Shown: positions 1 to 64,000 of the stretch, piece by piece
Layout: every line of letters starts with the position of its first letter
Position numbering within the stretch: position 1 is the first letter of the stretch
Assembly (NCBI GenBank): GCA_902500995.1
Contig: CABVSR010000001.1
Span: 199,416 to 263,415, forward strand
DNA from: an uncultured Nitrospira sp.
GTDB lineage: Bacteria > Nitrospirota > Nitrospiria > Nitrospirales > Nitrospiraceae
Direction: 5' to 3'
Length of the DNA stretch: 64,000 nucleotides
Program-made: the position numbers and the translations under genes
The notes under the pieces: model-generated
Told to the model about the DNA's origin: nothing
Database searches by the model: none
The model's input: the letters and a program-made list of their open reading frames with translations, nothing else

Positions 1-186
1 GAGGCTGTTCGGCTTTCCGAGGATCCGTTTCACGTCCTCCGTTGTGGACGAGTTGAGTATGACTTGAGACGTACGACCTTCATCCACAACGGAAGGGTTG
101 CCACTACTCACGCAGCTTGATACGAGCAAAAGAGACGCTATGTACTGAATGGGGAATCGACGGAAGGGGCGAAACGAGAAGAGCAT
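1..186 (-). CDS. Partial lipoprotein with BamE/SmpA-like start (N-terminal 62 residues)
   Basis: The minus strand reads open from an ATG at 186-184 to the window edge, so the C-terminus lies outside the window. The N-terminus has basic residues (RPFRR), a hydrophobic stretch and a lipobox-like LLVSSC with Cys25, so an outer-membrane or periplasmic lipoprotein is likely. The last visible residues, TTEDVKRILGKPNS, resemble the first helix of the SmpA/OmlA/BamE fold, where 'T..DV...LGKP' is typical. Those proteins fold or chaperone outer-membrane components or bind ligands. With only 62 residues the family call is tentative. An 11-bp inverted repeat (38-48/83-93) lies inside the coding sequence. 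Confidence 0.6.
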   Translation of the reverse strand, partial: MLFSFRPFRRFPIQYIASLLLVSSCVSSGNPSVVDEGRTSQVILNSSTTEDVKRILGKPNSL

Positions 187-309
187 AAGCGCCTCGCAGG
201 GTGGCCCATTTTAGGCGCGAGGGGTCGGATTCGCAATGGCACGTAGCAGGAATGTCGAGCCGCCAAAAACTCCAAAGGTGTCGGGAGGCATTTCGATCAC
301 CTGCTCCTT

Positions 310-484
310 TTCTGACGTCGCCTGTTTCGCCTTTAGTCCGCGCAACAGCTCATAGTGTGATGATCGAGAAGGCGAGCCGCTCATGTTCGGGGAGGTAGGT
401 CAGCACCCGTTGCAGGACAAGGGGATGTTATTTGAGGAGTTCAGAGAGAATATCAGTATCGACCAGGACGGCGGGTTGAGGCAT
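310..484 (-). pseudogene. Broken VapC-like PIN-domain toxin
   Basis: Reading from an ATG at 484-482, the start MPQPAVLVDTDILSELLK matches the first strand and helix of VapC PIN-domain RNases, including the first catalytic Asp of the VDTD motif. An in-frame TAA follows at once (430-428). The frame then resumes with HPLVLQRVLTYLPEHERLAF, and a one- or two-base frameshift near 350 is needed to continue into HYELLRGLKAKQ, another typical VapC segment. After about 300 no PIN-like sequence is recognisable, so the C-terminal half with the later catalytic acids is missing. This is a decayed toxin gene directly downstream of its decayed antitoxin remnant. The assignment rests on my translation of short segments. 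Confidence 0.6.
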
Positions 485-488
485 TAGG

Positions 489-696
489 CTACCGGTTCAG
501 AGCGATGGCTTCCACCTGCGCAATGTCTTCCGAGGTGAACTCCTGATAGACCAGTGCAGCACGCCGCAAAATCTCCTCGGCACTGACCGCCATCTAGGTG
601 TCCACCGTGACCTGCACTCCGCATCGTCCGCGAGCGCTAAGGGTTCCAATAGCTGTGAGACTCCTTCATGGTAGCGGGCTTGATCGTTCGTCGCAT
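489..696 (-). pseudogene. Broken VapB-like antitoxin remnant
   Basis: The minus strand ends with MAVSAEEILRRAALVYQEF and a further acidic helix before a TAG (491-489), a plausible toxin-binding C-terminus. It lies 4 bp ahead of the broken VapC start, the usual antitoxin-toxin order. Upstream the protein is interrupted by an in-frame TAG at 596-594. The earlier part (QARYHEGVSQLLEPLALADD) lies in another frame, so at least one frameshift is also needed. The gene therefore cannot make a full antitoxin. The exact 5' end is uncertain. Confidence 0.45.
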
Positions 697-842
697 TGTG
701 AAGCCTCCCGCCGTTCTCTCCCAGTCCACTTCACGCGAGCCGTCTCGGTCGAGGCCACTCTATTCAAACAGCCCTAAAACCCTACTACTTGTTGCAGCGC
801 CATTCGTGTCGCGCGGTATGCCCAAGGGCAATCTGCTGACCA

Positions 843-1262
843 TCACCGCTGCGTGAGCAGGCGGGCAAACTCGGCGGCTGAAATGTCCGGCACACCGCTG
901 TAGTGTGAGGCCTCGAAATCCTTATCTCCGGTGACGAAGTATTTGGGCGGGGGTGTGGTCGCCATGAGATCGAGGAACGGTCGATCATGCGCGTCACGCA
1001 ACGGAGTATTCGTGGGATGAGGATCGACGAACTGCACTTCAGCTTGGATGGTCGCCAGAAAGCTCGTGATATCCACCCCGGCGCGAGTAAACGCTCGCTG
1101 GAGTTTGGGCCGCCGAAGGACGGCCTCCAGTTCCGCGAAGGTCTCAGGGCTCATGACGGGGATGAGGCGACGCTGTAGGACGGCTTGAACGATCCGTGCA
1201 GGAGGCCCTGCGGAGGACAACAGACCGGACACGAAGATATTCGTATCAAGAACGACGCGCAC
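843..1262 (-). CDS. PIN-domain toxin of a type II toxin-antitoxin system (COG1569-like)
   Basis: The 139-residue protein begins RVVLDTNIFVSGLL, the signature of the PIN-domain family annotated as putative toxin-antitoxin toxin component (COG1569). PIN proteins are Mg-dependent ribonucleases. The expected acidic residues are visible: Asp6 in LDTN, Glu in ETFAELE, the Asp pair in RDAHDRPFLDL and Asp in TGDKDF. The ORF is intact and of normal length. Its start overlaps the 3' end of the upstream gene by 17 bp, so the two are co-transcribed, as expected for an antitoxin-toxin pair. It sits in an island-like segment next to a second, broken pair. The RNA target cannot be told from sequence. Confidence 0.82.
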   Translation of the reverse strand: MRVVLDTNIFVSGLLSSAGPPARIVQAVLQRRLIPVMSPETFAELEAVLRRPKLQRAFTRAGVDITSFLATIQAEVQFVDPHPTNTPLRDAHDRPFLDLMATTPPPKYFVTGDKDFEASHYSGVPDISAAEFARLLTQR

Positions 1263-1500
1263 GCTCGCGCCGAACCGCTTCTACCTCAGCGGCAATTTGT
1301 TCAGGGGTGATGTTTAGCTCGCGTGTGGCCCGGCGCACCTTGCTCACCATGCGAGCCAGCTTCTTCCGACTGGCTGCTCTGGCCGGAGACTCCAAAATCA
1401 GCACGTCGGAGTCCCGGTGTGCCACCACAGCTTTCCCCCACCCCTTCATCCAGGAGGAGGGAATCACCACGCCTTCTTTGGTGTACTTCACGGCTTTCAT
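1246..1500 (-). CDS. Antitoxin partner of the PIN-domain toxin
   Basis: This 84-residue protein lies directly upstream of, and overlaps, the PIN-toxin gene. The N-terminal half (AVKYTKEGVVIPSSWMKGW) has the look of a small swapped-hairpin or AbrB-like DNA-binding segment found in such antitoxins. The C-terminal half is a charged helix (NITPEQIAAEVEAVRRERAR) suited to binding the toxin. Antitoxins of this kind neutralise the RNase and usually repress the shared promoter. Identification rests mainly on position, size and helix pattern; no conserved domain was recognised with certainty. Confidence 0.68.
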   Translation of the reverse strand: MKAVKYTKEGVVIPSSWMKGWGKAVVAHRDSDVLILESPARAASRKKLARMVSKVRRATRELNITPEQIAAEVEAVRRERARRS

Positions 1501-1847
1501 CGGTAACGCATCCAGTATGCCCGCAGGCAGTATACCATGGTGCTAATGCTCTGTAGTCAGCGGTCGGCGATTTTGCGAGCCGCTCGACTGTCGTTGTCGC
1601 GTTCACTCTCTGAGCACCCGCTTGTGATCGGCCCCGCTGAACCACTTCCTTTCAGCGTCGCCCGCTGGTTAACGATCTTGTCGTCCGAGGTCATTTCACT
1701 GTGGTCATTTTTGTGTCAGAAACCATCGAAAACCTCAAAATGTCCTGTACACAGTCGAAGCAATAGAACGCTCTTAAAGACCTGATTTGTAAAGCTTTTG
1801 TGGGGAAACCATTGCAACAGCGAACATTGTGAAAATCTAGCTTTTCG
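1501..1847. other. Intergenic stretch between antitoxin and tRNA scar
   Basis: About 350 bp with no convincing gene on either strand. Short open frames are present but show no recognisable protein features or ribosome binding sites. It probably holds the promoter of the toxin-antitoxin operon next to 1500, although no clear -35/-10 pair was seen. The segment ends at the tRNA fragment and is AT-richer than its surroundings around 1690-1850. Confidence 0.4.
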
Positions 1848-1894
1848 CCTTCACACGGAAGAGGCCACAGGTTCGATACCTGTATCGCCCACCA
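1848..1894 (+). other. 3' fragment of a tRNA gene (probably tRNA-Val CAC): putative attachment-site scar
   Basis: The sequence runs from an anticodon loop (TTCACAC, anticodon CAC at 1852-1854) through a variable region to a perfect T arm (ACAGG-TTCGATA-CCTGT) and an acceptor 3' strand ATCGCCC followed by ACCA. The matching 5' half is absent: no GGGCGAT acceptor strand or D arm precedes it, and the 5' side of the anticodon stem pairs poorly. A tRNA 3' half running from the anticodon loop to CCA is the classical crossover block left by tRNA-targeting integrases. It marks the right side of the segment carrying the toxin-antitoxin genes. No integrase is visible in the window. The valine identity is likely but not certain. 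Confidence 0.65.
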
Positions 1895-2077
1895 TCCACC
1901 TTTCAATCACCTCCAAGCCAAATAACTCATGCCACCGGTGAATCTGTCTCGCCCTTCTTGGTAAGGCCGGGGCAGGTACCTAACTGGACAGAATGCAGAC
2001 CCTGCGCTAGACTTTTCTCACAAGGAACAGACTTCCTGTCTTGAGGATGTTCCGACTAGAAGAAAGAGAGGCATGGT

Positions 2078-2407
2078 ATGCGCGGGACTTTGGCCACAAT
2101 CATGTTGGGATTGCTCCTGACCACGGGCTGCTCCACCACCAATCAAGTGGCGACACAGGATCAAAACTACAACGCGCCGCTCAGCATCTATAGCGCGATG
2201 GACAGTACGTCACTGGTCTATTCCGATCCCATGGCCGCCTCACAAGCCAACGACCATCCGTACCGGTGGCTGGGCTTTGTGCTCCACCCCGTCGGTCACC
2301 TCGTGGACTACACCGTGAACCGGCCACTGTATGCCATTGCGAGACATGCGCCCTACCTCTTCGGCTACACAGCTGAAGATTCGATGATCGACTCGCAACG
2401 CCGGTAA
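2078..2407 (+). CDS. Small lipoprotein of unknown function
   Basis: The 109-residue protein has a lipoprotein signal peptide with lipobox LTTGC (Cys18) followed by a Ser/Thr-rich start, so it is probably anchored in the outer membrane. The mature part contains YRWLGFVLHPVGHLVDY and ends with an aromatic segment (APYLFGYTAEDS). An A/G-rich stretch (AGAAAGAGAGG, about 2059-2069) gives a ribosome binding site. No known domain was recognised. It is followed after about 150 bp by a second lipoprotein gene on the same strand. Confidence 0.75.
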   Translation: MRGTLATIMLGLLLTTGCSTTNQVATQDQNYNAPLSIYSAMDSTSLVYSDPMAASQANDHPYRWLGFVLHPVGHLVDYTVNRPLYAIARHAPYLFGYTAEDSMIDSQRR

Positions 2408-2560
2408 CTCTTGCTTGGTACCTCGCCGACGGGGATTCTCCATCCTCGGCGGCGGGGGCTCGCGTCGCTGATCCCCCCTCCAGTCGCATCTCGATACCCA
2501 TTCAGGTATGCTCTGCTCCTCAATCGTCTCTGGCATTGACCCGGGGTATCGAATCCGGCC

Positions 2561-3706
2561 ATGCATCGTCGGCTCCCATTGCTGCTCGCACTCTCTGCCG
2601 TTTGTGTCTTGCTGACAGGCTGCGAGACTCCCCCGCCGGCACGCGCGCCGCTGCCACCCTCAGAAAGCGATCTCGACCTGCTGCGAGCCACGAAACTCTG
2701 TGATAGCCGTCAGGTATTTCTGGAGCGCCATCCTGGCGTCGTGCCTCAGACCCGAAGCTGGGGCAGCGGGCAAGAACTCCTCATCCCGGCTGAGAAGAGC
2801 CTTTCCAAAGGGGATGAGTCGTACTTCTTCGATGAAGACGGGACCTTGGTTGGAACACTCTTCATATTTCGTTCCGGGCTCGACTTAGATCCGTACAGAA
2901 CGCTCCGCTATACGCTCTCCCAGCTGAAACCCAGCCTGGAATTCTACCTGACCGTCGCTCAATTGGCGGATCGCCAGAATATGGCCTTCAGTACCCTCTA
3001 TGATACGGGAGATGAAAAAACCACCACACGGTACCTTGTGCTGGGCGACAGGAAGGCTCCGCGACTCCTTGCCGCATCATTTTCGATCGACCCCTACGTC
3101 ACGCTCTTCTCTCCTTACCGGAAAGAGTTTCTCGATCGGCTGCGGGATACCGGGCAACAGAAGGGAGGCCAGCACCTCGACAAGCAAGGAGCGGAAGATA
3201 AGGAGCCCTTCGCCTCACTGCAGCAGTTCGCCCGAGGCCAAACCGCCCAACTCGCCTACTGCGGCACAAAAAATCAGACCATTGCGCTCGACGCGTATCA
3301 GAAGGCAAGCGCGTCAGGATTCACCAGCCAGGTCTGGCAAGCAGAACTCCACCATCGCCTCGGAGTATCCTGGGAAGCCGCCGGTGATCTGGAAAAAGCC
3401 AAGCGGGAACTGCTGGCGTCACTGGCGCTCCGGCCGAATTCCCCGGAAGTCATCAACAATCTAGGATATGTGTACGGCAAACTGGGGCAGAAGCAGAATG
3501 CGCTCGCGTCGTTCGAAAAGGCCGTCCTGATGCGCCCGAATTATGCGATTGCCCGCTTTAATCTGGCCGAAGCCATTGCGGACGCAAACCCCAAACGCGC
3601 CATTACGGAATACGAGACGTATCTCGCCCTCACTGAAGGAATCCCCGAGGAGGCTGATCGCGGGGCCCTTGCGCAAACGCGCGTTAAAGCCTTGAAGCAT
3701 GAGTAA
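2561..3706 (+). CDS. TPR-repeat lipoprotein
   Basis: The 381-residue protein begins with a lipoprotein signal (lipobox LLTGC, Cys21) and a proline-rich linker. Residues about 45-200 form a globular part without a recognised family. Residues about 255-345 carry at least two tetratricopeptide repeats (for example PEVINNLGYVYGKLGQKQNA, then ASFEKAVLMRPNYAIARFNL), which normally bind protein partners. It is likely a periplasm-facing scaffold. The ATG has no strong Shine-Dalgarno sequence. It converges with the dksA-like gene downstream. Confidence 0.82.
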   Translation: MHRRLPLLLALSAVCVLLTGCETPPPARAPLPPSESDLDLLRATKLCDSRQVFLERHPGVVPQTRSWGSGQELLIPAEKSLSKGDESYFFDEDGTLVGTLFIFRSGLDLDPYRTLRYTLSQLKPSLEFYLTVAQLADRQNMAFSTLYDTGDEKTTTRYLVLGDRKAPRLLAASFSIDPYVTLFSPYRKEFLDRLRDTGQQKGGQHLDKQGAEDKEPFASLQQFARGQTAQLAYCGTKNQTIALDAYQKASASGFTSQVWQAELHHRLGVSWEAAGDLEKAKRELLASLALRPNSPEVINNLGYVYGKLGQKQNALASFEKAVLMRPNYAIARFNLAEAIADANPKRAITEYETYLALTEGIPEEADRGALAQTRVKALKHE

Positions 3707-3767
3707 CGGAAGGTGGCTCTGCAAGTACCGGGATAGCAACAGCGATGGGGGAGGGACAGAACCGACG

Positions 3768-4175
3768 TTACCGGGGAGACTTCTCCGCTTCTTCCTGACT
3801 TGTCTTGCACTCGATGCACAGCGTCGTGACGGGACGAGCCTTCAGCCGCTTGTAGGGAATATCGCCGCGGCAGCCTTCGCAAATGCCATAGGTGTGCGTC
3901 GCCAGCCGCCCTAAGGCTTCATCGATTTTCTTGAGCAGTCTTCGCTCTCGCTCGCGGATACGAAATGAGAAATGCTGATCGGCTTCTGCGGACGCCTGAT
4001 CACTCACATCGGGAAAGACTTCCAGACCGGTAGGATTCGTCAGGACCACCCCGGCTTCCGCAAGAATAGCCGCGCGCTGGCCTTCCAGGTCTTTCTGAAT
4101 GTCAGGGTACTTAACCCCGTTCGCCTTCGCAGGTTTCTTTCGGGCGGAAGTGGATTTTTTCGCCGAAGTCTTCAT
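3768..4175 (-). CDS. dksA: DksA/TraR-type C4 zinc-finger regulator
   Basis: This 135-residue protein belongs to the DksA/TraR family, whose members enter the RNA polymerase secondary channel and, with ppGpp in many species, adjust rRNA and amino-acid promoters. A Lys/Ser-rich N-terminus (about residues 1-20) is followed by a helical coiled coil. The tip carries DVSDQA (residues 56-61), matching the DxxDxA motif of true DksA. The zinc finger has four cysteines (Cys99, Cys102, Cys120, Cys123). It is preceded by its own promoter. Several DksA paralogues often occur in one genome, so the symbol denotes the family. Confidence 0.88.
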   Translation of the reverse strand: MKTSAKKSTSARKKPAKANGVKYPDIQKDLEGQRAAILAEAGVVLTNPTGLEVFPDVSDQASAEADQHFSFRIRERERRLLKKIDEALGRLATHTYGICEGCRGDIPYKRLKARPVTTLCIECKTSQEEAEKSPR

Positions 4176-4230
4176 CGATTACTCGGTAGTACGAGGCCGG
4201 TATCGCCGCCAGACCATCCAACGAATGTCG

Positions 4231-4260
4231 ACTATAGCAGCAGCGAATCGGAGGGGTCAA
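4231..4260 (-). promoter_or_regulatory. Sigma-70-type promoter of the dksA-like gene
   Basis: On the minus strand TTGACC (4260-4255) is followed after 18 bp by TATAGT (4236-4231), about 55 bp upstream of the dksA-like ATG. Both boxes are close to consensus. Confidence 0.6.
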
Positions 4261-4336
4261 TCGGTTCGTCATGGAGCGGGATGAGGCTCTGGCCTTGGTC
4301 CCGACAGAAAACTCAGGTCGGCCCAGACGGCCCCAA

Positions 4337-4939
4337 TCACAGGTCTCTTCGACCTTCGATTGATTTCACCAACGTGACCTCGTCGGCATACTCGATATCC
4401 ATTCCGACGGGAATTCCATAGGCAATGCGGGTCACGCGGACATGGTGGGGCTTTAACAGTCGCGTCAGGTAAATCGCCGTCGCCTCGCCTTCGATCGTCG
4501 GATTGGTGGCCACAATGACTTCCTCCACCCCTCCGGCCTTCACCCGCTCAAGTAATTCCTCCGCGCGAATATCCGCCGGCCCCACACCATCCAGCGGCGA
4601 CAAGACCCCGAGCAGGACATGGTACAGACCTCGGTATCCACCGGCGCGCTCGATCGCATACAATGTGCTCGGTTCCTCCACGACGAGAATCTTGCTGCGA
4701 TCCCGCTTGGGATCCCGGCAGAACTCGCACAGCTCGCCTTCGGCGATATTGCGACACTGGCGGCAAAACGAAAGGCCATCCTTCACCGCCTGAATCGCTT
4801 CGGCCAGCCGCAGAGCATCCTCGCGCTCCGCTTTGAGAAGATGAAAGGCCAGCCGCTGCGCGCTTTTCTGGCCGATCCCGGGCAAACGCACCAATTCGCG
4901 AACCAATTTAGCCAGCAGTCCCTGTTGATCAATACTCAT
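4337..4939 (-). CDS. recR: Recombination mediator protein RecR
   Basis: RecR (200 residues, normal length) works with RecO, and in some species RecF, to load RecA on gapped DNA. Visible parts are an N-terminal helix-hairpin-helix (LPGIGQKSAQRLAFHLL, residues about 19-35), a C4 zinc finger (Cys59, Cys62, Cys71, Cys74) and a Toprim domain starting at ILVVEEPSTLYAIE. It is the last gene of the common dnaX-ybaB-recR operon, 76 bp after ybaB. Confidence 0.96.
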   Translation of the reverse strand: MSIDQQGLLAKLVRELVRLPGIGQKSAQRLAFHLLKAEREDALRLAEAIQAVKDGLSFCRQCRNIAEGELCEFCRDPKRDRSKILVVEEPSTLYAIERAGGYRGLYHVLLGVLSPLDGVGPADIRAEELLERVKAGGVEEVIVATNPTIEGEATAIYLTRLLKPHHVRVTRIAYGIPVGMDIEYADEVTLVKSIEGRRDL

Positions 4940-5015
4940 ACGGCAGCGTTAGATCCCCGTCCCATCGACCGGCATCGCGAGCCTCCAGCCGTCAGCACGC
5001 CGGAGGCCGGCCGCA

Positions 5016-5339
5016 TCAGAACAGGCCGGGGATCTTCATTCCCCCCGTGACGGCTTTCATCTCTTCGGCCATCATGTCACGTGCCTTCTTCAATGCATCG
5101 TTGCCGGCCGCCACAACCAGATCCTGCAGCATGTCGACATCGCCGGACTTGACCACTTCCGGATCGATCTTCACGCTCAACAGATCCATTGCGCCGTTCA
5201 CCGTCACAGTCACAATGCCCCCGCCCGCGGTTCCGGAAGCCGTCTTGGCCGCAGCCTGCTCCTGCACTTTCGCCATTTGTTCCTGCATGGCCTGCGCTTG
5301 CTTCAAAATGTTGGACATATTTCCGAACGGACTTTTCAT
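5016..5339 (-). CDS. ybaB: YbaB/EbfC family nucleoid-associated protein
   Basis: The 107-residue protein matches the YbaB/EbfC family of small dimeric DNA-binding proteins. Features include the N-terminal helix NMSNILKQAQAMQEQMAKVQ and the core motif VTVTVNGAMDLLSVKIDPEVV. An open frame continues far upstream into dnaX, but the start at ATG 5339 fits the family length and overlaps the dnaX stop codon as ATGA (5339-5336), indicating translational coupling. It sits between dnaX and recR, as in most bacteria. Confidence 0.94.
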   Translation of the reverse strand: MKSPFGNMSNILKQAQAMQEQMAKVQEQAAAKTASGTAGGGIVTVTVNGAMDLLSVKIDPEVVKSGDVDMLQDLVVAAGNDALKKARDMMAEEMKAVTGGMKIPGLF

Positions 5340-7168
5340 TCCTGTACCTCCTGTGCGGGAGTCGTCGTGCGGACCTCGGCCAACTCTCCGCCGAACATTT
5401 CCAACGCTTGTTTCACGAGCGGATGCGCCTTCGCCTGTTGCGTCAGGATCACGCGCTGCTCCTGCTCCTTTGCGACCCGTAGCTGCTTCATTGTCGGAGC
5501 GGCCTCCGGATCCTGTTCCGCCACTTCGACAATTCGAACCCGTAACGCACTTCCGTAGAGCCGTGCTCCCAGCGCTGCCAGTGCCTGCAGATTGTCTTCC
5601 TTCTCCAGCATCGCCCGCGCCACGGACGCCTGCTTGGTAAACCCCAACGTGACCAGTCCGCCCTCGATCTTCACCACCCGACCCATTTCCAGGAACGGCG
5701 CGATATTGGGATGCTGACCGGCAACAGCTTCCTGGAACTCCTCCCAATTGACCTCTGCGGCACATGCGGAGGGAGCGGCGGGAGACAGGGTCTCAGTGTT
5801 TGGTGCCGGCTCGAGCGGAACCTTCGGGATCGCAGGAGCCTTCACGGGAGGAGCGGAAGGGGCGACCGTCGGAACCGGAGCAGCCTCGCTTGGACCAAGC
5901 GCCTTTTCCCTCGCCTCCGTGTGGGTCTTCGTCGTGTCCCGCTTCGGCGGTTTGGGCGGCACCACCCTCTCCGACGGGGACGCTGATACGCGGGCTCCCG
6001 CTCCATGTTCCACCGGTGAGGTCCGCGCCTGTACGTTTAATCCCGGGGAGCCCGCCGGACTCTCCATTGCGCGCAGCAGACGGGTGGCCCGAACAGCCGC
6101 CGTTTCGAGGATAAACCGCGGATGAGCGCTCATCCGCAAATGATCTTCCGCCGCCGCCCACATCCGAAACAATTCTTGTAGCTGCTCGACGGTGAACGGT
6201 TCCGCATCCCGAGCCAGCAGCGTCACATCTTCATCGGTCGCCTCGATCAACCCTCGCAACTCGGGGCCGGGGGGCACCACAGCCGCCACCAGCATATTGC
6301 GCACATACTCCACCAGTTCGGCGCAATAGGCGCGGAGGTCGTGACCTTGATCTAACAGGCCGGCGATGACCTGCAAGGCCTTGGCGCTGTTCTGCTCGAT
6401 CACGGCTTCGACCATCGCCCGCACCCGCTCCTGCGGAACCGCACCGAGCAAGGTCTCAAGGTCCTGATGGCGAACCGCCTTGCCGCCGAACGCAATGACT
6501 TGATCCAGCAAACTGAGTCCGTCGCGCATGCTGCCTTCACTGGCGCGCGCCAGGGCCATCAGACTGCGGTCTTCGATGGTCAATCCATCCTCGTCGGCCA
6601 CATGTCGCAGCCGCCGCGCAATCTCGGCCTTTGAGATCCGGCGAAAGTTGTAATGCTGGCAGCGGGAGAGAATCGTCGCGGGGATCTTATGAATTTCCGT
6701 GGTCGCGAAGATGAACACCACATGAGAAGGAGGCTCTTCCAGAGTTTTCAGCAACGCGTTGAATGCCGAATTGGAGAGCATATGCACTTCGTCGATGATG
6801 TAGACCCGGTACTGTCCCCGAAACGGCGCAAATTTGACGTTCTCGCGAATTTCCCGCACATCGTCCACGCTGGTGTTTGACGCGCCGTCGATTTCGACCA
6901 CATCCACCGAAGTTCCTTGCGCAATCTCCTGGCAATTCGCGCAGGTGTTACACGGTGTGCTTGTCGGCCCCTGCTCGCAATTCAGCGCTTTCGCCAAGAT
7001 CCGCGCGACCGTCGTTTTTCCCACGCCGCGCGTGCCGGAAAAGAGAAAGGCGTGCGCGATCCGCTTGGTGGCGATCGAGTTCATCAGCGTCTGCACGACG
7101 TGTGATTGCCCGATGACATCATCAAACGTCCCGGGCCGGTATTTTCTTGCGGAGACTTGGTAATCCAT
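5336..7168 (-). CDS. dnaX: DNA polymerase III subunits gamma and tau
   Basis: DnaX is the ATPase core of the clamp loader. The 610-residue product has Walker A GTRGVGKTT (residues 45-53), a zinc-binding set (Cys64, Cys73, Cys76, Cys79), Walker B IDEVHML and the SRC sensor (SRCQHYNFRR). A Pro/Ala-rich linker (about residues 370-470) leads to a C-terminal tau-like domain. A 14-residue longer start at 7210 exists. ATG 7168 is preferred because GAGGAG lies about 12 bases upstream and MDYQVSARKYRP is the typical beginning. No obvious A-rich frameshift site for making gamma was noticed. Confidence 0.94.
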   Translation of the reverse strand: MDYQVSARKYRPGTFDDVIGQSHVVQTLMNSIATKRIAHAFLFSGTRGVGKTTVARILAKALNCEQGPTSTPCNTCANCQEIAQGTSVDVVEIDGASNTSVDDVREIRENVKFAPFRGQYRVYIIDEVHMLSNSAFNALLKTLEEPPSHVVFIFATTEIHKIPATILSRCQHYNFRRISKAEIARRLRHVADEDGLTIEDRSLMALARASEGSMRDGLSLLDQVIAFGGKAVRHQDLETLLGAVPQERVRAMVEAVIEQNSAKALQVIAGLLDQGHDLRAYCAELVEYVRNMLVAAVVPPGPELRGLIEATDEDVTLLARDAEPFTVEQLQELFRMWAAAEDHLRMSAHPRFILETAAVRATRLLRAMESPAGSPGLNVQARTSPVEHGAGARVSASPSERVVPPKPPKRDTTKTHTEAREKALGPSEAAPVPTVAPSAPPVKAPAIPKVPLEPAPNTETLSPAAPSACAAEVNWEEFQEAVAGQHPNIAPFLEMGRVVKIEGGLVTLGFTKQASVARAMLEKEDNLQALAALGARLYGSALRVRIVEVAEQDPEAAPTMKQLRVAKEQEQRVILTQQAKAHPLVKQALEMFGGELAEVRTTTPAQEVQE

Positions 7169-7257
7169 CGGGATGGACCGCTCCTCGTGGATCGGAATCG
7201 CGTCCCTCATGCGGACGCTTCACGAATGACGCATCTCGAAAGACGTCATCAATGGAA

Positions 7258-7361
7258 GTGGGGCCAGGTGATCCTGCGGCACACAGAACGAACCGCTTAC
7301 CGTTGCTTCCTTCCGGACCTGGCGGGGTTCACAGGGTTCTGTTGCACAGGGCCCGGCCCCG
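7258..7361 (-). ncRNA. ffs: Signal recognition particle RNA, 4.5S type
   Basis: The minus strand contains the diagnostic apical-loop sequence CCAGGTCCGGAAGGAAGCAA, the Ffh-binding domain of SRP RNA. The ends pair as a long hairpin: GGGGCC at 7360-7355 with GGCCCC at 7265-7260. The length of about 100 nt is that of the short bacterial form. It lies just upstream of dnaX on the same strand, a frequent arrangement. The ends are accurate to a few bases. Confidence 0.92.
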
Positions 7362-7465
7362 AGGATTTCGTGGTCCGGCAGGGATGAAAGGCAAGGGGAT
7401 GCGCCTTAAACGGCGTACCCTGTCATACCCTTTCATGTCATGCCTGACGCGACACGTCTTCAACT

Positions 7466-7605
7466 GATGGCGGGGAGGGTGGGCATTCGAAGTCGCGCTT
7501 ACGCGCTCCTACTGAGGGGGCCGGCCCCCTCGTGTCTCCCCCCGCAGGGGAGTGTCTCCCCCGCGATCCCCCTCGTTCGAATCCCACCCGCATTCCCTCT
7601 CGGTG
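7466..7605. repeat. tRNA-Ser-derived inverted repeat with central palindrome
   Basis: GGGTGGGCATTCGAA (7477-7491) and TTCGAATCCCACCC (7576-7589) form an inverted repeat (14 bp, one bulge). Both arms resemble the T-arm/acceptor region of the neighbouring tRNA-Ser. The left copy, with its TGGCGG(G)GAGG prefix, is a near-exact direct repeat of the true tRNA 3' end at about 7649-7673. Between the arms lies a perfect 18-bp palindrome (7514-7531) and GTGTCTCCC repeated twice. No complete second tRNA can be folded here. Confidence 0.55.
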
Positions 7606-7650
7606 GCAATTCCAGCTCACACACGTTCCTAGCCTTGCACGGGTTGTTGA

Positions 7651-7740
<90 letters not shown>

Positions 7741-7766
7741 ACGATCGGACGACTGCAAGGGGTGGC

Positions 7767-7795
7767 ATCTTATCACGCAGGTTGGTGGGCGGCAA
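7767..7795 (-). promoter_or_regulatory. Probable promoter of tRNA-Ser
   Basis: On the minus strand TTGCCG (7795-7790), 17 bp spacer, then TAAGAT (7772-7767), about 26 bp before the tRNA 5' end. Both boxes match the sigma-70 consensus only partly. Confidence 0.4.
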
Positions 7796-7963
7796 GGCAA
7801 GGGGGCATCCATCCAGGTCATATCTCATCCCCAAGCAGCGGGAATCCCTGGCCCAGGCGAAATCCTCCCGACGCGATCGCGCGCGATCCGTGAGCGGTCT
7901 GCCACCATTGACCCCTTTCGCGCGCATTCCTATACTGCGGGACAATTTCAGCGGAGGTATGTG

Positions 7964-10072
7964 ATGAAAATTCTGGTCGGGATCAGTGCCGTGATCCTGC
8001 TCCTTTTGATCCTGATCATCGCACTGCCTTTTCTCATTGACTTGAATAAGTATCAGGACCGGTATCGCCCTTTGATTGAGGAGGCCCTGAACCGAAAAGT
8101 CGAACTGCAGGACATCCGCCTGACGATTTGGCCGCGCATCGGCGCGCGCATCGGCGGGTTCGTTGTCCAGGATGATCCGGCGTTCCGCTCGGGTCCTTTC
8201 GCCTCCCTCGCGTCGCTGGATGTCGGCGTCAAGCTGCTGCCGCTGCTGAAAGCCAGGGTCGAGGTGGAAGAGATCACCCTGCGCGATCCGGTTATCCTGG
8301 TCCTGAAAAATTCACAAGGCCAGCTCAACATCTCCACCATCGGCGCCAAACCAGCCGGCCCCCCCGCGCCGACGAAACCGGAGGCGCCGGCACAGCCGGC
8401 CGGCAGTCCGCTTCAGGCCCTGGCGCTCTTCGCCGTAGACCGCGTGTCCATCGATGGCGGGAAATTAACCTATCGTGACGAATCGACCGTGCAGCCCACC
8501 GAATACACGGTCAATCAGCTCGAATTTTTGCTCACCTCCGTCCACCTCGGCGACAGTCCCACTGTGCATCTGGGAGCAACCGTCCTGCCCTATAACCTCC
8601 CTGTGCGTCTCGATGGGACGTTCGGACCGCTCGTGGAAACACTGGATGTCAAATCATTCGCATTTAACCTGGGCCTGGGCAAGGTGGCAGTGGGGCTCAA
8701 GGGACGCGCCATCGGCGGGAACCTCGATGCCACGGTCAATGCGCTACAGATCGACACGGCGGATCTGCCCGTCGCCTTGCCGCTGACGAAGCCCGTCCAG
8801 ATCAAAGATCTGCATCTCACGCTTCATGCCTTGTACCCGCTCCAGCCCGACGTGCCTCCCGCCAATCAGGTGGACCTGACTGATCTCGGCTTCAGCCTGG
8901 TCATGGGCGGCTCAACCATCAACATCAAGGGTACGGCAACGAAAGGCCTGGCCACGTTTACCGCGGCCTCGGCCAGCATCAATTCCTCCGACCTTCCTGT
9001 GGCCGTCCCCCTGGCCAAACCAGTCGAGGTGAAAGACCTGCATGTCAACGTCCGCGCGAAATATCCGCCTAAGGAAGGGGCCGCCCCGCTCGATCTCGCA
9101 GAGGTGCCGAATCTTGGCCTGACCATCGCCTTGGGCAGCTCACGGGTGGAGGTGAAAGGCTCGGTCGTCGGCGGGTTGGCGAAAGTGACGGCCACCTCAA
9201 AACTCGTGAATACCGCCGATCTGCCCGTCGCCCTGCCGCTGAAAAAGCCTGTGGAGATCAAAGACCTTCAGGTCGCGGCCGAAATGAAAGGGCAAGAGGC
9301 GCGACTCACCACGCTCACGCTGCAAGTCTTCGGGGGCTTCCTCCGCGGCCAGGGCACGCTTGGGCTCGGCACTTCGGCTCCGCCGTTCACGGGCACCGTT
9401 TCGCTCCAAGGCCTACAAGTCGGACCGGCGCTGGAGGCGGCCGGTACAGACCACGTGTCCCTGAGCGGCACGGCCAACGCGGAGCTGGCGCTGAGCGGGC
9501 GCGGGTTTACCCGTCCCGACCTGGTGAAGGCTCTGGCGGGAACCGGCCGCATGTCCGTGAAAGAGGGCAAAATCGAAGGCATCAATTTGCTGCAACAGGC
9601 CGCGATGTTGCTGAAAGTGGTCGGGGTGTCCCTGGACAATGTCAAAGCCACGGCATTCTCCACGATCGAAAGCGACCTGGTCATCAAACAAGGCTTGATC
9701 GGCCTGCAGCGCCTGCTGATCGATAGCCATGATTTTCAGGCGACCGGCGGCGGCACGATCGGTCTCGATCAATCCCTCGACATGAAACTGAATTTGAACC
9801 TCTCGCAGACTTTGAGTCAGAAAATAGTCGCCGGGTCGCCCATTGCCAAGGTGGCCATGAGCAATGGACGTCTCTCACTTCCACTGCTGATCACCGGCAG
9901 CACGCAAGCCCCTTCCTACGGGCTCGACACGAAAATGTTCGCCGGCAAAGTCAAAGAACAGGTGAAGGAAAAGGTCAAGGGAGCGGTAGGCGATCTCTTG
10001 AAAGGGTCCGCCAAGCCGGAAGACCTCAAGCAACAGGGCAAGGACCTTCTGAAGGGATTGTTCGGCCGATAG
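7964..10072 (+). CDS. AsmA-family envelope protein
   Basis: The 702-residue protein begins MKILVGISAVILLLLILIIA, a single N-terminal membrane anchor, followed by DLNKYQDRYRPLIEEALNRK, typical of AsmA-like proteins. A repetitive beta-rich body follows, with three related blocks containing DLPVALPLTKPVQIKDLHL-like segments (about residues 265, 345 and 420), and an AsmA C-terminal region. Family members sit in the inner membrane facing the periplasm and are linked to outer-membrane lipid or protein transport. The frame is open back to 7532, but ATG 7964 follows GCGGAGG and starts exactly at the membrane anchor. A short Lys-rich tail ends the protein. Confidence 0.85.
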   Translation: MKILVGISAVILLLLILIIALPFLIDLNKYQDRYRPLIEEALNRKVELQDIRLTIWPRIGARIGGFVVQDDPAFRSGPFASLASLDVGVKLLPLLKARVEVEEITLRDPVILVLKNSQGQLNISTIGAKPAGPPAPTKPEAPAQPAGSPLQALALFAVDRVSIDGGKLTYRDESTVQPTEYTVNQLEFLLTSVHLGDSPTVHLGATVLPYNLPVRLDGTFGPLVETLDVKSFAFNLGLGKVAVGLKGRAIGGNLDATVNALQIDTADLPVALPLTKPVQIKDLHLTLHALYPLQPDVPPANQVDLTDLGFSLVMGGSTINIKGTATKGLATFTAASASINSSDLPVAVPLAKPVEVKDLHVNVRAKYPPKEGAAPLDLAEVPNLGLTIALGSSRVEVKGSVVGGLAKVTATSKLVNTADLPVALPLKKPVEIKDLQVAAEMKGQEARLTTLTLQVFGGFLRGQGTLGLGTSAPPFTGTVSLQGLQVGPALEAAGTDHVSLSGTANAELALSGRGFTRPDLVKALAGTGRMSVKEGKIEGINLLQQAAMLLKVVGVSLDNVKATAFSTIESDLVIKQGLIGLQRLLIDSHDFQATGGGTIGLDQSLDMKLNLNLSQTLSQKIVAGSPIAKVAMSNGRLSLPLLITGSTQAPSYGLDTKMFAGKVKEQVKEKVKGAVGDLLKGSAKPEDLKQQGKDLLKGLFGR

Positions 10073-10089
10073 GACGGGGCGGAGGAGAC

Positions 10090-10890
10090 ATGTCGCTTGC
10101 TAATGTGATTACCCAATACATCGTGCAGTACGGATTTCGCATCCTGGGAGCGATCCTCGTTATTCTTGCCTCCCTCTTCGTGGCCAATTCGGTGGGGCGC
10201 CTCTTCGAGCGATGGCTTAATGAACAGGATCTGGAGCCGCCCCTCCGGCTGTTGCTCCTGCGACTCGTCAAAACCCTGCTGGTCCTGCTCGGCCTGCTCA
10301 TCGCGCTGGATCAACTCGGCGTGCAAATCGCCCCGCTGGTGGCAGGCCTCGGCGTGGCGGGCCTTGGCATGGGACTGGCCTTGCAGGGCGTGCTCAGCAA
10401 TGTCGTGGCAGGGCTCTCGATCATCTTCACGAAGCCCTACCGGGTCGGCGAACATGTGTCGTTGCTGGGCGTCCATGGCGATGTCGCAAAAATCGATATC
10501 TTCACCACCACGCTCCTGCACCCCGACCATTCCAGGATCGTCATCCCCAACCGGAAAGTCGTCGGGGAGATTCTGCACAACTTCGGCACCATTCGACAGT
10601 TGGACCTGTCCATCGGCGTGTCCTACCACACCGACATCGACACCACCCTCCGTGTGCTGCGCGAACTGATCGCCAGGCATCCGAAGGTGCTACAGGATCC
10701 CGCCCCGATCATCGGGATTGCCGCCTTCGCCGACTCCTCCATTACCCTGTCCATTCGGCCCTGGGTCCCTGTCGCTGCCGTCGGATCTGCGCAAATTGAG
10801 CTCAACCAGGCCATCATCCAGCGATTCCGCGCCGATGGCGTGGACATTCCCTTTCCACAACGTGAGGTGCGCCTGCTTAATCCCTCCTGA
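10090..10890 (+). CDS. Small-conductance mechanosensitive channel, MscS family
   Basis: The 266-residue protein has N-terminal membrane helices, the pore-lining helix (VAGLGVAGLGMGLALQGVLS) rich in Gly/Ala, and the MscS beta domain (FTKPYRVGEHVSLLGVHGDV; HPDHSRIVIPNRKVVGEIL). MscS channels open under membrane tension and release solutes during osmotic downshock. Length and domain order match the basic MscS form. The start follows GGCGGAGGAG. It lies 17 bp after the AsmA gene and is probably co-transcribed. An MscL gene lies 7 kb downstream. Confidence 0.93.
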   Translation: MSLANVITQYIVQYGFRILGAILVILASLFVANSVGRLFERWLNEQDLEPPLRLLLLRLVKTLLVLLGLLIALDQLGVQIAPLVAGLGVAGLGMGLALQGVLSNVVAGLSIIFTKPYRVGEHVSLLGVHGDVAKIDIFTTTLLHPDHSRIVIPNRKVVGEILHNFGTIRQLDLSIGVSYHTDIDTTLRVLRELIARHPKVLQDPAPIIGIAAFADSSITLSIRPWVPVAAVGSAQIELNQAIIQRFRADGVDIPFPQREVRLLNPS

Positions 10891-11026
10891 ATCAGCCCCG
10901 TACGCGCCCCTTCCCGGCCCTAATCCCACCCCTCGGCAGGGCCCTGTGCGACTTGTTGCACCTTCGTAAACATGCTACTGTAGCAGCCTTTCGTTGACGG
11001 ACGACCGCGGCCCAGGAGAGCACACC

Positions 11027-11641
11027 ATGAGCAGGCACACGGATCTCGATCGCACCCGACATGCGGAACGAACACCCGGCACGGTCACCGAGCCTGAGTC
11101 GGACCCCGCTCTCGCCGATGATCCAACCGCCGGCAACAATCTCGATAAGATCCGCGACATTCTCTTCGGCGCCCAAGTCCGCGACCACGAGCGCCGGTTT
11201 ACCAAGCTCGAAACGCAGCTGCTTGCAGAGGCGGCTCAACTGCGGCAAGACCTCAAGGAACGCTTCGCCGCACTGGAACAGTACATTCGCACGGAAGTCG
11301 AGCAGGTGACGGGACGTTTGAGCACCGAAGAGCAGGGCCGCACGAGCGCCGTCGGCGCGCTGACGACGGAGTTGCACACCCTCGCCGGAGTCCTCCAGCA
11401 GACGGCCGGGCAGCTCCGGGAGCAGAGCGAGCAGGCGTACCGCGATCTGCGAGACCAGCTGCAGCATCGGGCAGCCTCCATCACAGATGAATTCACGCAA
11501 CACCAGGCAACCCTGTCTGCCAGGCTCGAACAGGCTGTGCAACAACTCTCGCATCAAAAAACCGACCGGGCAGCGCTGGCCACTTTGCTTCACGAACTTT
11601 CGCAGAGGCTCTCCGATGACCAGCCTCCTCAACAGGCATAA
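11027..11641 (+). CDS. Coiled-coil protein, first gene of the Rab-like GTPase module
   Basis: This 204-residue acidic, soluble protein has no signal peptide or membrane segment. After a disordered charged N-terminus, residues 39-62 carry LDKIRDILFGAQ and RDHERRFTKLE. From there to the end it is almost entirely heptad-like helix (about residues 55-190) and likely oligomerises. The short motif at 39-62 recurs near the start of the next gene product, suggesting a shared binding surface. The start at 11027 is preferred over 10994 because AGGAGAG precedes it and family-like sequence begins after it. Function unknown; context suggests a cytoplasmic partner of the GTPase and the membrane OmpA protein. 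Confidence 0.75.
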   Translation: MSRHTDLDRTRHAERTPGTVTEPESDPALADDPTAGNNLDKIRDILFGAQVRDHERRFTKLETQLLAEAAQLRQDLKERFAALEQYIRTEVEQVTGRLSTEEQGRTSAVGALTTELHTLAGVLQQTAGQLREQSEQAYRDLRDQLQHRAASITDEFTQHQATLSARLEQAVQQLSHQKTDRAALATLLHELSQRLSDDQPPQQA

Positions 11642-11733
11642 TCCTTCCTCCATGCCGGGACCGTCACGGCTTGCCCTCCTCGCACTGAGGCGCATCAGGT
11701 CTTCACCCATGTCCTCTGCTACGCAGCGCTCTC

Positions 11734-13488
11734 ATGGCCACGAACAAGAGAACCGGTATGGCACAGTCCTCTAAAGCCGGCACGACGCCGGACGACCTCG
11801 ACTATGCCGAACTGCGCAATCTTCTCCTAGCGCCGGAACAGACGCGCCTCGAACAGCTCAAAGAGCGGGTCGAGCACATCGACCTCAATGCGCACAACCT
11901 CAGCCGGGTTCTTCCCGATGCCATCGCGCTGCGCGGAGAGAACGATCAGCAATTGACGCATGTTCTGACCCCGCATGTGTCGGAGGCACTGGGCGTGTCC
12001 GTGCGGAGACAGCCCCAGATGATCGTGGAAGCCATCGCTCCAATCATGATGCCGGCCATTCGTCAGGCCATCGCCAATGCCTTGCGAAGCATGGTGCAGT
12101 CCCTCAATCAAACCATCGAACACAGTCTGTCGATCCAGAGTGTGAGATGGAGAATCGAAGCTCTGCGCACCGGCAAACCGTTCGCAGAAATTGTCCTGCT
12201 GCATACCTTGCGGTATCGGGTCGAACAGGTGTTCCTCATCCACGCACAGACCGGACTGCTGCTGGCGCATGCGGCCGGCGACTCAGTGGCCGTGCAGGAT
12301 CAAACCCTGGTCTCCGGCATGTTGTCGGCCATCCGCAGTTTTGTGCAGGACTCGTTCGGCGGCACCCCGGACGAGGCGCTGAATACCTTGCAGGTCGGTG
12401 AGCTCACGGTCTGGATCGAGCAGGGGCCGGTCGCCATACTCGCCGCGGTGATTCGCGGCACCCCGCCGGAAAGCCTTCGCGTACAGCTGCAGGATACACT
12501 CGATCGGATTCACGCCGAACGGTCGGAGGCCTTGACCCGCTTCACAGGAGATGCCGCCGCGTTTTCCAGCGTCACCCCTCTTCTGGAAGAATGTTTGCGG
12601 GCGCAGTTCGAATCGCCCCGGCGCGGAGTCGCCCCGATGACCTGGCTGCTGGCACTGGCCGCTCTCCTTGCGATGGCCTGGTGGGGTTTCTCCGCCTACC
12701 AGGAACGCCAGCGATGGCAGACCTACCTCACCCGCGTGGCGGCGGAGCCTGGCCTTGTCGTGACGGCCTCTGAAACGGAAGGCAGCCGCTACCGCCTCAG
12801 CGGGCTTCGCGACCCGCTGGCCGCCGATCCGGCTGTCCTTCTTCAGGAGACTGGCATCGACGCCGGTCGAGTGGAGGCAAAGTGGCAACCATATTATGCG
12901 CTCGACGCGGCATTCATTCTGAAGCGAGCGGGCTTCGTCCTTGCGCCGCCGTCCACCGCGCGCTTGTCCCTGGACGGGAAGGGCCTGGCGGTCGAAGGCA
13001 CGGCCCCGGCGGATTGGATCAGGCAAAGCCGCATCCTCGCACGCACCTTGCCCGGCATAGATAAGTATGACGATCAACGCCTCGTGAGCCGGTCTCTAGG
13101 TGAGCTGCGGCGGCAGTTGACCGAGGCCTCGATACTCTTTGAACCGGGAAGCAGCCGCCTCGCATCGCCGGACCAACTTCATACTGTCCGCCGCATCTCC
13201 GAGATGCTTCGGCAGCTGGACGACATGGCCCGCGTTGCCGGCGCGGGAGCGACGGTGTCCATTGTCGGCCAAACCGACGTCCTGGGAGGAGCGGACACCA
13301 ACCGCCGCCTCAGCGAGCATCGCGCCCAAGCGGTCCTCGACGCCATTCAGCCCGCATCCTTTCCCGCGCTCATGTTTGAGACCAAAGGCATCCCCTCGTC
13401 GGCTGAACAGGAGGGACCCACCGGGGCCGGCGCTTCGCAGCAGCATCGGCGAGCCTCGTTGGACGTTGCCATTCAGCCTGCGCGGTGA
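11734..13488 (+). CDS. Membrane-spanning OmpA-domain protein of the GTPase module
   Basis: The 584-residue protein has a cytoplasmic-type N-terminal region of about 300 residues. It starts with a motif (ELRNLLLAPEQTRLEQLKER, about 26-45) related to one in the preceding gene. A mixed alpha/beta segment follows (VEQVFLIHAQTGLLLAHAAG, about 168-187), somewhat like a Roadblock/LC7 fold. One transmembrane helix (about 303-323) leads to a periplasmic part with a BON-like region (about 335-440) and an OmpA peptidoglycan-binding domain (about 450-580; IVGQTDVLGGADTNRRLSEH). It could anchor a cytoplasmic complex to the cell wall. The domain comparison with Roadblock and BON is tentative. An alternative start is ATG 11758. 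Confidence 0.78.
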   Translation: MATNKRTGMAQSSKAGTTPDDLDYAELRNLLLAPEQTRLEQLKERVEHIDLNAHNLSRVLPDAIALRGENDQQLTHVLTPHVSEALGVSVRRQPQMIVEAIAPIMMPAIRQAIANALRSMVQSLNQTIEHSLSIQSVRWRIEALRTGKPFAEIVLLHTLRYRVEQVFLIHAQTGLLLAHAAGDSVAVQDQTLVSGMLSAIRSFVQDSFGGTPDEALNTLQVGELTVWIEQGPVAILAAVIRGTPPESLRVQLQDTLDRIHAERSEALTRFTGDAAAFSSVTPLLEECLRAQFESPRRGVAPMTWLLALAALLAMAWWGFSAYQERQRWQTYLTRVAAEPGLVVTASETEGSRYRLSGLRDPLAADPAVLLQETGIDAGRVEAKWQPYYALDAAFILKRAGFVLAPPSTARLSLDGKGLAVEGTAPADWIRQSRILARTLPGIDKYDDQRLVSRSLGELRRQLTEASILFEPGSSRLASPDQLHTVRRISEMLRQLDDMARVAGAGATVSIVGQTDVLGGADTNRRLSEHRAQAVLDAIQPASFPALMFETKGIPSSAEQEGPTGAGASQQHRRASLDVAIQPAR

Positions 13489-13500
13489 GAGACTTCCAGC

Positions 13501-14037
13501 ATGATTGAAAAAAAGATCTGCATGCTGGGCGCCTTTGCCGTGGGGAAAACCAGCCTGGTTCGGCGTTTTGTCAGCAGCTGCTTTTCCGAACAGTACCAAA
13601 CAACCATCGGAGTCACGGTCGACAAGAAATCGATGACTGTCGATGGCACACCCCTCACCATGGTCTTGTGGGATTTGTATGGAGAGGACGAGTTCCAGAA
13701 GCTGCGCCCCTCCTACCTGCGGGGTTCGGCGGGGTATCTCCTGGTGCTTGACGGCACAAGGCGCGCGACGCTGGACATCGCCTTGGGCATTCAGGAACGC
13801 GCAACCGACATCCTCGGTCCCGTCCCGTTTGTCGTCCTGATCAATAAGCACGATCGGAGGACGGACTGGGACATCACGGATCAAGACCTGACGCAGCTGG
13901 CGCAGCGTGGATGGTCGTGTCTGATGAGTAGCGCCAAAACCGGTCAGGGCGTGGAAGACGCCTTCGCCACCTTGGCCCGCGCCATGTTGGTTCCCTCACA
14001 GGCTCCATCTTCAGGCGGGAAGACGCATGGCTCCTGA
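13501..14037 (+). CDS. Rab/Ras-like small GTPase
   Basis: The 178-residue protein is a complete small GTPase. It has the P-loop GAFAVGKTS (residues 10-18), a switch I Thr in QTTIGVTV, the G3 motif WDLYGED, G4 NKHD and G5 SSAKTG. The residue after the G3 glycine is Glu, where Ras and Rab proteins have the catalytic Gln. GTP hydrolysis may therefore be slow or depend on a partner. It lies 12 bp after the OmpA-domain gene and overlaps the sigma-54 activator gene by 11 bp, so the genes are translated together. Such bacterial Rab-like GTPases usually switch the place or activity of partner proteins. No membrane-targeting tail is visible. Confidence 0.9.
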   Translation: MIEKKICMLGAFAVGKTSLVRRFVSSCFSEQYQTTIGVTVDKKSMTVDGTPLTMVLWDLYGEDEFQKLRPSYLRGSAGYLLVLDGTRRATLDIALGIQERATDILGPVPFVVLINKHDRRTDWDITDQDLTQLAQRGWSCLMSSAKTGQGVEDAFATLARAMLVPSQAPSSGGKTHGS

Positions 14038-15823
14038 TACGTCATCGCGCGCGCAAGACGTGCTTTGCTCCACACTGTTGCAACGATTCCACTTCGTCAT
14101 CCTGGAGCATATGGCCGGGACGCAATTTCGCATCCTCGGCCATCCGCCATCCTGGCTGTTTCGCCTCTATCCGGAGGCTGAAGGCACCCTGAAGCTCTCC
14201 GTCGATAGTCGCACGCCGGTGTTGCATAATTTTCTGGCCGATGCGGCAGATGTGTGGGACGCCCATGACGATCGCATCGGACACTCCGGCTTCTGGACAG
14301 AACGGACGGTCTTCGAACAGCCCTGGCACTTCGAAGCGTTGGCGTTACGCGTCGAAGCCCGTCGCTTGTTGGTCGTGCAGCACAATAGGACAGCCTATGA
14401 ACAACAAGCTTCCACGCTCCAGCAGGCGCGGGATCAGGCACTCCAACAGCATGAGCAGGAGCGCGGACACCAGCGCACCAGGCATCGTCTCAACAGGCAG
14501 CTCGTGGACATGGAGCGATCGCGGGACGACGTGGCGGCCATCTTACAGGAGCTTGGGCTGGCTACGGTGCTGATCGACCGGGAAGGGCTGGTTCGGTTTG
14601 TGAGCGCCTCCGCAGCCGGCCTCCTGGAGTTACCCTCACCCGCCCTCGACCAGGGACTGCGGTGGGACAGCCTGCTCCCGCTCACGAAAGCCGACCGGCT
14701 GGCGCTGCAAGCGCTGCTTGATCAACCGCTGGCACAACGGGAACGAGTCCGCTGCCACCTTGAAACGCCGGCAGGGCGGCGTCTGTGGCTGGAAATCGAA
14801 CTGCACGACGACCCGCGGGACCAGCGAAGCAAGATTGCGTTTCTCCATGACATGACGGATGTCTATCATCTCCGGCGCCTGCTGGAGCAGAAAGCGCACT
14901 ATTTCGATCTCATCGGCAAAAGCCGCGGCATGACCGAGGTCTATGAACAGATCCAGGACTTGGCCCGCGTGGATTCCACCGTCCTGATCGAAGGTGAAAC
15001 CGGCACCGGGAAAGAACTGGTCGCCCGCGCGTTACACCAAGCCAGCGCCCGGCGCACGGGCCCGTTTATCGCCGCCAACTGCGCAGGCTTGACGGATTCG
15101 CTGCTCGGCAGTCAACTGTTCGGTCACAAGAAAGGGGCCTTTACCGGCGCCATCGACGACCAGCAGGGACTCTTTGAAGCCGCGCAAGGCGGGGTCCTGT
15201 TCCTCGATGAAATCGGTGATATTCCCCATACCGTGCAAACCAATCTGTTGCGCGTGTTGCAGGAGAAGGAAGTGACCCGGCTCGGTGAGACCAGGCCGAG
15301 AAAGGTCAACGTTCGCGTTCTGACGGCGACGCATCACAACCTTGCCCAAGACGTGGCCAAGGGAACCTTTCGCGCCGACCTCCTGTACCGGGTTCGAGTC
15401 GCTCGCATTCACCTTCCTCCGCTGAAGGACCGGAAAGAGGATATTCCGCTGCTGGTCACCTCATTCCTGGCCGAAGGGCGAGCGAGCATGGGCAAACTCA
15501 TCCATCGCGCCAGCCCCGGCGCCATGGCAATGCTCATGGAATATCATTGGCCCGGAAATGTACGCGAACTCAAGAGTACGATCGAATGCGCGATGATCCA
15601 CTGCAAAGGCGACCAGCTCGAGGCCGCGGATCTTCCCCCCGAGCTTCGGCGGCAGCAAGCCGGTCTCCCGTCGGATCCGGTCGCCCCTCACGATGAACGC
15701 AGTCGCTTCGTGTCCGCACTCGGGCAGGCGCGGGGAAACCGCACCAAAGCTGCGCGTCTTCTCGGGATGAGTCGCGCAACCTTCTACCGCCGCTTGACCG
15801 AACTCGACCTCCCCACCAGCTAG
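14027..15823 (+). CDS. Sigma-54-dependent transcriptional activator with PAS domain (GTPase module)
   Basis: The 598-residue protein has an unrecognised N-terminal domain (residues about 1-115, with FHFVILEHMAGTQFRILGHP), a coiled-coil linker (about 120-165), a PAS domain (about 170-290), an AAA+ domain (about 300-530) and a Fis-type helix-turn-helix (about 555-595; GNRTKAARLLGMSRATFYRR). Walker A GETGTGKE, the sigma-54-contacting GAFTGA loop, Walker B VLFLDEIGD and the arginine fingers region are intact, so it should activate RNA polymerase-sigma-54. It has no receiver domain, so its signal is probably sensed by the PAS or N-terminal domain, or delivered by the GTPase encoded just upstream (11-bp overlap). 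Target promoters are unknown. Confidence 0.9.
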   Translation: MAPDTSSRAQDVLCSTLLQRFHFVILEHMAGTQFRILGHPPSWLFRLYPEAEGTLKLSVDSRTPVLHNFLADAADVWDAHDDRIGHSGFWTERTVFEQPWHFEALALRVEARRLLVVQHNRTAYEQQASTLQQARDQALQQHEQERGHQRTRHRLNRQLVDMERSRDDVAAILQELGLATVLIDREGLVRFVSASAAGLLELPSPALDQGLRWDSLLPLTKADRLALQALLDQPLAQRERVRCHLETPAGRRLWLEIELHDDPRDQRSKIAFLHDMTDVYHLRRLLEQKAHYFDLIGKSRGMTEVYEQIQDLARVDSTVLIEGETGTGKELVARALHQASARRTGPFIAANCAGLTDSLLGSQLFGHKKGAFTGAIDDQQGLFEAAQGGVLFLDEIGDIPHTVQTNLLRVLQEKEVTRLGETRPRKVNVRVLTATHHNLAQDVAKGTFRADLLYRVRVARIHLPPLKDRKEDIPLLVTSFLAEGRASMGKLIHRASPGAMAMLMEYHWPGNVRELKSTIECAMIHCKGDQLEAADLPPELRRQQAGLPSDPVAPHDERSRFVSALGQARGNRTKAARLLGMSRATFYRRLTELDLPTS

Positions 15824-15852
15824 CCCCACAGCCGCACGCTTTCCCCGGCAAG

Positions 15853-15891
15853 TGTCTCACATCGTTTCCGGTGAGACAATGGAAGACGATG
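15853..15891. promoter_or_regulatory. Overlapping dyads downstream of the activator gene
   Basis: TGTCTCAC (15853-15860) and GTGAGACA (15871-15878) form a perfect 8-bp dyad. A second, overlapping one is made by CATCGTTTCC and GGAAGACGATG (ending at 15892). There is no T-run after them. Dyads of this size are typical of enhancer sites for Fis-type sigma-54 activators, but a transcript-end hairpin is equally possible. Confidence 0.35.
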
Positions 15892-15989
15892 TGATGCGTC
15901 TCTTCCTGTCGCCAGGATCCTCTCCATACGCCCAGCCGTGACGTTCTCTCGCAGCGCCCTGATTCGTCTTGACGCATGTTTCTCCGCGT

Positions 15990-16005
15990 AGGCACGGAGC
16001 TTGTA
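15990..16005 (+). promoter_or_regulatory. Weak -24/-12 (sigma-54-like) element before the LuxR-type gene
   Basis: AGGCACGGAGCTTGT has the GG and TTG of a -24/-12 promoter with correct spacing but T instead of C at -12. It lies about 80 bp before the LuxR-type ATG and about 115 bp after the dyads near 15860. It is suggestive only because a sigma-54 activator is encoded next door. Confidence 0.25.
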
Positions 16006-16086
16006 GAAGGAATCGCACAAACCCCTGCGTGCAATTCCGTGGGGATCACCCAGCAGGACTTTCAGAGAGGAGCATGTGAATCAGCG

Positions 16087-16398
16087 ATGGATAAGGTATT
16101 CCCATTGTCACACCCGCGGCCGGACCGGCCGACCCGGCGAGAGCAGGAAATTCTGAACTACATTTGGGCCGGGTTGACGAGTCAAGAAATTGCGGCGCGG
16201 CTGCAGATCGCGCAGAAAACCGTGGAGTCCCATCGCGCCAACTTGCTCAGAAAGTTCCGGGCGGCGAATGCCGCGCAACTACTCCGCCTGGCCCTGCTTG
16301 AAGGGCTGCTCACCGTCCCGTCTGCAGACGGCGCGCCGGACGCCAAGGTAGTGGCGGCGAGCGCAAAGGCGGCGCGGAGACTCAGCAGTATTAAATGA
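16087..16398 (+). CDS. LuxR-type helix-turn-helix protein
   Basis: A 103-residue protein consisting almost only of a LuxR/GerE DNA-binding domain: PTRREQEILNYIWAGLTSQE, then IAARLQIAQKTVESHRANLL (residues about 15-60). It has no receiver or sensor domain. A C-terminal Ala/Lys-rich tail follows. ATG 16087 is chosen because AGAGAGGAG lies upstream (16064-16072, slightly far) and the family domain begins soon after; the frame is open back to 15976. Stand-alone GerE-type regulators often act in envelope or developmental control. It lies between the GTPase module and a DUF481 gene. Confidence 0.82.
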   Translation: MDKVFPLSHPRPDRPTRREQEILNYIWAGLTSQEIAARLQIAQKTVESHRANLLRKFRAANAAQLLRLALLEGLLTVPSADGAPDAKVVAASAKAARRLSSIK

Positions 16399-16747
16399 GT
16401 GTATGGCCGGCACAGCAAGTGCGTGGCGGGAATGACGACTTGCCCCATGCCGGCGCAGCGCTCCGCCCGCCTCATCCTGACGCATGTTGCATGGACCGCG
16501 CTGCGATCTTCTGACCGCGCACGTTCTTCCATGAATCGCGTGCACCATCATGGTTACCGTGTTTCCCCTAGAGCGCGCGTATGCGAATGGAACGGCTCAT
16601 GCCAGGGAGGTCAGCACCATGGCAGCGCGAGGTGCGTGGGCAGGAGAAAAGTTGATCTGCTACGCAGAATCAATTATACAACGCGCACGTATTTACTCAT
16701 CGGGCAACCAGGATATCGTTGCCGTTCGCAAGCCCCGGGAGGATCGA
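16399..16747. other. Intergenic region before the DUF481 gene
   Basis: About 350 bp without a supported gene. It contains a -24/-12-like sequence (GGCACAGCAAGTGC, 16409-16422, with GG and GC correctly spaced), an 11-bp sequence TGACGCATGTT (16479-16489) also present at 15970-15980, and the sigma-70-type promoter listed separately. Confidence 0.4.
16652..16680 (+). promoter_or_regulatory. Sigma-70-type promoter of the DUF481 gene
   Basis: TTGATC (16652-16657), 17-bp spacer, TATACA (16675-16680), about 68 bp upstream of the ATG. Good match and spacing. Confidence 0.5.
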
Positions 16748-17860
16748 ATGATGCGACGTGTCGAATGGTTCTTACTTGCCCTGCTCAGCGTGGCGCTCAC
16801 GGCTCCAGGCGTATGGGCCCAAACACCGACTCCGCCGGAGGCCGCAGCCGCGGCGCCGGCACTCGATTCTGTGACTCTCAAGGACGGTACCGTCATTTAC
16901 GGGCATGTGCTCGGTATGATCGCCGACGAACTGCATATCAAGACCGCGTTCGGGCCCACCGCCGGCGAGGACATCGTGAAGGTCATGTGGCCGAACGTGG
17001 CAAAACTGGTCGTGAATCGTCCCGTGCCCTTCAGCCTGAAAGAAGGCACCACGGTGGTGGGAACGGCGAAGGCGGGCGAACCCGGCGCGATGGTGTTGCA
17101 GGCCGCTCCGATGGGCACCACGATGACCATTCCGCTTGATGCGGTCGTCGGCATGAACCAGCCTGCCGTGATTTATACCGGCGCCCTTCAAGCCGGATTC
17201 TCACAAACCACCGGCAACAGCCATCTGCGAAACGCAAGTCTGCTCGGTGAACTGTCCGCCCGCAGTGAATCGCTGCGCCTAACCATCTTAGGGCGGTACA
17301 TCTATGGCGATAACGCGAATACCCTGATCGTGCGAAACAGCCGCGGCACCATCAAGCTTGACTTCTTTCTCACGAAACGTTTGTATTGGTTCGCGTCGGC
17401 CTATTTCGAACAGGACACCTTCCAGGATTTGAAGCTGCGGACCGCTCTCGCCACGGGGCCCGGCTATCAATTCCTCGACCGCGGCGACTTAAGCGGCATC
17501 TTGAAAGACATGACCCTCTGGGCGGAAGCCGGCGCCGCGTACTTTAATGAAGATTTCAAGCTCGCCAACGACAAATCCAGCACGCGAGGCCGATGGGCCG
17601 TCAAATGGAATTGGCCGTTGTGGGGCGGCGATCAGGTCAGCCTGTATCACTTCCAGGAAGGCTTCCAATCGCTCGCCAATGCCAAAGATCTCTACCTGAC
17701 CGCCGATACCGGCTTGCGGTTCAAAATATGGGGCGGGCTGGTCAGCGGATTTCAATGGACCATGCGATACAACAAAAATCCGCCTCCGGGCGTTTCGGAT
17801 ACCGATAACCTGTACCTAATCACGCTGGGATACAGCTTCGACACCAGTCGAAAACAGTAA
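16748..17860 (+). CDS. DUF481-family outer-membrane beta-barrel protein
   Basis: The 370-residue protein has a Sec signal peptide ending around VWAQ (residue 24), an N-terminal domain (about 35-145; LKDGTVIYGHVLGMIADELH), and a C-terminal DUF481-type region (about 155-370). The latter has alternating aromatic beta strands ending in NLYLITLGYSF, typical of an outer-membrane barrel. DUF481 proteins are also known as YdiY-type salt-induced proteins. ATG 16748 follows GGGAGG; the second ATG at 16751 is also possible. Upstream in-frame ATGs lack a binding site. Confidence 0.8.
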   Translation: MMRRVEWFLLALLSVALTAPGVWAQTPTPPEAAAAAPALDSVTLKDGTVIYGHVLGMIADELHIKTAFGPTAGEDIVKVMWPNVAKLVVNRPVPFSLKEGTTVVGTAKAGEPGAMVLQAAPMGTTMTIPLDAVVGMNQPAVIYTGALQAGFSQTTGNSHLRNASLLGELSARSESLRLTILGRYIYGDNANTLIVRNSRGTIKLDFFLTKRLYWFASAYFEQDTFQDLKLRTALATGPGYQFLDRGDLSGILKDMTLWAEAGAAYFNEDFKLANDKSSTRGRWAVKWNWPLWGGDQVSLYHFQEGFQSLANAKDLYLTADTGLRFKIWGGLVSGFQWTMRYNKNPPPGVSDTDNLYLITLGYSFDTSRKQ

Positions 17861-17908
17861 GGTCGGCAATGGAATCGCCGGGCATTCAGCTCACAAGGAG
17901 GTGGTTCG

Positions 17909-18334
17909 ATGGGCATGATGAGTGAATTCAAAGAATTTGCCATGAAGGGCAATGTGCTCGACATGGCGGTGGGGGTCATCATCGGAGGGGCGTTCGGGAA
18001 GATCGTCTCCTCCGTCGTCAGCGATATTCTCATGCCTCCCATTGGTCTGCTCATGGGGCACATGGATTTTTCCAGCCTCTTTATTCCGTTGACCGAAGAG
18101 GGAAAAGGAAAGTCCCTCGCCGCAGCCAAAGCCGCCGGCGCCGCGACGATCAACTACGGGGTTTTTTTGCAGACCCTGCTCGATTTTACGATTCTTGCGT
18201 TCGTGATCTTCATGGTGGTGAAACAGATGAACCGCTTTAAAAAAGCCGCACCCCCCGGACCGCCGCCGGCGCCGCCCAAGGAAGAGGTGCTTCTCACGGA
18301 GATCCGTGATCTCTTGAAACAGGATCGCCGCTAA
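17909..18334 (+). CDS. mscL: Large-conductance mechanosensitive channel
   Basis: MscL (141 residues) forms a pentameric emergency release valve in the inner membrane. The N-terminal helix and TM1 are clear ([20 protein letters not shown], then [20 protein letters not shown]), followed by a periplasmic loop, TM2 ([20 protein letters not shown]) and a cytoplasmic helix after a Pro-rich linker ([13 protein letters not shown]). It follows a strong AAGGAGG binding site. Confidence 0.96.
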
Positions 18335-18355
18335 CCACATCGTGTCCATGATGCC

Positions 18356-18395
18356 CCGGTGCCGCCCGGCTCGCGCCAGCGGCATCACCGGTTTT
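18356..18395 (+). terminator. Hairpin terminator after mscL
   Basis: CCGGTGCCGC (18356-18365) pairs with GCGGCATCACCGG (18379-18391, one small bulge) and is followed by TTTT. It ends 15 bp before the next start codon, so it may also attenuate the downstream OmpA gene. Confidence 0.5.
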
Positions 18396-18409
18396 GAAGG
18401 AGGAAACGC

Positions 18410-19684
18410 ATGAAAGACTCTCGCATTGTCTCTATGCTTTTGAGCGCGGCCCTACTCACGGCGTGCACCACGTCTCCGTCGCCGAATGACACGGCAAGCC
18501 GCGCACTGAATGAAATGAAAGCCGTCGCCAAGCCAGCCCCGCCCAAGCCTGATCCGCGGGATCTGCGGATCGCGGAACTCGAACGGCAGAAGGCCGCTCT
18601 GGAAGGCGAGCTGGAGCGACTGCGTTCATCGAGTGCCGCCGACTCCAATCAGTCCAAGGCGCGGATCAGTGAACTGGACAATCAACTCAACCAGCGCGAC
18701 CGGGAACTGGCAGGCCTCCGGAACGCCGCCGGCGAGAAGGATCGGTTGGCAAGCCAATTGTCCGACACAGACCGGCAGTTGTCGGCCAAGGAGCAAGAAC
18801 TGGCAGCGTTGAGACAGGGCGCGGCCGACAAGGACCGGCTGGCGAGCCAGTTGTCGTCCAAGGAGCAAGAACTGGCGGCCTTGAAACAGGGCGCGGGGGA
18901 CAAAGACCGGCTGGCCGGAGAGCTGGCGGCCGCGCAAGGTCTGCTCGCCTCGAAGGATCAGGAACTCGCCGGATTGAAATCCAATGCCGGGGATCGCGAT
19001 CGTCTGTCGTCCGAACTGGCACAGGCCAAACAACGCATCAGCGAATTGGAGCGCCAGCTCCACGGCAAGGACCAGGATCTGGCCGCGCTGAAAACTGCCG
19101 CCGCTGACCGTGAGAAACTCTTAGGAGATCTTGCCGCCGCCAAACAACGGGCGTCCGATCTTGAAAACGACATCGCGCGGCGAGACCAGGAAATGGCCGG
19201 CCTGAAGGGCGCCCTCGACCAACACAGAACCAGCCTGGCTGAAGCTAAAGACGACCTCTCAAAACTTCTACAGGCGGAAGTCTCGAAAGGTCACGTCACT
19301 ATGAAACAGCTCGGAGATCAGCTCACGCTCGGTCTCGCCACGACGCTGCTGTTCGACTCCGGAGAAGCGACCCTCAAGCCCGGCGGATCCGATGTGTTGA
19401 ATCGGATCGGGAGCGTGCTCAAGAACTATCCCGATCGGTCGATTCACGTCGCAGGCCACACGGACAATGTGCCCATCAAGGGAAGACTCGCCAAAACATA
19501 CCCGACCAATGCCGAGCTCTCACAGGCGCGTGCCGAGAGCGCGCGTCAAGCCTTGACCGAGGGGGGCATGTCCGGTGACAAAGTGGTTGCGAAGGGACAT
19601 GCCGACAGTCGGCCGATCGCGAGCAATGCGACCGCCGAGGGACGACAGAAAAACCGACGCGTCGAAATCGTGGTCGGCCAGTAG
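18410..19684 (+). CDS. OmpA-family lipoprotein with long coiled coil
   Basis: The 424-residue protein has a lipoprotein signal (lipobox LLTAC, Cys19), then a long coiled coil (about residues 50-285). This is built from tandem segments of about 20-30 residues that each contain a DKDRLA or similar motif and an ELA(A/G)L motif. A C-terminal OmpA peptidoglycan-binding domain follows (about 300-424; VAGHTDNVPIKG, SQARAESARQAL, GRQKNRRVEIVV). It probably tethers the outer membrane to the cell wall. It has a strong GAAGGAGG site. It is a paralogue of the next gene. Confidence 0.88.
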   Translation: MKDSRIVSMLLSAALLTACTTSPSPNDTASRALNEMKAVAKPAPPKPDPRDLRIAELERQKAALEGELERLRSSSAADSNQSKARISELDNQLNQRDRELAGLRNAAGEKDRLASQLSDTDRQLSAKEQELAALRQGAADKDRLASQLSSKEQELAALKQGAGDKDRLAGELAAAQGLLASKDQELAGLKSNAGDRDRLSSELAQAKQRISELERQLHGKDQDLAALKTAAADREKLLGDLAAAKQRASDLENDIARRDQEMAGLKGALDQHRTSLAEAKDDLSKLLQAEVSKGHVTMKQLGDQLTLGLATTLLFDSGEATLKPGGSDVLNRIGSVLKNYPDRSIHVAGHTDNVPIKGRLAKTYPTNAELSQARAESARQALTEGGMSGDKVVAKGHADSRPIASNATAEGRQKNRRVEIVVGQ

Positions 19685-19702
19685 AAGTCGGTCATCAGGC
19701 AG

Positions 19703-19763
19703 TGCACGCCTTGCGTCCACCCCGAGAACGCGCTAGAGTACCGGCGTGTTCTTGGGGCGTGCA
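19703..19763. repeat. Large intergenic hairpin between two OmpA lipoprotein genes
   Basis: Outer arms TGCACG/CGTGCA (19703-19708/19758-19763) flank a 13-bp inner stem with two G-U pairs (19720-19732/19745-19757), separated by an 11-nt bulge. No T-tract follows, so it is not a clear intrinsic terminator. It could protect mRNA ends or be a repetitive extragenic element. Confidence 0.45.
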
Positions 19764-19925
19764 TGGTTACCCCCATTCGTCGGGCACGCATAGTTCACAC
19801 CGGCTGATCACTCTCACGTTGATCGGTCCCGACCGTCCGAACGTGATGCCCGCCGGAATATTTCCGTAACGACCATCGCCCCTCCGCGATATCGCCGCCG
19901 GTCCCAATGACCAGGGAGAGACCGT

Positions 19926-21377
19926 ATGAGACGAGCTGTTTGGGCGCTCATGGTTCTCGGGGCCCTCGCCTCAGCATGTGAGACTGCTCCCCGACCGCAG
20001 CTTCTCGCGCCTGCACCGCCGGCGGGGGATGCAAAACTCCTGGCCCTTCAACAGGAGCGTGAACAGCTCCTGACAACACTCGGTGAATTTCATGACCGCA
20101 TTCGCGATCTTGAAAGTAAGCTCGGGGATCGCCAGAACCAGCCGGCGGCCGCCTCCTACGACCAGTTGCTCAACGCCAAAGATGCGGAATTGGCCGAACT
20201 GCGCCGACTCGCGCCTGAACGAGATAAAGCCGCCAACCACTTGGCCCTGGCCAACAACGAACTCCTGCAGGCCCGCCAACGTATCGGAAGCCTTGAACAA
20301 CAACTTGCGACGCGAGAAAAGGAGCTGGTCACGCTGCAAACGCGTTCGACCGCCATTTCAGATCTGGAAGCTGCCCGACGTCGAATCATGGAACTGGAAG
20401 CGCAGGTCGCCCGGCAGGATCACGATCTTCGCGCAGTACGTTCGGAAAATGCCGAACGAGACAGTCTCGCGGCGCAATTGCAAACCGCCACAGCAACCAT
20501 TGATTCGTTAAAGGCGCGCATCAGTGCGCTCGATCAGCAGCTCAGAGACCGGGAACAAGCCTTTGAGACGGTTCGCTCGCGCCTGATGGAACGGGACAAG
20601 CTCGTGCCACAATATAATGCGATGATCGCCGAAATTTACCAGGCTCGCCACCGCATCGCCGCCCTTGAACAACGTGTGAATGAAAAGGCGCGTGACCTTT
20701 CGCCGCGCCAGAAAGGCGGGCAGCCAACCGCATCTCCGCGAGAGACGGAAACGAGGTCCAATAAAAATGCCGCCTCACCCGAAAGGGGCACCGGCCGCAC
20801 GGGACGCCCGTTACCGACCGATCCTGACCAAGCCTCTGCGCGTGAGGCAAGTTTTGCGGCCATGAAAGAGGAGCTGTTGAAGGTGCTCCCAAGCGAGAGT
20901 GGGCAAAAGGCTGTCACGGTCAAACAGGACGGGGACCGCCTGACGATCGCACTGTCCAGCAATTGGCTCTTCGCACCCGGCGACGCCGCATTGACCCCTG
21001 AAGGCGTGACTATGCTCAAGCGCATCGGTACCGTGCTGGGACCGCTTTCAGATAAGTTCGTGCAGGTCGCCGGCCACACGGACAATCAAGCGCTGAGCAA
21101 AGCGCTTCAGAAAATGTTTCCGGATAATAAGGCGCTGTCCTGGGCTCGGGCTGAAAATGCCCGCCGGGCGTTGGTCAACGGGGGGATGTCCGCCGAACGG
21201 ACCAAGGCGGTCGGCTTGGCCGACTCAAGACCCCTCGTCTCAAATGCAACTGAGCAAGGCCGCCAGAAAAACCGCCGCCTCGAATTGGTCATCGTGCAGG
21301 GCCCTACCGTTGCATCAGGAACGGGTAACACGACTGAAGAACGAAATCGTCTCGCCGCGCTGACCCCCGCTTACTAG
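19926..21377 (+). CDS. OmpA-family lipoprotein with coiled coil (second paralogue)
   Basis: The 483-residue protein has a lipoprotein signal (lipobox ASAC, Cys18), a coiled coil (about residues 38-260), a low-complexity linker (about 265-310) and an OmpA domain (about 325-455; VAGHTDNQALSK, SWARAENARRAL, GRQKNRRLELVI). It has the same architecture as the preceding gene and probably arose from it by duplication; here the coiled-coil repeats are less regular. The start follows AGGGAGAG. Confidence 0.87.
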   Translation: MRRAVWALMVLGALASACETAPRPQLLAPAPPAGDAKLLALQQEREQLLTTLGEFHDRIRDLESKLGDRQNQPAAASYDQLLNAKDAELAELRRLAPERDKAANHLALANNELLQARQRIGSLEQQLATREKELVTLQTRSTAISDLEAARRRIMELEAQVARQDHDLRAVRSENAERDSLAAQLQTATATIDSLKARISALDQQLRDREQAFETVRSRLMERDKLVPQYNAMIAEIYQARHRIAALEQRVNEKARDLSPRQKGGQPTASPRETETRSNKNAASPERGTGRTGRPLPTDPDQASAREASFAAMKEELLKVLPSESGQKAVTVKQDGDRLTIALSSNWLFAPGDAALTPEGVTMLKRIGTVLGPLSDKFVQVAGHTDNQALSKALQKMFPDNKALSWARAENARRALVNGGMSAERTKAVGLADSRPLVSNATEQGRQKNRRLELVIVQGPTVASGTGNTTEERNRLAALTPAY

Positions 21378-21397
21378 GGCGATCAACGCCGACCGGC

Positions 21398-22642
21398 TTA
21401 CAACTGGCAGACACCGGCGTGGCCAGCCGCAACCGCATCGCCGGCAACCGTCGTGAGAATCTTGTAGTGCCCCAGTCCAAGCTCCTTGCCATAGGCCTCG
21501 CCCACCAGCACATCCTGCACATGTTGATGGTCTGAGGCCCGAAAATACGATCGCCCCTCCTTGAGGCCATCAAATTCATACCCTTCCAATGCCTTGATGA
21601 GGGCAGACGCCTCAGTGGTGCCGGCCCGTTGGATCGCTTCCAGAACCTGAGTCATCGCCGCGTATCCGAGATAACAACGCGACGTCGGAGTGTGACTGTA
21701 TTTATCGACGACGCCTTGGATAAATCGTCTGGATCCGTCGGTATTGATTTTCGGGTCCCAGATCAGGCCCCAGATACCGGCATTGTTGGCATAACCGAGG
21801 GGTCGGCCGATCTGTTCGCCGGCAATCATCCCACCGACACCGATTTTGTCCTTCCCCAATTCCATCTTGGTATACGCTTTGAGCGCGTGAACCAAATCCC
21901 ACCCATAGAGATTGAACAGCACCAGTGTCGGATGTTTGTCCCTGGCCGCCGTCAAGGCCGAGGAGAAATCGGTTGAACCGAACGGCATGACCGTTTCGCC
22001 AGCAAACTCTACCCCCTGCGTGAGCGCGGCTGAAGCCATGGCTTGAGCCATGGCTTTTCCATCCAGCGAACCGGTCGTAATCATGTACCAGCGCTTGCCA
22101 TAGGCTTTGACCAACTGAGGAACGACGGCCTGCGCCAACATGGATGCATTGGGCATGAACACAAAGGTGTGTGAATTACACGCCGCCCCTGTCAATTCAG
22201 GCAAATGTGATCCCGTCACCATGAACAGCTTGTTCTGCTTTTTTGCGAACTCAGAAACCACGAGCGCGCAATCGGCATTGAAGGTGCCCATCAAAACATC
22301 TACACGATCATCCTGCACGAACTTCGTTGCCGCCTTGAGGGCTGCCTCAGGATTGGACGCATCGTCAGCTTCTACGATCGTCACCGGCCGCCCTAGCACC
22401 CCCCCGCGCTTGTTGAACAGATCCACCGCCACATTCGCTCCATGCACATCATGGATGGAAGACGTTTTATAGGGACTCGACAATGGATCCAGGATACCGA
22501 TTTTGATCGGCTCGTCCGCCAAGGCAGCTGACGGCGTGAAAGGCATTTCGAAGATGCGCCCGGCGAGATCTCCAAAGAGCAAGGCGCCACCGCTCAGAGC
22601 GGAGATGTGCAGAAACCGTCGTCGTGAGATAGCGCTCATCAT
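21398..22642 (-). CDS. Tat-exported ABC transporter substrate-binding protein, UrtA/LivK-like
   Basis: The 414-residue protein is a type I periplasmic binding protein of the branched-chain amino acid/urea/amide family: IKIGILDPLSSPYKTSSIHD, GGVLGRPVTIVEADDASNP and GTFNADCALVVSEFAKK are typical of that group. The N-terminus carries a twin-arginine signal (SRRRFLHISALSGGALLFG) and cleavage is likely near ALA-DE. No permease or ATPase genes are nearby, so it is an orphan binding protein that may serve a transporter elsewhere or act as a receptor. Ligand unknown. Starts at 22642 and 22639 are both possible. Confidence 0.85.
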   Translation of the reverse strand: MMSAISRRRFLHISALSGGALLFGDLAGRIFEMPFTPSAALADEPIKIGILDPLSSPYKTSSIHDVHGANVAVDLFNKRGGVLGRPVTIVEADDASNPEAALKAATKFVQDDRVDVLMGTFNADCALVVSEFAKKQNKLFMVTGSHLPELTGAACNSHTFVFMPNASMLAQAVVPQLVKAYGKRWYMITTGSLDGKAMAQAMASAALTQGVEFAGETVMPFGSTDFSSALTAARDKHPTLVLFNLYGWDLVHALKAYTKMELGKDKIGVGGMIAGEQIGRPLGYANNAGIWGLIWDPKINTDGSRRFIQGVVDKYSHTPTSRCYLGYAAMTQVLEAIQRAGTTEASALIKALEGYEFDGLKEGRSYFRASDHQHVQDVLVGEAYGKELGLGHYKILTTVAGDAVAAGHAGVCQL

Positions 22643-22804
22643 CTGTCCCTCTTTGTTAAGCCAGGCTAGGCCAAGTCTGGTCTGTGTTATTCGCTCTGAC
22701 GAACTGTCCCCTCCATTGTGACTCTCATAACAGAGTCGCCGCCATTTTCACAGCTTGAAGGATACAATCACCCTTCTGGAGGCAAGTATGCGCAACGAAC
22801 TGCC

Positions 22805-23890
22805 TTAACTATACTGATCTTCAGTGTAAACCTGCTTGATTGACCAGAAGACCGCCTCCTTCAATTTCTTAATCTGCGGATCGGGCGGGTCTTTTCTAAT
22901 CTTCTGTAGTTTTCGGTCAAGTGCGAATAAGGGTTCGACGGACCGGCGATCCGGCACTCGCCCCAAGGCCCAGGCAATTTCCGTTTGCACCGTAATGTCG
23001 ATCCCAGGAGCGTCCAGCATCTCCAGCAAAGGGGGAACCACTCTTGAGTCGCTATGAATATTACCCAGGTCGCCAAGACCTTTGGCCGCAGCCGCCTGCA
23101 AGTCAGGCTGCTTGGAAGACCTCAAAATTTCGATAAGAATGGGAATACCTTCCTTGCCCATGTTGCCTAATGCGACTGCGGCTTGCTTGGCGAGATCTTT
23201 GTCTTTCAACGCTTCGGTGAGATGGGGCAAGGCCTCATCTGCAACCATCTCCCCCAGCAGGGAAATAATCTTCAATTTGCGCATCTGACTGGTTTGTGGG
23301 GCATCCATCAGTTTGAGCAAGCGATCGGGCTGACCCCATTCCGCTGTGAGGAGAAGGGGGAATTCGTATTGCTCTAAGGCGTTTTGAAGGGCATTCATCG
23401 CAACAAGCCCGGGGTCCGGGGCTTGAGCCGATTGCGCGGCCGCGCCGGCGTCCTCAAATTCCGTCCGCACCTCCTTCTGCCATTTGACCTTCATGCCTCC
23501 CAAAGCGTAGGTAATCTGACAGGCGGGACCTTTCCAGAGCCGGGATGGCGCATCCGGCAAGTCGTTGTCTCCGCCCGCAGACGCCGTCCCCTCCCACGTT
23601 TTCCTTTGCTCGCACTTCACGCGGACCACGACATCGTGCGGTAGGCGGGAATCCGAGACGGCTGAATACCCCAACTCGCCCATGCGCCGCGTTACCACGT
23701 TCAAAATTCCGCCGGCGTCCCCCCCCCCTTTATCTGTCAGGGAGAGCGCCTCGACCAACACGATTTGTATCTTTCCTAGTTCCTTCTTCTGCGCCTCAGT
23801 AAAATAGTCTCGGTAGGCCCCGACAGAAAGTGGGAGGCCGCACAACAGAATGAGACATCCAATCGTAATAATCTGAGGCCGGCATTTCAT
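22805..23890 (-). CDS. Secreted HEAT-repeat protein
   Basis: The 361-residue protein has a Sec signal peptide (cleavage probably after SVGA, residue 24). A first domain (about 25-170) without a known family contains two cysteines, Cys86 and Cys117, that might form a disulphide. Residues about 190-340 hold HEAT-type repeats (ALPHLTEALKDKDLAKQAAV, then ALGNMGKEGIPILIEILRSS), a protein-binding scaffold. ATG 23890 follows AAGGAGG; the open frame extends 8 residues further without support. It is downstream of a TATAAT promoter with an overlapping dyad. Confidence 0.75.
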   Translation of the reverse strand: MKCRPQIITIGCLILLCGLPLSVGAYRDYFTEAQKKELGKIQIVLVEALSLTDKGGGDAGGILNVVTRRMGELGYSAVSDSRLPHDVVVRVKCEQRKTWEGTASAGGDNDLPDAPSRLWKGPACQITYALGGMKVKWQKEVRTEFEDAGAAAQSAQAPDPGLVAMNALQNALEQYEFPLLLTAEWGQPDRLLKLMDAPQTSQMRKLKIISLLGEMVADEALPHLTEALKDKDLAKQAAVALGNMGKEGIPILIEILRSSKQPDLQAAAAKGLGDLGNIHSDSRVVPPLLEMLDAPGIDITVQTEIAWALGRVPDRRSVEPLFALDRKLQKIRKDPPDPQIKKLKEAVFWSIKQVYTEDQYS

Positions 23891-23955
23891 CGGGAGCCTC
23901 CTTTCTTTGGGCACAGAGCCCGCCTGGGGCTGTAGCGCGACATCCTCGAACGCTC

Positions 23956-23999
23956 ATTATAGCGCTCCTTCACAAGTTCAGTGCCAGGGCCGAACTTGT
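23956..23999 (-). promoter_or_regulatory. Promoter with operator-like dyad for the HEAT-repeat gene
   Basis: A perfect TATAAT lies at 23961-23956 on the minus strand, about 65 bp before the ATG. The -35 position is poor (GCACTG), but it lies between the arms of a perfect 8-bp dyad, ACAAGTTC (23972-23979) and GAACTTGT (23992-23999), spaced by 12 bp. A regulator binding there would control the promoter. Confidence 0.4.
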
Positions 24000-24114
24000 A
24001 TCAGTGGAAGCACCGATCGCACGGAGCCTCGACCAGGCAAATTTCTCAGAACGATTCCGCCCTGAACTTCCCCTTGAAGCGACATGTCAAACGCAGGCCC
24101 CACCGGCGTATGGG

Positions 24115-24144
24115 TTGACAGGCAGACACGATCGACGGTACAAA
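24115..24144 (+). promoter_or_regulatory. Promoter of tRNA-Leu (UAG)
   Basis: Consensus TTGACA (24115-24120), 18-bp spacer, TACAAA (24139-24144), about 80 bp before the tRNA. Confidence 0.5.
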
Positions 24145-24225
24145 ATGTCATTATTCATCCTGCTTTTAGACGTGCGCACACATTCCTTACGCACCATCAG
24201 TGAGCAGCCTAGTACTCAGCGTCGC

Positions 24226-24308
24226 GCGAGAGTGGCGGAACTGGCAGACGCGCGAGACTTAGGATCTCGTGGGTAACCGTGGGGGTTCAAGTCCCCCCTC
24301 TCGCACCA
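24226..24308 (+). tRNA. tRNA-Leu (UAG)
   Basis: An 83-nt cloverleaf. Acceptor GCGAGAG pairs with CTCTCGC, then A and encoded CCA. Anticodon stem CGAGA/TCTCG encloses CTTAGGA, giving anticodon TAG. A class II variable arm and the GGGTTCAAGTCCC T arm are present. Confidence 0.95.
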
Positions 24309-24369
24309 ACCCCTATACCCTGGCGTGACGCGCCATACATTATCGGATTCGGAGGACGTGAATATACTT

Positions 24370-25689
24370 ATGAAAATGGAAATGACTGAACTCGGCCCCA
24401 TGAAGCGAGCCCTCAAGATCGAAGTTCCGGCGGACGAAGTGAACTCCCGTTTTGTCCAAGCTTACTCCGAATTGAATCGACAAGTTCGAATCCCAGGCTT
24501 CCGCCCGGGAAAGGCACCCCTCCAATTGCTTGAGAAGCGCTATGCCAAAACGGTGGAAGAGGATGTCATTCGCAGTCTGGTGCCGGATTATTATGACCGA
24601 GCTATTCGCCAGGCTGGAATAGTTCCTGTTTTAGTAGAAATCCCACCGTTAGAACGGGTCAAAGTTAAGAAAGACTCCCCCTTTAGCTTCACGGCCACCG
24701 TTGAAATCAAGCCGACGATTGAGCTTCGGGATTACAAAGCTCCGAATCCGATCTCTCTGAAACAGGACCAGAGAACGGTCACGGATGAACAGGTACAAAA
24801 AGCCCTTGAGGTGCTTCGTGAACAGATGGCTCAATTACATCCTGCTCCAGCCGGAACGACCTTGGCCGAGGGGGACTTTGCGGTAGTAGACGTTGAAGGC
24901 ACATTGGACGGCGCTTCGCTTGATGGGACAACCAAAACGGGGCACCTCCATAAAATGGGGTCTCAGTCTTCCGTGTTGGGAATCGAGATTGAACCACACC
25001 TGGTCGGGAAAAAAGACGGTGATGTCATCACCATTCCTCAGGCCTATCCGGCAACCCATCCCGATACGCGTGTGGCGGGGAAAACGGTCAATTTTCGCTG
25101 CACCATCAAGTCGATTAAGCGAAAACAACTTCCTCCACTTGATGACGAATTTGCGAAGGATTGTGGCCCCTATCAGTCCCTGCAGGAAATCCGGGAGAAA
25201 CTGCACGCTGAAATGGATCGTGCCTTGAAAAAGGACATCGAGGATTCCTACAAGGAAACAATCTTAAAGCGACTGGCGGAAACACATCATTTCGATCTTC
25301 CCGGAACGCTGGTCGAACGGGAACTCTCTGCTATGGTTCGCCAGCAATTGCAGTCCCGTCAGCGAACAACAGCTGCCGGTGCCGAGACTTCACCCCCCCA
25401 CACCGACGAAGCCAAACAGCTGCAGGAAGAATACCGCCCGGAGGCGGAGCGGCGTGTGAAGGTAGGGCTGATACTCGAAGCGCTCGCAGCAAAAGAAAAC
25501 ATCACGGTGACAAGCGAGGACCTCAGTAACGAAATTGCGCGACTCGCTGCTGAAGTCAAACTCTCGGTCGAGGAAGTCACCCGAATGATTCAAGCCGGTG
25601 GTCAAGATACGCTGAATGATTTGCGATCGCGAATACTGGCTGACAAAGCCTTGGATTTTGTTTACAAGCACGCCATGATTCAGGGCTGA
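24370..25689 (+). CDS. tig: Trigger factor
   Basis: Trigger factor (439 residues) is the ribosome-bound chaperone and prolyl isomerase. The N-terminal ribosome-binding signature appears as FRPGKAPLQLLEKRY (about residues 54-68), followed by the FKBP-like domain (about 150-250) and the C-terminal helical chaperone domain. An insertion with Thr/Ala/Pro (about 340-355) lies in the C-domain. ATG 24370 is preferred; GTG 24358 sits only two bases after GGAGG. It heads the typical tig-clpP-clpX cluster. Confidence 0.95.
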   Translation: MKMEMTELGPMKRALKIEVPADEVNSRFVQAYSELNRQVRIPGFRPGKAPLQLLEKRYAKTVEEDVIRSLVPDYYDRAIRQAGIVPVLVEIPPLERVKVKKDSPFSFTATVEIKPTIELRDYKAPNPISLKQDQRTVTDEQVQKALEVLREQMAQLHPAPAGTTLAEGDFAVVDVEGTLDGASLDGTTKTGHLHKMGSQSSVLGIEIEPHLVGKKDGDVITIPQAYPATHPDTRVAGKTVNFRCTIKSIKRKQLPPLDDEFAKDCGPYQSLQEIREKLHAEMDRALKKDIEDSYKETILKRLAETHHFDLPGTLVERELSAMVRQQLQSRQRTTAAGAETSPPHTDEAKQLQEEYRPEAERRVKVGLILEALAAKENITVTSEDLSNEIARLAAEVKLSVEEVTRMIQAGGQDTLNDLRSRILADKALDFVYKHAMIQG

Positions 25690-25813
25690 GAGGATGAAAT
25701 GCCTGACTGGCGGCACGAAAGGTCGGGCGATGGCCGTCAAATCCCGGCGGGATGAGTATGGTAAACTGAAGAGTTTCCACCCGTCAGTTCTCTAGCGGAA
25801 AGGATTCAGCCGA

Positions 25814-26449
25814 ATGCTAGTTCCGATTGTTGTCGAACAAACGAACCGTGGTGAGCGGGCCTACGACATTTACTCACGTCTTCTGAAGGACCGCATCATC
25901 TTCCTCGGCGCTCCAATTGATGACGTCTTTGCAAACCTGATTATCGCTCAGTTGCTCTTCCTGGAAGCAGAGGATCCTGAAAAGGACATTAACCTCTATA
26001 TCAATTCCCCCGGTGGAAGCGTGACGGCCGGACTTGGCATCTATGACACCATGCAATATGTCAAGCCATCCATTAATACGATCTGCCTGGGACAGGCGGC
26101 GAGCATGGGGGCTTTTCTTTTGACTGCCGGGACGAAGGGCAAACGTTATGCATTGCCTAATGCGCGAGTCATGATTCATCAGCCGATGGGAGGATTTCAG
26201 GGCCAGGCGACCGAAATCGACATTCATGCCCGCGAGATTCTCAAAATTCGCGAACGGCTGAACGAAATCATGGCCAAACATACCGGACAGCCGCTGGATA
26301 AAATTTCACAGGACACCGAGCGGGACTATTTTATGTCCAGCGAGGAGGCCAAACGCTACGGATTGATCGACGAAGTCATCACACGTCCCCTGAAGAGCCT
26401 TAAGCCCCTAGGATCGACGGACTCAGGGAAGGACGGCAGCAAGAGCTAG
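25814..26449 (+). CDS. clpP: ATP-dependent Clp protease proteolytic subunit
   Basis: ClpP (211 residues) forms the double-heptamer protease chamber. The catalytic triad is visible as Ser97 (GQAASMGA), His122 (MIHQPMGG) and Asp171 (ERDYFM), at the same numbers as in well-studied ClpP. The N-terminus [20 protein letters not shown] is characteristic. A GGAAAGGA site precedes the ATG. It is followed 26 bp later by clpX, its unfoldase partner. Confidence 0.97.
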
Positions 26450-26475
26450 TTGACCTTTGGTGTACAGGAGGCAGC

Positions 26476-27732
26476 ATGGCTAAACAGGAAAAGATTGATC
26501 GGCACTTGCGGTGTTCGTTCTGCGGAAAAAGCCGGGACGAAGTGCGAAAACTCATCGCCGGTCCGACGGTCTACATCTGCGACGAATGCGTAAACCTCTG
26601 CAATGACATCATTGCCGAGGACTGGGAAGAAGCCAAAGAAGAAATCTCTTCGAAACTGAAGAAACCGGCTGAAATCAAGCATCATCTTGACCAGTATGTC
26701 GTCGGTCAGGATCGCGCGAAACGCATTCTCTCTGTTGCCGTGCACAATCATTACAAACGCATATCCGCCAAAGACAAGGACGTCGACGACGTTGAACTCC
26801 AAAAAGGGAACATTCTCGTTGTGGGCCCGACCGGGACAGGAAAAACCCTGCTCGCTCAAACACTGGCTAAGTTTCTTGACGTCCCCTTCACCCTCGCCGA
26901 TGCGACGACACTCACTGAGGCGGGCTATGTTGGGGAAGATGTAGAAAACATCATCCTCAAGTTGCTCCAAGCTGCCGACTACGATGTCGAGCGCGCGGAA
27001 CGTGGGATTGTGTATATCGACGAGATCGACAAGATCAGCAGGAAAAGCGATAGTCCGTCTATCACCCGGGACGTTTCTGGCGAGGGCGTGCAACAGGCAC
27101 TGCTTAAGCTCATCGAAGGAACGGTCGCGAACGTGCCGCCCCAAGGTGGACGTAAACATCCGCATCAAGAATTCATTCAGGTCAATACTTCCAATATCTT
27201 GTTCATCTGCGGCGGCGCCTTCGTCGGCTTGGAACATATTATTGAGCAACGCTTGAACCGGAAATCTATGGGCTTCGGAGCCGAAGTCCGGGGGCGCAAT
27301 GATATTCGATTAGGCGAGCTGCTGCCGCATGTCCAGCCGGAAGATCTCCTGAAATACGGCTTGATTCCGGAGTTTATCGGTCGCTTGCCGGTCGTCGCCA
27401 CTCTCGATGAACTTGACGAGGAGGCGCTCATTCGTATCCTCACGGAACCTCGAAACGCGCTTACTAAGCAGTATGAAAAATTGCTCTCCTTCGAAAAAGT
27501 GAAGCTCCGCTTCACCGAAGGCGCCTTGAGTGCTGTGGCCAGGAAAGCCTTTACCCAGAAAACCGGTGCCCGTGGATTACGTGCAATTCTCGAGGAAGCC
27601 ATGCTCGACGTGATGTACGATGCCCCTTCGCAGAAGCAAATCAAGGAAGTCGTGATCACCGAGGATGCCATCAGTGGAAAGCATGCGCCCATTCGAATTT
27701 TCGAACAGGACAAAGACGTCAAAAGCGCATAA
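26476..27732 (+). CDS. clpX: ATP-dependent Clp protease ATPase subunit
   Basis: ClpX (418 residues) unfolds substrates and feeds them to ClpP. It has the N-terminal C4 zinc-binding domain (CSFCGKS...CDECVNLC, residues about 15-43), Walker A GPTGTGKT, Walker [10 protein letters not shown], and the pore and ClpP-docking regions expected at this length. It ends the tig-clpP-clpX cluster and is followed by a strong terminator. Confidence 0.97.
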
Positions 27733-27776
27733 CCCTTCGACACACCTCAATTATTTGAATGGTTTCCAAGAAAGGA

Positions 27777-27803
27777 GAGGGGGCATTAGCCCCCTCTTTT
27801 TTT
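27777..27803 (+). terminator. Rho-independent terminator of tig-clpP-clpX
   Basis: GAGGGGGC and GCCCCCTC pair perfectly around an ATTA loop and are followed by seven T residues. Confidence 0.92.
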
Positions 27804-27944
27804 GTGCTTTTCCCTGCCGGGCAGTGACTCCATCCCGTTCAGGCCGCCTGAATCCGCAGGTTTCTATCGACAAGTCAGAGCGATACGCTATACTTGCTCC
27901 AGATGCCTTTCCCGGACATTTAGATTTTCTGAAGGGCGGCTCGC

Positions 27945-28469
27945 GTGAAGTTTCCTGTCGTATCCAGCACAAGGCACAAGGGCAAGACGCTTGAAATTGA
28001 TCCTTCCAAGGAAGTGATTACCGTGGTGGGCATCAATGGTGAACCAATGGGAAGTCTTGCATGGGATTTTTTGGTCGACCAGATTCTGACCTATCGCAAA
28101 CCCCAGCAATCCCGTGAGGCCAGGTCCGAACCGCGAATTTCGCTTTCCATTCGCGTCAAATACCACACTCCCGATGGCCTGCAATTCGAAAGTCGAGCAG
28201 GCGGAATCGGCGGCGGCGGACTATTCATCGAGAGTGTGTCGCCCCTGGCTGTTGGAACCAAACTCGCCATGGAATTCACATTGCCGGAGGATGCCAACCA
28301 GTGGATGCCGGCAAAGGGAGTGATCGCCTGGGTCTGCCCAAAAGCTGATCAGTACACGTTCAGCCCAGGAATGGGCGTACGTTTCACCGAGATTGCATCG
28401 GAGACGCGGAGTCGCGTCCTGAATCTCGTCCACTCCGTAAAGGGCATCCCGCAAGGCGAGTCCCACTGA
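27945..28469 (+). CDS. PilZ-domain protein, first of a tandem pair
   Basis: The 174-residue protein begins with a small N-terminal domain (about 1-55) and then a PilZ domain (about 60-165). The RxxxR motif is present (RSEPR), but the second c-di-GMP motif D/NxSxxG is replaced by GIGGGG in the AGGIGGGGLFIES segment. Binding may therefore be altered or lost. PilZ proteins translate c-di-GMP levels into changes of motility or envelope. GTG start with GAAGGGCGG upstream. Its neighbour at 28533 is a clear paralogue. Confidence 0.82.
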   Translation: MKFPVVSSTRHKGKTLEIDPSKEVITVVGINGEPMGSLAWDFLVDQILTYRKPQQSREARSEPRISLSIRVKYHTPDGLQFESRAGGIGGGGLFIESVSPLAVGTKLAMEFTLPEDANQWMPAKGVIAWVCPKADQYTFSPGMGVRFTEIASETRSRVLNLVHSVKGIPQGESH

Positions 28470-28532
28470 AACTCCTGACAGCCGACCTCATTCCAAATGG
28501 TCGATACGCTCTGCACCCGCTGAGACCCCACA

Positions 28533-29063
28533 ATGAAATTCCCCGTCACCGCAACGCGCGAACACCAGGGCAAAACGCTCGGGATTGATTGCGAATTGGA
28601 AACGGTATCTGTGTTCGATCAAAAGGGAGAGCGACTAAGCGTTCTCGGCTGGGGTCCACTGATCGACCATCTGCTCTCTCTGGATGAAGATGCCCGCTTT
28701 GCACATAATCGATCACACCCACGAGCTCCTCTTGCGATAAAAGTACATTGCGCCACTGACGACGGAAAGCGTTTCGACAGCCTGACCGGCGGGATCGGGG
28801 GAGGGGGATTGTTTATAGAAAGCAGTACGCCGTTGGCACCTGGCACCGAACTGACCGTAGAATTTGCCTTACCGGATCGCCCGCAGCAGAAATTTGAAAC
28901 ACGCGCAAAAGTCGCCTGGACGCGGTCAAAGCCTGAGCGTTACCTGCTCTTTCCGGGAATGGGTGTTCAATTCACCCACATCGATCCAGAGGCCCAAGCA
29001 CGGCTTATTGACCTTGTCGATTCCCTGAATCGAACCCGGACGATGCCGCAATCTGCCGGATAG
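28533..29063 (+). CDS. PilZ-domain protein, second of a tandem pair
   Basis: The 176-residue protein has the same layout as the previous gene: MKFPVTATREHQGKTLGID at the start, RxxxR (RSHPR), then TGGIGGGGLFIES, and PGMGVQFTHI near the end. The second ligand motif is changed in the same way (GIGGGG), so the change predates the duplication or is conserved for function. No strong binding site precedes the ATG. Its 3' end overlaps the convergent HEAT-repeat lipoprotein gene by 59 bp. Confidence 0.82.
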   Translation: MKFPVTATREHQGKTLGIDCELETVSVFDQKGERLSVLGWGPLIDHLLSLDEDARFAHNRSHPRAPLAIKVHCATDDGKRFDSLTGGIGGGGLFIESSTPLAPGTELTVEFALPDRPQQKFETRAKVAWTRSKPERYLLFPGMGVQFTHIDPEAQARLIDLVDSLNRTRTMPQSAG

Positions 29064-29814
29064 CCCAACGCGCCCATTCTCGAACGGTCGGATTTACATC
29101 CTTCTCAGCAACCGCTGACAACGTACCGAGAGCATCGATACCCCCGACTTTCCCGAGCCGAAAGGCCGCCTCGGCACGTACACCGCCGTCGGCATCGTTT
29201 CGCACGAGATGCACGAGACTTGGGACAACTCTCGCGTCTCCCGTTTCACCCAGCACCGCTGCCACCCCTTGACGCACTTGCGCATCGGTATCCCCCAATG
29301 CCGATGTGAGCTGGGGTGAGAAAGAAACCACTTCCAGGCTCAGGAGCGCGCGACTTGCGGCAACCCGGACAGCAGCATTCGGATGGTGAAGCGTGCGAAG
29401 AATCTGCTTCTCGTGAGCCGCCGAGAGGCGAATCTCGCCGAGAGCCAATGCGGACGCCGCACGAACCGTTTCGGATGCATCCGCCAGGTGCGCAACGAGG
29501 GCCGTACCACTCGTTCCGTCATTCATTCGACCCAGGGCAAATGCCGCAGCGGCTCGGACTGAGGGATCCCGGTCCTCCAGTGCCGCAATCAGTCCCGTGC
29601 TTGCAGATTGATGACCGATCTTCCCTAGAGCTTCTGCCGCTGTGCGTCGAACCTCGGGGTCAGGATCAGCGAGCAATTCGCTGAGTCTCCTCGAAACCTG
29701 TTCCGGACCTGCTGGAGAGACATCGGGATAACAGCCAAACAGCGAGGAGAACAATATCAACGCGCAAAAGAATGCGATGTGACCACCTGCACGCGAGAGG
29801 GAACCGGGTTTCAT
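29005..29814 (-). CDS. HEAT-repeat lipoprotein
   Basis: The 269-residue protein has a lipoprotein signal peptide (lipobox SLFGC, Cys28) and is then built almost wholly of HEAT repeats of about 30 residues (for example DPDPEVRRTAAEALGKIG; DRDPSVRAAAAFALGRMN; ADASETVRAASALALGEI). Such alpha-solenoids bind proteins or, in some families, phycobilin-like ligands. ATG 29814 is chosen because the frame before it lacks a signal. Its 3' end overlaps the convergent PilZ gene. Confidence 0.78.
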   Translation of the reverse strand: MKPGSLSRAGGHIAFFCALILFSSLFGCYPDVSPAGPEQVSRRLSELLADPDPEVRRTAAEALGKIGHQSASTGLIAALEDRDPSVRAAAAFALGRMNDGTSGTALVAHLADASETVRAASALALGEIRLSAAHEKQILRTLHHPNAAVRVAASRALLSLEVVSFSPQLTSALGDTDAQVRQGVAAVLGETGDARVVPSLVHLVRNDADGGVRAEAAFRLGKVGGIDALGTLSAVAEKDVNPTVREWARWAIRQIAASSGFDSGNRQGQ

Positions 29815-29997
29815 GCGGACATTAGCATTATCAGGATATGCGGCACCGACCGGAATGCGCGTAGAACCAGCAGAGCAGCTTGGCATCAAGATCTATCAAT
29901 CGGCCGAAGCGAAAAGGCTCCATTCTCGACCCAGGATGTGCCATTCGCTGTCGCACACGAAACTGCGGAGCTTCTAAGAGCGGAACTCTCGTATCAG

Positions 29998-30852
29998 CTA
30001 GATCGGTTTTGCAGGAGCATCCTCGTCCAGCACCGGCGCTTGCCTGGCGGCTTCGATCGACTGTTCCAATTCTTTTTGAGCGGAATCCATTTCTGCCCGA
30101 ATGGTTCGCATTTGAGGATCGACCGAACTGCGCACATCCGCGACGGCCTGTCGGAACGTGCGTACGGCATCCCCCAGCCCCTCACCCAAACCCTGCATGT
30201 CCTGAGGAGAAAGGCCGGCCGGCTGAGGCTGAGCAGCCTTCGCGCGCATGGCGGCCTGCGCGGCCTGTACACGAGCCACCGCATCTTTGTTGACAATGGC
30301 AGAGGGCCGCTTGGCTACGGGTTTAGCCTGAGCCGAAGCAGGCAGAGGGGGATATTGGCCTCGCATCACCGGTGCCGGAGCCGCCATACGATCTTCCATG
30401 GTTGGAGGTTGATGACCTTGCGCCACCGCCGGCTCGGCAGCAACTTGGCCTGCCGCTACTTGAGCCACCCTGGGTTTAGACGGCTGAGCAGCCTGAGGGC
30501 CCTGGGGTGCAGCCGCAGCCATTAAGGCTGCTGTCGTACCGGGCGTTAATTCGGGACCGGGAATGTAGGGAGCGGTGGCGGTCAGTACCGTAGCCGGCTG
30601 CGCGACCGGCGAGGGTTGATTTCCCTGGGCATCTTGAGCTGCCGGCTGAGCTGCCGCCTGAGAAGCGCTGCTCGGAGAATCGCTCTGCTCAGCGGTGGCG
30701 TCAGCAGGCGGGATGTCGTTCACTTCTTTCTTAAATCCTCTAAGAGCTTTGCCAACCCCTTCCCCGATCTGCGGAAGCTTCCCCGCCCCAAAGATAATCA
30801 GGACGATAACCAGGATGATAATCAGTTCGGAGAATCCCATCGTGCCAAACAT
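29998..30852 (-). CDS. TatA-like protein with a very long C-terminal extension
   Basis: The first 45 residues are a good TatA/TatE: FGTMGFSELIIILVIVLIIF with the hinge FGAGKLPQIGEGVGKALRGF. TatA proteins are 60-100 residues and form the Tat export pore; this one has 284. Residues about 50-195 are low-complexity Ala/Pro/Gln. Residues about 220-275 form a charged amphipathic helix (FRQAVADVRSSVDPQMRTIR), somewhat like the long helix of TatB. No tatC is adjacent. It may be a working TatA/B or a protein that reuses the TatA anchor. Confidence 0.75.
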   Translation of the reverse strand: MFGTMGFSELIIILVIVLIIFGAGKLPQIGEGVGKALRGFKKEVNDIPPADATAEQSDSPSSASQAAAQPAAQDAQGNQPSPVAQPATVLTATAPYIPGPELTPGTTAALMAAAAPQGPQAAQPSKPRVAQVAAGQVAAEPAVAQGHQPPTMEDRMAAPAPVMRGQYPPLPASAQAKPVAKRPSAIVNKDAVARVQAAQAAMRAKAAQPQPAGLSPQDMQGLGEGLGDAVRTFRQAVADVRSSVDPQMRTIRAEMDSAQKELEQSIEAARQAPVLDEDAPAKPI

Positions 30853-30984
30853 GTTTGGTATCCTTCCTGGACAAATAAATACGATCAGGCTCCAGACCGT
30901 TTCGGCCGTTCAAATCTCACGATAGCCGCCCGATACAAAGACTGTCAAGAAAGGGCAGGGCCTGGCTGGGAACAAGACCAGACT

Positions 30985-32202
30985 TCACGCGGGAGGGACG
31001 GAAATCGCAACAAGTTCGGTTTGGACCGGTTGCCCGTAGACGACCGCCTCGTGGGCCGAAAGATACACATCCAGCTCACTTCGAATACCAAAGTCCTCCG
31101 GCAAATAAATTCCCGGTTCAATGGAAAAACAGGTGCCCGGCAACAGCCGGCGGCCATCCTGCGTTTCCAGGTTGTCGATATTCGCGCCGTTGCCGTGCAC
31201 CTCTTCCCCTATGGAATGCCCGGTCCGGTGAACGAAATACTCGCCGTAGCCGGCCTCCTGAATGACCTTCCGGCACACATCGTCAACCTCCCAGCCATAC
31301 GGAAATTCGCCATCCCGCACACGCGTTTTCACAAAGGCCACGGCCGCATCCCTCGCCTGCCGGACGATCTGGAAGACAGCCTGCTGTGTGACCGGCACAA
31401 CCTCTCCGACAAAACCCGTCCACGTGATGTCGGCATAGACGGCCCGCGGCTCTGGCTGTTTGGCCCAGAGGTCGATCAGAACGAGATCTCCTTGCTTGAT
31501 GGGCTCAGAGCCCTCGGCGGAAGGTCCATAGTGAGGATCTGCGCTATGGGCGTTCACAGCGGCAATAGGTGGACTCGATGTCACCAGACCGCGGGCCTGC
31601 ATCCGGGAAAGAATGTATTGCTGGACGCGATATTCAGTGAGCACGTGACCTGCGGCCAGAGAGGTCCCGATAAACCCGAACGTCTCGTCCACGATCGCCC
31701 GCAGCCCGCTGGCAGCCACTTGATGCGAGGCCAACTGCGCTTCATCCCACACGGCTTCGAATTGTTGGACCAGATCCGCAGAGGTGACCACCTCCAAACC
31801 CCAGCTGCGCAGGAGCTCCAACGTCCCGGCATCCACTCGAGAGAGATACGGAATCGCATTCATCGGCGAATATTGCATGGCAATCCGTTTGGCCGATTGC
31901 AGGAGGGCTCTGAGCGCCGCCTGCTGCTCTCGCCAGGAGACGTAGAACCGCACCTCGCCGGGCAACCCGTCCAGCACATGCGGCTCGATGCGATGCTGTA
32001 ACTTTACGGGCGTCCCTATCGCCGGAATCCAGTAGTACCAGCGGCGCGTCACATGGATCGAGGGATCCAATAACAACACCCGATAGGCAATCGGATCGAG
32101 ATGGCGAAAGTCATAGAAGAGCCAGCCATCAATGCCCGGTTGCTCTCGGATGGCCTGTTGAATCCGGTCGACCCGGGCAATGAAGCGGGAGGAAATGTCC
32201 AT
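30985..32202 (-). CDS. M24-family metallopeptidase (Xaa-Pro aminopeptidase-like)
   Basis: The 405-residue protein has a creatinase-like N-domain and a pita-bread metallopeptidase C-domain. The five metal ligands appear in LIDLWAKQ, YADITWTG, HRTGHSIG, FSIEPGIY and IRSELDVY. The family cleaves N-terminal X-Pro bonds. The start at ATG 32202 begins at MDISSRFIARVDRIQQAI; the frame extends 40 residues further with sequence unlike the family. Substrate unknown. Confidence 0.85.
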   Translation of the reverse strand: MDISSRFIARVDRIQQAIREQPGIDGWLFYDFRHLDPIAYRVLLLDPSIHVTRRWYYWIPAIGTPVKLQHRIEPHVLDGLPGEVRFYVSWREQQAALRALLQSAKRIAMQYSPMNAIPYLSRVDAGTLELLRSWGLEVVTSADLVQQFEAVWDEAQLASHQVAASGLRAIVDETFGFIGTSLAAGHVLTEYRVQQYILSRMQARGLVTSSPPIAAVNAHSADPHYGPSAEGSEPIKQGDLVLIDLWAKQPEPRAVYADITWTGFVGEVVPVTQQAVFQIVRQARDAAVAFVKTRVRDGEFPYGWEVDDVCRKVIQEAGYGEYFVHRTGHSIGEEVHGNGANIDNLETQDGRRLLPGTCFSIEPGIYLPEDFGIRSELDVYLSAHEAVVYGQPVQTELVAISVPPA

Positions 32203-32305
32203 AACCGCATCATAACGTGATTCGGAAATCGAAACCAATCCAAAGCGGCCGGCAACCATGCGATGCTCTTCGCTCTTTGGAATGATACAATGCTCCCGGC
32301 CAGCT

Positions 32306-32764
32306 ATGAACATTCCTTCCACAACCGATCCCGCTCAGTACCGCGTCACATTTTTTTTCGGCCCCGAACCGGTGGACGATCGGCCCGATGTGCTGCGCTG
32401 CGTGTTTAATGTCAAGAAACGCAGCTGGAAAGGCGGGGTGCAGGTCGGCATCGAGATCACCCAAGCTGATCTCGAGCAGGCTCGCCGGGACATTGGTTTT
32501 TCGACGTGGATGAGGAATCAGTTGCAGCACTGCGGCGAAGAACAGCAAGAGGCGGTGTCTCTCCGGGCTGATGAGCTGTTCATCCAGTCCGTCTGCTCCT
32601 GCATGCTCAACCTCGCCCTCCGCGCAGGCATCGAGCAGGCCAACCAAGTGATCGCCGCGGCCGCGTTCGCCGGCGAACTCCGGGACATCATCCGCGAGCA
32701 GCCCAAGTTGGTGACGGAACCCATTCGCCTGGAATTAGACCTGGGGGAGATCACGGATATCTGA
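32306..32764 (+). CDS. Conserved-looking protein of unknown function
   Basis: A 152-residue soluble protein with no signal peptide. It starts with a beta-rich part (YRVTFFFGPEPVDDRPDVLR) and ends with a helical part (ADELFIQSVCSCMLNLALRA) and an acidic tail. No family was recognised. The start at 32306 is chosen over 32258, which adds residues unlike a natural N-terminus and overlaps the region upstream of the divergent M24 peptidase. It stands alone on the plus strand. Confidence 0.6.
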   Translation: MNIPSTTDPAQYRVTFFFGPEPVDDRPDVLRCVFNVKKRSWKGGVQVGIEITQADLEQARRDIGFSTWMRNQLQHCGEEQQEAVSLRADELFIQSVCSCMLNLALRAGIEQANQVIAAAAFAGELRDIIREQPKLVTEPIRLELDLGEITDI

Positions 32765-32919
32765 CGAGCGGCCAACAGCGGCTGCAAACGCGGAAGGGGT
32801 TTGAAAACGGGGATGAATTTGTTATAACGACAACGGAGTACTCGTAATCGTAGACAGTCCATCGGCACTCATCTTCTATTTTCCACCGGCAGCATCTCAG
32901 CACGAAGGAGGCACTCAAC

Positions 32920-33390
32920 GTGAACGTCTCTGTCCATCTGTCCTTTAAAAGACGCCGCAGCCTCTGGTCGAATGCCTTGGTTCTTGGCCTGGTGACGATG
33001 TGCTCCCTCGCCATCCTCATCGTGCCGGTCGCGGCTCAAGAATCGGGGAGTGCTTCCAACGTCCCCGCCTCCGATGCCAGCCCGTCAGGTGTCGGCATTC
33101 AAGCAGGATCCGCGCTGGCAACGATCATCTATTTCCCGCTCAAACTGGCGTTTGCCATCGGAGGAGGAGTGGTCGGCGGGTTGGCCTACGGGTTCTCCGG
33201 CGGAAGCGAACAAACGGCAAAAAATATCTGGGTTCCCAGCATGTACGGCACCTACATCATCACGCCTGACCATCTGAAGGGGGATAAACCGATCCGCTTT
33301 CTTGGTGTGTCCTCGAGCGAACCAGCGCGGGAAGCCGGGGACTATACACCTCAAGAACCCTTGCCGCTTCCCCTGGAACCGATTCGATAG
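32920..33390 (+). CDS. Secreted or membrane-anchored protein of unknown function
   Basis: The 156-residue protein has a basic N-terminus and hydrophobic signal (NALVLGLVTMCSLAILIVPV) with likely cleavage after VAAQ. A Gly-rich hydrophobic segment (about 72-92; LAFAIGGGVVGGLAYGFSGG) could span a membrane. A Pro-rich tail ends it. GTG start with CGAAGGAGG. The stop codon lies 1 bp before the ATG of the next gene, so the two are translated together. Confidence 0.7.
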   Translation: MNVSVHLSFKRRRSLWSNALVLGLVTMCSLAILIVPVAAQESGSASNVPASDASPSGVGIQAGSALATIIYFPLKLAFAIGGGVVGGLAYGFSGGSEQTAKNIWVPSMYGTYIITPDHLKGDKPIRFLGVSSSEPAREAGDYTPQEPLPLPLEPIR

Positions 33391-33391
33391 C

Positions 33392-34168
33392 ATGAAACCC
33401 GTCATCGGAGTCACGCCCGACTTCAATGCCGGTGATCGTCAGGAATGGGGCGGCAAAGAGCCCACCTATTTTCTCCGGGCTCGGTATGTTCGCGCCATCG
33501 AAGAACTGGGCGGGGTGCCGCTTATTCTGCCTCTGGTGGCGGATCGCGCGGCACGTCGCCGCCTCCTCCGAAGCATCGATGGCCTGCTTCTGACCGGCAG
33601 CGGTCCCGACCTAGACCCCTCGCTCTACGGAGAGCGGAAACAGTACACCTTTCCGATTGTCGCCCCGCGGCGCTCCAGCTTCGAATTGGATCTCGTCCGG
33701 CTGGCCGCGCGGACCCAGCTCCCGACCCTGGCCATTTGCGGCGGCATGCAAACGATGAATGTCGCGTTCGGCGGAACGCTCTACCAGGATATTCCCGCTC
33801 AGGTTCCCGATGTGCTCCAGCATCGGCAGACAGCCCCCGCCATTCATCTCTCTCACAGTGTTTCAATCACCCCCGACACGCTCCTCGATCGCATCGTCAA
33901 GCGCGAGCGCATGAAAGTGAACAGCTCCCATCACCAATCGGTGAAAGAAGTGGGGCGCGCGTTGACGGCCAGTGCCACCGCGCCCGATGGCATCGTCGAG
34001 GCAATCGAACATCCCGACCACCCGTTTTTTCTCGGCTTGCAATGGCATCCCGAGTTTTTATTCGATCGCCATCAATCGCACCGGCGACTTTTTCAGGCCT
34101 TCTTACGGGCCGCCTCACGACGCCCGGCGCCGCGACCCTCGCCTCCGCAACGCGGGACCAACACATGA
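33392..34168 (+). CDS. Class I glutamine amidotransferase-like hydrolase (gamma-Glu-GABA hydrolase family, PuuD-like)
   Basis: The 258-residue protein begins KPVIGVTPDF and carries the nucleophile elbow LAICGGMQTMN (Cys116) and the His-Glu pair in LQWHPEF, so the catalytic triad is complete. The family (PF07722) hydrolyses gamma-glutamyl amides, for example in putrescine degradation. The residue after the nucleophile is Gly rather than the more usual Arg. It is coupled to the upstream gene and followed 6 bp later by an amino-acid permease, suggesting use of an imported amine or peptide. Confidence 0.88.
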   Translation: MKPVIGVTPDFNAGDRQEWGGKEPTYFLRARYVRAIEELGGVPLILPLVADRAARRRLLRSIDGLLLTGSGPDLDPSLYGERKQYTFPIVAPRRSSFELDLVRLAARTQLPTLAICGGMQTMNVAFGGTLYQDIPAQVPDVLQHRQTAPAIHLSHSVSITPDTLLDRIVKRERMKVNSSHHQSVKEVGRALTASATAPDGIVEAIEHPDHPFFLGLQWHPEFLFDRHQSHRRLFQAFLRAASRRPAPRPSPPQRGTNT

Positions 34169-34174
34169 CAGCGT

Positions 34175-35677
34175 ATGCATTCAACCATGAGAGCGGACAT
34201 GGACGTGACGTCACCGCAGAGAGGACATGGCGTGGGCAATCCGCTGTTTCGCACCAAATCGATCGAACGAATCCTCGCTGATTCCGACGCCCCCGAACAT
34301 CGCCTGAAACGGAGCCTGACCGCCTGGGACCTGACGGGGCTTGGCATCGGCGCGATCATCGGGACCGGCATCTTCGTGCTAATCGGCACCGCGATCGTAG
34401 GCGATGCGCACCGGCCCGGAGCCGGGCCGGGGATCGTCCTGTCGTTCATTCTCTCCGGCATCACCTGCGCGCTCGCCGCTCTCTGTTATGCGGAGTTTGC
34501 GGCCATGATCCCGGTCGCGGGCAGCGCCTATACCTACTCGTACGCCACCCTGGGAGAATTCCTCGCCTGGCTGACGGGCTGGAATCTGATTCTCGAATAC
34601 GGCGTGGCCTGCGTCGCGGTCGCCATCGGATGGTCCGGCTATTTCAACAATATTCTGAAACTCTGCGGCTTCGAGCTCCCCTATTGGGCCACGCATCCCC
34701 CCGGTGCAGACGGAGGGATTGCGAACATCCCGGCCGCGGTGATCGTCCTGCTGGTCACGGGCATCTTAATCGTCGGCGTGAAGGAAAGCGCCCGAGCCAC
34801 CTGCGGCATCGTTCTCATCAAGCTGGCCGTCATCGTCTTTTTCATCGCGGTCGGCACCTCGTCCGTCGACATGGCCAATTGGTCGCCGTTCATGCCGTTC
34901 GGATTTGCCGGGGTGGGTGCGGCGGCAGCCATCGTGTTTTTTGCCTACATCGGGTTTGATGCGGTCTCCACCACCGCCGAGGAGGCGAAAAATCCCCAAC
35001 GCGATCTTCCGATCGGGATCTTCGCGTCGCTGGGCATTTGCACCTTGTTGTATATTGCCGTGGCGGCCGTCTTAACCGGCTTGGTGCCCTTTTCCCGAAT
35101 CGATATCCATGCACCGGTGGCAGAAGGGTTGCGGGTGGCCGGGTTCAAGTGGGGAGCCGCGATCGTGGCGGTCGGAGCGGTGGCGGGGATCACCAGCGTG
35201 CTGGTGGTGATGATGCTGGGCCAGATCCGTGTATTTTTCGCCATGTCCCGAGATGGACTGCTCGGGCCCTGGTTGTCAGGTGTGCATCCGAAATTTCGCA
35301 CGCCTCACCATGCGACCTATTTGACCGGCATTGCCGTGGCCATCATGGCGGCCTTGATTCCCATCGGCGAAGCAGCCGACATGACGAACATCGGAACGCT
35401 ATTCGCCTTCGTTCTCGTCTGTATCGGGATCATGGTGCTGCGTTATACCAATCCGAACCATCCCCGGCCCTTTCGCATGCCCTTCATGCCGGTCATCCCT
35501 CTCTTGGGCATCTCGGCCTGCCTCGGCCTCATGTATTTCCTGCCCTGGCTGACCTGGATTCGCTTTTTCGTCTGGACGATCATCGGCATCGTCGTCTATG
35601 CCACCTACGGCATACGCCGGAGCAAACTCGCCCTGAGTCCGGCCGGTGAACAAGCCACTAGCCCAAAACGGACCTAA
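34175..35677 (+). CDS. APC-superfamily amino-acid permease
   Basis: The 500-residue inner-membrane protein has about 12-13 transmembrane helices. The substrate-binding unwound helix 1 motif is GLGIGAIIGTGIFVLIGTAI, and FFAYIGFDAVSTTAEEAKNP is the helix 6 signature of cationic amino-acid-type APC transporters (CAT/YfnA-like). It is the third gene of a tight cluster with the amidotransferase-like hydrolase. ATGs at 34175, 34187 and 34199 are all possible; none has a strong binding site. Confidence 0.9.
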   Translation: MHSTMRADMDVTSPQRGHGVGNPLFRTKSIERILADSDAPEHRLKRSLTAWDLTGLGIGAIIGTGIFVLIGTAIVGDAHRPGAGPGIVLSFILSGITCALAALCYAEFAAMIPVAGSAYTYSYATLGEFLAWLTGWNLILEYGVACVAVAIGWSGYFNNILKLCGFELPYWATHPPGADGGIANIPAAVIVLLVTGILIVGVKESARATCGIVLIKLAVIVFFIAVGTSSVDMANWSPFMPFGFAGVGAAAAIVFFAYIGFDAVSTTAEEAKNPQRDLPIGIFASLGICTLLYIAVAAVLTGLVPFSRIDIHAPVAEGLRVAGFKWGAAIVAVGAVAGITSVLVVMMLGQIRVFFAMSRDGLLGPWLSGVHPKFRTPHHATYLTGIAVAIMAALIPIGEAADMTNIGTLFAFVLVCIGIMVLRYTNPNHPRPFRMPFMPVIPLLGISACLGLMYFLPWLTWIRFFVWTIIGIVVYATYGIRRSKLALSPAGEQATSPKRT

Positions 35678-35710
35678 CAAGGCTGTTCCAATAATTCGAC
35701 GGTGGAATAA

Positions 35711-36178
35711 CTACGATGAAGCTTCGGTAGGAGCGACAGGGGCAACTTTTGGAGCGGCGGCCACAGGGGCCGCAGCGGGCGTAGCAGGTTTCGACGCAGC
35801 CGGTGCCGGTGCAGCAGGAGCGGCGGCCGAGGTGCCGGAAGCCGCCGGGGCGGGCGCACCAGCCGCAGGAGCGGCCGCAGGCTTCGGGGGAGCCGCGGGT
35901 TTGGGAGGAGCGGGTCTTTCCGGCTTGATTCCCCCTTCCCATGAGGGGCCTGAATACATATCAGCAGCCAACCCCTTGCCCTTCCATTTTTCTTCGAAAT
36001 CCGCGGCAGCTTTGTTGGGGGTTTCGCCGGCCCCTATCACGTCATTCCACGGATAAGCGCGCGGGCCGATCTGGCATCCCGTTTCCGTACGCCTCAAATA
36101 CAAGGCAATAGGATTACCCCGGTAGGGGCCGAGATAGATATGCACTGATCCCACATATTCAAGCAATGTGGCCACCAT
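35711..36178 (-). CDS. Small protein with Ala/Pro-rich C-terminus
   Basis: The 155-residue protein has an N-terminal domain (about 1-75; LEYVGSVHIYLGPYRGNPIA and TETGCQIGPRAYPWNDVIG) that is well mixed and probably folded, followed by about 75 residues made almost only of Ala, Pro, Lys and Gly. No family was recognised. ATG 36178 is preferred over 36226. It ends the minus-strand run that starts at 41467. Confidence 0.6.
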   Translation of the reverse strand: MVATLLEYVGSVHIYLGPYRGNPIALYLRRTETGCQIGPRAYPWNDVIGAGETPNKAAADFEEKWKGKGLAADMYSGPSWEGGIKPERPAPPKPAAPPKPAAAPAAGAPAPAASGTSAAAPAAPAPAASKPATPAAAPVAAAPKVAPVAPTEASS

Positions 36179-36262
36179 GCCTCCAAGAAGACGTGCATGA
36201 TGCCATAAGAGGCACGGAGAGGGCAAGAAGGACCTAGTACCCCCCTGCTATTCGGTCCAGAC

Positions 36263-36772
36263 TCAATCGTGAGCGGCTGGACGTTCGGTCGAAGGGCGCG
36301 AGCGAAGCAAGTACAGTCCTCCGATGAGGAGGATGATGACGAGCACGTTCAATCCCACGTCCATGAGGTATTGCTGAAAAAGCTCGTGTCTGGTCTCTTT
36401 GGCGACCGCCTCGAGTTGATAGGAGAGTTCCGCGCTGGCGGTCAACAGCCTCCGCGTACAGGCAATGATGCCCACGGACAGGTATGGCTCTAATTCCAGC
36501 ACCTCTGTCTGAAGAAATCGCACCACCGTGCGAAACAGTTCCAGGAGAATGATCACCAGGAGAAGATCGTTCAATAACTTGAGGGCGGCGGGCAGGAGCG
36601 CGAGCTGACCAGGTCGAGCCAGGAAGATGTACCAGGCATGGACGAAAATAATCAGGCAGAGGGCGAGCAGGCTAAACCCGGCGGCGACGTACCCCAAGCG
36701 GTCCAGCTGGTCCATGAAACCAAGCCACCAGCGCAGACTAGGCCGATGAAACTTTTCCTCCGACCCCGGCAT
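36263..36772 (-). CDS. PsiE-like membrane protein
   Basis: The 169-residue protein has four predicted transmembrane helices and the layout of the phosphate-starvation-inducible PsiE family: a first helix GYVAAGFSLLALCLIIFVHA, then LNDLLLVIILLELFRTVVRF and YLSVGIIACTRRLLTASAEL. The function of PsiE proteins is unknown. ATG 36772 lies 14 bp after the preceding gene. An extended start at 36889 would overlap that gene and adds Arg-rich sequence. Confidence 0.78.
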   Translation of the reverse strand: MPGSEEKFHRPSLRWWLGFMDQLDRLGYVAAGFSLLALCLIIFVHAWYIFLARPGQLALLPAALKLLNDLLLVIILLELFRTVVRFLQTEVLELEPYLSVGIIACTRRLLTASAELSYQLEAVAKETRHELFQQYLMDVGLNVLVIILLIGGLYLLRSRPSTERPAAHD

Positions 36773-36786
36773 ATTGGGTGCGGGCC

Positions 36787-37176
36787 TCACGCCTGGCCTG
36801 CCGGACCGGTCGGCAGCGGGCCCTCGTCTTCGCGAGGTTGGCCGAACCGTAACCCGTGCACCGCCCCGGAGGTAATGAGATGACCGCAACAGTCGATCCC
36901 TTGCAGCCCGGCGCCGCCATCCATCACCATGAGGCGAAGGCCGCAGGAATCAGGAAACTGCCGCTTTTCCTCCAACATCGCACCCGGAAGCAACGCCCCC
37001 CGTTTCCGGCCTCTCGACGACATGATCTCCGGCACAAGATCGTCTTCAGTCAATTCATGTCCACAGCAGAAGATCTTCTGAAAGCCCTCACCGCCGCCGG
37101 TACACTTGACCACTAACCCGCAGGAATCCGGAAATCGTTTCCGCTCGTCGAGAATGTCACCTTTCTTGATGGCCAT
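36787..37176 (-). CDS. Cys-rich protein with an internal duplication
   Basis: The 129-residue protein contains two copies of one motif: ERKRFPDSCGLVV followed by FCCGHELT, and EKRQFPDSCGLRL followed by DCCGHLIT (about residues 9-42 and 67-100). Each copy thus offers three Cys and one His, a likely metal-binding or disulphide module. No signal peptide is visible, so it is probably cytoplasmic. I do not recognise the family. ATG 37176 begins MAIKKGDIL. It precedes psiE by 14 bp. Confidence 0.68.
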   Translation of the reverse strand: MAIKKGDILDERKRFPDSCGLVVKCTGGGEGFQKIFCCGHELTEDDLVPEIMSSRGRKRGALLPGAMLEEKRQFPDSCGLRLMVMDGGAGLQGIDCCGHLITSGAVHGLRFGQPREDEGPLPTGPAGQA

Positions 37177-37269
37177 GGCCCCTCGATATGATGAGTTGAT
37201 GAGAGCTGAGCACACCCGGGACTAGTCAATCAGAACCTGGAAGGAAAAACCAGCGCGCAGGTTCGTGCC

Positions 37270-38421
37270 TCAGACATGCGTGACCGGTGACTCGAATGGT
37301 GCCGCCGCCTGAACGGTTTCCGGCCCCTTCAACGAGGGAAGACGGGCATAGGTTTTATGCCATGAGTCCAGCAACACCTTGTGAGTCCGGCACCCGACCA
37401 CCAGTCGTGCATCGGAAATCGTCACCGGCTTGTACGGGTGAAGAAATCTCGCCTTGAGCCGCGCCACGCGAGCCAGCGACTGCTCCAGTCGTTCCGGCGT
37501 AATCCGGCCGTCTTGCACCGCGCGCTCCATCGCCTGCATGGCCGTCATGACCCGATCCTGGTCCTGGCAGATCAACAGGACATCACAGCCGGCCACGAAG
37601 GCTCGGACAGCCGCTTCCCCGATCCCGTCATGATCGATAATGGCATGCATCTCCAAATCGTCGGTGAACACGACCCCGTCGTAACGAAACTCTTCGCGCA
37701 GCAACCGCTGAATCACGGCCGGGGAGAGGGTCGCGGGCGCATCGGGATCCAAGGCCCGATACACCACATGGGCGGTCATGAGACTGGCGACTCCCTGCCG
37801 GATCGCCTGCTGGAACGGGGGGAACTCCGTCTCGCGCAACCGTTGCACGCCTGCGTCCACCACGGGCAGTTCCTTGTGCGAATCCGTCGCCGTATCACCA
37901 TGGCCGGGAAAGTGTTTCCCGCAGGCCACCACCATGTTGTCCTGCAATCCGCCGATCGTGGCCAGCCCCATTTCACCGACGAGGTCTGGCTCGGCGCCGA
38001 ACGCCCGGTCGCCGATCACCGGATTGGCGGGGTTACTGTTCACGTCCAGCACCGGGGCCATGTTCATATTGATGCCCACTGCCCGCAACTCTTTGGCGAT
38101 GGTGGCGGCAGCCGAATAGGCCAGCTCACTGGAATTACACTGTCCAAGCTGACCGCAAGGGGGAAAGATCGTAAATTCGGCAGGCAAACGGGAGACCCGG
38201 CCGCCTTCCTGATCAATCGCAATCAACAGCGGCGAAGCCGGCGAGAGCTTCTGGAGCCCATTGGTGAGATCGACGATCTGCTGCATTGATTCGAGATTGC
38301 GTCGAAAAAAAATCACGCCGCCCGGCTTGTAGGCCGTGAGAAACGAGGCCAGCTCCTTGCTGACCGTTGTCCCGGTAAACCCCATCATGAAGAGCTGGCC
38401 GATGCGCTCGCGTAATGTCAT
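37270..38421 (-). CDS. nagZ: Beta-N-acetylhexosaminidase NagZ, glycoside hydrolase family 3
   Basis: The 383-residue enzyme matches NagZ, which removes GlcNAc from anhydromuropeptides during cell-wall recycling. The catalytic His-Asp loop is intact (CGKHFPGHGDTATDSHKELP), as are FMMGFTGT near the start and the nucleophile Asp in VVFTDDLEMHAI. No signal peptide, consistent with a cytoplasmic enzyme. It is 75 bp after pepA. Confidence 0.92.
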   Translation of the reverse strand: MTLRERIGQLFMMGFTGTTVSKELASFLTAYKPGGVIFFRRNLESMQQIVDLTNGLQKLSPASPLLIAIDQEGGRVSRLPAEFTIFPPCGQLGQCNSSELAYSAAATIAKELRAVGINMNMAPVLDVNSNPANPVIGDRAFGAEPDLVGEMGLATIGGLQDNMVVACGKHFPGHGDTATDSHKELPVVDAGVQRLRETEFPPFQQAIRQGVASLMTAHVVYRALDPDAPATLSPAVIQRLLREEFRYDGVVFTDDLEMHAIIDHDGIGEAAVRAFVAGCDVLLICQDQDRVMTAMQAMERAVQDGRITPERLEQSLARVARLKARFLHPYKPVTISDARLVVGCRTHKVLLDSWHKTYARLPSLKGPETVQAAAPFESPVTHV

Positions 38422-38496
38422 AACCCCCTAGGATGACGGTCTAGAGTGAGTAGCAGCTCAAACCCCGGCTGACTTCGCGTCATGCACCAGTTGCCG

Positions 38497-40017
38497 CTAG
38501 GGCAAGGTTCGGTCGAGCAGAAATTGGATGAGCAGCCGCGTGCCGATTCCAGTCGGGCCCTTCGGGAGATAGGCTCGCTCACGTTCGCTCCAATCGGTGC
38601 TGGCGATGTCCAGATGGATCCAGGGGCAGTCCCCCACAAACTTGCTCAGGAACAGCGCCGCAGTGATCATGCCTCCGCCCCGGCCGCCGATGTTCCGCAT
38701 ATCTGCCACATCGCTACGTAGCTGTTCGAAGTACTCCTCCCAGAGCGGCATCTCCCACACCCGCTCGCCCGCCCGCAGCCCTGCATTCCGGATATGCTCT
38801 TTCAACGGATCGTTGTTGCCGAACATGCCGATCGCAAATTGGCCGAGCGCGACGACACAGGCGCCGGTCAAGGTCGCGATGTCGATCAGTACCGCCGGTT
38901 TGTAGCGGGTGGCATAGGCCAGGGCATCCGAGAGAATCAAACGGCCCTCAGCGTCGGTGTTTTGGACCTCGACGGTCTTTCCGGAGAGCGTCTTGACGAC
39001 ATCGCCCGGACGCATCGCGCGGCCGCCAGGCATATTTTCGGCCACCGGCAAGATACTGACCAGATGCAACGGCAGCTTCAGCCGTGCCGCAGCCCGCATT
39101 GTAGCCAGCACCTCGGCGCCGCCCGTCATGTCGGCCTTCATATGTTCCATATTCTCGGCCGGCTTGAGCGAAATACCGCCGGTGTCGAAGGTAATCGTTT
39201 TGCCGACCATGACCACCGGGGGATCGCCCTTCTTCGCCTTCGCGCCCTTGTACTCCAGAATGATGAACTTGGGCGGCTCGTGGCTGCCCTTGGCCACCCC
39301 GAGCAACGCGCCCATGCCCAGCTGTTCCATATCTTTTTGCTCAAGCACCTTGAGCTTGACCCCGGGTTCCTTGGCGACCGCCTTGGCCTCCTGCACGATG
39401 CGGCTCGGCGTCATGACATTGGCCGGATGGTTACATAAATCACGCACCAGGACCGTGGCCTCCGCCGTCGCCGTGCCGCGCCGGATGCCTTCCGTGATCT
39501 GCGCCAGCAGCGAACCTTGCGCGACGTAGATCGTCAGCCGTTCGACTTCCACCGGTGTGTTTCCGTTCGGGCTCCGGTATGCCGTAAATTGATAATTGCC
39601 GAGGATGGCGCCTTCGGCCATGGCCTGCGCGACGTCCTGAACAGGAATGTCCTCCAGTACCGCACCCGGCAGAACCACGCCGAATGAGGACACTTTGGCT
39701 TGGCGCACGCGTTTGACCGCCGCGCCTAAGGCCTGGCGGAACGCATCCAGGCGCAAGTCCTTTTCCTTTCCCAAGCCGGCCAGCAGCAGGCGCTTCGCCT
39801 TGGCTTTGCCTTGCGTATGCACCAGGAGCCCTTCGCCGAGCTTCCCTTCAAACTCACCGCGCTGGATCAAGGCGGCGAGTTGTCCGCCCAGTTGTGTGTT
39901 GATGGCGGCAGCCTCCGGCGAAAGGTCGGACGCGCCCTCGCAGCTGAGCAACACCAGCACCTCGGCGCCCTCATGTTCCGCCCGCCCAACCTGTGCCTGC
40001 ACGTGGATCTTCTTCAT
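38497..40017 (-). CDS. pepA: Leucyl aminopeptidase (M17)
   Basis: The 506-residue protein is a cytosol aminopeptidase. The M17 signature NTDAEGRLILSDAL supplies metal ligands, and VGKTITFDTGGISLKP holds the catalytic Lys and Asp region. In some bacteria PepA is also an accessory DNA-binding protein. ATG 40017 (MKKIHVQAQ) follows GGGAGGA; the frame is open 31 residues further upstream without support. It sits between queE and nagZ in a co-directional run. Confidence 0.95.
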   Translation of the reverse strand: MKKIHVQAQVGRAEHEGAEVLVLLSCEGASDLSPEAAAINTQLGGQLAALIQRGEFEGKLGEGLLVHTQGKAKAKRLLLAGLGKEKDLRLDAFRQALGAAVKRVRQAKVSSFGVVLPGAVLEDIPVQDVAQAMAEGAILGNYQFTAYRSPNGNTPVEVERLTIYVAQGSLLAQITEGIRRGTATAEATVLVRDLCNHPANVMTPSRIVQEAKAVAKEPGVKLKVLEQKDMEQLGMGALLGVAKGSHEPPKFIILEYKGAKAKKGDPPVVMVGKTITFDTGGISLKPAENMEHMKADMTGGAEVLATMRAAARLKLPLHLVSILPVAENMPGGRAMRPGDVVKTLSGKTVEVQNTDAEGRLILSDALAYATRYKPAVLIDIATLTGACVVALGQFAIGMFGNNDPLKEHIRNAGLRAGERVWEMPLWEEYFEQLRSDVADMRNIGGRGGGMITAALFLSKFVGDCPWIHLDIASTDWSERERAYLPKGPTGIGTRLLIQFLLDRTLP

Positions 40018-40082
40018 CAATCCTCCCCTGGTTCTTGCCGTTCGCTGATCACCATCTGCCGAGTCGGCCCCACAGGCCGCGC

Positions 40083-40721
40083 TCAAACCCCGCGCATCGC
40101 GGGCGCCCAAATATGTTTATGCATCTGCAACTGGAACCTGACCGGCAATCTGTCGGCCAGAACCCATTCCGCCAACTGCCGCGCATCCATTTCGCCGAAC
40201 ACCGGGCTCACCAGCACCGCGCAACGCGCCGCCAGATTCCGGCTGCGTACGACCTCGCGCGCCCATTCGTAGTCGGCCCGATCCTTGATGACAAATTTCA
40301 CTTCATCTCCAGACGCCAGCCGGTCGAGATTCGGCCAATACATGCGCTCGGCCATCCCGCTTCCGGGACATTTCACGTCGAGCACCACGTGGACTCGGCG
40401 ATCCACCCCAGCGGTATCGATGGCCCCGCTGGTTTCCAGCAGCACCTCGAAACCTTCGTCGCAGAGCCTGGTCAGCAGTGGGTGCACTGCCGGCTGGCTG
40501 AGGGGCTCGCCTCCTGTCACTTCAACCAGCTGGCAGCCGAACGCGCGCACCTGCGCCACCACGTCATCCTGGCTCATATCCCGCCCGCCGTAGAATGCAT
40601 AGGCGGTGTCACACCAGGTGCAGCGCAACGGACATCCCGTCAACCGAATGAACACACAGGGCCGACCGGCGTGCGTGGACTCGCCCTGGATACTGTGGAA
40701 CATTTCGGTAATCTTGAGCAT
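40083..40721 (-). CDS. queE: 7-carboxy-7-deazaguanine synthase
   Basis: QueE (212 residues) is the radical SAM enzyme making 7-carboxy-7-deazaguanine, a precursor of queuosine and of 7-deazaguanine DNA modifications. The cluster-binding motif CX3CX2C is Cys30, Cys34, Cys37 (TGCPLRCTWCDTAY), and the family opening ITEMFHSIQGEST is present. ATG 40721 is chosen; an alternative at 40796 would overlap the HAD gene. No other queuosine gene (queC, queD, queF) is nearby. Confidence 0.93.
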   Translation of the reverse strand: MLKITEMFHSIQGESTHAGRPCVFIRLTGCPLRCTWCDTAYAFYGGRDMSQDDVVAQVRAFGCQLVEVTGGEPLSQPAVHPLLTRLCDEGFEVLLETSGAIDTAGVDRRVHVVLDVKCPGSGMAERMYWPNLDRLASGDEVKFVIKDRADYEWAREVVRSRNLAARCAVLVSPVFGEMDARQLAEWVLADRLPVRFQLQMHKHIWAPAMRGV

Positions 40722-40771
40722 CGTGGATCGATGGGACGAGTCGGCGGGTGACGGGTGACCGGCGAAACGCG

Positions 40772-41467
40772 TCATGTCCATGTGGTCGTCGGCCATCCAT
40801 TCCGCTGGGCGATGCGGTCCATACCTCGAATAGGGTTCACGACCAACGGGTGCCCCACCATCTCCAGCAACTCGACATCGCCTGGACTATCGCCGTAGGC
40901 AAACGACTGTGCCAGATCAATCCCGGACTCCCGCGTCAGCCGGACAATCAGTTCTCGCTTCCCGGGACCATAGGGAAGAGGCGCGCAGACGTGACCGGTA
41001 AACTGTTGTTCCTGTTGTTCAAGCCTGGCGGCCAACAACGTCCGCACCTCCAGCAACGCGGCCAGCGGAGCGATGAGGAAATCGAGCGAACCGGTTACCA
41101 ACACGATATGGTGCCCGGCGCGGCGGTGCTCATCCATGCGAGACAACCCCTGGGCGGATAGGCGCGGGCACAATTCGGTGCGGCAAAATTCTTCCGCCAG
41201 CGTCTCCACCTCAGCGGCAACTTTGCCGGCCAGGTAGAGCTTGCGTTCCCGCAATGGATGCAATGAGACCGGAGGAGCGCAGCGCAACACCCAGTGAATA
41301 CTGTCCCGGACCTCACGCCAGCCAACGAGTCCCCGCTTCCAGAGAAACCGAAAAAACCGCACTTCGCTGGCTTGGCCGGGAAGCAAGGTGTTATCGACAT
41401 CAAACAGCGCGGCAATGTCCGTCTGCCGACCGGTATCTGAAATATGTGGGGCTGAGAGAGGCGTCAT
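40772..41467 (-). CDS. HAD-superfamily IB phosphatase
   Basis: The 231-residue protein has HAD motif I AALFDVDNTLL (Asp23, Asp25), motif II VLVTGS and motif IV YGDSPGDVELL, with a helical cap of the IB type (SerB/PHP-like). Enzymes of this group dephosphorylate phosphoserine or related small molecules, or lipid-linked substrates. It is the first gene of the minus-strand run. The substrate cannot be inferred. Confidence 0.85.
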   Translation of the reverse strand: MTPLSAPHISDTGRQTDIAALFDVDNTLLPGQASEVRFFRFLWKRGLVGWREVRDSIHWVLRCAPPVSLHPLRERKLYLAGKVAAEVETLAEEFCRTELCPRLSAQGLSRMDEHRRAGHHIVLVTGSLDFLIAPLAALLEVRTLLAARLEQQEQQFTGHVCAPLPYGPGKRELIVRLTRESGIDLAQSFAYGDSPGDVELLEMVGHPLVVNPIRGMDRIAQRNGWPTTTWT

Positions 41468-41558
41468 CTCGACCGTTGGCCCGCGGATCGCTGTGATGGG
41501 AAGGGATGTGCGACGTGTTCGCGCGGCACGCGTCAGATTCTACCGGACAACTAGTTGA

Positions 41559-41588
41559 TTGACAAGCATTTTGGACCACTTCTATAAT
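41559..41588 (+). promoter_or_regulatory. Strong promoter of tRNA-Leu (GAG)
   Basis: Perfect TTGACA (41559-41564), 18-bp spacer and perfect TATAAT (41583-41588), about 100 bp before the tRNA. Confidence 0.75.
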
Positions 41589-41691
41589 GCGCTTCCTCTG
41601 AAGCCTGGCGCCTGCGTAGCGAGAACGCGTGTTTCACCGCCGTCTCGCCTTTCGCGTACCTCGCTTTATGTTTCGACAGAGAGACCCGGTT

Positions 41692-41775
41692 GCCGAAGTG
41701 GTGGAATGGCAGACACGCACGTTTGAGGGGCGTGTGGCGCAAGCCGTGCGGGTTCAAGTCCCGCCTTCGGCACCA
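41692..41775 (+). tRNA. tRNA-Leu (GAG)
   Basis: An 84-nt cloverleaf. Acceptor GCCGAAG pairs with CTTCGGC, then A and encoded CCA. The stem CACGT/GCGTG encloses TTGAGGG, giving anticodon GAG. Long variable arm and GGGTTCAAGTCCC T arm are typical of leucine tRNAs. Confidence 0.95.
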
Positions 41776-42164
41776 AACTCAGCGGTCCCGGGACGGATAT
41801 CCCACTGATCGCATCGTATCGCTAAAAGGGATCCAGCCCGCTTCAGCCGGTCGTTCTTTCCTGCCCACGACGCGCCTGCACCCATTCAATCATACGGTTC
41901 TCCCTTCGAATGCCAGAGGCGCAGCACGCCGATGCAGGCAGCCGTCACGCAGATAAACGGCCCTACCATCCTAGGGCCTAATGCCGTTGCAAAATATCAC
42001 TCATCGCTCACCGTAAGATCGGGCTTGGTGGTATGATGCCGATCTTACGTAGTCGTGCTCTATCTGATGTCAATCGGAACCGGCACCACCTGAGCGGGAC
42101 GAACGTCTCGCTGAGGCGGCCTTGCTGACGAATCAGCCCCTCAGCGCAGATGAAGGAGTAACCT
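41776..42164. other. Intergenic region with a 10-bp dyad
   Basis: About 390 bp without a supported gene. CGTAAGATCG (42012-42021) and CGATCTTACG (42040-42049) form a perfect inverted repeat with an 18-nt loop, 115 bp before the histidine-kinase-like gene. It is either an operator or a leader hairpin. Confidence 0.45.
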
Positions 42165-43775
42165 GTGAGCGCCCAAGACCTGGCTGCGGCCTTTTTTTCC
42201 TCGGGAGATTTCCGGTCGATGGAGGCCGTTGTCCGGACCCTGTCGGGTCAGGCATCGATCGGCATCTTCCTTACGGATAGGGATGGACGCACCCTGTATC
42301 TCAATGAACGCCTCCGCCGCATGGCCGGAATTCCCCCGGTATCGTCGCCCGGTGCATGTTGGCTCGCTGCGCTGGCCCCTGAAGACCAGGATCTGATTGC
42401 CACCGAATGGTCCGCGGCCACCGCCCAAGGTCGGAGCTTTTCGCGTGAATTTCGCTTTCAAAGGCCGGATGGGTCGCTGCGTTGGGTCATGGCCGAAGCG
42501 TTTCCCTTGCAGGCACAAGGAGATCATTCCAGCGGGTACGTGGGCATGATTCGCGATATCACCCCTCGCCACCTCGCGCTGGAGGCCTTGCATGCCGCCG
42601 AAGATCGCTACCGGAGCCTGGCCGCGCTCTCGCCCCACGCGGTGTTGGTCTACGCGAACAAGACGATTCTATTCCTGAATGAGGCGGGCATGAGGCTCTT
42701 TACGTTTCCGGTTACGCCCTCGGTTGAAGGGCGCTCGCTGTCGGACTGCTTCCCGAAAGAGTTTCTGCAGGATCTCCCTCTGGCCAATCCCGGCCATGGA
42801 ACCGAATCGGTCACGCCCGTGGAACGACCCTTCGATCGGCCGGATGGAACCCGCCTCACTGTGGAATTGATGGCATGCCAGGTGGTCTTCGATGGCCAGA
42901 CTGCCGTGCAAGTGCTGGCCACGGACATCACGGCACAAAAGGATGCCGCTGCACAGCTGCGTCGCGCGCACAAAATGGCCGCCGTGGCAACCCTGGCAGG
43001 CGGCATCGCGCATGAGTTCAATAATTGCCTGACAGCCATCATGGGATTTTCCGATCTGGCGCTGCCGTTACTGGTGCCTGATAGCCGGGTACATGGTCAT
43101 GTGCAGCAAGTGGTCCAAGCCTCGAAACGAGCCCGAGACCTCGTGACGCAAATGCTCATGTTCGGCCGCCAGGCCGAAGGCGTCAAGCAACCGGTGTCCC
43201 TGGATATCCTTCTCAAGGAAACGTTGCGAATCATGAAGGGCACGCTCCCGGACAACTTGAGCCTTCGCGAATGGATTGCCGGCGGCATCCATCCCATTTA
43301 TGCCGACCCGACTCAGATTCACCAGGTTTGCCTGAAGCTCCTGGACCATGCCCTGTTGGCCATGAAACCAGACGGCGGAATTCTCGAAGTGCGCCTCGAC
43401 AATATCCACCTGACCCAATCGGCGAACGAACGGGATCTTCCGCTGCCCTCCGGCCACTATGTGTGTCTCACGGTGTCTGACACGGGCGAAGAGGTGAGCG
43501 CCCAAGACCATCGGCGGAAATCGGGACCCCTCTACGCCACTCTCCCGGAAGGTACCCAGGCCGGGATGACACTCGCCGGGGTGCAACGGATCGTGAGCGA
43601 CCATCGCGGAACCCTCCGGTCTACCAGCACATCCGGTCAGGGTACGACCACAGAAGTCTACTTGCCTGCCATCTTTCCCTCCGGCTCTCTGAGCGCCTCC
43701 GACTCACCCGGAGCTGGAACATCGGGAATCACCGGACAGAAGGAATTTCTTGCCGAGCATGACAAAGAGCGATAG
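42165..43775 (+). CDS. PAS-domain histidine-kinase-like protein with eroded ATP-binding boxes
   Basis: The 536-residue soluble protein has two PAS domains (about 20-135 and 145-260), a HisKA dimerisation helix with H-box GGIAHEFNNCLTAI (His283) and a HATPase-like region (about 375-510). The G1 box keeps SDTGEE (Asp439), but the N-box reads LLDHALLAM where NARDAM-like sequence with the Mg-binding Asn is expected, and the G2 region reads TQAGMTLA instead of GTGLGLS. Kinase activity may be lost. It starts with GTG after GAAGGAG. A receiver-domain gene follows 110 bp downstream. Confidence 0.82.
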   Translation: MSAQDLAAAFFSSGDFRSMEAVVRTLSGQASIGIFLTDRDGRTLYLNERLRRMAGIPPVSSPGACWLAALAPEDQDLIATEWSAATAQGRSFSREFRFQRPDGSLRWVMAEAFPLQAQGDHSSGYVGMIRDITPRHLALEALHAAEDRYRSLAALSPHAVLVYANKTILFLNEAGMRLFTFPVTPSVEGRSLSDCFPKEFLQDLPLANPGHGTESVTPVERPFDRPDGTRLTVELMACQVVFDGQTAVQVLATDITAQKDAAAQLRRAHKMAAVATLAGGIAHEFNNCLTAIMGFSDLALPLLVPDSRVHGHVQQVVQASKRARDLVTQMLMFGRQAEGVKQPVSLDILLKETLRIMKGTLPDNLSLREWIAGGIHPIYADPTQIHQVCLKLLDHALLAMKPDGGILEVRLDNIHLTQSANERDLPLPSGHYVCLTVSDTGEEVSAQDHRRKSGPLYATLPEGTQAGMTLAGVQRIVSDHRGTLRSTSTSGQGTTTEVYLPAIFPSGSLSASDSPGAGTSGITGQKEFLAEHDKER

Positions 43776-43884
43776 ATTCGCGAGTGAGGGGAGAGCGACC
43801 GATGAACATTCTGAACCGGCCGTTTGTCACCGCCGCGCCGCGTGAACTCTGACAGCCATTCGTAGAACTCCAACGAGGAATGTT

Positions 43885-44256
43885 ATGCCATCGGTCTTGA
43901 TTGTGGACGACGAAGAAGCGATTCGCCGGCTTATCCGCAGCACGCTCGAACAGGCAGGGTATCGCGTCCAAGAGGCAGCTGACGGCAAGGAGGGTCTGTC
44001 GCACTATCGTCAATCCCCGGCAGATCTGGTGATTATGGATATTCTCATGCCGGACCAGGACGGCTTGGAGAGCATTTTGACCCTGCGGCGCGAATTTCCG
44101 GACGCCAAAATCATGGCGATCACCGGCGGCAGCGACATGATCGGCATTCTCAATTTCCTGGATGTCGCGCGCATGCTCGGCGCGCGCCGCACGCTTCAGA
44201 AACCCTTCGAAATGCAACAACTGCTGGACGCCGTCCAAACTGAGATTGCGGGCTGA
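43885..44256 (+). CDS. Single-domain response regulator (CheY-like)
   Basis: The 123-residue protein is a receiver domain only. The acidic pocket VDDEE (Asp8, Asp9), phosphoacceptor Asp52 (VIMDILMP), the Thr of MAIT and Lys106 (LQKPFE) are all present, so it should be phosphorylatable. Without an output domain it must act by binding a partner or passing phosphate on. It probably pairs with the upstream kinase-like protein, although that protein may not be an active kinase. Confidence 0.9.
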   Translation: MPSVLIVDDEEAIRRLIRSTLEQAGYRVQEAADGKEGLSHYRQSPADLVIMDILMPDQDGLESILTLRREFPDAKIMAITGGSDMIGILNFLDVARMLGARRTLQKPFEMQQLLDAVQTEIAG

Positions 44257-44367
44257 CCGCCGCCGTCCCTGTTCCTTCCCTGATCCACCCGTCATTGACT
44301 TCCAGCCGATCGATCCGCACACTACGCCCGCTGTGTTTCACTTGGACCCAAGGGCGACACCTGGATC

Positions 44368-44799
44368 ATGACGTCGAGTCCCCAACTACACGCGTTCCTG
44401 GGCGGCCTTGTCGTCGCCGGGGGAGTCTTCGTCATGTGGGATCAGGCAGGGATCGTCTGGACGCTGCTTATCGCCGCGGCGGCGACCGGATTTCTCCTCT
44501 GGCAAGGACGCAGCGTCGGAGCGGTGTGGGCCTGGACGACATTGGGGTTGGGCATTGAAAGCATGACCTGGCCGGTTGTCACCATGGCGCGGATCCGGAT
44601 GGAAGCGACTCAGCCGACCGAGGAACAGATGGAAACCATTCTGAATGCCGTGCTCTTCGGCCTCTTCACCTCCGTGTTCTGGGTCACATTCGCCTTCGGC
44701 CTCTTCAAGCGCCTGCGGGCGCAGGCCGCTCCGGCACCTCCGATCCAGGAAGGGAGATCGTCCCCGCCAAGAGGCAAGAAAAAGCGCGCCCGCGCCTGA
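44368..44799 (+). CDS. Small membrane protein of unknown function
   Basis: The 143-residue protein has three hydrophobic segments (AFLGGLVVAGGVFVMWD; TLLIAAAATGFLLWQ; VLFGLFTSVFWVTFAFGLF) and a basic Pro-rich tail (SSPPRGKKKRARA) that should lie in the cytoplasm. No family was recognised. It ends 6 bp from the convergent PriA gene. Confidence 0.65.
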   Translation: MTSSPQLHAFLGGLVVAGGVFVMWDQAGIVWTLLIAAAATGFLLWQGRSVGAVWAWTTLGLGIESMTWPVVTMARIRMEATQPTEEQMETILNAVLFGLFTSVFWVTFAFGLFKRLRAQAAPAPPIQEGRSSPPRGKKKRARA

Positions 44800-44805
44800 T
44801 TCGCA

Positions 44806-47190
44806 TCACGCCATCGACACCGGATCGACGTCAATGTCATACCGGAGGCCGCCCCGTCGAGACTCCCGTTCAAGCCCCTCGCGCGTTCGCGCCGCTATCT
44901 CCTTACCCGCCTCGAGCGCCGCAGATTTGACCAGGATCTGCCAGCAATACCGGCCTCGCGTCATGACATGCGGCGCGGGAGATGGCCCAAGGATGAGGAT
45001 CTGTTTCGAGAGCGGTTCCGGCTCGGCCGAACCCATCGCCGTAGTTTCATGTTGATTTACCCCCGCACCCCTCCTTCCAGTAGCAGCCACTTGCGCTCGC
45101 AGCATAGTCACCCAGCGACCGGCGGCCTGAGCCACCACCGATTCCACCGTCCCGGACACATCCAGCCGAACCAGATGGGTCCAGGGCGGATAGTGAAGCA
45201 TCTTCCGGAACACGTGTTCCTGCTGCACAAACAGGTCTTCGTCGCCTGAGACCACGGCCGTGATCGCATGATGATCTGCAAACCGCGTCTGTATGAGGAG
45301 CCGGCCACCGGCACATCCGGGTCGAGCGAGATCGGCTGCATCCAGAAGAGCGTGGTACATCCGTTCTGCAGAACGGAAATCCGGAATATGCAGACCGGCA
45401 TCCGCATCAGGCAAGGCGACGAATGCCGCCCCCGGTTGAAGGCCAAGGCGGAATATCATCTGCGTACCGATCACGATATCAAGTTCCCCGGCGGCCAAAA
45501 GCCGATGAAACGCCCGCGCATCGGACGGGCGACGAATTGTTTCCCCGTCCACACGCGCGACGCGCGCCTGTGGAAACACCCGTCGAACGGCCTCTTCGAT
45601 ACGCTCCGTCCCTGATCCCACCGGTTCCAATTTCAGCGACTGACACCGGGGACACTGTTCGGGCACGGGTTTGGTGCGGTCACAGTAATGGCATCGCACA
45701 TGATTGCTGCGCCTGAAAAAGGTCAGCGCGACACTGCAGGCATCGCATTGCGGCATCGCCCCGCAATCCGCGCAATGCAGGACCGTCGCAAACCCTTTGC
45801 GATTCAAGTAGAGGATCGACAAGGCCTGTTGCCCCAAGGCCTCACGAATGCCTTCAATCAAGGGAGGCGACAAGAGGGCGCCGCCCGAAGACTCTCTGGG
45901 ATAGTCTTTCATATCGATGACATCCACGTTCGGGGCCTGGTACGGGTCTCGGTACACACAACGCGTCATTCGTCCTTCCTGCACCGCCGACAGGCTTTCG
46001 AGGGACGGATGGTTCGAGGCCAGCACCAACAGCGCGCGGGCGCAGGAAGCACGCTGGCGCGCAACTTCTCGCGCATGATAGCGGGGGACTTGTTCTTCCT
46101 TGAGAGACGCATCATCCTCTCCTTCCACCCACACGAGGCCCAGCCGTTCCAGGGGCGAAAACGCCGCCATGCGGGTACCAATGAGGACCATGGCCGAACC
46201 CCCTTGCGCCGCCTGCCAGGCCTCCGCGCGTTCCTGTACGGACAGGCCACTGTGCAAGAGCACCGGCCGTATGCCGACCGTCGCCAGGGCTCCGGCCAAT
46301 CGGCAGGCATGCTCAACATCACCGGTAAGAATCAGCGCTTGCTTCCCGCGACGAATGGTAGCTTGGGCAGCCCGAGCCAAGCACCACAGGCGCGTACGCT
46401 GATTTCCCTGAAGGAGCAGGGGGACGACAGCTTCCTGCTCGAGTGTCCGTTCCAGCAAATCCGGCCACGCCTGCGCTTCAGGTGGAGGATCTTCGAGAAC
46501 GGCAGGCTCGGCCTCCACCCCGATTGGAAGTGCGCCGCCCGGCGCTGAACTCTCCTGCTTGTGGAGACGGATGGTTTTTGAGACAACCGGCTGTTCATGA
46601 CGACCCACCAGCCCTTTTTGAAGCAGTGCCTGCAAGGCGAGCTTCCGGCGGGATGTGTCGCCCTTGAGAAGAGTCGCCGCCATGATGCCTTTGGGACGTC
46701 TGCGTAAGCGCGTGAGCAGCTCTGTTTCAGCGGCACTCAAGGCGCCGACAGGCGAGGGGCTCGCGAGACTAAGTTCCGTCGCCACATATCGAGACGGCAA
46801 TCGCCTCACCCGATCATCCGGTGGAAGCACGAGCTTGACACATTGCCCCCAGGGTGCGGCGTAGCGGTCGGCAACCCAGTGACTGAGCTCAATTTGGTCA
46901 GCCGTCAACAGGTGGCCCAGCGATGCCGCGCCAAGTGAACGGATAGCCTTGAGGTCCTTGGCCGGCGCGCCAGGAGGCAGTCGGTGATGGACTGCAATCA
47001 CGAGACCTTGAAGATCTCGGGAGCCGAACGGCACAAGCACCGACCGCCCAACTACAACACTGCCCTTGAGTTCTGAGGGGATCAAATAGGTAAACGGCCG
47101 ATGAAGCCGACGTGGCAATACGACGTCAACATACGTCGCAGGAAGCGAAGGGAGCGGCGAGGGGGCCGCTGGCGACCGGAGATCGGGCAT
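44806..47190 (-). CDS. priA: PriA-like primosomal protein lacking helicase motifs
   Basis: The 794-residue protein has the PriA layout: N-terminal DNA-binding domain (VDVVLPRRLHRPFTYLIP), winged helix, helicase lobes and the C4-type zinc repeats (CADCGAMPQCDAC; CHYCDRTKPVPEQCPRC). The helicase signature is gone: where GVTGSGKTEVY is expected the protein reads QGNQRTRLWCLA (about 261-272), the DEEH box is EGED (356-359), and SATPSLES has become SNHPSLES. It should not hydrolyse ATP in the usual way. Actinobacterial PriA proteins are known to be changed in a similar manner. ATG 47190 is preferred to 47301. Its likely role is as a fork-binding loader of the replicative helicase. Confidence 0.88.
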   Translation of the reverse strand: MPDLRSPAAPSPLPSLPATYVDVVLPRRLHRPFTYLIPSELKGSVVVGRSVLVPFGSRDLQGLVIAVHHRLPPGAPAKDLKAIRSLGAASLGHLLTADQIELSHWVADRYAAPWGQCVKLVLPPDDRVRRLPSRYVATELSLASPSPVGALSAAETELLTRLRRRPKGIMAATLLKGDTSRRKLALQALLQKGLVGRHEQPVVSKTIRLHKQESSAPGGALPIGVEAEPAVLEDPPPEAQAWPDLLERTLEQEAVVPLLLQGNQRTRLWCLARAAQATIRRGKQALILTGDVEHACRLAGALATVGIRPVLLHSGLSVQERAEAWQAAQGGSAMVLIGTRMAAFSPLERLGLVWVEGEDDASLKEEQVPRYHAREVARQRASCARALLVLASNHPSLESLSAVQEGRMTRCVYRDPYQAPNVDVIDMKDYPRESSGGALLSPPLIEGIREALGQQALSILYLNRKGFATVLHCADCGAMPQCDACSVALTFFRRSNHVRCHYCDRTKPVPEQCPRCQSLKLEPVGSGTERIEEAVRRVFPQARVARVDGETIRRPSDARAFHRLLAAGELDIVIGTQMIFRLGLQPGAAFVALPDADAGLHIPDFRSAERMYHALLDAADLARPGCAGGRLLIQTRFADHHAITAVVSGDEDLFVQQEHVFRKMLHYPPWTHLVRLDVSGTVESVVAQAAGRWVTMLRAQVAATGRRGAGVNQHETTAMGSAEPEPLSKQILILGPSPAPHVMTRGRYCWQILVKSAALEAGKEIAARTREGLERESRRGGLRYDIDVDPVSMA

Positions 47191-47348
47191 GCGGCATTCT
47201 AACAACACCGGTCTCGTGCAACAACGAGGACCGGCAGGAGGGACGCGCGGAGGATCAGGTCGGAAAGAAATGCAACCCGGGTGGGATGAGCATCGCGGCA
47301 CGCGAACCGGAATGACGGTCGGCCTGCATGAACCAGCCGCCGGGTGGA

Positions 47349-48866
47349 CTACGAGCCTGGAGCGGGCGACGGTGGCATTCCGTCGGCAGGACCGGCCGGG
47401 CCACGATCAGTCGTCACATCCGATGGAATCGGGGCGGTCGGCGTTTCCGCCACAGCCCCGTCGGCGGGCATCTGCGCCGCATCCACGTGGTGGTAAGTAA
47501 CCTGTCCCGCCTCCAGCTGCTTTTCAGTGGCTGGTGCGTTCACCGGCTGCGCCGGGGCCGGCTCTTCGACCGATTCAAGCACGATTTCAATGCGGCGGTT
47601 TCGTTTGCGTCCTTCTTCGGTTCCGTTGCTGGCCACGGGACGGCTCGCTCCATAGCCCACGGCAGACAACTTCGCCGAATCCATTCCACCCTTCTCGATC
47701 AAATACCGCACGATTTCTGCCGCCCGGGCCTTGGATAATTCCCAATTAGTAGGAAAGACGCCTTTCAACGACGGCCCGATTTCCATGTTGTCGGAATGGC
47801 CTTCCACACGAACCTGCTGACTGCCGGCCGTCGTCGTCAGATACTCGGTCAGTTTTTCAAGAATGGGGAGTCCTGCGGGTTTCACTTTGATTTCGCCGGA
47901 CTCATAGTGAAGCTGATCCGCCAAATCATCGAGGTTGAGACTCCGAGCTCCACGGACATGCTCGACGTTCACCTTGCCGGTTGAGCCGGCTTTACCCCCA
48001 TCAGGGACCAATGCCTCTGCCTTGGACACCATGACAGGCTGCGCGGCTGCCGGTGGAAGCTCGATCTCGGTGCCGTCGGACTGCATGGCTTCGAGGGGCA
48101 AGCCTCGCTTGGACCGAAGACGATCTCCGACCAACGCCCGAGCCGAAGCCCTGGACAAGACCGCAGTGGCCGTGTGTGGCTCCGTGGAGAGCACTTTCAC
48201 TTCGCCGATCTTTCGCTCGGGAAGTCCTCCTCCCGTACGAAATACCTCCATGTAGTCTCCGGACCGGAGGCCATCATCGTGCCCTTTGTCTAGATACACG
48301 ATATTTCCTTGCGACACGAGGGACATATGTTTGTCTGCCTGCAACTCGACGATCATCCCTTCGACTTGTGGTGCGGCAGAGGCAGACTCGCTGACTTCTT
48401 CAGCTGCAGGGGGCATAAAGCGCATGACCGGGTCACCGGGTGACATCGGGGCGTACGACCTGACAACCTGCACGCCCACCAACACGGGGTCCAGCTGAAC
48501 GACTTTCACAACACCAACCCGGTTGATCACATACCCGAGATACTGTTTGGTGAGGGGATGAAACACTTTCCGGGACCGCCGATACACCGTGTACAGGTCA
48601 CCGAGCGCCGCCTCTCCGGGATTCTTCAATTTGAGATACAGCGTATCCGTTCCGGACCATCCCAGCATCATGCGGTTGCCGGACAATTGATTGTCGCCGG
48701 TCATGACATTAATAACGCCTTCGATCGGCATGTCCTGCCGAATCGACCCGGCGGCATAGGTCAGCGCTGTCTCACCCAGTCGCACGCTTTGCGCGTTCTG
48801 AGCGTAAACAGGGCTGGCCATGACGGCCATGACACTGCAGGAGAGGATGATCAGGCTGGCGCGCAT
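47349..48866 (-). CDS. OmpA-domain protein with N-terminal unknown region
   Basis: The 505-residue protein has a Sec signal (cleavage near VYAQ, residue 23), a large N-terminal region (about 30-330) without a recognised family (VYRRSRKVFHPLTKQYLGYV, GNIVYLDKGHDDGLRSGDYM), an OmpA domain (about 345-450; VEGHSDNMEIGP, GRKRNRRIEIVLES) and a Pro/Ala-rich tail. The region resembles those of other secreted OmpA proteins with LysM-linked or flagellar-assembly-like folds. ATG 48866 follows GAGGA at good spacing; 48881 and 48941 are alternatives. Confidence 0.83.
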   Translation of the reverse strand: MRASLIILSCSVMAVMASPVYAQNAQSVRLGETALTYAAGSIRQDMPIEGVINVMTGDNQLSGNRMMLGWSGTDTLYLKLKNPGEAALGDLYTVYRRSRKVFHPLTKQYLGYVINRVGVVKVVQLDPVLVGVQVVRSYAPMSPGDPVMRFMPPAAEEVSESASAAPQVEGMIVELQADKHMSLVSQGNIVYLDKGHDDGLRSGDYMEVFRTGGGLPERKIGEVKVLSTEPHTATAVLSRASARALVGDRLRSKRGLPLEAMQSDGTEIELPPAAAQPVMVSKAEALVPDGGKAGSTGKVNVEHVRGARSLNLDDLADQLHYESGEIKVKPAGLPILEKLTEYLTTTAGSQQVRVEGHSDNMEIGPSLKGVFPTNWELSKARAAEIVRYLIEKGGMDSAKLSAVGYGASRPVASNGTEEGRKRNRRIEIVLESVEEPAPAQPVNAPATEKQLEAGQVTYHHVDAAQMPADGAVAETPTAPIPSDVTTDRGPAGPADGMPPSPAPGS

Positions 48867-49424
48867 AGGTAATGTCCTCATATTGATCACATCTAGGAGG
48901 GTTATCTGTAGCAACCTTAGCAAAGAGCAAGGGGTTGTCAAGAATTCGCCCCAGCGCCAGGCTTTGATTCAAGTCGCTCTGGATGTTATCGTGAAGTCGA
49001 GACCGCCTTCCGGTCAAGGAACCATGCGGGTGACGTCATGGGAACAGAACAGCGACGCATCAATACTCAAGTGCCCCGTCGAACGAAAGTGCAACCTTCG
49101 ACACCCATGGCCTCGGAGTGGGATATTGACGGTGAGTCTCGGTCCTCCGGTCTCAAAACGCCGGCAAGCGAGATGAAGCCTGCATCTGCGCACGATCATT
49201 CCGTCGCCGGTGCTTCATCGTCATCCTGCACAAAGCCCTCAACGATCCCCGCGGCCAGTCATGACGGCGCTGGCTCCTAACCGCTGGACAGTATTCACAT
49301 TCTAGGACTATCGGGACTAAAGCCCTAGGTCCTTTGTGCGCTTGCTATTAAAAATAAGCAGGGGCTAAGATTCCGACCTCCTAATTTGCCTTATAAGCCC
49401 TCAAACCTGTTGAGGTTCGAGCCA
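48867..49424. other. Divergent intergenic region before the complex I operon
   Basis: About 560 bp. An open frame of 80 codons at 49038-49280 (+) has no recognisable features and is not called. Close to nuoA lies a GGACTA tandem (49305-49310 and 49315-49320) followed by CCTAGGTCC, then an AT-rich stretch (CTATTAAAAATAAGC, about 49344-49358), a plausible promoter area although no clear -35/-10 pair is seen. Confidence 0.4.
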
Positions 49425-49808
49425 ATGGCCGGTTCCGAGCTCCTCTTAGAGTATCTGAGTCGATATTTTCCGGTTTTAGTGTTTGTGTTCATCGCTCTTG
49501 CGTTCGGCGCAGGCACCCTGCTGATCAGCTACTTTGTTCAACCGAAATATCCAGAACCTGAAAAGCTTTCTACCTACGAGTGCGGATCCGAGCCCTTTTC
49601 CGATGCCAGAATGCCGTTTCCTGTTCGTTACTATATTTTTGCCATGCTGTTCGTGATTTTCGACGTGGAAGTCATCTTTCTCTATCCCTGGGCCATAGTC
49701 TTTAACAAGATCGGCCTCATTGGCCTGATCGAGATGTTGATCTTTATCGGTCTTTTCCTCGTCGCCTATGTATACGCCTGGCGAAAAGGAGCGTTGGAAT
49801 GGGATTGA
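49425..49808 (+). CDS. nuoA: NADH-quinone oxidoreductase subunit A
   Basis: NuoA (127 residues) is a small membrane subunit of complex I with three helices. Its conserved loop [20 protein letters not shown] is present, with the essential Cys and Asp/Glu residues near the quinone site. ATG 49425 fits the family better than the TTG at 49386. The stop overlaps nuoB by 10 bp. Confidence 0.93.
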
Positions 49809-50326
49809 TTCAACTCGGCGGGCACGATAAGGACGGCTCTCCCGATGTCATCACCCTCACGGTTGAAAAAGCCGTGAATTGGGCCAGGAAGGGCTCCCTG
49901 TGGCCCATGACGTTCGGACTCGCCTGCTGCGCGATTGAAATGATTGCGGCTGTCTCATCCCGCTACGACATGGATCGTTATGGAGCAGGGGTATTCCGAG
50001 CGTCGCCCCGCCAGTCCGATCTCATGATCGTGGCAGGTACCGTCTGCCGGCGCATGGCGCCCGTCATTCGAAAAATTTACGATCAGATGCCTGAACCGAA
50101 GTATGTGATTGCCATGGGCTCCTGCGCCACGTCAGGAAATATTTACGATAGTTACAGCGTGGTTCAAGGAGTCGATCGATTCGTGCCGGTCGACATTTAT
50201 GTGCCGGGATGCCCTCCGACTCCTGAAGCCCTGTTCGATGGCATTCTGAAATTGCAGGAGCGCATTATGCAAAAGCGCGTGTTTCTCTCCCAACCCCAAG
50301 AAGTGAAGGACGCGTTGAAGGTCTGA
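49799..50326 (+). CDS. nuoB: NADH-quinone oxidoreductase subunit B
   Basis: NuoB (175 residues) holds cluster N2, the final electron donor to quinone. All four ligands are present: adjacent Cys43-Cys44 (LACCAIEM), Cys109 (MGSCATSGN) and Cys138 ([10 protein letters not shown]). It overlaps nuoA by 10 bp. Confidence 0.97.
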
Positions 50327-50343
50327 CGGGCGGAATCGACTGC

Positions 50344-50841
50344 ATGAGTGAACTAGCCACACGTATCGAAGACACCTTTCCCGGCGCCTGCACAAAAGTG
50401 GTGGAATGGCGCGGGGACCTCGCCGTCACGGTGAAGCCGGAATCGCTACGCGATGTGGCCCGGTTTCTGCGGGATGATCCCGCCTTGCGCTTTGATTACA
50501 TCGTCCATGTCAGCTCCGTCGACTGGCCTGACGACGAAGACCGGTTCGAAGTCGTCTATGAAGTGTACTCGATTCGCACTCGGCAACGGATTCGCCTGAA
50601 AACGCGGGTGCCGGAATCGGACTGTATCGTCGATTCCCTGACTGAAATCTGGAAAGGCGCAGACTTCATGGAGCGCGAAGTCTACGACATGATGGGTATC
50701 CGGTTCCGGAACCATCCCGATCTTCGCCGGATTCTGATGCCGGACGAGTATGATGAAGGCTATCCGTTGCGCAAAGACTTTCCGCTTCGCGGCAAGGGGT
50801 GGCGCGACACGTTCGAATTTTTGGATGAACCGACCCGATAG
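50344..50841 (+). CDS. nuoC: NADH-quinone oxidoreductase subunit C
   Basis: NuoC (165 residues) is the 30-kDa-type structural subunit of the hydrophilic arm. The family signature occurs at FMEREVYDMMGIRFRNHPDL and RRILMPDEYDEGYPLRKDFP. It is a separate gene, not fused to nuoD. Spacing to nuoB is 17 bp. Confidence 0.95.
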   Translation: MSELATRIEDTFPGACTKVVEWRGDLAVTVKPESLRDVARFLRDDPALRFDYIVHVSSVDWPDDEDRFEVVYEVYSIRTRQRIRLKTRVPESDCIVDSLTEIWKGADFMEREVYDMMGIRFRNHPDLRRILMPDEYDEGYPLRKDFPLRGKGWRDTFEFLDEPTR

Positions 50842-50867
50842 TCAACGCGCGTTGACACTGAACGACC

Positions 50868-52115
50868 ATGGCACAGTTCGAAGACCAAAGAACCACCGTC
50901 TATAAAGTCGACCCCGAGCATCCCGAGAGCGAAACGCTTCCGACGCTGCGGACCGAGGAACTCCTGCTCAATATGGGCCCGCAGCACCCCAGCACGCATG
51001 GAGTGCTGAAGGTCATTCTGGAGCTGGAAGGCGAGCGGCTGGTCAAATCAACTCCAGTTATGGGCTTCCTCCATCGCGGCGTGGAAAAACTCGCCGAAGA
51101 AGGGACCTATCATCAGTTCATCCCGCACACCGATCGCCTCGATTATGTGTGCGCGATGTACAACAACTTCGCCTATTGCCGGGCGGTTGAAAAATTGATG
51201 AACATCACCGTGCCGGATCGCGCGGAATACCTCCGTACGATCGTCGCGGAGATTCAACGTATTATCGGTCACCAGTTCTGGCTGGGTACGCAAGCCCTTG
51301 ATATCGGCGCGATGACCGTCTTCTTTTATTGCTTCCGGGACAGGGAAATTCTCTTGGATTGGTTTGATGAACTCTGCGGCGCCCGCCTGACAACCAGCTG
51401 GTATCGCATCGGCGGCGTGGAACGGGATTTTACTCCATCCCTATTTGCCAAACTGAAACAATTCCTCGACTACTTCCCCCCGAAGATTGACGAATACGTC
51501 ATCTTTCTCGAGAAAAATCGCATCTGGCTCGCCAGAACCAAAGGGGTGGCGGTTATTTCGGCGGAAGATGCGCTGAGTTTTGGCTTGAGCGGACCCACAT
51601 TACGAGGTTCCGGCGTGGATTTCGATCTGCGCAAATATGAACCCTATTCCGCCTATCCCAAGTGTGAGTTCAGCGTCCCGGTCGGCAAGAACGGGGATAC
51701 GTACGATCGGTACTGGATCCGCGTGCAGGAACTTTACGAAAGCGTGAAGATCATCCGCCAATGCCTCGAACAGATCCAGGATGGGCCGATCATGGCGGAC
51801 GTACCCAGCGTGACCCTTCCGCCAAAAGAACGTGTGTTCACGAACCTGGAGTCCATGATCCAGCAATTCAAACTATTTTCCCAGGGATTTAACGCGCCGC
51901 CCGGTGAAATTTACTGTGGCACCGAAGCGCACAAGGGCGAATTAGGTTTCTACATCGTCAGCACGGGTGGCGGGAAGCCGTACCGGCTGAAAATACGCGC
52001 TCCCTCGTTTATTCACATGGGGGCCTTCGATCATATGTCGAAAGGCTATATGATCTCTGACGCCGTGACGATTTTCGGTACCTACGACATCGTCATGGGC
52101 GAGTGTGACAGATAG
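50868..52115 (+). CDS. nuoD: NADH-quinone oxidoreductase subunit D
   Basis: NuoD (415 residues) forms the quinone-binding site with NuoB. Expected segments include NMGPQHPSTHGVLKVILELE, with its quinone-site His residues, and the C-terminus FGTYDIVMGECDR. Length is normal. An 80-bp gap separates it from nuoG, where nuoE and nuoF normally lie. Confidence 0.97.
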   Translation: MAQFEDQRTTVYKVDPEHPESETLPTLRTEELLLNMGPQHPSTHGVLKVILELEGERLVKSTPVMGFLHRGVEKLAEEGTYHQFIPHTDRLDYVCAMYNNFAYCRAVEKLMNITVPDRAEYLRTIVAEIQRIIGHQFWLGTQALDIGAMTVFFYCFRDREILLDWFDELCGARLTTSWYRIGGVERDFTPSLFAKLKQFLDYFPPKIDEYVIFLEKNRIWLARTKGVAVISAEDALSFGLSGPTLRGSGVDFDLRKYEPYSAYPKCEFSVPVGKNGDTYDRYWIRVQELYESVKIIRQCLEQIQDGPIMADVPSVTLPPKERVFTNLESMIQQFKLFSQGFNAPPGEIYCGTEAHKGELGFYIVSTGGGKPYRLKIRAPSFIHMGAFDHMSKGYMISDAVTIFGTYDIVMGECDR

Positions 52116-52195
52116 CGCAACGCATGAGCGGTGAGTGAAGAATCGTGAATTCTCACACATCGCCAAAACTTATAACTTCGTACTAGGGCGAAAGC

Positions 52196-54895
52196 ATGGG
52201 CTTGAAACCAGCGACCAATCCCGACGTTGAAGCCGCGACGATTGAGCTGTCCATTGACGGGCGAACGGTCTCGGCCAAAGACGGCGTCTCGCTTTACGAT
52301 GTGATCGCCAGCACGGGCAAGATTATTCCCGCCATGTGTTATCACTACACCTTTGACCCTTTCGGGTCGTGCGGGATGTGCCTTGTTATGCAGGAAGGGA
52401 AAAAAGCCCCAGTGCGTTCCTGCACCGCCAAGGCCGCAGCCGGCATGGTGATCAGAACCGACGGGGATGACCTGTTCGCCGCTCGAAAGAAAGCGGTCGA
52501 AAAACATCTATCGGTCCATCCTTTGGACTGTCCGGTCTGTGACGCGGACGGGCACTGCGAACTCCAGGACATGGCCTTTCAGCATGGCGTCACCAACCTC
52601 GCCAATGCCAAGCAAAAGTTCATTCCGGAAGACACGCGCAGCCTCGTGCTGGATTTCAATATGAATCGCTGCATCGCCTGCGCGGAATGCATCAACGTCT
52701 GCAAAGACGTCTTGATGATCGACGCGCTGCAGTTCATGAAAAAAGGCGGCTTCAACCAGGTCGTGGCCAAGGGCGACCAGCCACTCGCGTGCGAATTCTG
52801 CGGCGATTGCCTGGCTGTCTGTCCTGTCGGGGCGATCACGAACAAATACTCGAAATATTTGTACAAACCCTGGCAGATGAAGAAGACCACGACCACATGC
52901 AACTATTGTGGCGACGGCTGCCAAATGCATCTCGAAACGAAGGACACGGAAGTCGTTCGAGTGACGTCGCCGCTTTCCTGGAAGAATAAATGGGGCGATC
53001 GGTCGGAGACCGCCAAAGGTCACGGGGGACTGTGCGTTCGCGGCCGATTCGGATTCCAATATATCGATAGTCAACAACGGCTCCGGCAACCCTTGGTCCG
53101 CACCGGCGACAACCTGGCTGAAACGCCATGGCTCGACGCCATGCAAACCGTTATCGATCGACTGTCAGACATTCACCGCAAGCACGGACCCGAGTCGATT
53201 GCCGGGCTCATCACCGCCCGGTGCACCAACGAAGAACTGTACTTGTTTCAAAAGCTCATGCGCGCAGGCCTCCGCACGAACCAGCTCGACAGTAGCGCCC
53301 GGTACGGCCACCTCAACTACGTCCATGCGGTTCGCCATGCCGTGGGCATCGGCCGGCCGCTGAATGACTGGGAAGACCTGACCAAAGCCAAGGCGATCCT
53401 CGTGATCGGTTCCAATGTTACGGAAACCAACCCGTTGACCGCCGTCCGCATTAAAGAAGCCATACGTGTGTATCACGCACAAGTGATCGTCGTTGATTCA
53501 TCCAATACCAATATCGCGCAATTGGCCTCCCATCCGCTGCTGGTGAAGCCCGGCACGGAAGGTCTGTTGATCGACGGTCTCGTCAAAGCCGTCATCGAGC
53601 AGGATCTCGTCGATGAGACCAGCACGACAGAACATCCGCAGGCATTTGCTGCCCTGAAACAAGCCGTGGCCCAGGTGTCGCTGGAACAGGTGTCCGGCCA
53701 GACCGGCCTGTCCGTCGAACAGATCCGTGAAGTAGCCGCCATCTTCGCGGAAGCCCCGCGCGCCGTGGCTTTGTGCGCAGAAGGTATCGTGCGCCGTAGC
53801 AATGGATACCAGAATGTCCTGAAGCTCATCGATCTTGCATGGGTCACCGGCAAATTGGGACAACCAGGATCCGGTGTCACGACCGTCACCGAGGAGGTGA
53901 ACGAACAGGGCGCCCTCGACATGGGGGTGGCTCCTGAGTTCCTTCCCGGGCAGGCTCGCTTCGATGATCCTGGCGCACGTGAGCGGTTTGGAAAGGCGTG
54001 GGAGGTCACCCTTCCAACTATCGGCACCGGCGCCAATCTTCTGGAGATTTTCACCCGCATTCACAAGGGTCAGATCAAGGCCCTCTACGTCATCGGCGAG
54101 AATCCGCTGGCGACCTTACCGGCCTCCATGGACGTGAAAGGCGCCCTCGGCAAGCTGCAACTTCTGATCGTTCAGGATCCGTTTCTGACCGAAACAGGCC
54201 GTATGGCCCATGTCGTGCTCCCGGCGGCCACCTATGCGGAAAAGGATGGAACGTTCACCAACTTGGAAGGAAAAGTCCTGCGCGTCCGACAGGCGATTGA
54301 TCAAGTCGGAGAAAGCCTGCCGGACTGGCATATCATGACGGCCTTGGCCAACGGCCTGGGTTACGAATGGCCCTATCAGTCTCCGCAGGATGTGCAGAAC
54401 GAAATCATGAAGTTGCTCCCCGGTTACTACAATCTCGGTCAGCCGCGCCGCATCTCTCCCTCAGCCGATGCGTACCTGTCGAACGGGTATACCGGAGAGG
54501 TCGTGAATCGATATCGCCGGCAGGCTGCGGATGAGGACCGCTCTCGCCCATTTACCTTGGTGATGGGCCAGGTTCTCTACCATTCCGGGAAATTGTCCAC
54601 GCAGGCGTCGGGGCTCATCAACATTGAGCCGAACAATGGTCGTATCCGCATGAACCCGGCTGATGTGGAGAAACTCGGCCTCACGGAACAATCCACGGTT
54701 CGCCTGACCTCGCAACAAGGCTCCGTGCAGGCCGGAGTGAAAGCAGACCCTGATGTGCAAGTGGGATCATGCTTCTTCCCCGAACATTTTAATGAGCCTC
54801 CGATAAAAGATTTAATGACGATCGAAGCTGATACTGTAACGGGCGTGCCGTATTTCAAATCGGCGCGCGTAAAGATTGAAAAGGTCGGAGCGTAA
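52196..54895 (+). CDS. nuoG: NADH-quinone oxidoreductase subunit G (iron-sulfur, molybdopterin-oxidoreductase fold)
   Basis: The 899-residue protein has, in order: a [2Fe-2S] domain (Cys48, Cys59, Cys62, Cys76), the His-Cys3 cluster motif (His108, Cys112, Cys115, Cys121), a two-cluster ferredoxin domain (Cys159/162/165/169 and Cys199/202/205/209), another [4Fe-4S] set (Cys235/238/242/280) and a large molybdopterin-type domain. The catalytic Cys/Sec site of formate dehydrogenases appears to be Ser here (LDSSARYGH, about 364-372), so formate oxidation is unlikely. The next gene is nuoI; no nuoH lies between. Confidence 0.93.
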   Translation: MGLKPATNPDVEAATIELSIDGRTVSAKDGVSLYDVIASTGKIIPAMCYHYTFDPFGSCGMCLVMQEGKKAPVRSCTAKAAAGMVIRTDGDDLFAARKKAVEKHLSVHPLDCPVCDADGHCELQDMAFQHGVTNLANAKQKFIPEDTRSLVLDFNMNRCIACAECINVCKDVLMIDALQFMKKGGFNQVVAKGDQPLACEFCGDCLAVCPVGAITNKYSKYLYKPWQMKKTTTTCNYCGDGCQMHLETKDTEVVRVTSPLSWKNKWGDRSETAKGHGGLCVRGRFGFQYIDSQQRLRQPLVRTGDNLAETPWLDAMQTVIDRLSDIHRKHGPESIAGLITARCTNEELYLFQKLMRAGLRTNQLDSSARYGHLNYVHAVRHAVGIGRPLNDWEDLTKAKAILVIGSNVTETNPLTAVRIKEAIRVYHAQVIVVDSSNTNIAQLASHPLLVKPGTEGLLIDGLVKAVIEQDLVDETSTTEHPQAFAALKQAVAQVSLEQVSGQTGLSVEQIREVAAIFAEAPRAVALCAEGIVRRSNGYQNVLKLIDLAWVTGKLGQPGSGVTTVTEEVNEQGALDMGVAPEFLPGQARFDDPGARERFGKAWEVTLPTIGTGANLLEIFTRIHKGQIKALYVIGENPLATLPASMDVKGALGKLQLLIVQDPFLTETGRMAHVVLPAATYAEKDGTFTNLEGKVLRVRQAIDQVGESLPDWHIMTALANGLGYEWPYQSPQDVQNEIMKLLPGYYNLGQPRRISPSADAYLSNGYTGEVVNRYRRQAADEDRSRPFTLVMGQVLYHSGKLSTQASGLINIEPNNGRIRMNPADVEKLGLTEQSTVRLTSQQGSVQAGVKADPDVQVGSCFFPEHFNEPPIKDLMTIEADTVTGVPYFKSARVKIEKVGA

Positions 54896-54939
54896 GAGTA
54901 AGCTCGTCCGTCTTTTTGATGTCGTCAAAGGTGGTGGGT

Positions 54940-55527
54940 ATGAGTGTCGGGGCCCTGACCAAAAAAGTTCTGCAGGCGGCGTTGTTCTACGAAATCTGGG
55001 ACGCCATGAAGGTCACCTTCAAGCACATGTTTCATCGGCCCATTACGTTTCAATATCCTCGCGAGCAACGCACGATTCCAGACGGTCACCGGGGCGCCCT
55101 CGGGCTCCTTCGCTATAGCGATGGGCGTGATCGCTGCGTGGGATGCGATCTCTGTGAAGCAGCCTGCCCATCCCGTTGCATCAAGGTAATCAGCCAGGAG
55201 GATCCCGAACGACCGCTGCAGCGTTTTGCCAGCGAGTTTTATATCGACATCACCAAATGCGTCTTTTGCGGATACTGTGTCGAAGCCTGTCCGGTGAACG
55301 CCTTGGCGATGACGAAAATGTATGAATACTCTACCCACGACAAGCGAACCCTCCTCTTCGATAAAAAGCGGCTCTATGAGGTCGGCGAACGCCACCTTGA
55401 GGACGCCAAGAAATATCTGTACACCCATAACCAAGAAAAAAATTCGGACGAAAGCCGAGAGTATCGTTACTACTTTCCGCAGTCCGTCCTGAAACCTACA
55501 CAGTCACAACCCAAACATTTGAGCTGA
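54940..55527 (+). CDS. nuoI: NADH-quinone oxidoreductase subunit I
   Basis: NuoI (195 residues) carries clusters N6a and N6b in two CxxCxxCxxxCP motifs (CVGCDLCEAACP; CVFCGYCVEACP). ATG 54940 is preceded by GGTGG; ATG 54919 is an alternative. It starts 44 bp after nuoG, where nuoH would normally come first. Confidence 0.95.
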   Translation: MSVGALTKKVLQAALFYEIWDAMKVTFKHMFHRPITFQYPREQRTIPDGHRGALGLLRYSDGRDRCVGCDLCEAACPSRCIKVISQEDPERPLQRFASEFYIDITKCVFCGYCVEACPVNALAMTKMYEYSTHDKRTLLFDKKRLYEVGERHLEDAKKYLYTHNQEKNSDESREYRYYFPQSVLKPTQSQPKHLS

Positions 55528-55538
55528 ATCGTACCGTT

Positions 55539-56063
55539 ATGGCCTTTGTGTTTTTCGCGTATTTCGCAGTGGTTAGTATTGTCGCCGGCATTCTCACTGT
55601 GTCATTGAAGAATCCCGTGCAATGCGGCCTGGCGCTTCTCGCACTACTGCTCCACGTGTCAGGGCTGTTCGTGATGCTGAACGCCGAATTCTTGTGGGCC
55701 GTTCAGGTCATCGTGTACGCGGGCGCCATCCTGGTTCTCTATCTATTCGTGCTCATGCTGCTGAACCTCAAAACCGACGACCGCTACTTCCATGCCCGAA
55801 CCCCGTATCTGCTGGCGCCGGCCGTGGTCGGCCTAATCTACCTATTGTTCCTATTGATGCGTTCGCCGTTCAGCGGATCTCGAGGTGATGCCTCGACAGC
55901 CGCCGTCCTGCTCAACGGGGACGCGCATGCCGTCGGCATCAAGATGTTCAGTGATTATTTGCTCCAGTTTGAAATTATCGGTGTGTTCCTGACGGGCGCG
56001 ATCGTCGGCGCGATCGTTCTTGCCAAAGCGCCCAGATCCATCGAAACAAGGCGGGACGCATGA
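55539..56063 (+). CDS. nuoJ: NADH-quinone oxidoreductase subunit J
   Basis: NuoJ (174 residues) is a membrane subunit with five predicted helices. The conserved segment is EFLWAVQVIVYAGAILVLYL followed by FVLMLLNL. It overlaps nuoK by 4 bp (ATGA). Confidence 0.94.
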   Translation: MAFVFFAYFAVVSIVAGILTVSLKNPVQCGLALLALLLHVSGLFVMLNAEFLWAVQVIVYAGAILVLYLFVLMLLNLKTDDRYFHARTPYLLAPAVVGLIYLLFLLMRSPFSGSRGDASTAAVLLNGDAHAVGIKMFSDYLLQFEIIGVFLTGAIVGAIVLAKAPRSIETRRDA

Positions 56064-56362
56064 TTCCGTTATCCGCTTACGTGGCAGTCAGCGCCATCCT
56101 GTTTACAACTGGATTGCTCGGTGTCCTGATCCGCCGCAATTTTATTATCGTCCTCATGTCCGTCGAAATCATGCTGAACGCGGCCACCATCAATCTGGTC
56201 GCCTTTTCTCATTACCTGGAATCCATGCAGGGTCAGATCGTGGCGTTGTTTATCATCGCCATCGCAGCGGGAGAGGCGGCCATCGGGCTGGCCATCATCA
56301 TCGTCGTATTCCGCGGAAAAATCTCGACCAATGTCGACGAAATGAACCTATTGAAGTGGTAA
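56060..56362 (+). CDS. nuoK: NADH-quinone oxidoreductase subunit K
   Basis: NuoK (100 residues, normal length) is a three-helix subunit related to MnhC antiporter proteins. Both buried Glu residues of the proton path are visible (MSVEIMLNAATINL and AAGEAAIGLAIIIV). The next gene starts 1 bp after its stop. Confidence 0.96.
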   Translation: MIPLSAYVAVSAILFTTGLLGVLIRRNFIIVLMSVEIMLNAATINLVAFSHYLESMQGQIVALFIIAIAAGEAAIGLAIIIVVFRGKISTNVDEMNLLKW

Positions 56363-56363
56363 C

Positions 56364-58367
56364 GTGTCCGACTCCATCGACCTGATCGTAAAATTAATTC
56401 CCTTGTTTCCGTTGATGGCCGTCGTGATCAACGGCCTCTTCGGGCATCGCTATTCCCACGACCTGGCGCACCGGTTTGCCTGGGGCTCGGTCCTGATGTC
56501 GTTCCTCTGCGTGCTGGCGGTCTTCACGGAAACCTTGCGGACCGGAGCGGCGCGTGAAGTCATCGCCTACAAATGGATTTTCGGCGGCGATCTCACCATC
56601 AATCTCGCCTATCTCATCGACCCTCTGACCTGCATCATGCTCCTGGTCATTACCGGAGTCGGGTTTCTCATCCACGTGTACTCCGTGGGATACATGCACG
56701 GAGAAGCGGGGTTCACGCGGTTTTTCGTGTACATGAACCTCTTCATGGTGTCGATGCTTCTGCTGGTGATGGGCAACAACTATGTTGTGCTCTTCATCGG
56801 ATGGGAAGGTGTCGGCCTCTGTTCGTATCTCTTGATCGGCTACTACTATGACAAGGTGTCGGCGGCCAAGGCTGCGACCAAGGCGTTCGTGGTCAATCGC
56901 ATCGGTGATGCCGGATTTTTGTTGGCCATTTTCCTGGTGTTTGTGAACTTCCGGACACTCGATTACACCCAGGTGATGCAGAATGCGGCGCAACTGTCCC
57001 CTGAAATGGCCACGGCGATCGCCTTATGCCTGCTTGTCGGAGCGGTCGGAAAGTCAGCCCAGCTCCCGCTGTACACCTGGCTCCCCGACGCGATGGAAGG
57101 CCCGACCCCTGTCAGTGCGCTTATCCATGCGGCCACCATGGTCACGGCCGGCGTCTACATGATCGTTCGCAACCATGCCATTTTCGACCTCGCTCCTGTC
57201 GCGATGACGACGGTCGCCTGGATCGGCGGATTGACAGCCCTCTTCGCAGCCACGATCGGACTGGTCCAGACGGATATCAAGCGAGTGTTGGCCTATTCCA
57301 CCGTGAGCCAACTCGGATACATGTTCCTGGGCTGCGGCCTCGGGGCGTACACAGCCGCGGTGTTCCATCTCATGACCCATGCCTTCTTCAAAGCCCTCCT
57401 CTTCCTGTCAGCCGGGTCGGTCATCCACGCGCTCTCCGGCGAGCAGGACATCCGCAAGATGGGCGCCTTGAAGTCAAAAATTCCATGGACCCACACGTTG
57501 TTCCTCATCGGTACGATCGCGATCGCAGGGATTCCGCCACTCGCGGGATTCTGGAGCAAAGATGAAATCATGGGCCATGCCTTCGTGCATCACCATTATC
57601 TGCTCTATGGCATGGCAGCGATCGGCGCATTCCTGACCTCGTTTTATATGTTCCGACTGACGTACCTGACATTCTATGGAACCTCGCGCCTCGACCATCA
57701 TACGGCCGAGCATGTGCACGAATCCCCCATGGTCATGATCGGCCCGCTCGTCGTGCTGGCTACGCTGTCCGTCATCGGCGGAATCCCCGGCGTCCCTCCG
57801 GAAAACGGCTGGTTCCACCATTTCCTCCATTCCGTCGCAGGAGTTGCGGGAGCAGAACACGCGACCCCTCCAGCCTTGATGTTCGGACTGATGGGGACGG
57901 CTACGGTCATTGCACTGCTCGGGTGGGGCCTCGCGCATTACTTTTACAGCGGGCCATCATCCGCGGCGGCGGCACTCTCCGACCGTCTGCCCGGCCTGTA
58001 CACCACGCTGCTCAATAAATACTACGTCGACGAGCTCTACGACCGGCTGTTTGTCGAACCGACGAAACAGTTGGGAAGGCTCTGCGATTGGTTTGACCGA
58101 ACCATCATTGACGGGCTGGTCCGGGGTATTGATCGAGGAACGGACCTGAGCTCTGCGGCCATTACCTGGACCGAAAAACATGTGGTCTACGCAGGCTTGA
58201 ATATTATCGGCTATGCAAACCATCTGTTGGCCCGCTCCTGGCGACGTCTCCAGACCGGCATGGTTCACCAGTATGCCGCCATCATCGTGGCCGGACTCTT
58301 TATTCTCGTGCACCTCATACTGTTGATTTGGACGGGAGCCGGCTCCGCCGGTTATTCCGCACGTTGA
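56364..58367 (+). CDS. nuoL: NADH-quinone oxidoreductase subunit L
   Basis: NuoL (667 residues) is the distal proton-pumping subunit with about 16 helices and a C-terminal lateral helix. The antiporter core is clear (NNYVVLFIGWEGVGLCSYLL, LPDAMEGPTPVSALIHAATM, KRVLAYSTVSQLGYMFLGCG). The start codon is GTG. With two NuoM subunits the lateral helix would have to span an extra module; the C-terminal region after about residue 530 is long enough to be worth comparing. Confidence 0.95.
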   Translation: MSDSIDLIVKLIPLFPLMAVVINGLFGHRYSHDLAHRFAWGSVLMSFLCVLAVFTETLRTGAAREVIAYKWIFGGDLTINLAYLIDPLTCIMLLVITGVGFLIHVYSVGYMHGEAGFTRFFVYMNLFMVSMLLLVMGNNYVVLFIGWEGVGLCSYLLIGYYYDKVSAAKAATKAFVVNRIGDAGFLLAIFLVFVNFRTLDYTQVMQNAAQLSPEMATAIALCLLVGAVGKSAQLPLYTWLPDAMEGPTPVSALIHAATMVTAGVYMIVRNHAIFDLAPVAMTTVAWIGGLTALFAATIGLVQTDIKRVLAYSTVSQLGYMFLGCGLGAYTAAVFHLMTHAFFKALLFLSAGSVIHALSGEQDIRKMGALKSKIPWTHTLFLIGTIAIAGIPPLAGFWSKDEIMGHAFVHHHYLLYGMAAIGAFLTSFYMFRLTYLTFYGTSRLDHHTAEHVHESPMVMIGPLVVLATLSVIGGIPGVPPENGWFHHFLHSVAGVAGAEHATPPALMFGLMGTATVIALLGWGLAHYFYSGPSSAAAALSDRLPGLYTTLLNKYYVDELYDRLFVEPTKQLGRLCDWFDRTIIDGLVRGIDRGTDLSSAAITWTEKHVVYAGLNIIGYANHLLARSWRRLQTGMVHQYAAIIVAGLFILVHLILLIWTGAGSAGYSAR

Positions 58368-58391
58368 CGCAGCCGATGGCCTAGACACACG

Positions 58392-59951
58392 ATGCTTGAA
58401 GAATTTAGCTTTGGCTTCCCGATCCTCTCGTACTTAATCTTCCTCCCCCTTGTGGGAGCCGCCGTTCTTTGGCTGATCGATGACGAGGATCTGCTTAAAT
58501 CCACCACACTTGGCATCACCCTCGTGGAACTCGCCCTGGCCTGCCTGGTGTTGGTGCGGTTCGTACCGGACTCGGCGGCCATGCAGTTCGCTGAGCACGC
58601 TCGATGGCTGCCCGCGCTCGGCATCGGATACCACCTTGCGGTCGACGGCATCAGCGTGCTCTTCGTGGGACTGACCGCATTCCTTACCGTGCTGGTCGTC
58701 ATCTACTCCTGGGATACGGTGCGCAATCAGGTGCGCCTCTATTTCATGGCCCTCCTGGCGCTCGAAACCACCACGATTGGAATTTTCGTCTCGATCGATC
58801 TGATCCTCTTCTTCGTGTTCTGGGAGCTCATGCTCATTCCCAGCTACTTCCTCATCAAGCTTTGGGGTGGAGGGGCCGACCGCCATTACGCCGCCCTCAA
58901 GTACGTGCTCTATACACTACTAGGCAGCGTCTTCATGTTGGTCGGCATCGCCCTGCTGGATATCAACTATCACCAGTGGGCCGTGACGCATCACGTCGAC
59001 CACGTCTATTCATTCGACCTATTGGAATTGCTTTCCGTCCCGATTCCACTCTCTCAGCAAATCCTGATCTTCTGGCTCATGTTCATGGGATTCGCCTTTA
59101 AGGCACCCGTATTTCCATTCCACACCTGGCTTCCTGATGCCCTCGTCGAAGGTCCGATCGGCATGGCCGTCATGTTGGCCGGCATGAAGTTGGGCACCTA
59201 TGGATTCCTCCGATTCGTGTTCCCATTGGTGCCCGATGCATCAAAAAGCGAAGGAGTCGTTGCCATCGTCATGGTATTGGCGCTGTCCGCCATTCTCTAT
59301 GGCGCGGTCGTGGCGCTGGTCCAATCGGATTTCAAACGATTGCTGGCATTTAGCAGCATCAGCCACCTCGGGTTTGTCGTGGTGGGATTGTTCGCCTTGA
59401 ACTTCCAGGGTCTGCAGGGAAGCCTGCTGACGATGATTAACCTGGGCTTTAGTACGGCGGGACTCTTTTTCATGGCGGGATTCTTATCGACTCGCCAGCA
59501 AAGTTCGCACTTGTCCTCTTTTGGAGGTTTCGCGAAACAGGCGCCGCTCCTGGCCACCTTCCTCCTCTTGATCGGCATGGCCTCCATCGGACTGCCGGGA
59601 ACCAATGGCTTCGTCGGTGAATTCTTAATTCTACTAGGCGCTTTCAAAGCCAAATGGTGGTTTGGAGCCGTTGCGGTGCTCGGCGTGATCTTCGGAGCTG
59701 CCTATTTTCTGTGGTATTACGAGCGCGCGATGCTTGGGCCGCTCAATAAACACATCTCTGCGGCCGTCAAGGATCTCCACATGCGAGAAATCACCATTGC
59801 GCTCTCGCTGTCGATTATGATTCTGTGGATCGGCCTCTATCCTTCGCCATTCCTGAGAATGATGAATGGATCCATTCAGGCCCTTGTCGACCGGCTGGAT
59901 CGCGCGAAAGTGGCCTCGGTAGACACGGTTCTCCAGGTGCCGGCGAAGTAA
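58392..59951 (+). CDS. nuoM: NADH-quinone oxidoreductase subunit M, first copy
   Basis: NuoM (519 residues) is an antiporter-like proton pump. It contains FFVFWELMLIPSYFLIKLWG with the conserved Glu of helix 5, LPDALVEGPIGMAVMLAGMK and KRLLAFSSISHLGFVVVGLF. It lies 24 bp after nuoL. This copy lacks the insertion of the second copy and has LPDALVE where the second has SPVGHAA. Confidence 0.95.
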   Translation: MLEEFSFGFPILSYLIFLPLVGAAVLWLIDDEDLLKSTTLGITLVELALACLVLVRFVPDSAAMQFAEHARWLPALGIGYHLAVDGISVLFVGLTAFLTVLVVIYSWDTVRNQVRLYFMALLALETTTIGIFVSIDLILFFVFWELMLIPSYFLIKLWGGGADRHYAALKYVLYTLLGSVFMLVGIALLDINYHQWAVTHHVDHVYSFDLLELLSVPIPLSQQILIFWLMFMGFAFKAPVFPFHTWLPDALVEGPIGMAVMLAGMKLGTYGFLRFVFPLVPDASKSEGVVAIVMVLALSAILYGAVVALVQSDFKRLLAFSSISHLGFVVVGLFALNFQGLQGSLLTMINLGFSTAGLFFMAGFLSTRQQSSHLSSFGGFAKQAPLLATFLLLIGMASIGLPGTNGFVGEFLILLGAFKAKWWFGAVAVLGVIFGAAYFLWYYERAMLGPLNKHISAAVKDLHMREITIALSLSIMILWIGLYPSPFLRMMNGSIQALVDRLDRAKVASVDTVLQVPAK

Positions 59952-59955
59952 GATC

Positions 59956-61611
59956 ATGGCTGAATACACGCTGCTCATCATTCTCTTTGCCCCGTTTCTC
60001 GGCGCGCTGGCGCTGATTTTTGTCTCCAATCGGCAAGTCTCGCTGGTGCGCGGAATTGCAGCCGGATCCGCATTCGTCTCGCTCGCCGCATCCGTGTATC
60101 TTTTCTACGCCTATGATTCAGTGAAGGGCGGGTATCAGTTCATCCAACGCATCGAGTGGTCTCGCCAGCTGGGCATTTCCCTCCATCTCGGCGTAGACGG
60201 CATCGGCACACCGTTGGTCCTTGCGTCAGGCATCCTCTTATTCGCCGGCATCTTCGTCTCCTGGCACATCAAAGACCGGATGAAAGAGTTTTATATCTGG
60301 ATCTTGATCCTCGCCGCCGCGACGATCGGCGTCTTCATGTCGCTCGACCTCTTCTTCCTGTACTTCTTCTATGAAATGTCCGTCATCCCCATGTATCTGC
60401 TCTTGGGGATGTGGGGCAGCCATACCAAGAAATACCTCGAAATGACGGATCCCGAAGGGCTGAAACAGCGGGACTCCGTTGGCTTCATTTTCAACTTCGG
60501 CGCGAACAGTAAAGAATACGCGGCCATGAAACTGGTGCTGTTTCTGTCGGCCTTTGCCGTGGCCGCCTTGATGGGGATTCTGCTCATTTACAAATTCTCC
60601 GGGCTCAATACTTTCGATATCCTCGTGTTGCGAGAGAAAGCCCATTTTTCGGGCCCCTTAGCTACGCTCATCTGGTTGCTGATTTTTTTCGGTTTTGCGT
60701 CGATCGCGCCGATCTGGCCGTTGCATTCCTGGTCGCCGGTCGGTCACGCGGCGGCGCCGGCCGCCACCAGCATGTTGCACGCCGGTGTCTTGATGAAACT
60801 CGGGCACTTTTCCATCATTCGCGTGGCATTCGAAATCCTCCCGGAGACGACCCGTGAGCTGATGCCCATCGCCGCGGTGCTGTGCATCTTCAGCATCATT
60901 TATGGCGGCCTCGTCGCGTACTATGCCAAAGACACGAAGTACGTCATCGGGTATTCCAGCTCCAGCCACATGGGGTATGTGTTTCTGGGCATGGCGGCCT
61001 TGGATTACATCAGTCTCAGCGGCGCCGTGATTTATATGTTCGCCCACGCCATGGCCACCGGCATGCTATTCGCCATGGCCGGATGGGTCTACGATCAAAC
61101 GCACACGCGGGACATCCCGTCTCTCGGCGGCCTGTCGAACCGGATGCCATTTATCTCCGCAGCTTTTGTCATCGGGTGTATGGCTTCGATTGGAATGCCC
61201 GGCACGGTCAACTTTATCGCCGAGGTCATGATCATCGTCGGCAGCTGGAATAAATATCCGTTCCAGGTCGTGGTGGCGGTACTGGGGATCGTGTTAACCA
61301 TGGCCTATCTCTTCAAGATGATGCGCGGGCTCTTCTATGGTTCGATGGCGGAAAAGTACAGCCACTCGCACGATGCCGTGGCCGTGGTCGACCGCATGCC
61401 CTTGCTCATTATGATCACGGTCAGCATCAGCTTCGGCATTTTCCCGGGACACCTCTACTCCGTCGTCCGATCAGGAGTCGACCCGCTGATCGCGCGCATC
61501 ACCAAAGTGGTTCCGGTCGCCGAACTGCCGATGAATATTCCACAAGCCGGCTCGCCCACCATGCCCCTGCCTGCGTCCCGTGAGGCGATTGCGAAGGTGA
61601 CCTCGCGATGA
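59956..61611 (+). CDS. nuoM2: NADH-quinone oxidoreductase subunit M, second copy
   Basis: A second NuoM-type pump (551 residues) encoded 4 bp after the first. The pump motifs are kept (LFFLYFFYEMSVIPMYLLLG with its Glu; YVIGYSSSSHMGYVFLGMAA). It differs in a hydrophilic insertion (about 155-190, containing KYLEMTDPEGLKQRDSVGFI) and in WPLHSWSPVGHAAAPAATSM in place of the usual LPDAH segment. Complexes with two NuoM are proposed to pump more protons per electron pair. The stop overlaps nuoN by ATGA. Confidence 0.93.
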   Translation: MAEYTLLIILFAPFLGALALIFVSNRQVSLVRGIAAGSAFVSLAASVYLFYAYDSVKGGYQFIQRIEWSRQLGISLHLGVDGIGTPLVLASGILLFAGIFVSWHIKDRMKEFYIWILILAAATIGVFMSLDLFFLYFFYEMSVIPMYLLLGMWGSHTKKYLEMTDPEGLKQRDSVGFIFNFGANSKEYAAMKLVLFLSAFAVAALMGILLIYKFSGLNTFDILVLREKAHFSGPLATLIWLLIFFGFASIAPIWPLHSWSPVGHAAAPAATSMLHAGVLMKLGHFSIIRVAFEILPETTRELMPIAAVLCIFSIIYGGLVAYYAKDTKYVIGYSSSSHMGYVFLGMAALDYISLSGAVIYMFAHAMATGMLFAMAGWVYDQTHTRDIPSLGGLSNRMPFISAAFVIGCMASIGMPGTVNFIAEVMIIVGSWNKYPFQVVVAVLGIVLTMAYLFKMMRGLFYGSMAEKYSHSHDAVAVVDRMPLLIMITVSISFGIFPGHLYSVVRSGVDPLIARITKVVPVAELPMNIPQAGSPTMPLPASREAIAKVTSR

Positions 61612-63104
61612 CTTTTTCCCTGACACTTTCAGCCAGCGATCTTCTCCTCCTGTTGCCCGAGTTGTTCCTGACCCTCTGGCTCTGTGTCGTGCTGGCGGTC
61701 GATTTTTCGTTCAAACGCGTCGTGCAGGAACAGTTGGCCTACCTGACCATCCTCGGCCTGCTCGTGACCCTGGCCTGCCTCGCATGGTTCGACATGAGCG
61801 GCATTACCGGGACCCTGTTCGGGAAGATGTTCGTCGTGGATCGAATGGCCATCTTTTTCAAAGCCATGATCCTTCTGGCAACGGTTCTGGTCATTCTCCT
61901 CTCGATCGACTATGTGCATCGGTTCTCCCTCTTCCGAGGCGAGTATTATTTCCTCGTCGCGATGTCGGCATTGGGCATGATGTTCATGGCTTCGGCCAAC
62001 GACCTCCTCTCGCTGTTTGTCACACTGGAATTCGCCACCTTCGGCTTCTACGTCCTCGTGTCGTACCTCCGCGACGACATGGCCTCCAACGAGGCAGGCC
62101 TCAAGTTCTTCATCCTGGGCGTTTTTGCGGCGGGCTTGCTGGCGTACGGTATCAGCCTTGTGTACGGCGAAACAGGCAAACTCGTCTTTTCCGATATGAG
62201 CGGCGCCACCCCGACCACCGGACTGGTCATCGGCTTTCTGCTGATCTTTGCGGCATTGGGGTTCAAGATCGGCGCCGTCCCCTTCCATTCATGGATCCCG
62301 GATACGTACCATGGCGCGCCGACCCCGGTCACCGCCTTCCTGTCCATCGCACCGAAAGTCGCCGCCTTCGCGCTCCTGCTCCGGCTGTTCCTCGTGGCGT
62401 TGGCAACGTTCAAACCTGCCTGGGCCTTACTCATCGTCGCCGCTTCCATCCTGTCGATGACGTACGGCAATATCGTGGCCATCGCCCAGCGAAACATTAA
62501 GCGTCTTTTGGCCTATTCCGGTATCGCTCAGGTCGGCAACGTCTTGATCGGTCTGGCGGCGGGAACCAAAATGGGGAGCGACTCGATTCTGTTCTACCTC
62601 CTGACCTATCTCTTCGCGAACCTGGGAGCCTTCGCGGTCATCATGGCGATCAGCAATTCGGTGGGAAGCGATGAAATCGAGGACTATCGCGGGCTCAACC
62701 GCCGCTCGCCGTTTCTGGCGTTTGCCATGTTGATTTTTCTGCTTTCCCTAGCCGGAGTTCCTCCACTCGCGGGCTTTATCGGGAAACTCTACATTTTCGT
62801 CGCCGCGATTAAAGAAGGCCTCTACGTCCTGATTACCGTCGGCCTCGTCAACATCGTCGTCTCGATGTATTACTATTTGATCGTCGTCAAAAAGATGTAC
62901 ATCAACGAGCCGCTCGATTCCTCTCCCATCAAAACCACCGGTCCCTTGCGAGCGGTCATCTATGTCGGGCTGGCCGGCACGCTCGTGATCGGCATCTATC
63001 CGCAACCGTTCCTTGATTGGGCCGTGGCAGCCACGCTGATGTTTTCCAATCTCGTGGGGCCGGCCGCAGCCATCACCCCGCCGGTCACCCCGTTCGGCGG
63101 CTGA
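61608..63104 (+). CDS. nuoN: NADH-quinone oxidoreductase subunit N
   Basis: NuoN (498 residues) is the pump subunit next to NuoK. Typical segments are FVTLEFATFGFYVLVSYLRD, HSWIPDTYHGAPTPVTAFLS and KRLLAYSGIAQVGNVLIGLA. It ends the operon; only a weak hairpin (about 63110-63127) follows. Confidence 0.95.
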   Translation: MTFSLTLSASDLLLLLPELFLTLWLCVVLAVDFSFKRVVQEQLAYLTILGLLVTLACLAWFDMSGITGTLFGKMFVVDRMAIFFKAMILLATVLVILLSIDYVHRFSLFRGEYYFLVAMSALGMMFMASANDLLSLFVTLEFATFGFYVLVSYLRDDMASNEAGLKFFILGVFAAGLLAYGISLVYGETGKLVFSDMSGATPTTGLVIGFLLIFAALGFKIGAVPFHSWIPDTYHGAPTPVTAFLSIAPKVAAFALLLRLFLVALATFKPAWALLIVAASILSMTYGNIVAIAQRNIKRLLAYSGIAQVGNVLIGLAAGTKMGSDSILFYLLTYLFANLGAFAVIMAISNSVGSDEIEDYRGLNRRSPFLAFAMLIFLLSLAGVPPLAGFIGKLYIFVAAIKEGLYVLITVGLVNIVVSMYYYLIVVKKMYINEPLDSSPIKTTGPLRAVIYVGLAGTLVIGIYPQPFLDWAVAATLMFSNLVGPAAAITPPVTPFGG

Positions 63105-63259
63105 GGATCAGCCGGGATCGCGCGGCTCGGCTTCCATCAATTCTCTTCGCCTCTCAACACCTTCTGCTACAATAGGCGCTGCGGTCTGCCGGCTGCATCC
63201 ACATCTTGGCACAGTTCTCGTAGGCCTCAGTCCGCCGATCAGCGGAGCTTATCTTGGAC

Positions 63260-64000
63260 ATGGACGAATCGAACCGCCATCCACCCGCCGACGTCGGGCT
63301 TGATTCCCCGTTACCTGCCTCGACGCAGGCGGACGCGACTCCACACCGAGCGTCGTTCCTCACGCCGTTGTTTCAGACGTTTCAGAAGCGATCGATCGAG
63401 CAGCGTGTGCTGGCCGGATTCGGGCTCGTCTTCGCCGGCATCCTGGTCATCTCCGCCATTTCCTACCGCAACATGACGGTGCTCATCCGTAACGGCCACT
63501 TGGACCAGCGGAGTCACGAGTTCATTCAATTTCTCGGGGCCACCGGGGAGGCCATCGACGACGCGGAGAATGGGCACCGCCGCTTCCTCGTCACCGGAGA
63601 TGAGAGTTATCTGGCCTCCTATCACAGCCTGCGTGAACGGACTCCGGAATATATCCGGTATCTGCGGGAACTCACCGATCCGGACAGCCCGCAGCGCGCC
63701 CATGTGAGCGAGCTCGAGCAATTGATCAATCAACAATTGCAGGAGGAACGGGCCGCGATCGAACTACGCGCCAAGACCGGCTTTGACTCGGTGCGAGGGA
63801 TGGCGCTCACGGGGGTCGCGAAGGCCGCACTTGAGGGAGCCCGCCGGTTGCAGGCCCAAATGGATCAGGAAGAAACCAAAGCCCTCGCACAACGGGTTTT
63901 TGAATCCACCACGACAACCCGTTCCAGCATCATTCTCCTGACCATCGGAGCCTTGTTGCTGTTCGTACTCCTCGCGGCGGTGTACTACTTGATCCGCCAC
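63260..64000 (+). CDS. Partial CHASE3-domain sensor protein
   Basis: From ATG 63260 the frame stays open to the window edge (247 residues). The protein has a Pro-rich cytoplasmic N-terminus, a first transmembrane helix (about 52-66; GFGLVFAGILVISAI), a periplasmic CHASE3-type helical domain (ENGHRRFLVTGDESYLASYH is the family signature) and a second transmembrane helix (about 225-244; SIILLTIGALLLFVLLAAVY). The output domain, probably a histidine kinase or chemoreceptor, lies outside the window. A GGAG site precedes the start. Confidence 0.85.
   Translation, partial: MDESNRHPPADVGLDSPLPASTQADATPHRASFLTPLFQTFQKRSIEQRVLAGFGLVFAGILVISAISYRNMTVLIRNGHLDQRSHEFIQFLGATGEAIDDAENGHRRFLVTGDESYLASYHSLRERTPEYIRYLRELTDPDSPQRAHVSELEQLINQQLQEERAAIELRAKTGFDSVRGMALTGVAKAALEGARRLQAQMDQEETKALAQRVFESTTTTRSSIILLTIGALLLFVLLAAVYYLIRH

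Follow-up and report, generated by a model that had tools for sequence, protein, structure and literature searches.

Results

The window, the whole 64,000-nucleotide stretch of uncultured Nitrospira sp. DNA analysed here, carries priA on its minus strand (44806–47301) as a single intact open reading frame, which encodes 831 aa as listed from a GTG codon; an ATG at 47190 (M38) is probably the better candidate for the start. The product scores 374.6 bits against the PriA model TIGR00595 (cut-off 230.35) and exceeds the Pfam cut-offs for PF17764 (PriA_3primeBD), PF18319 (Zn_ribbon_PriA), and PF18074 (PriA_C), which places the 3′-DNA-binding, Cys-rich, and C-terminal domains all in this one protein. 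Its sequence matches in the PDB are PriA chains only, and it scores 425 bits against the PRK05580 PriA models versus 164 bits against those of PRK14873. A search of the genome for PriA returned one copy, and two further weak matches to the PriA model proved to be Mfd and RecG. A second, canonical PriA in the same genome, which the first-pass annotation had regarded as fatal to its reading of a helicase-free protein, was searched for and is absent.

The neighbours of priA (a histidine kinase, an OmpA-like protein, and complex I genes) are uninformative about PriA. Beyond it lies a respiratory complex I (nuo) cluster on the plus strand (49386–58367), which includes the 49-kDa subunit, a molybdopterin-type NuoG-like subunit, and an antiporter subunit. 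An open frame of 286 aa runs antisense to priA (45688–46548, plus strand) across the motif I–II region and is probably a by-product of base composition.

The helicase motor of the window PriA is disrupted at every signature motif. At the position of motif I (Walker A; 46375–46407, minus strand, as for all features below), the GVTGSGKTEVY of live PriAs reads GNQRT-RLWCLA, with one residue deleted, and at motif II (Walker B; approximately 46111–46125) DEEH reads EGED(D). Motif III (45994–46017) has changed from SATPSLES to SNHPSLES. These three readings, made in the first-pass annotation, proved correct when we re-read the sequence, although its interval for the damage (46111–46413) covers motifs I and II and leaves motif III just outside. 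The damage is wider than that annotation said, because motifs V and VI are lost as well: GTQMxAKG(xDF) reads GTQMIFRL in motif V (45430–45468), with loss of the lysine and the glycine, and the arginine-finger motif VI (45307–45342) has gone entirely, with DAADLARP in place of QxxGRxGR. Thus, the window PriA has neither the Walker A GxTGSGKT and Walker B DEEH of an active SF2 helicase nor its motif VI QxxGRxGR, and a pattern scan of the whole protein found no [AG]xxxxGK[ST] P-loop motif. The eight zinc-binding cysteines of the Cys-rich region (45643–45774, PF18319), by contrast, are all present, as the first-pass annotation had noted. Loss of the motor motifs, retention of the DNA-binding architecture, and the status of sole PriA in the genome are together the marks of a pseudohelicase.

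An AlphaFold2 model computed with 26 sequences (pLDDT 82.5, pTM 0.79) matches the E. coli and Klebsiella PriA structures over the whole chain (Z = 36.6, 580 residues, rmsd 3.6 for 6dcr_B; Z = 31.5, 555 residues, rmsd 2.9 for 4nl8_B). Together with the domain scores, this end-to-end match bears out the earlier claim that the overall layout is preserved. Compared with canonical PriA (PDB 4nl4, 4nl8, 6dgd, 6dcr, and 8fak), domain order and fold are the same over ∼580 residues, whereas the ATP-binding and coupling motifs of the canonical helicase are all lost. The phosphate-binding loop is gone in the model, since strand 294–299 passes almost directly into helix 301–317. Sequence and model together argue strongly that the window PriA is catalytically dead.

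We then compared PriA across relatives, 56 of 61 of which encode a PriA above the model cut-off in the first search. Walker A is missing from every Nitrospirales PriA with readable motif regions (∼60 genomes, with six more added from a phylum search), and no PriA examined from the order retains motif I, II, III, V, or VI; among the named carriers are Nitrospira moscoviensis, several Nitrospira MAGs, and Nitrospirales bacterium NPIRA06. One genome just outside Nitrospirales has a PriA that is likewise motor-dead. The comparison with other Nitrospirota PriAs, proposed in the first-pass annotation, places the dead state order-wide in Nitrospirales; elsewhere in the class, the remaining orders have textbook motifs, as do many further families across the phylum. 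The motifs are also intact (GxTxSGKT) at the 72 other named loci in the scan, nearly all from other phyla. Because every examined PriA of the order shares the dead state, the loss is not a product of chance or error, nor is it peculiar to one strain.

No PriA was detected in G136 (2.0 Mb, 99% complete, from the same family) with either TIGR00595 or a lineage profile, and PriA is also undetected in the less complete G040 and G053. The reduced genome of G136 may have shed PriA entirely, so that this lineage may manage without its function, or there may be a gap in the assembly.

The priA reading frame is open in all dead-PriA genomes of the order (∼60), and ten within-genus pairs give dN/dS values (NG86) of 0.15–0.33 over priA and of 0–0.14 over the Cys-rich region, indicating purifying selection on the gene. 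To describe which residues were lost, we used 94 columns that are at least 95% invariant among 114 live PriAs; the totals contain a few duplicates, because a single contig can stand behind two named loci (e.g., L145 and L053). Twenty-five of these columns are retained by fewer than 20% of the Nitrospirales clade, and nearly all of them fall within motifs I, Ia, II, III, V, and VI, next to these motifs, or at glutamine 276. Forty-six are retained by more than 90% of the clade, including all eight zinc cysteines and the conserved GTR, RYxAR, NRxG, DFR, and C-terminal elements; R377, E395, Y408, R411, G503, Q671, and R699 are among the residues kept. At many of the lost positions the replacement residue is fixed within the genus, as with W306, L308, A332, G394, H431, L658, and P661 (27 of 27 sequences each).

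A second set of dead PriAs occurs elsewhere in the phylum (families f13, f19, f21–f28, and f30). These proteins are shorter (∼600–705 aa) and keep all eight cysteines. In a tree of 103 PriAs, which was built without Deinococcota or Actinobacteria sequences, supported branches force two changes of state; the two changes stand when the motif columns are removed, and the grouping of all dead PriAs in one clade is rejected (p-AU = 0.0035). The second clade has lost 27 of the 94 canonical columns, compared with 25 in the Nitrospirales clade, and 19 are common to both versus 7.2 expected (hypergeometric p = 6e-9, an optimistic value because columns within one motif are not independent). Hence, the motor was lost independently at least twice within the phylum, with largely the same residues affected. 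The order-wide dead state, the dN/dS of about 0.15–0.33, the retained zinc and DNA-site residues, and this parallel loss together point to selection for a helicase-free function. Such selection, rather than a sequencing error, had been proposed in the first-pass annotation, and the proposal is now well supported.

The search for restart partners recommended there found PriC in 0 of 29 genomes and DnaT in 0 of 8. PriB is related to SSBs, and the matches to the PriB model (22–39 bits against a cut-off of 72) are sub-threshold and SSB-sized. DciA, a widespread DnaB partner, is encoded in all 29 genomes tested, with dead and live PriA alike.

The window's genome encodes RecG, RecQ, and UvrD/Rep-type helicases. 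RecG is found in dead- and live-PriA genomes alike, and RecQ and UvrD/Rep-type matches do not separate the two groups; as none of these families follows the split, no particular helicase stands out as a substitute. The first-pass annotation had held that replication restart would need another helicase, a claim that these distributions leave unproven; moreover, according to work cited in PMC4504706, primosome assembly persists with an ATPase-dead E. coli PriA.

Two side observations concern the same helicase families. In a comparison of genomes G000, G004, G024, G029, G140, G041, and G050, the top UvrD-family match lies at ∼1e-71 to 1e-75 in Nitrospirales and at ∼1e-92 or better in other orders of the class, so that the PcrA/UvrD type may be missing from Nitrospirales; this difference does not track PriA loss, since the second dead-PriA clade mostly keeps the PcrA/UvrD type. 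In G123 and G081, two nearly complete genomes of the same phylum, no RecG was found above the search threshold and only Mfd was matched.

Discussion

The window PriA, the only one in its genome, is a pseudohelicase that very probably serves as an ATP-independent scaffold for fork recognition and DnaB reloading. In this mechanism, the 3′-binding, winged-helix, Cys-rich, and C-terminal domains would recognise the branched DNA at forks that have stalled or undergone repair, and PriA would bring the replicative helicase DnaB there, probably with DciA, with neither recognition nor recruitment calling for ATP binding or hydrolysis. Clearing of the lagging strand, if needed, could fall to another enzyme such as the encoded RecG, RecQ, or UvrD/Rep-type helicases; alternatively, restart may be confined to forks that need no clearing. 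That the protein still restarts replication is moderately well grounded in the conservation of its domains, its single-copy status, and the purifying selection on its gene. By analogy with Deinococcus radiodurans PriA (PMC4504706), it would lack ATPase and helicase activity and would bind forks and reload DnaB.

Other explanations fit less well. Motif loss is all that would suggest a decaying pseudogene or an assembly or sequencing error, and this possibility is negligible: open frames in ∼60 genomes of the order, all motif-dead, and dN/dS values of 0.15–0.33 exclude both. It is also very unlikely that a rebuilt, non-canonical site still binds or hydrolyses nucleotide and that the protein is a divergent but active helicase. 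Both RecA-like lobes and the core residues E395, R377, and Q671 are indeed kept, but the Walker A lysine and threonine, the Walker B aspartate and glutamate, the motif V lysine and glycine, and both motif VI arginines were lost together, the P-loop is one residue shorter and modelled as a strand-to-helix turn, and the protein has no other P-loop motif. Departure of PriA from replication restart to another role, such as the scaffolding of DNA structures during recombination or repair, would agree with the full erosion of the motor and with the genus-fixed replacements, which suggest new constraints. We consider such a departure improbable, given the retained fork-recognition domains and zinc cysteines, the absence of any other PriA in the genome, and the presence of DciA.

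A further alternative concerns history, namely that dead PriA arose once and either was shared by both Nitrospirota clades or was transferred from Actinobacteria or Deinococcota. The divergence and long stems of both dead clades make a long-branch artefact or a transfer conceivable, and the tree held no sequence from those two phyla. A single origin is nonetheless unlikely in view of the two changes across supported branches, with or without the motif columns, the p-AU value for one clade, and the much higher score of the window protein on PRK05580 than on PRK14873. The two losses within the phylum likewise argue against a dead state inherited in common with the Deinococcus protein.

Actinobacterial PriA probably also lacks the helicase motifs. 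An earlier description calls it smaller and strongly divergent (PMC1193525); the window protein is likewise divergent but matches the PRK05580 models far better than those of PRK14873 (425 versus 164 bits). The closer parallel is D. radiodurans PriA, which neither hydrolyses ATP nor unwinds DNA but still binds its own DnaB, as well as ssDNA and forks, for which its affinity is about two-fold below that of E. coli PriA (PMC4504706). Like the window protein, it is full-length and keeps its DNA-binding parts with motifs I and II disabled; its genome has no clear priB or dnaT, and DciA is present in the named Deinococcota control genomes. The lesion in this other phylum is a Walker A lysine-to-arginine change with a poor Walker B (PMC4504706), whereas the loss in the window protein goes deeper, with Walker A shortened and rewritten and motifs III, V, and VI gone. 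It also differs in having occurred at least twice within Nitrospirota and in being known here from sequence and model.

PriA pseudohelicases as a kind are already established, having been demonstrated in Deinococcus-Thermus. What is new is the order-wide occurrence in Nitrospirales, a further, independent loss within the same phylum, the near identity of the residues lost, and the completeness of the loss. A literature search, with most subscription journals outside its range, found no paper joining PriA, replication restart, and Nitrospira. More speculatively, and with rather low probability, PriA may repeatedly have become a motor-less restart platform in DciA-type bacteria, the former ATP pocket in Nitrospirales, fixed for new residues, now binding a partner (e.g., DciA or DnaB) for ATP-free reloading.

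That PriA should be a helicase in the first place is puzzling, given that the E. coli protein goes on assembling primosomes when its ATPase is dead. Within a single phylum, precisely the motor residues have been lost repeatedly and independently, beside close relatives with live PriA. This constitutes a natural experiment, in which matched live and dead PriAs could be compared for their choice of fork substrates, their partners, and their DnaB/DciA loading.
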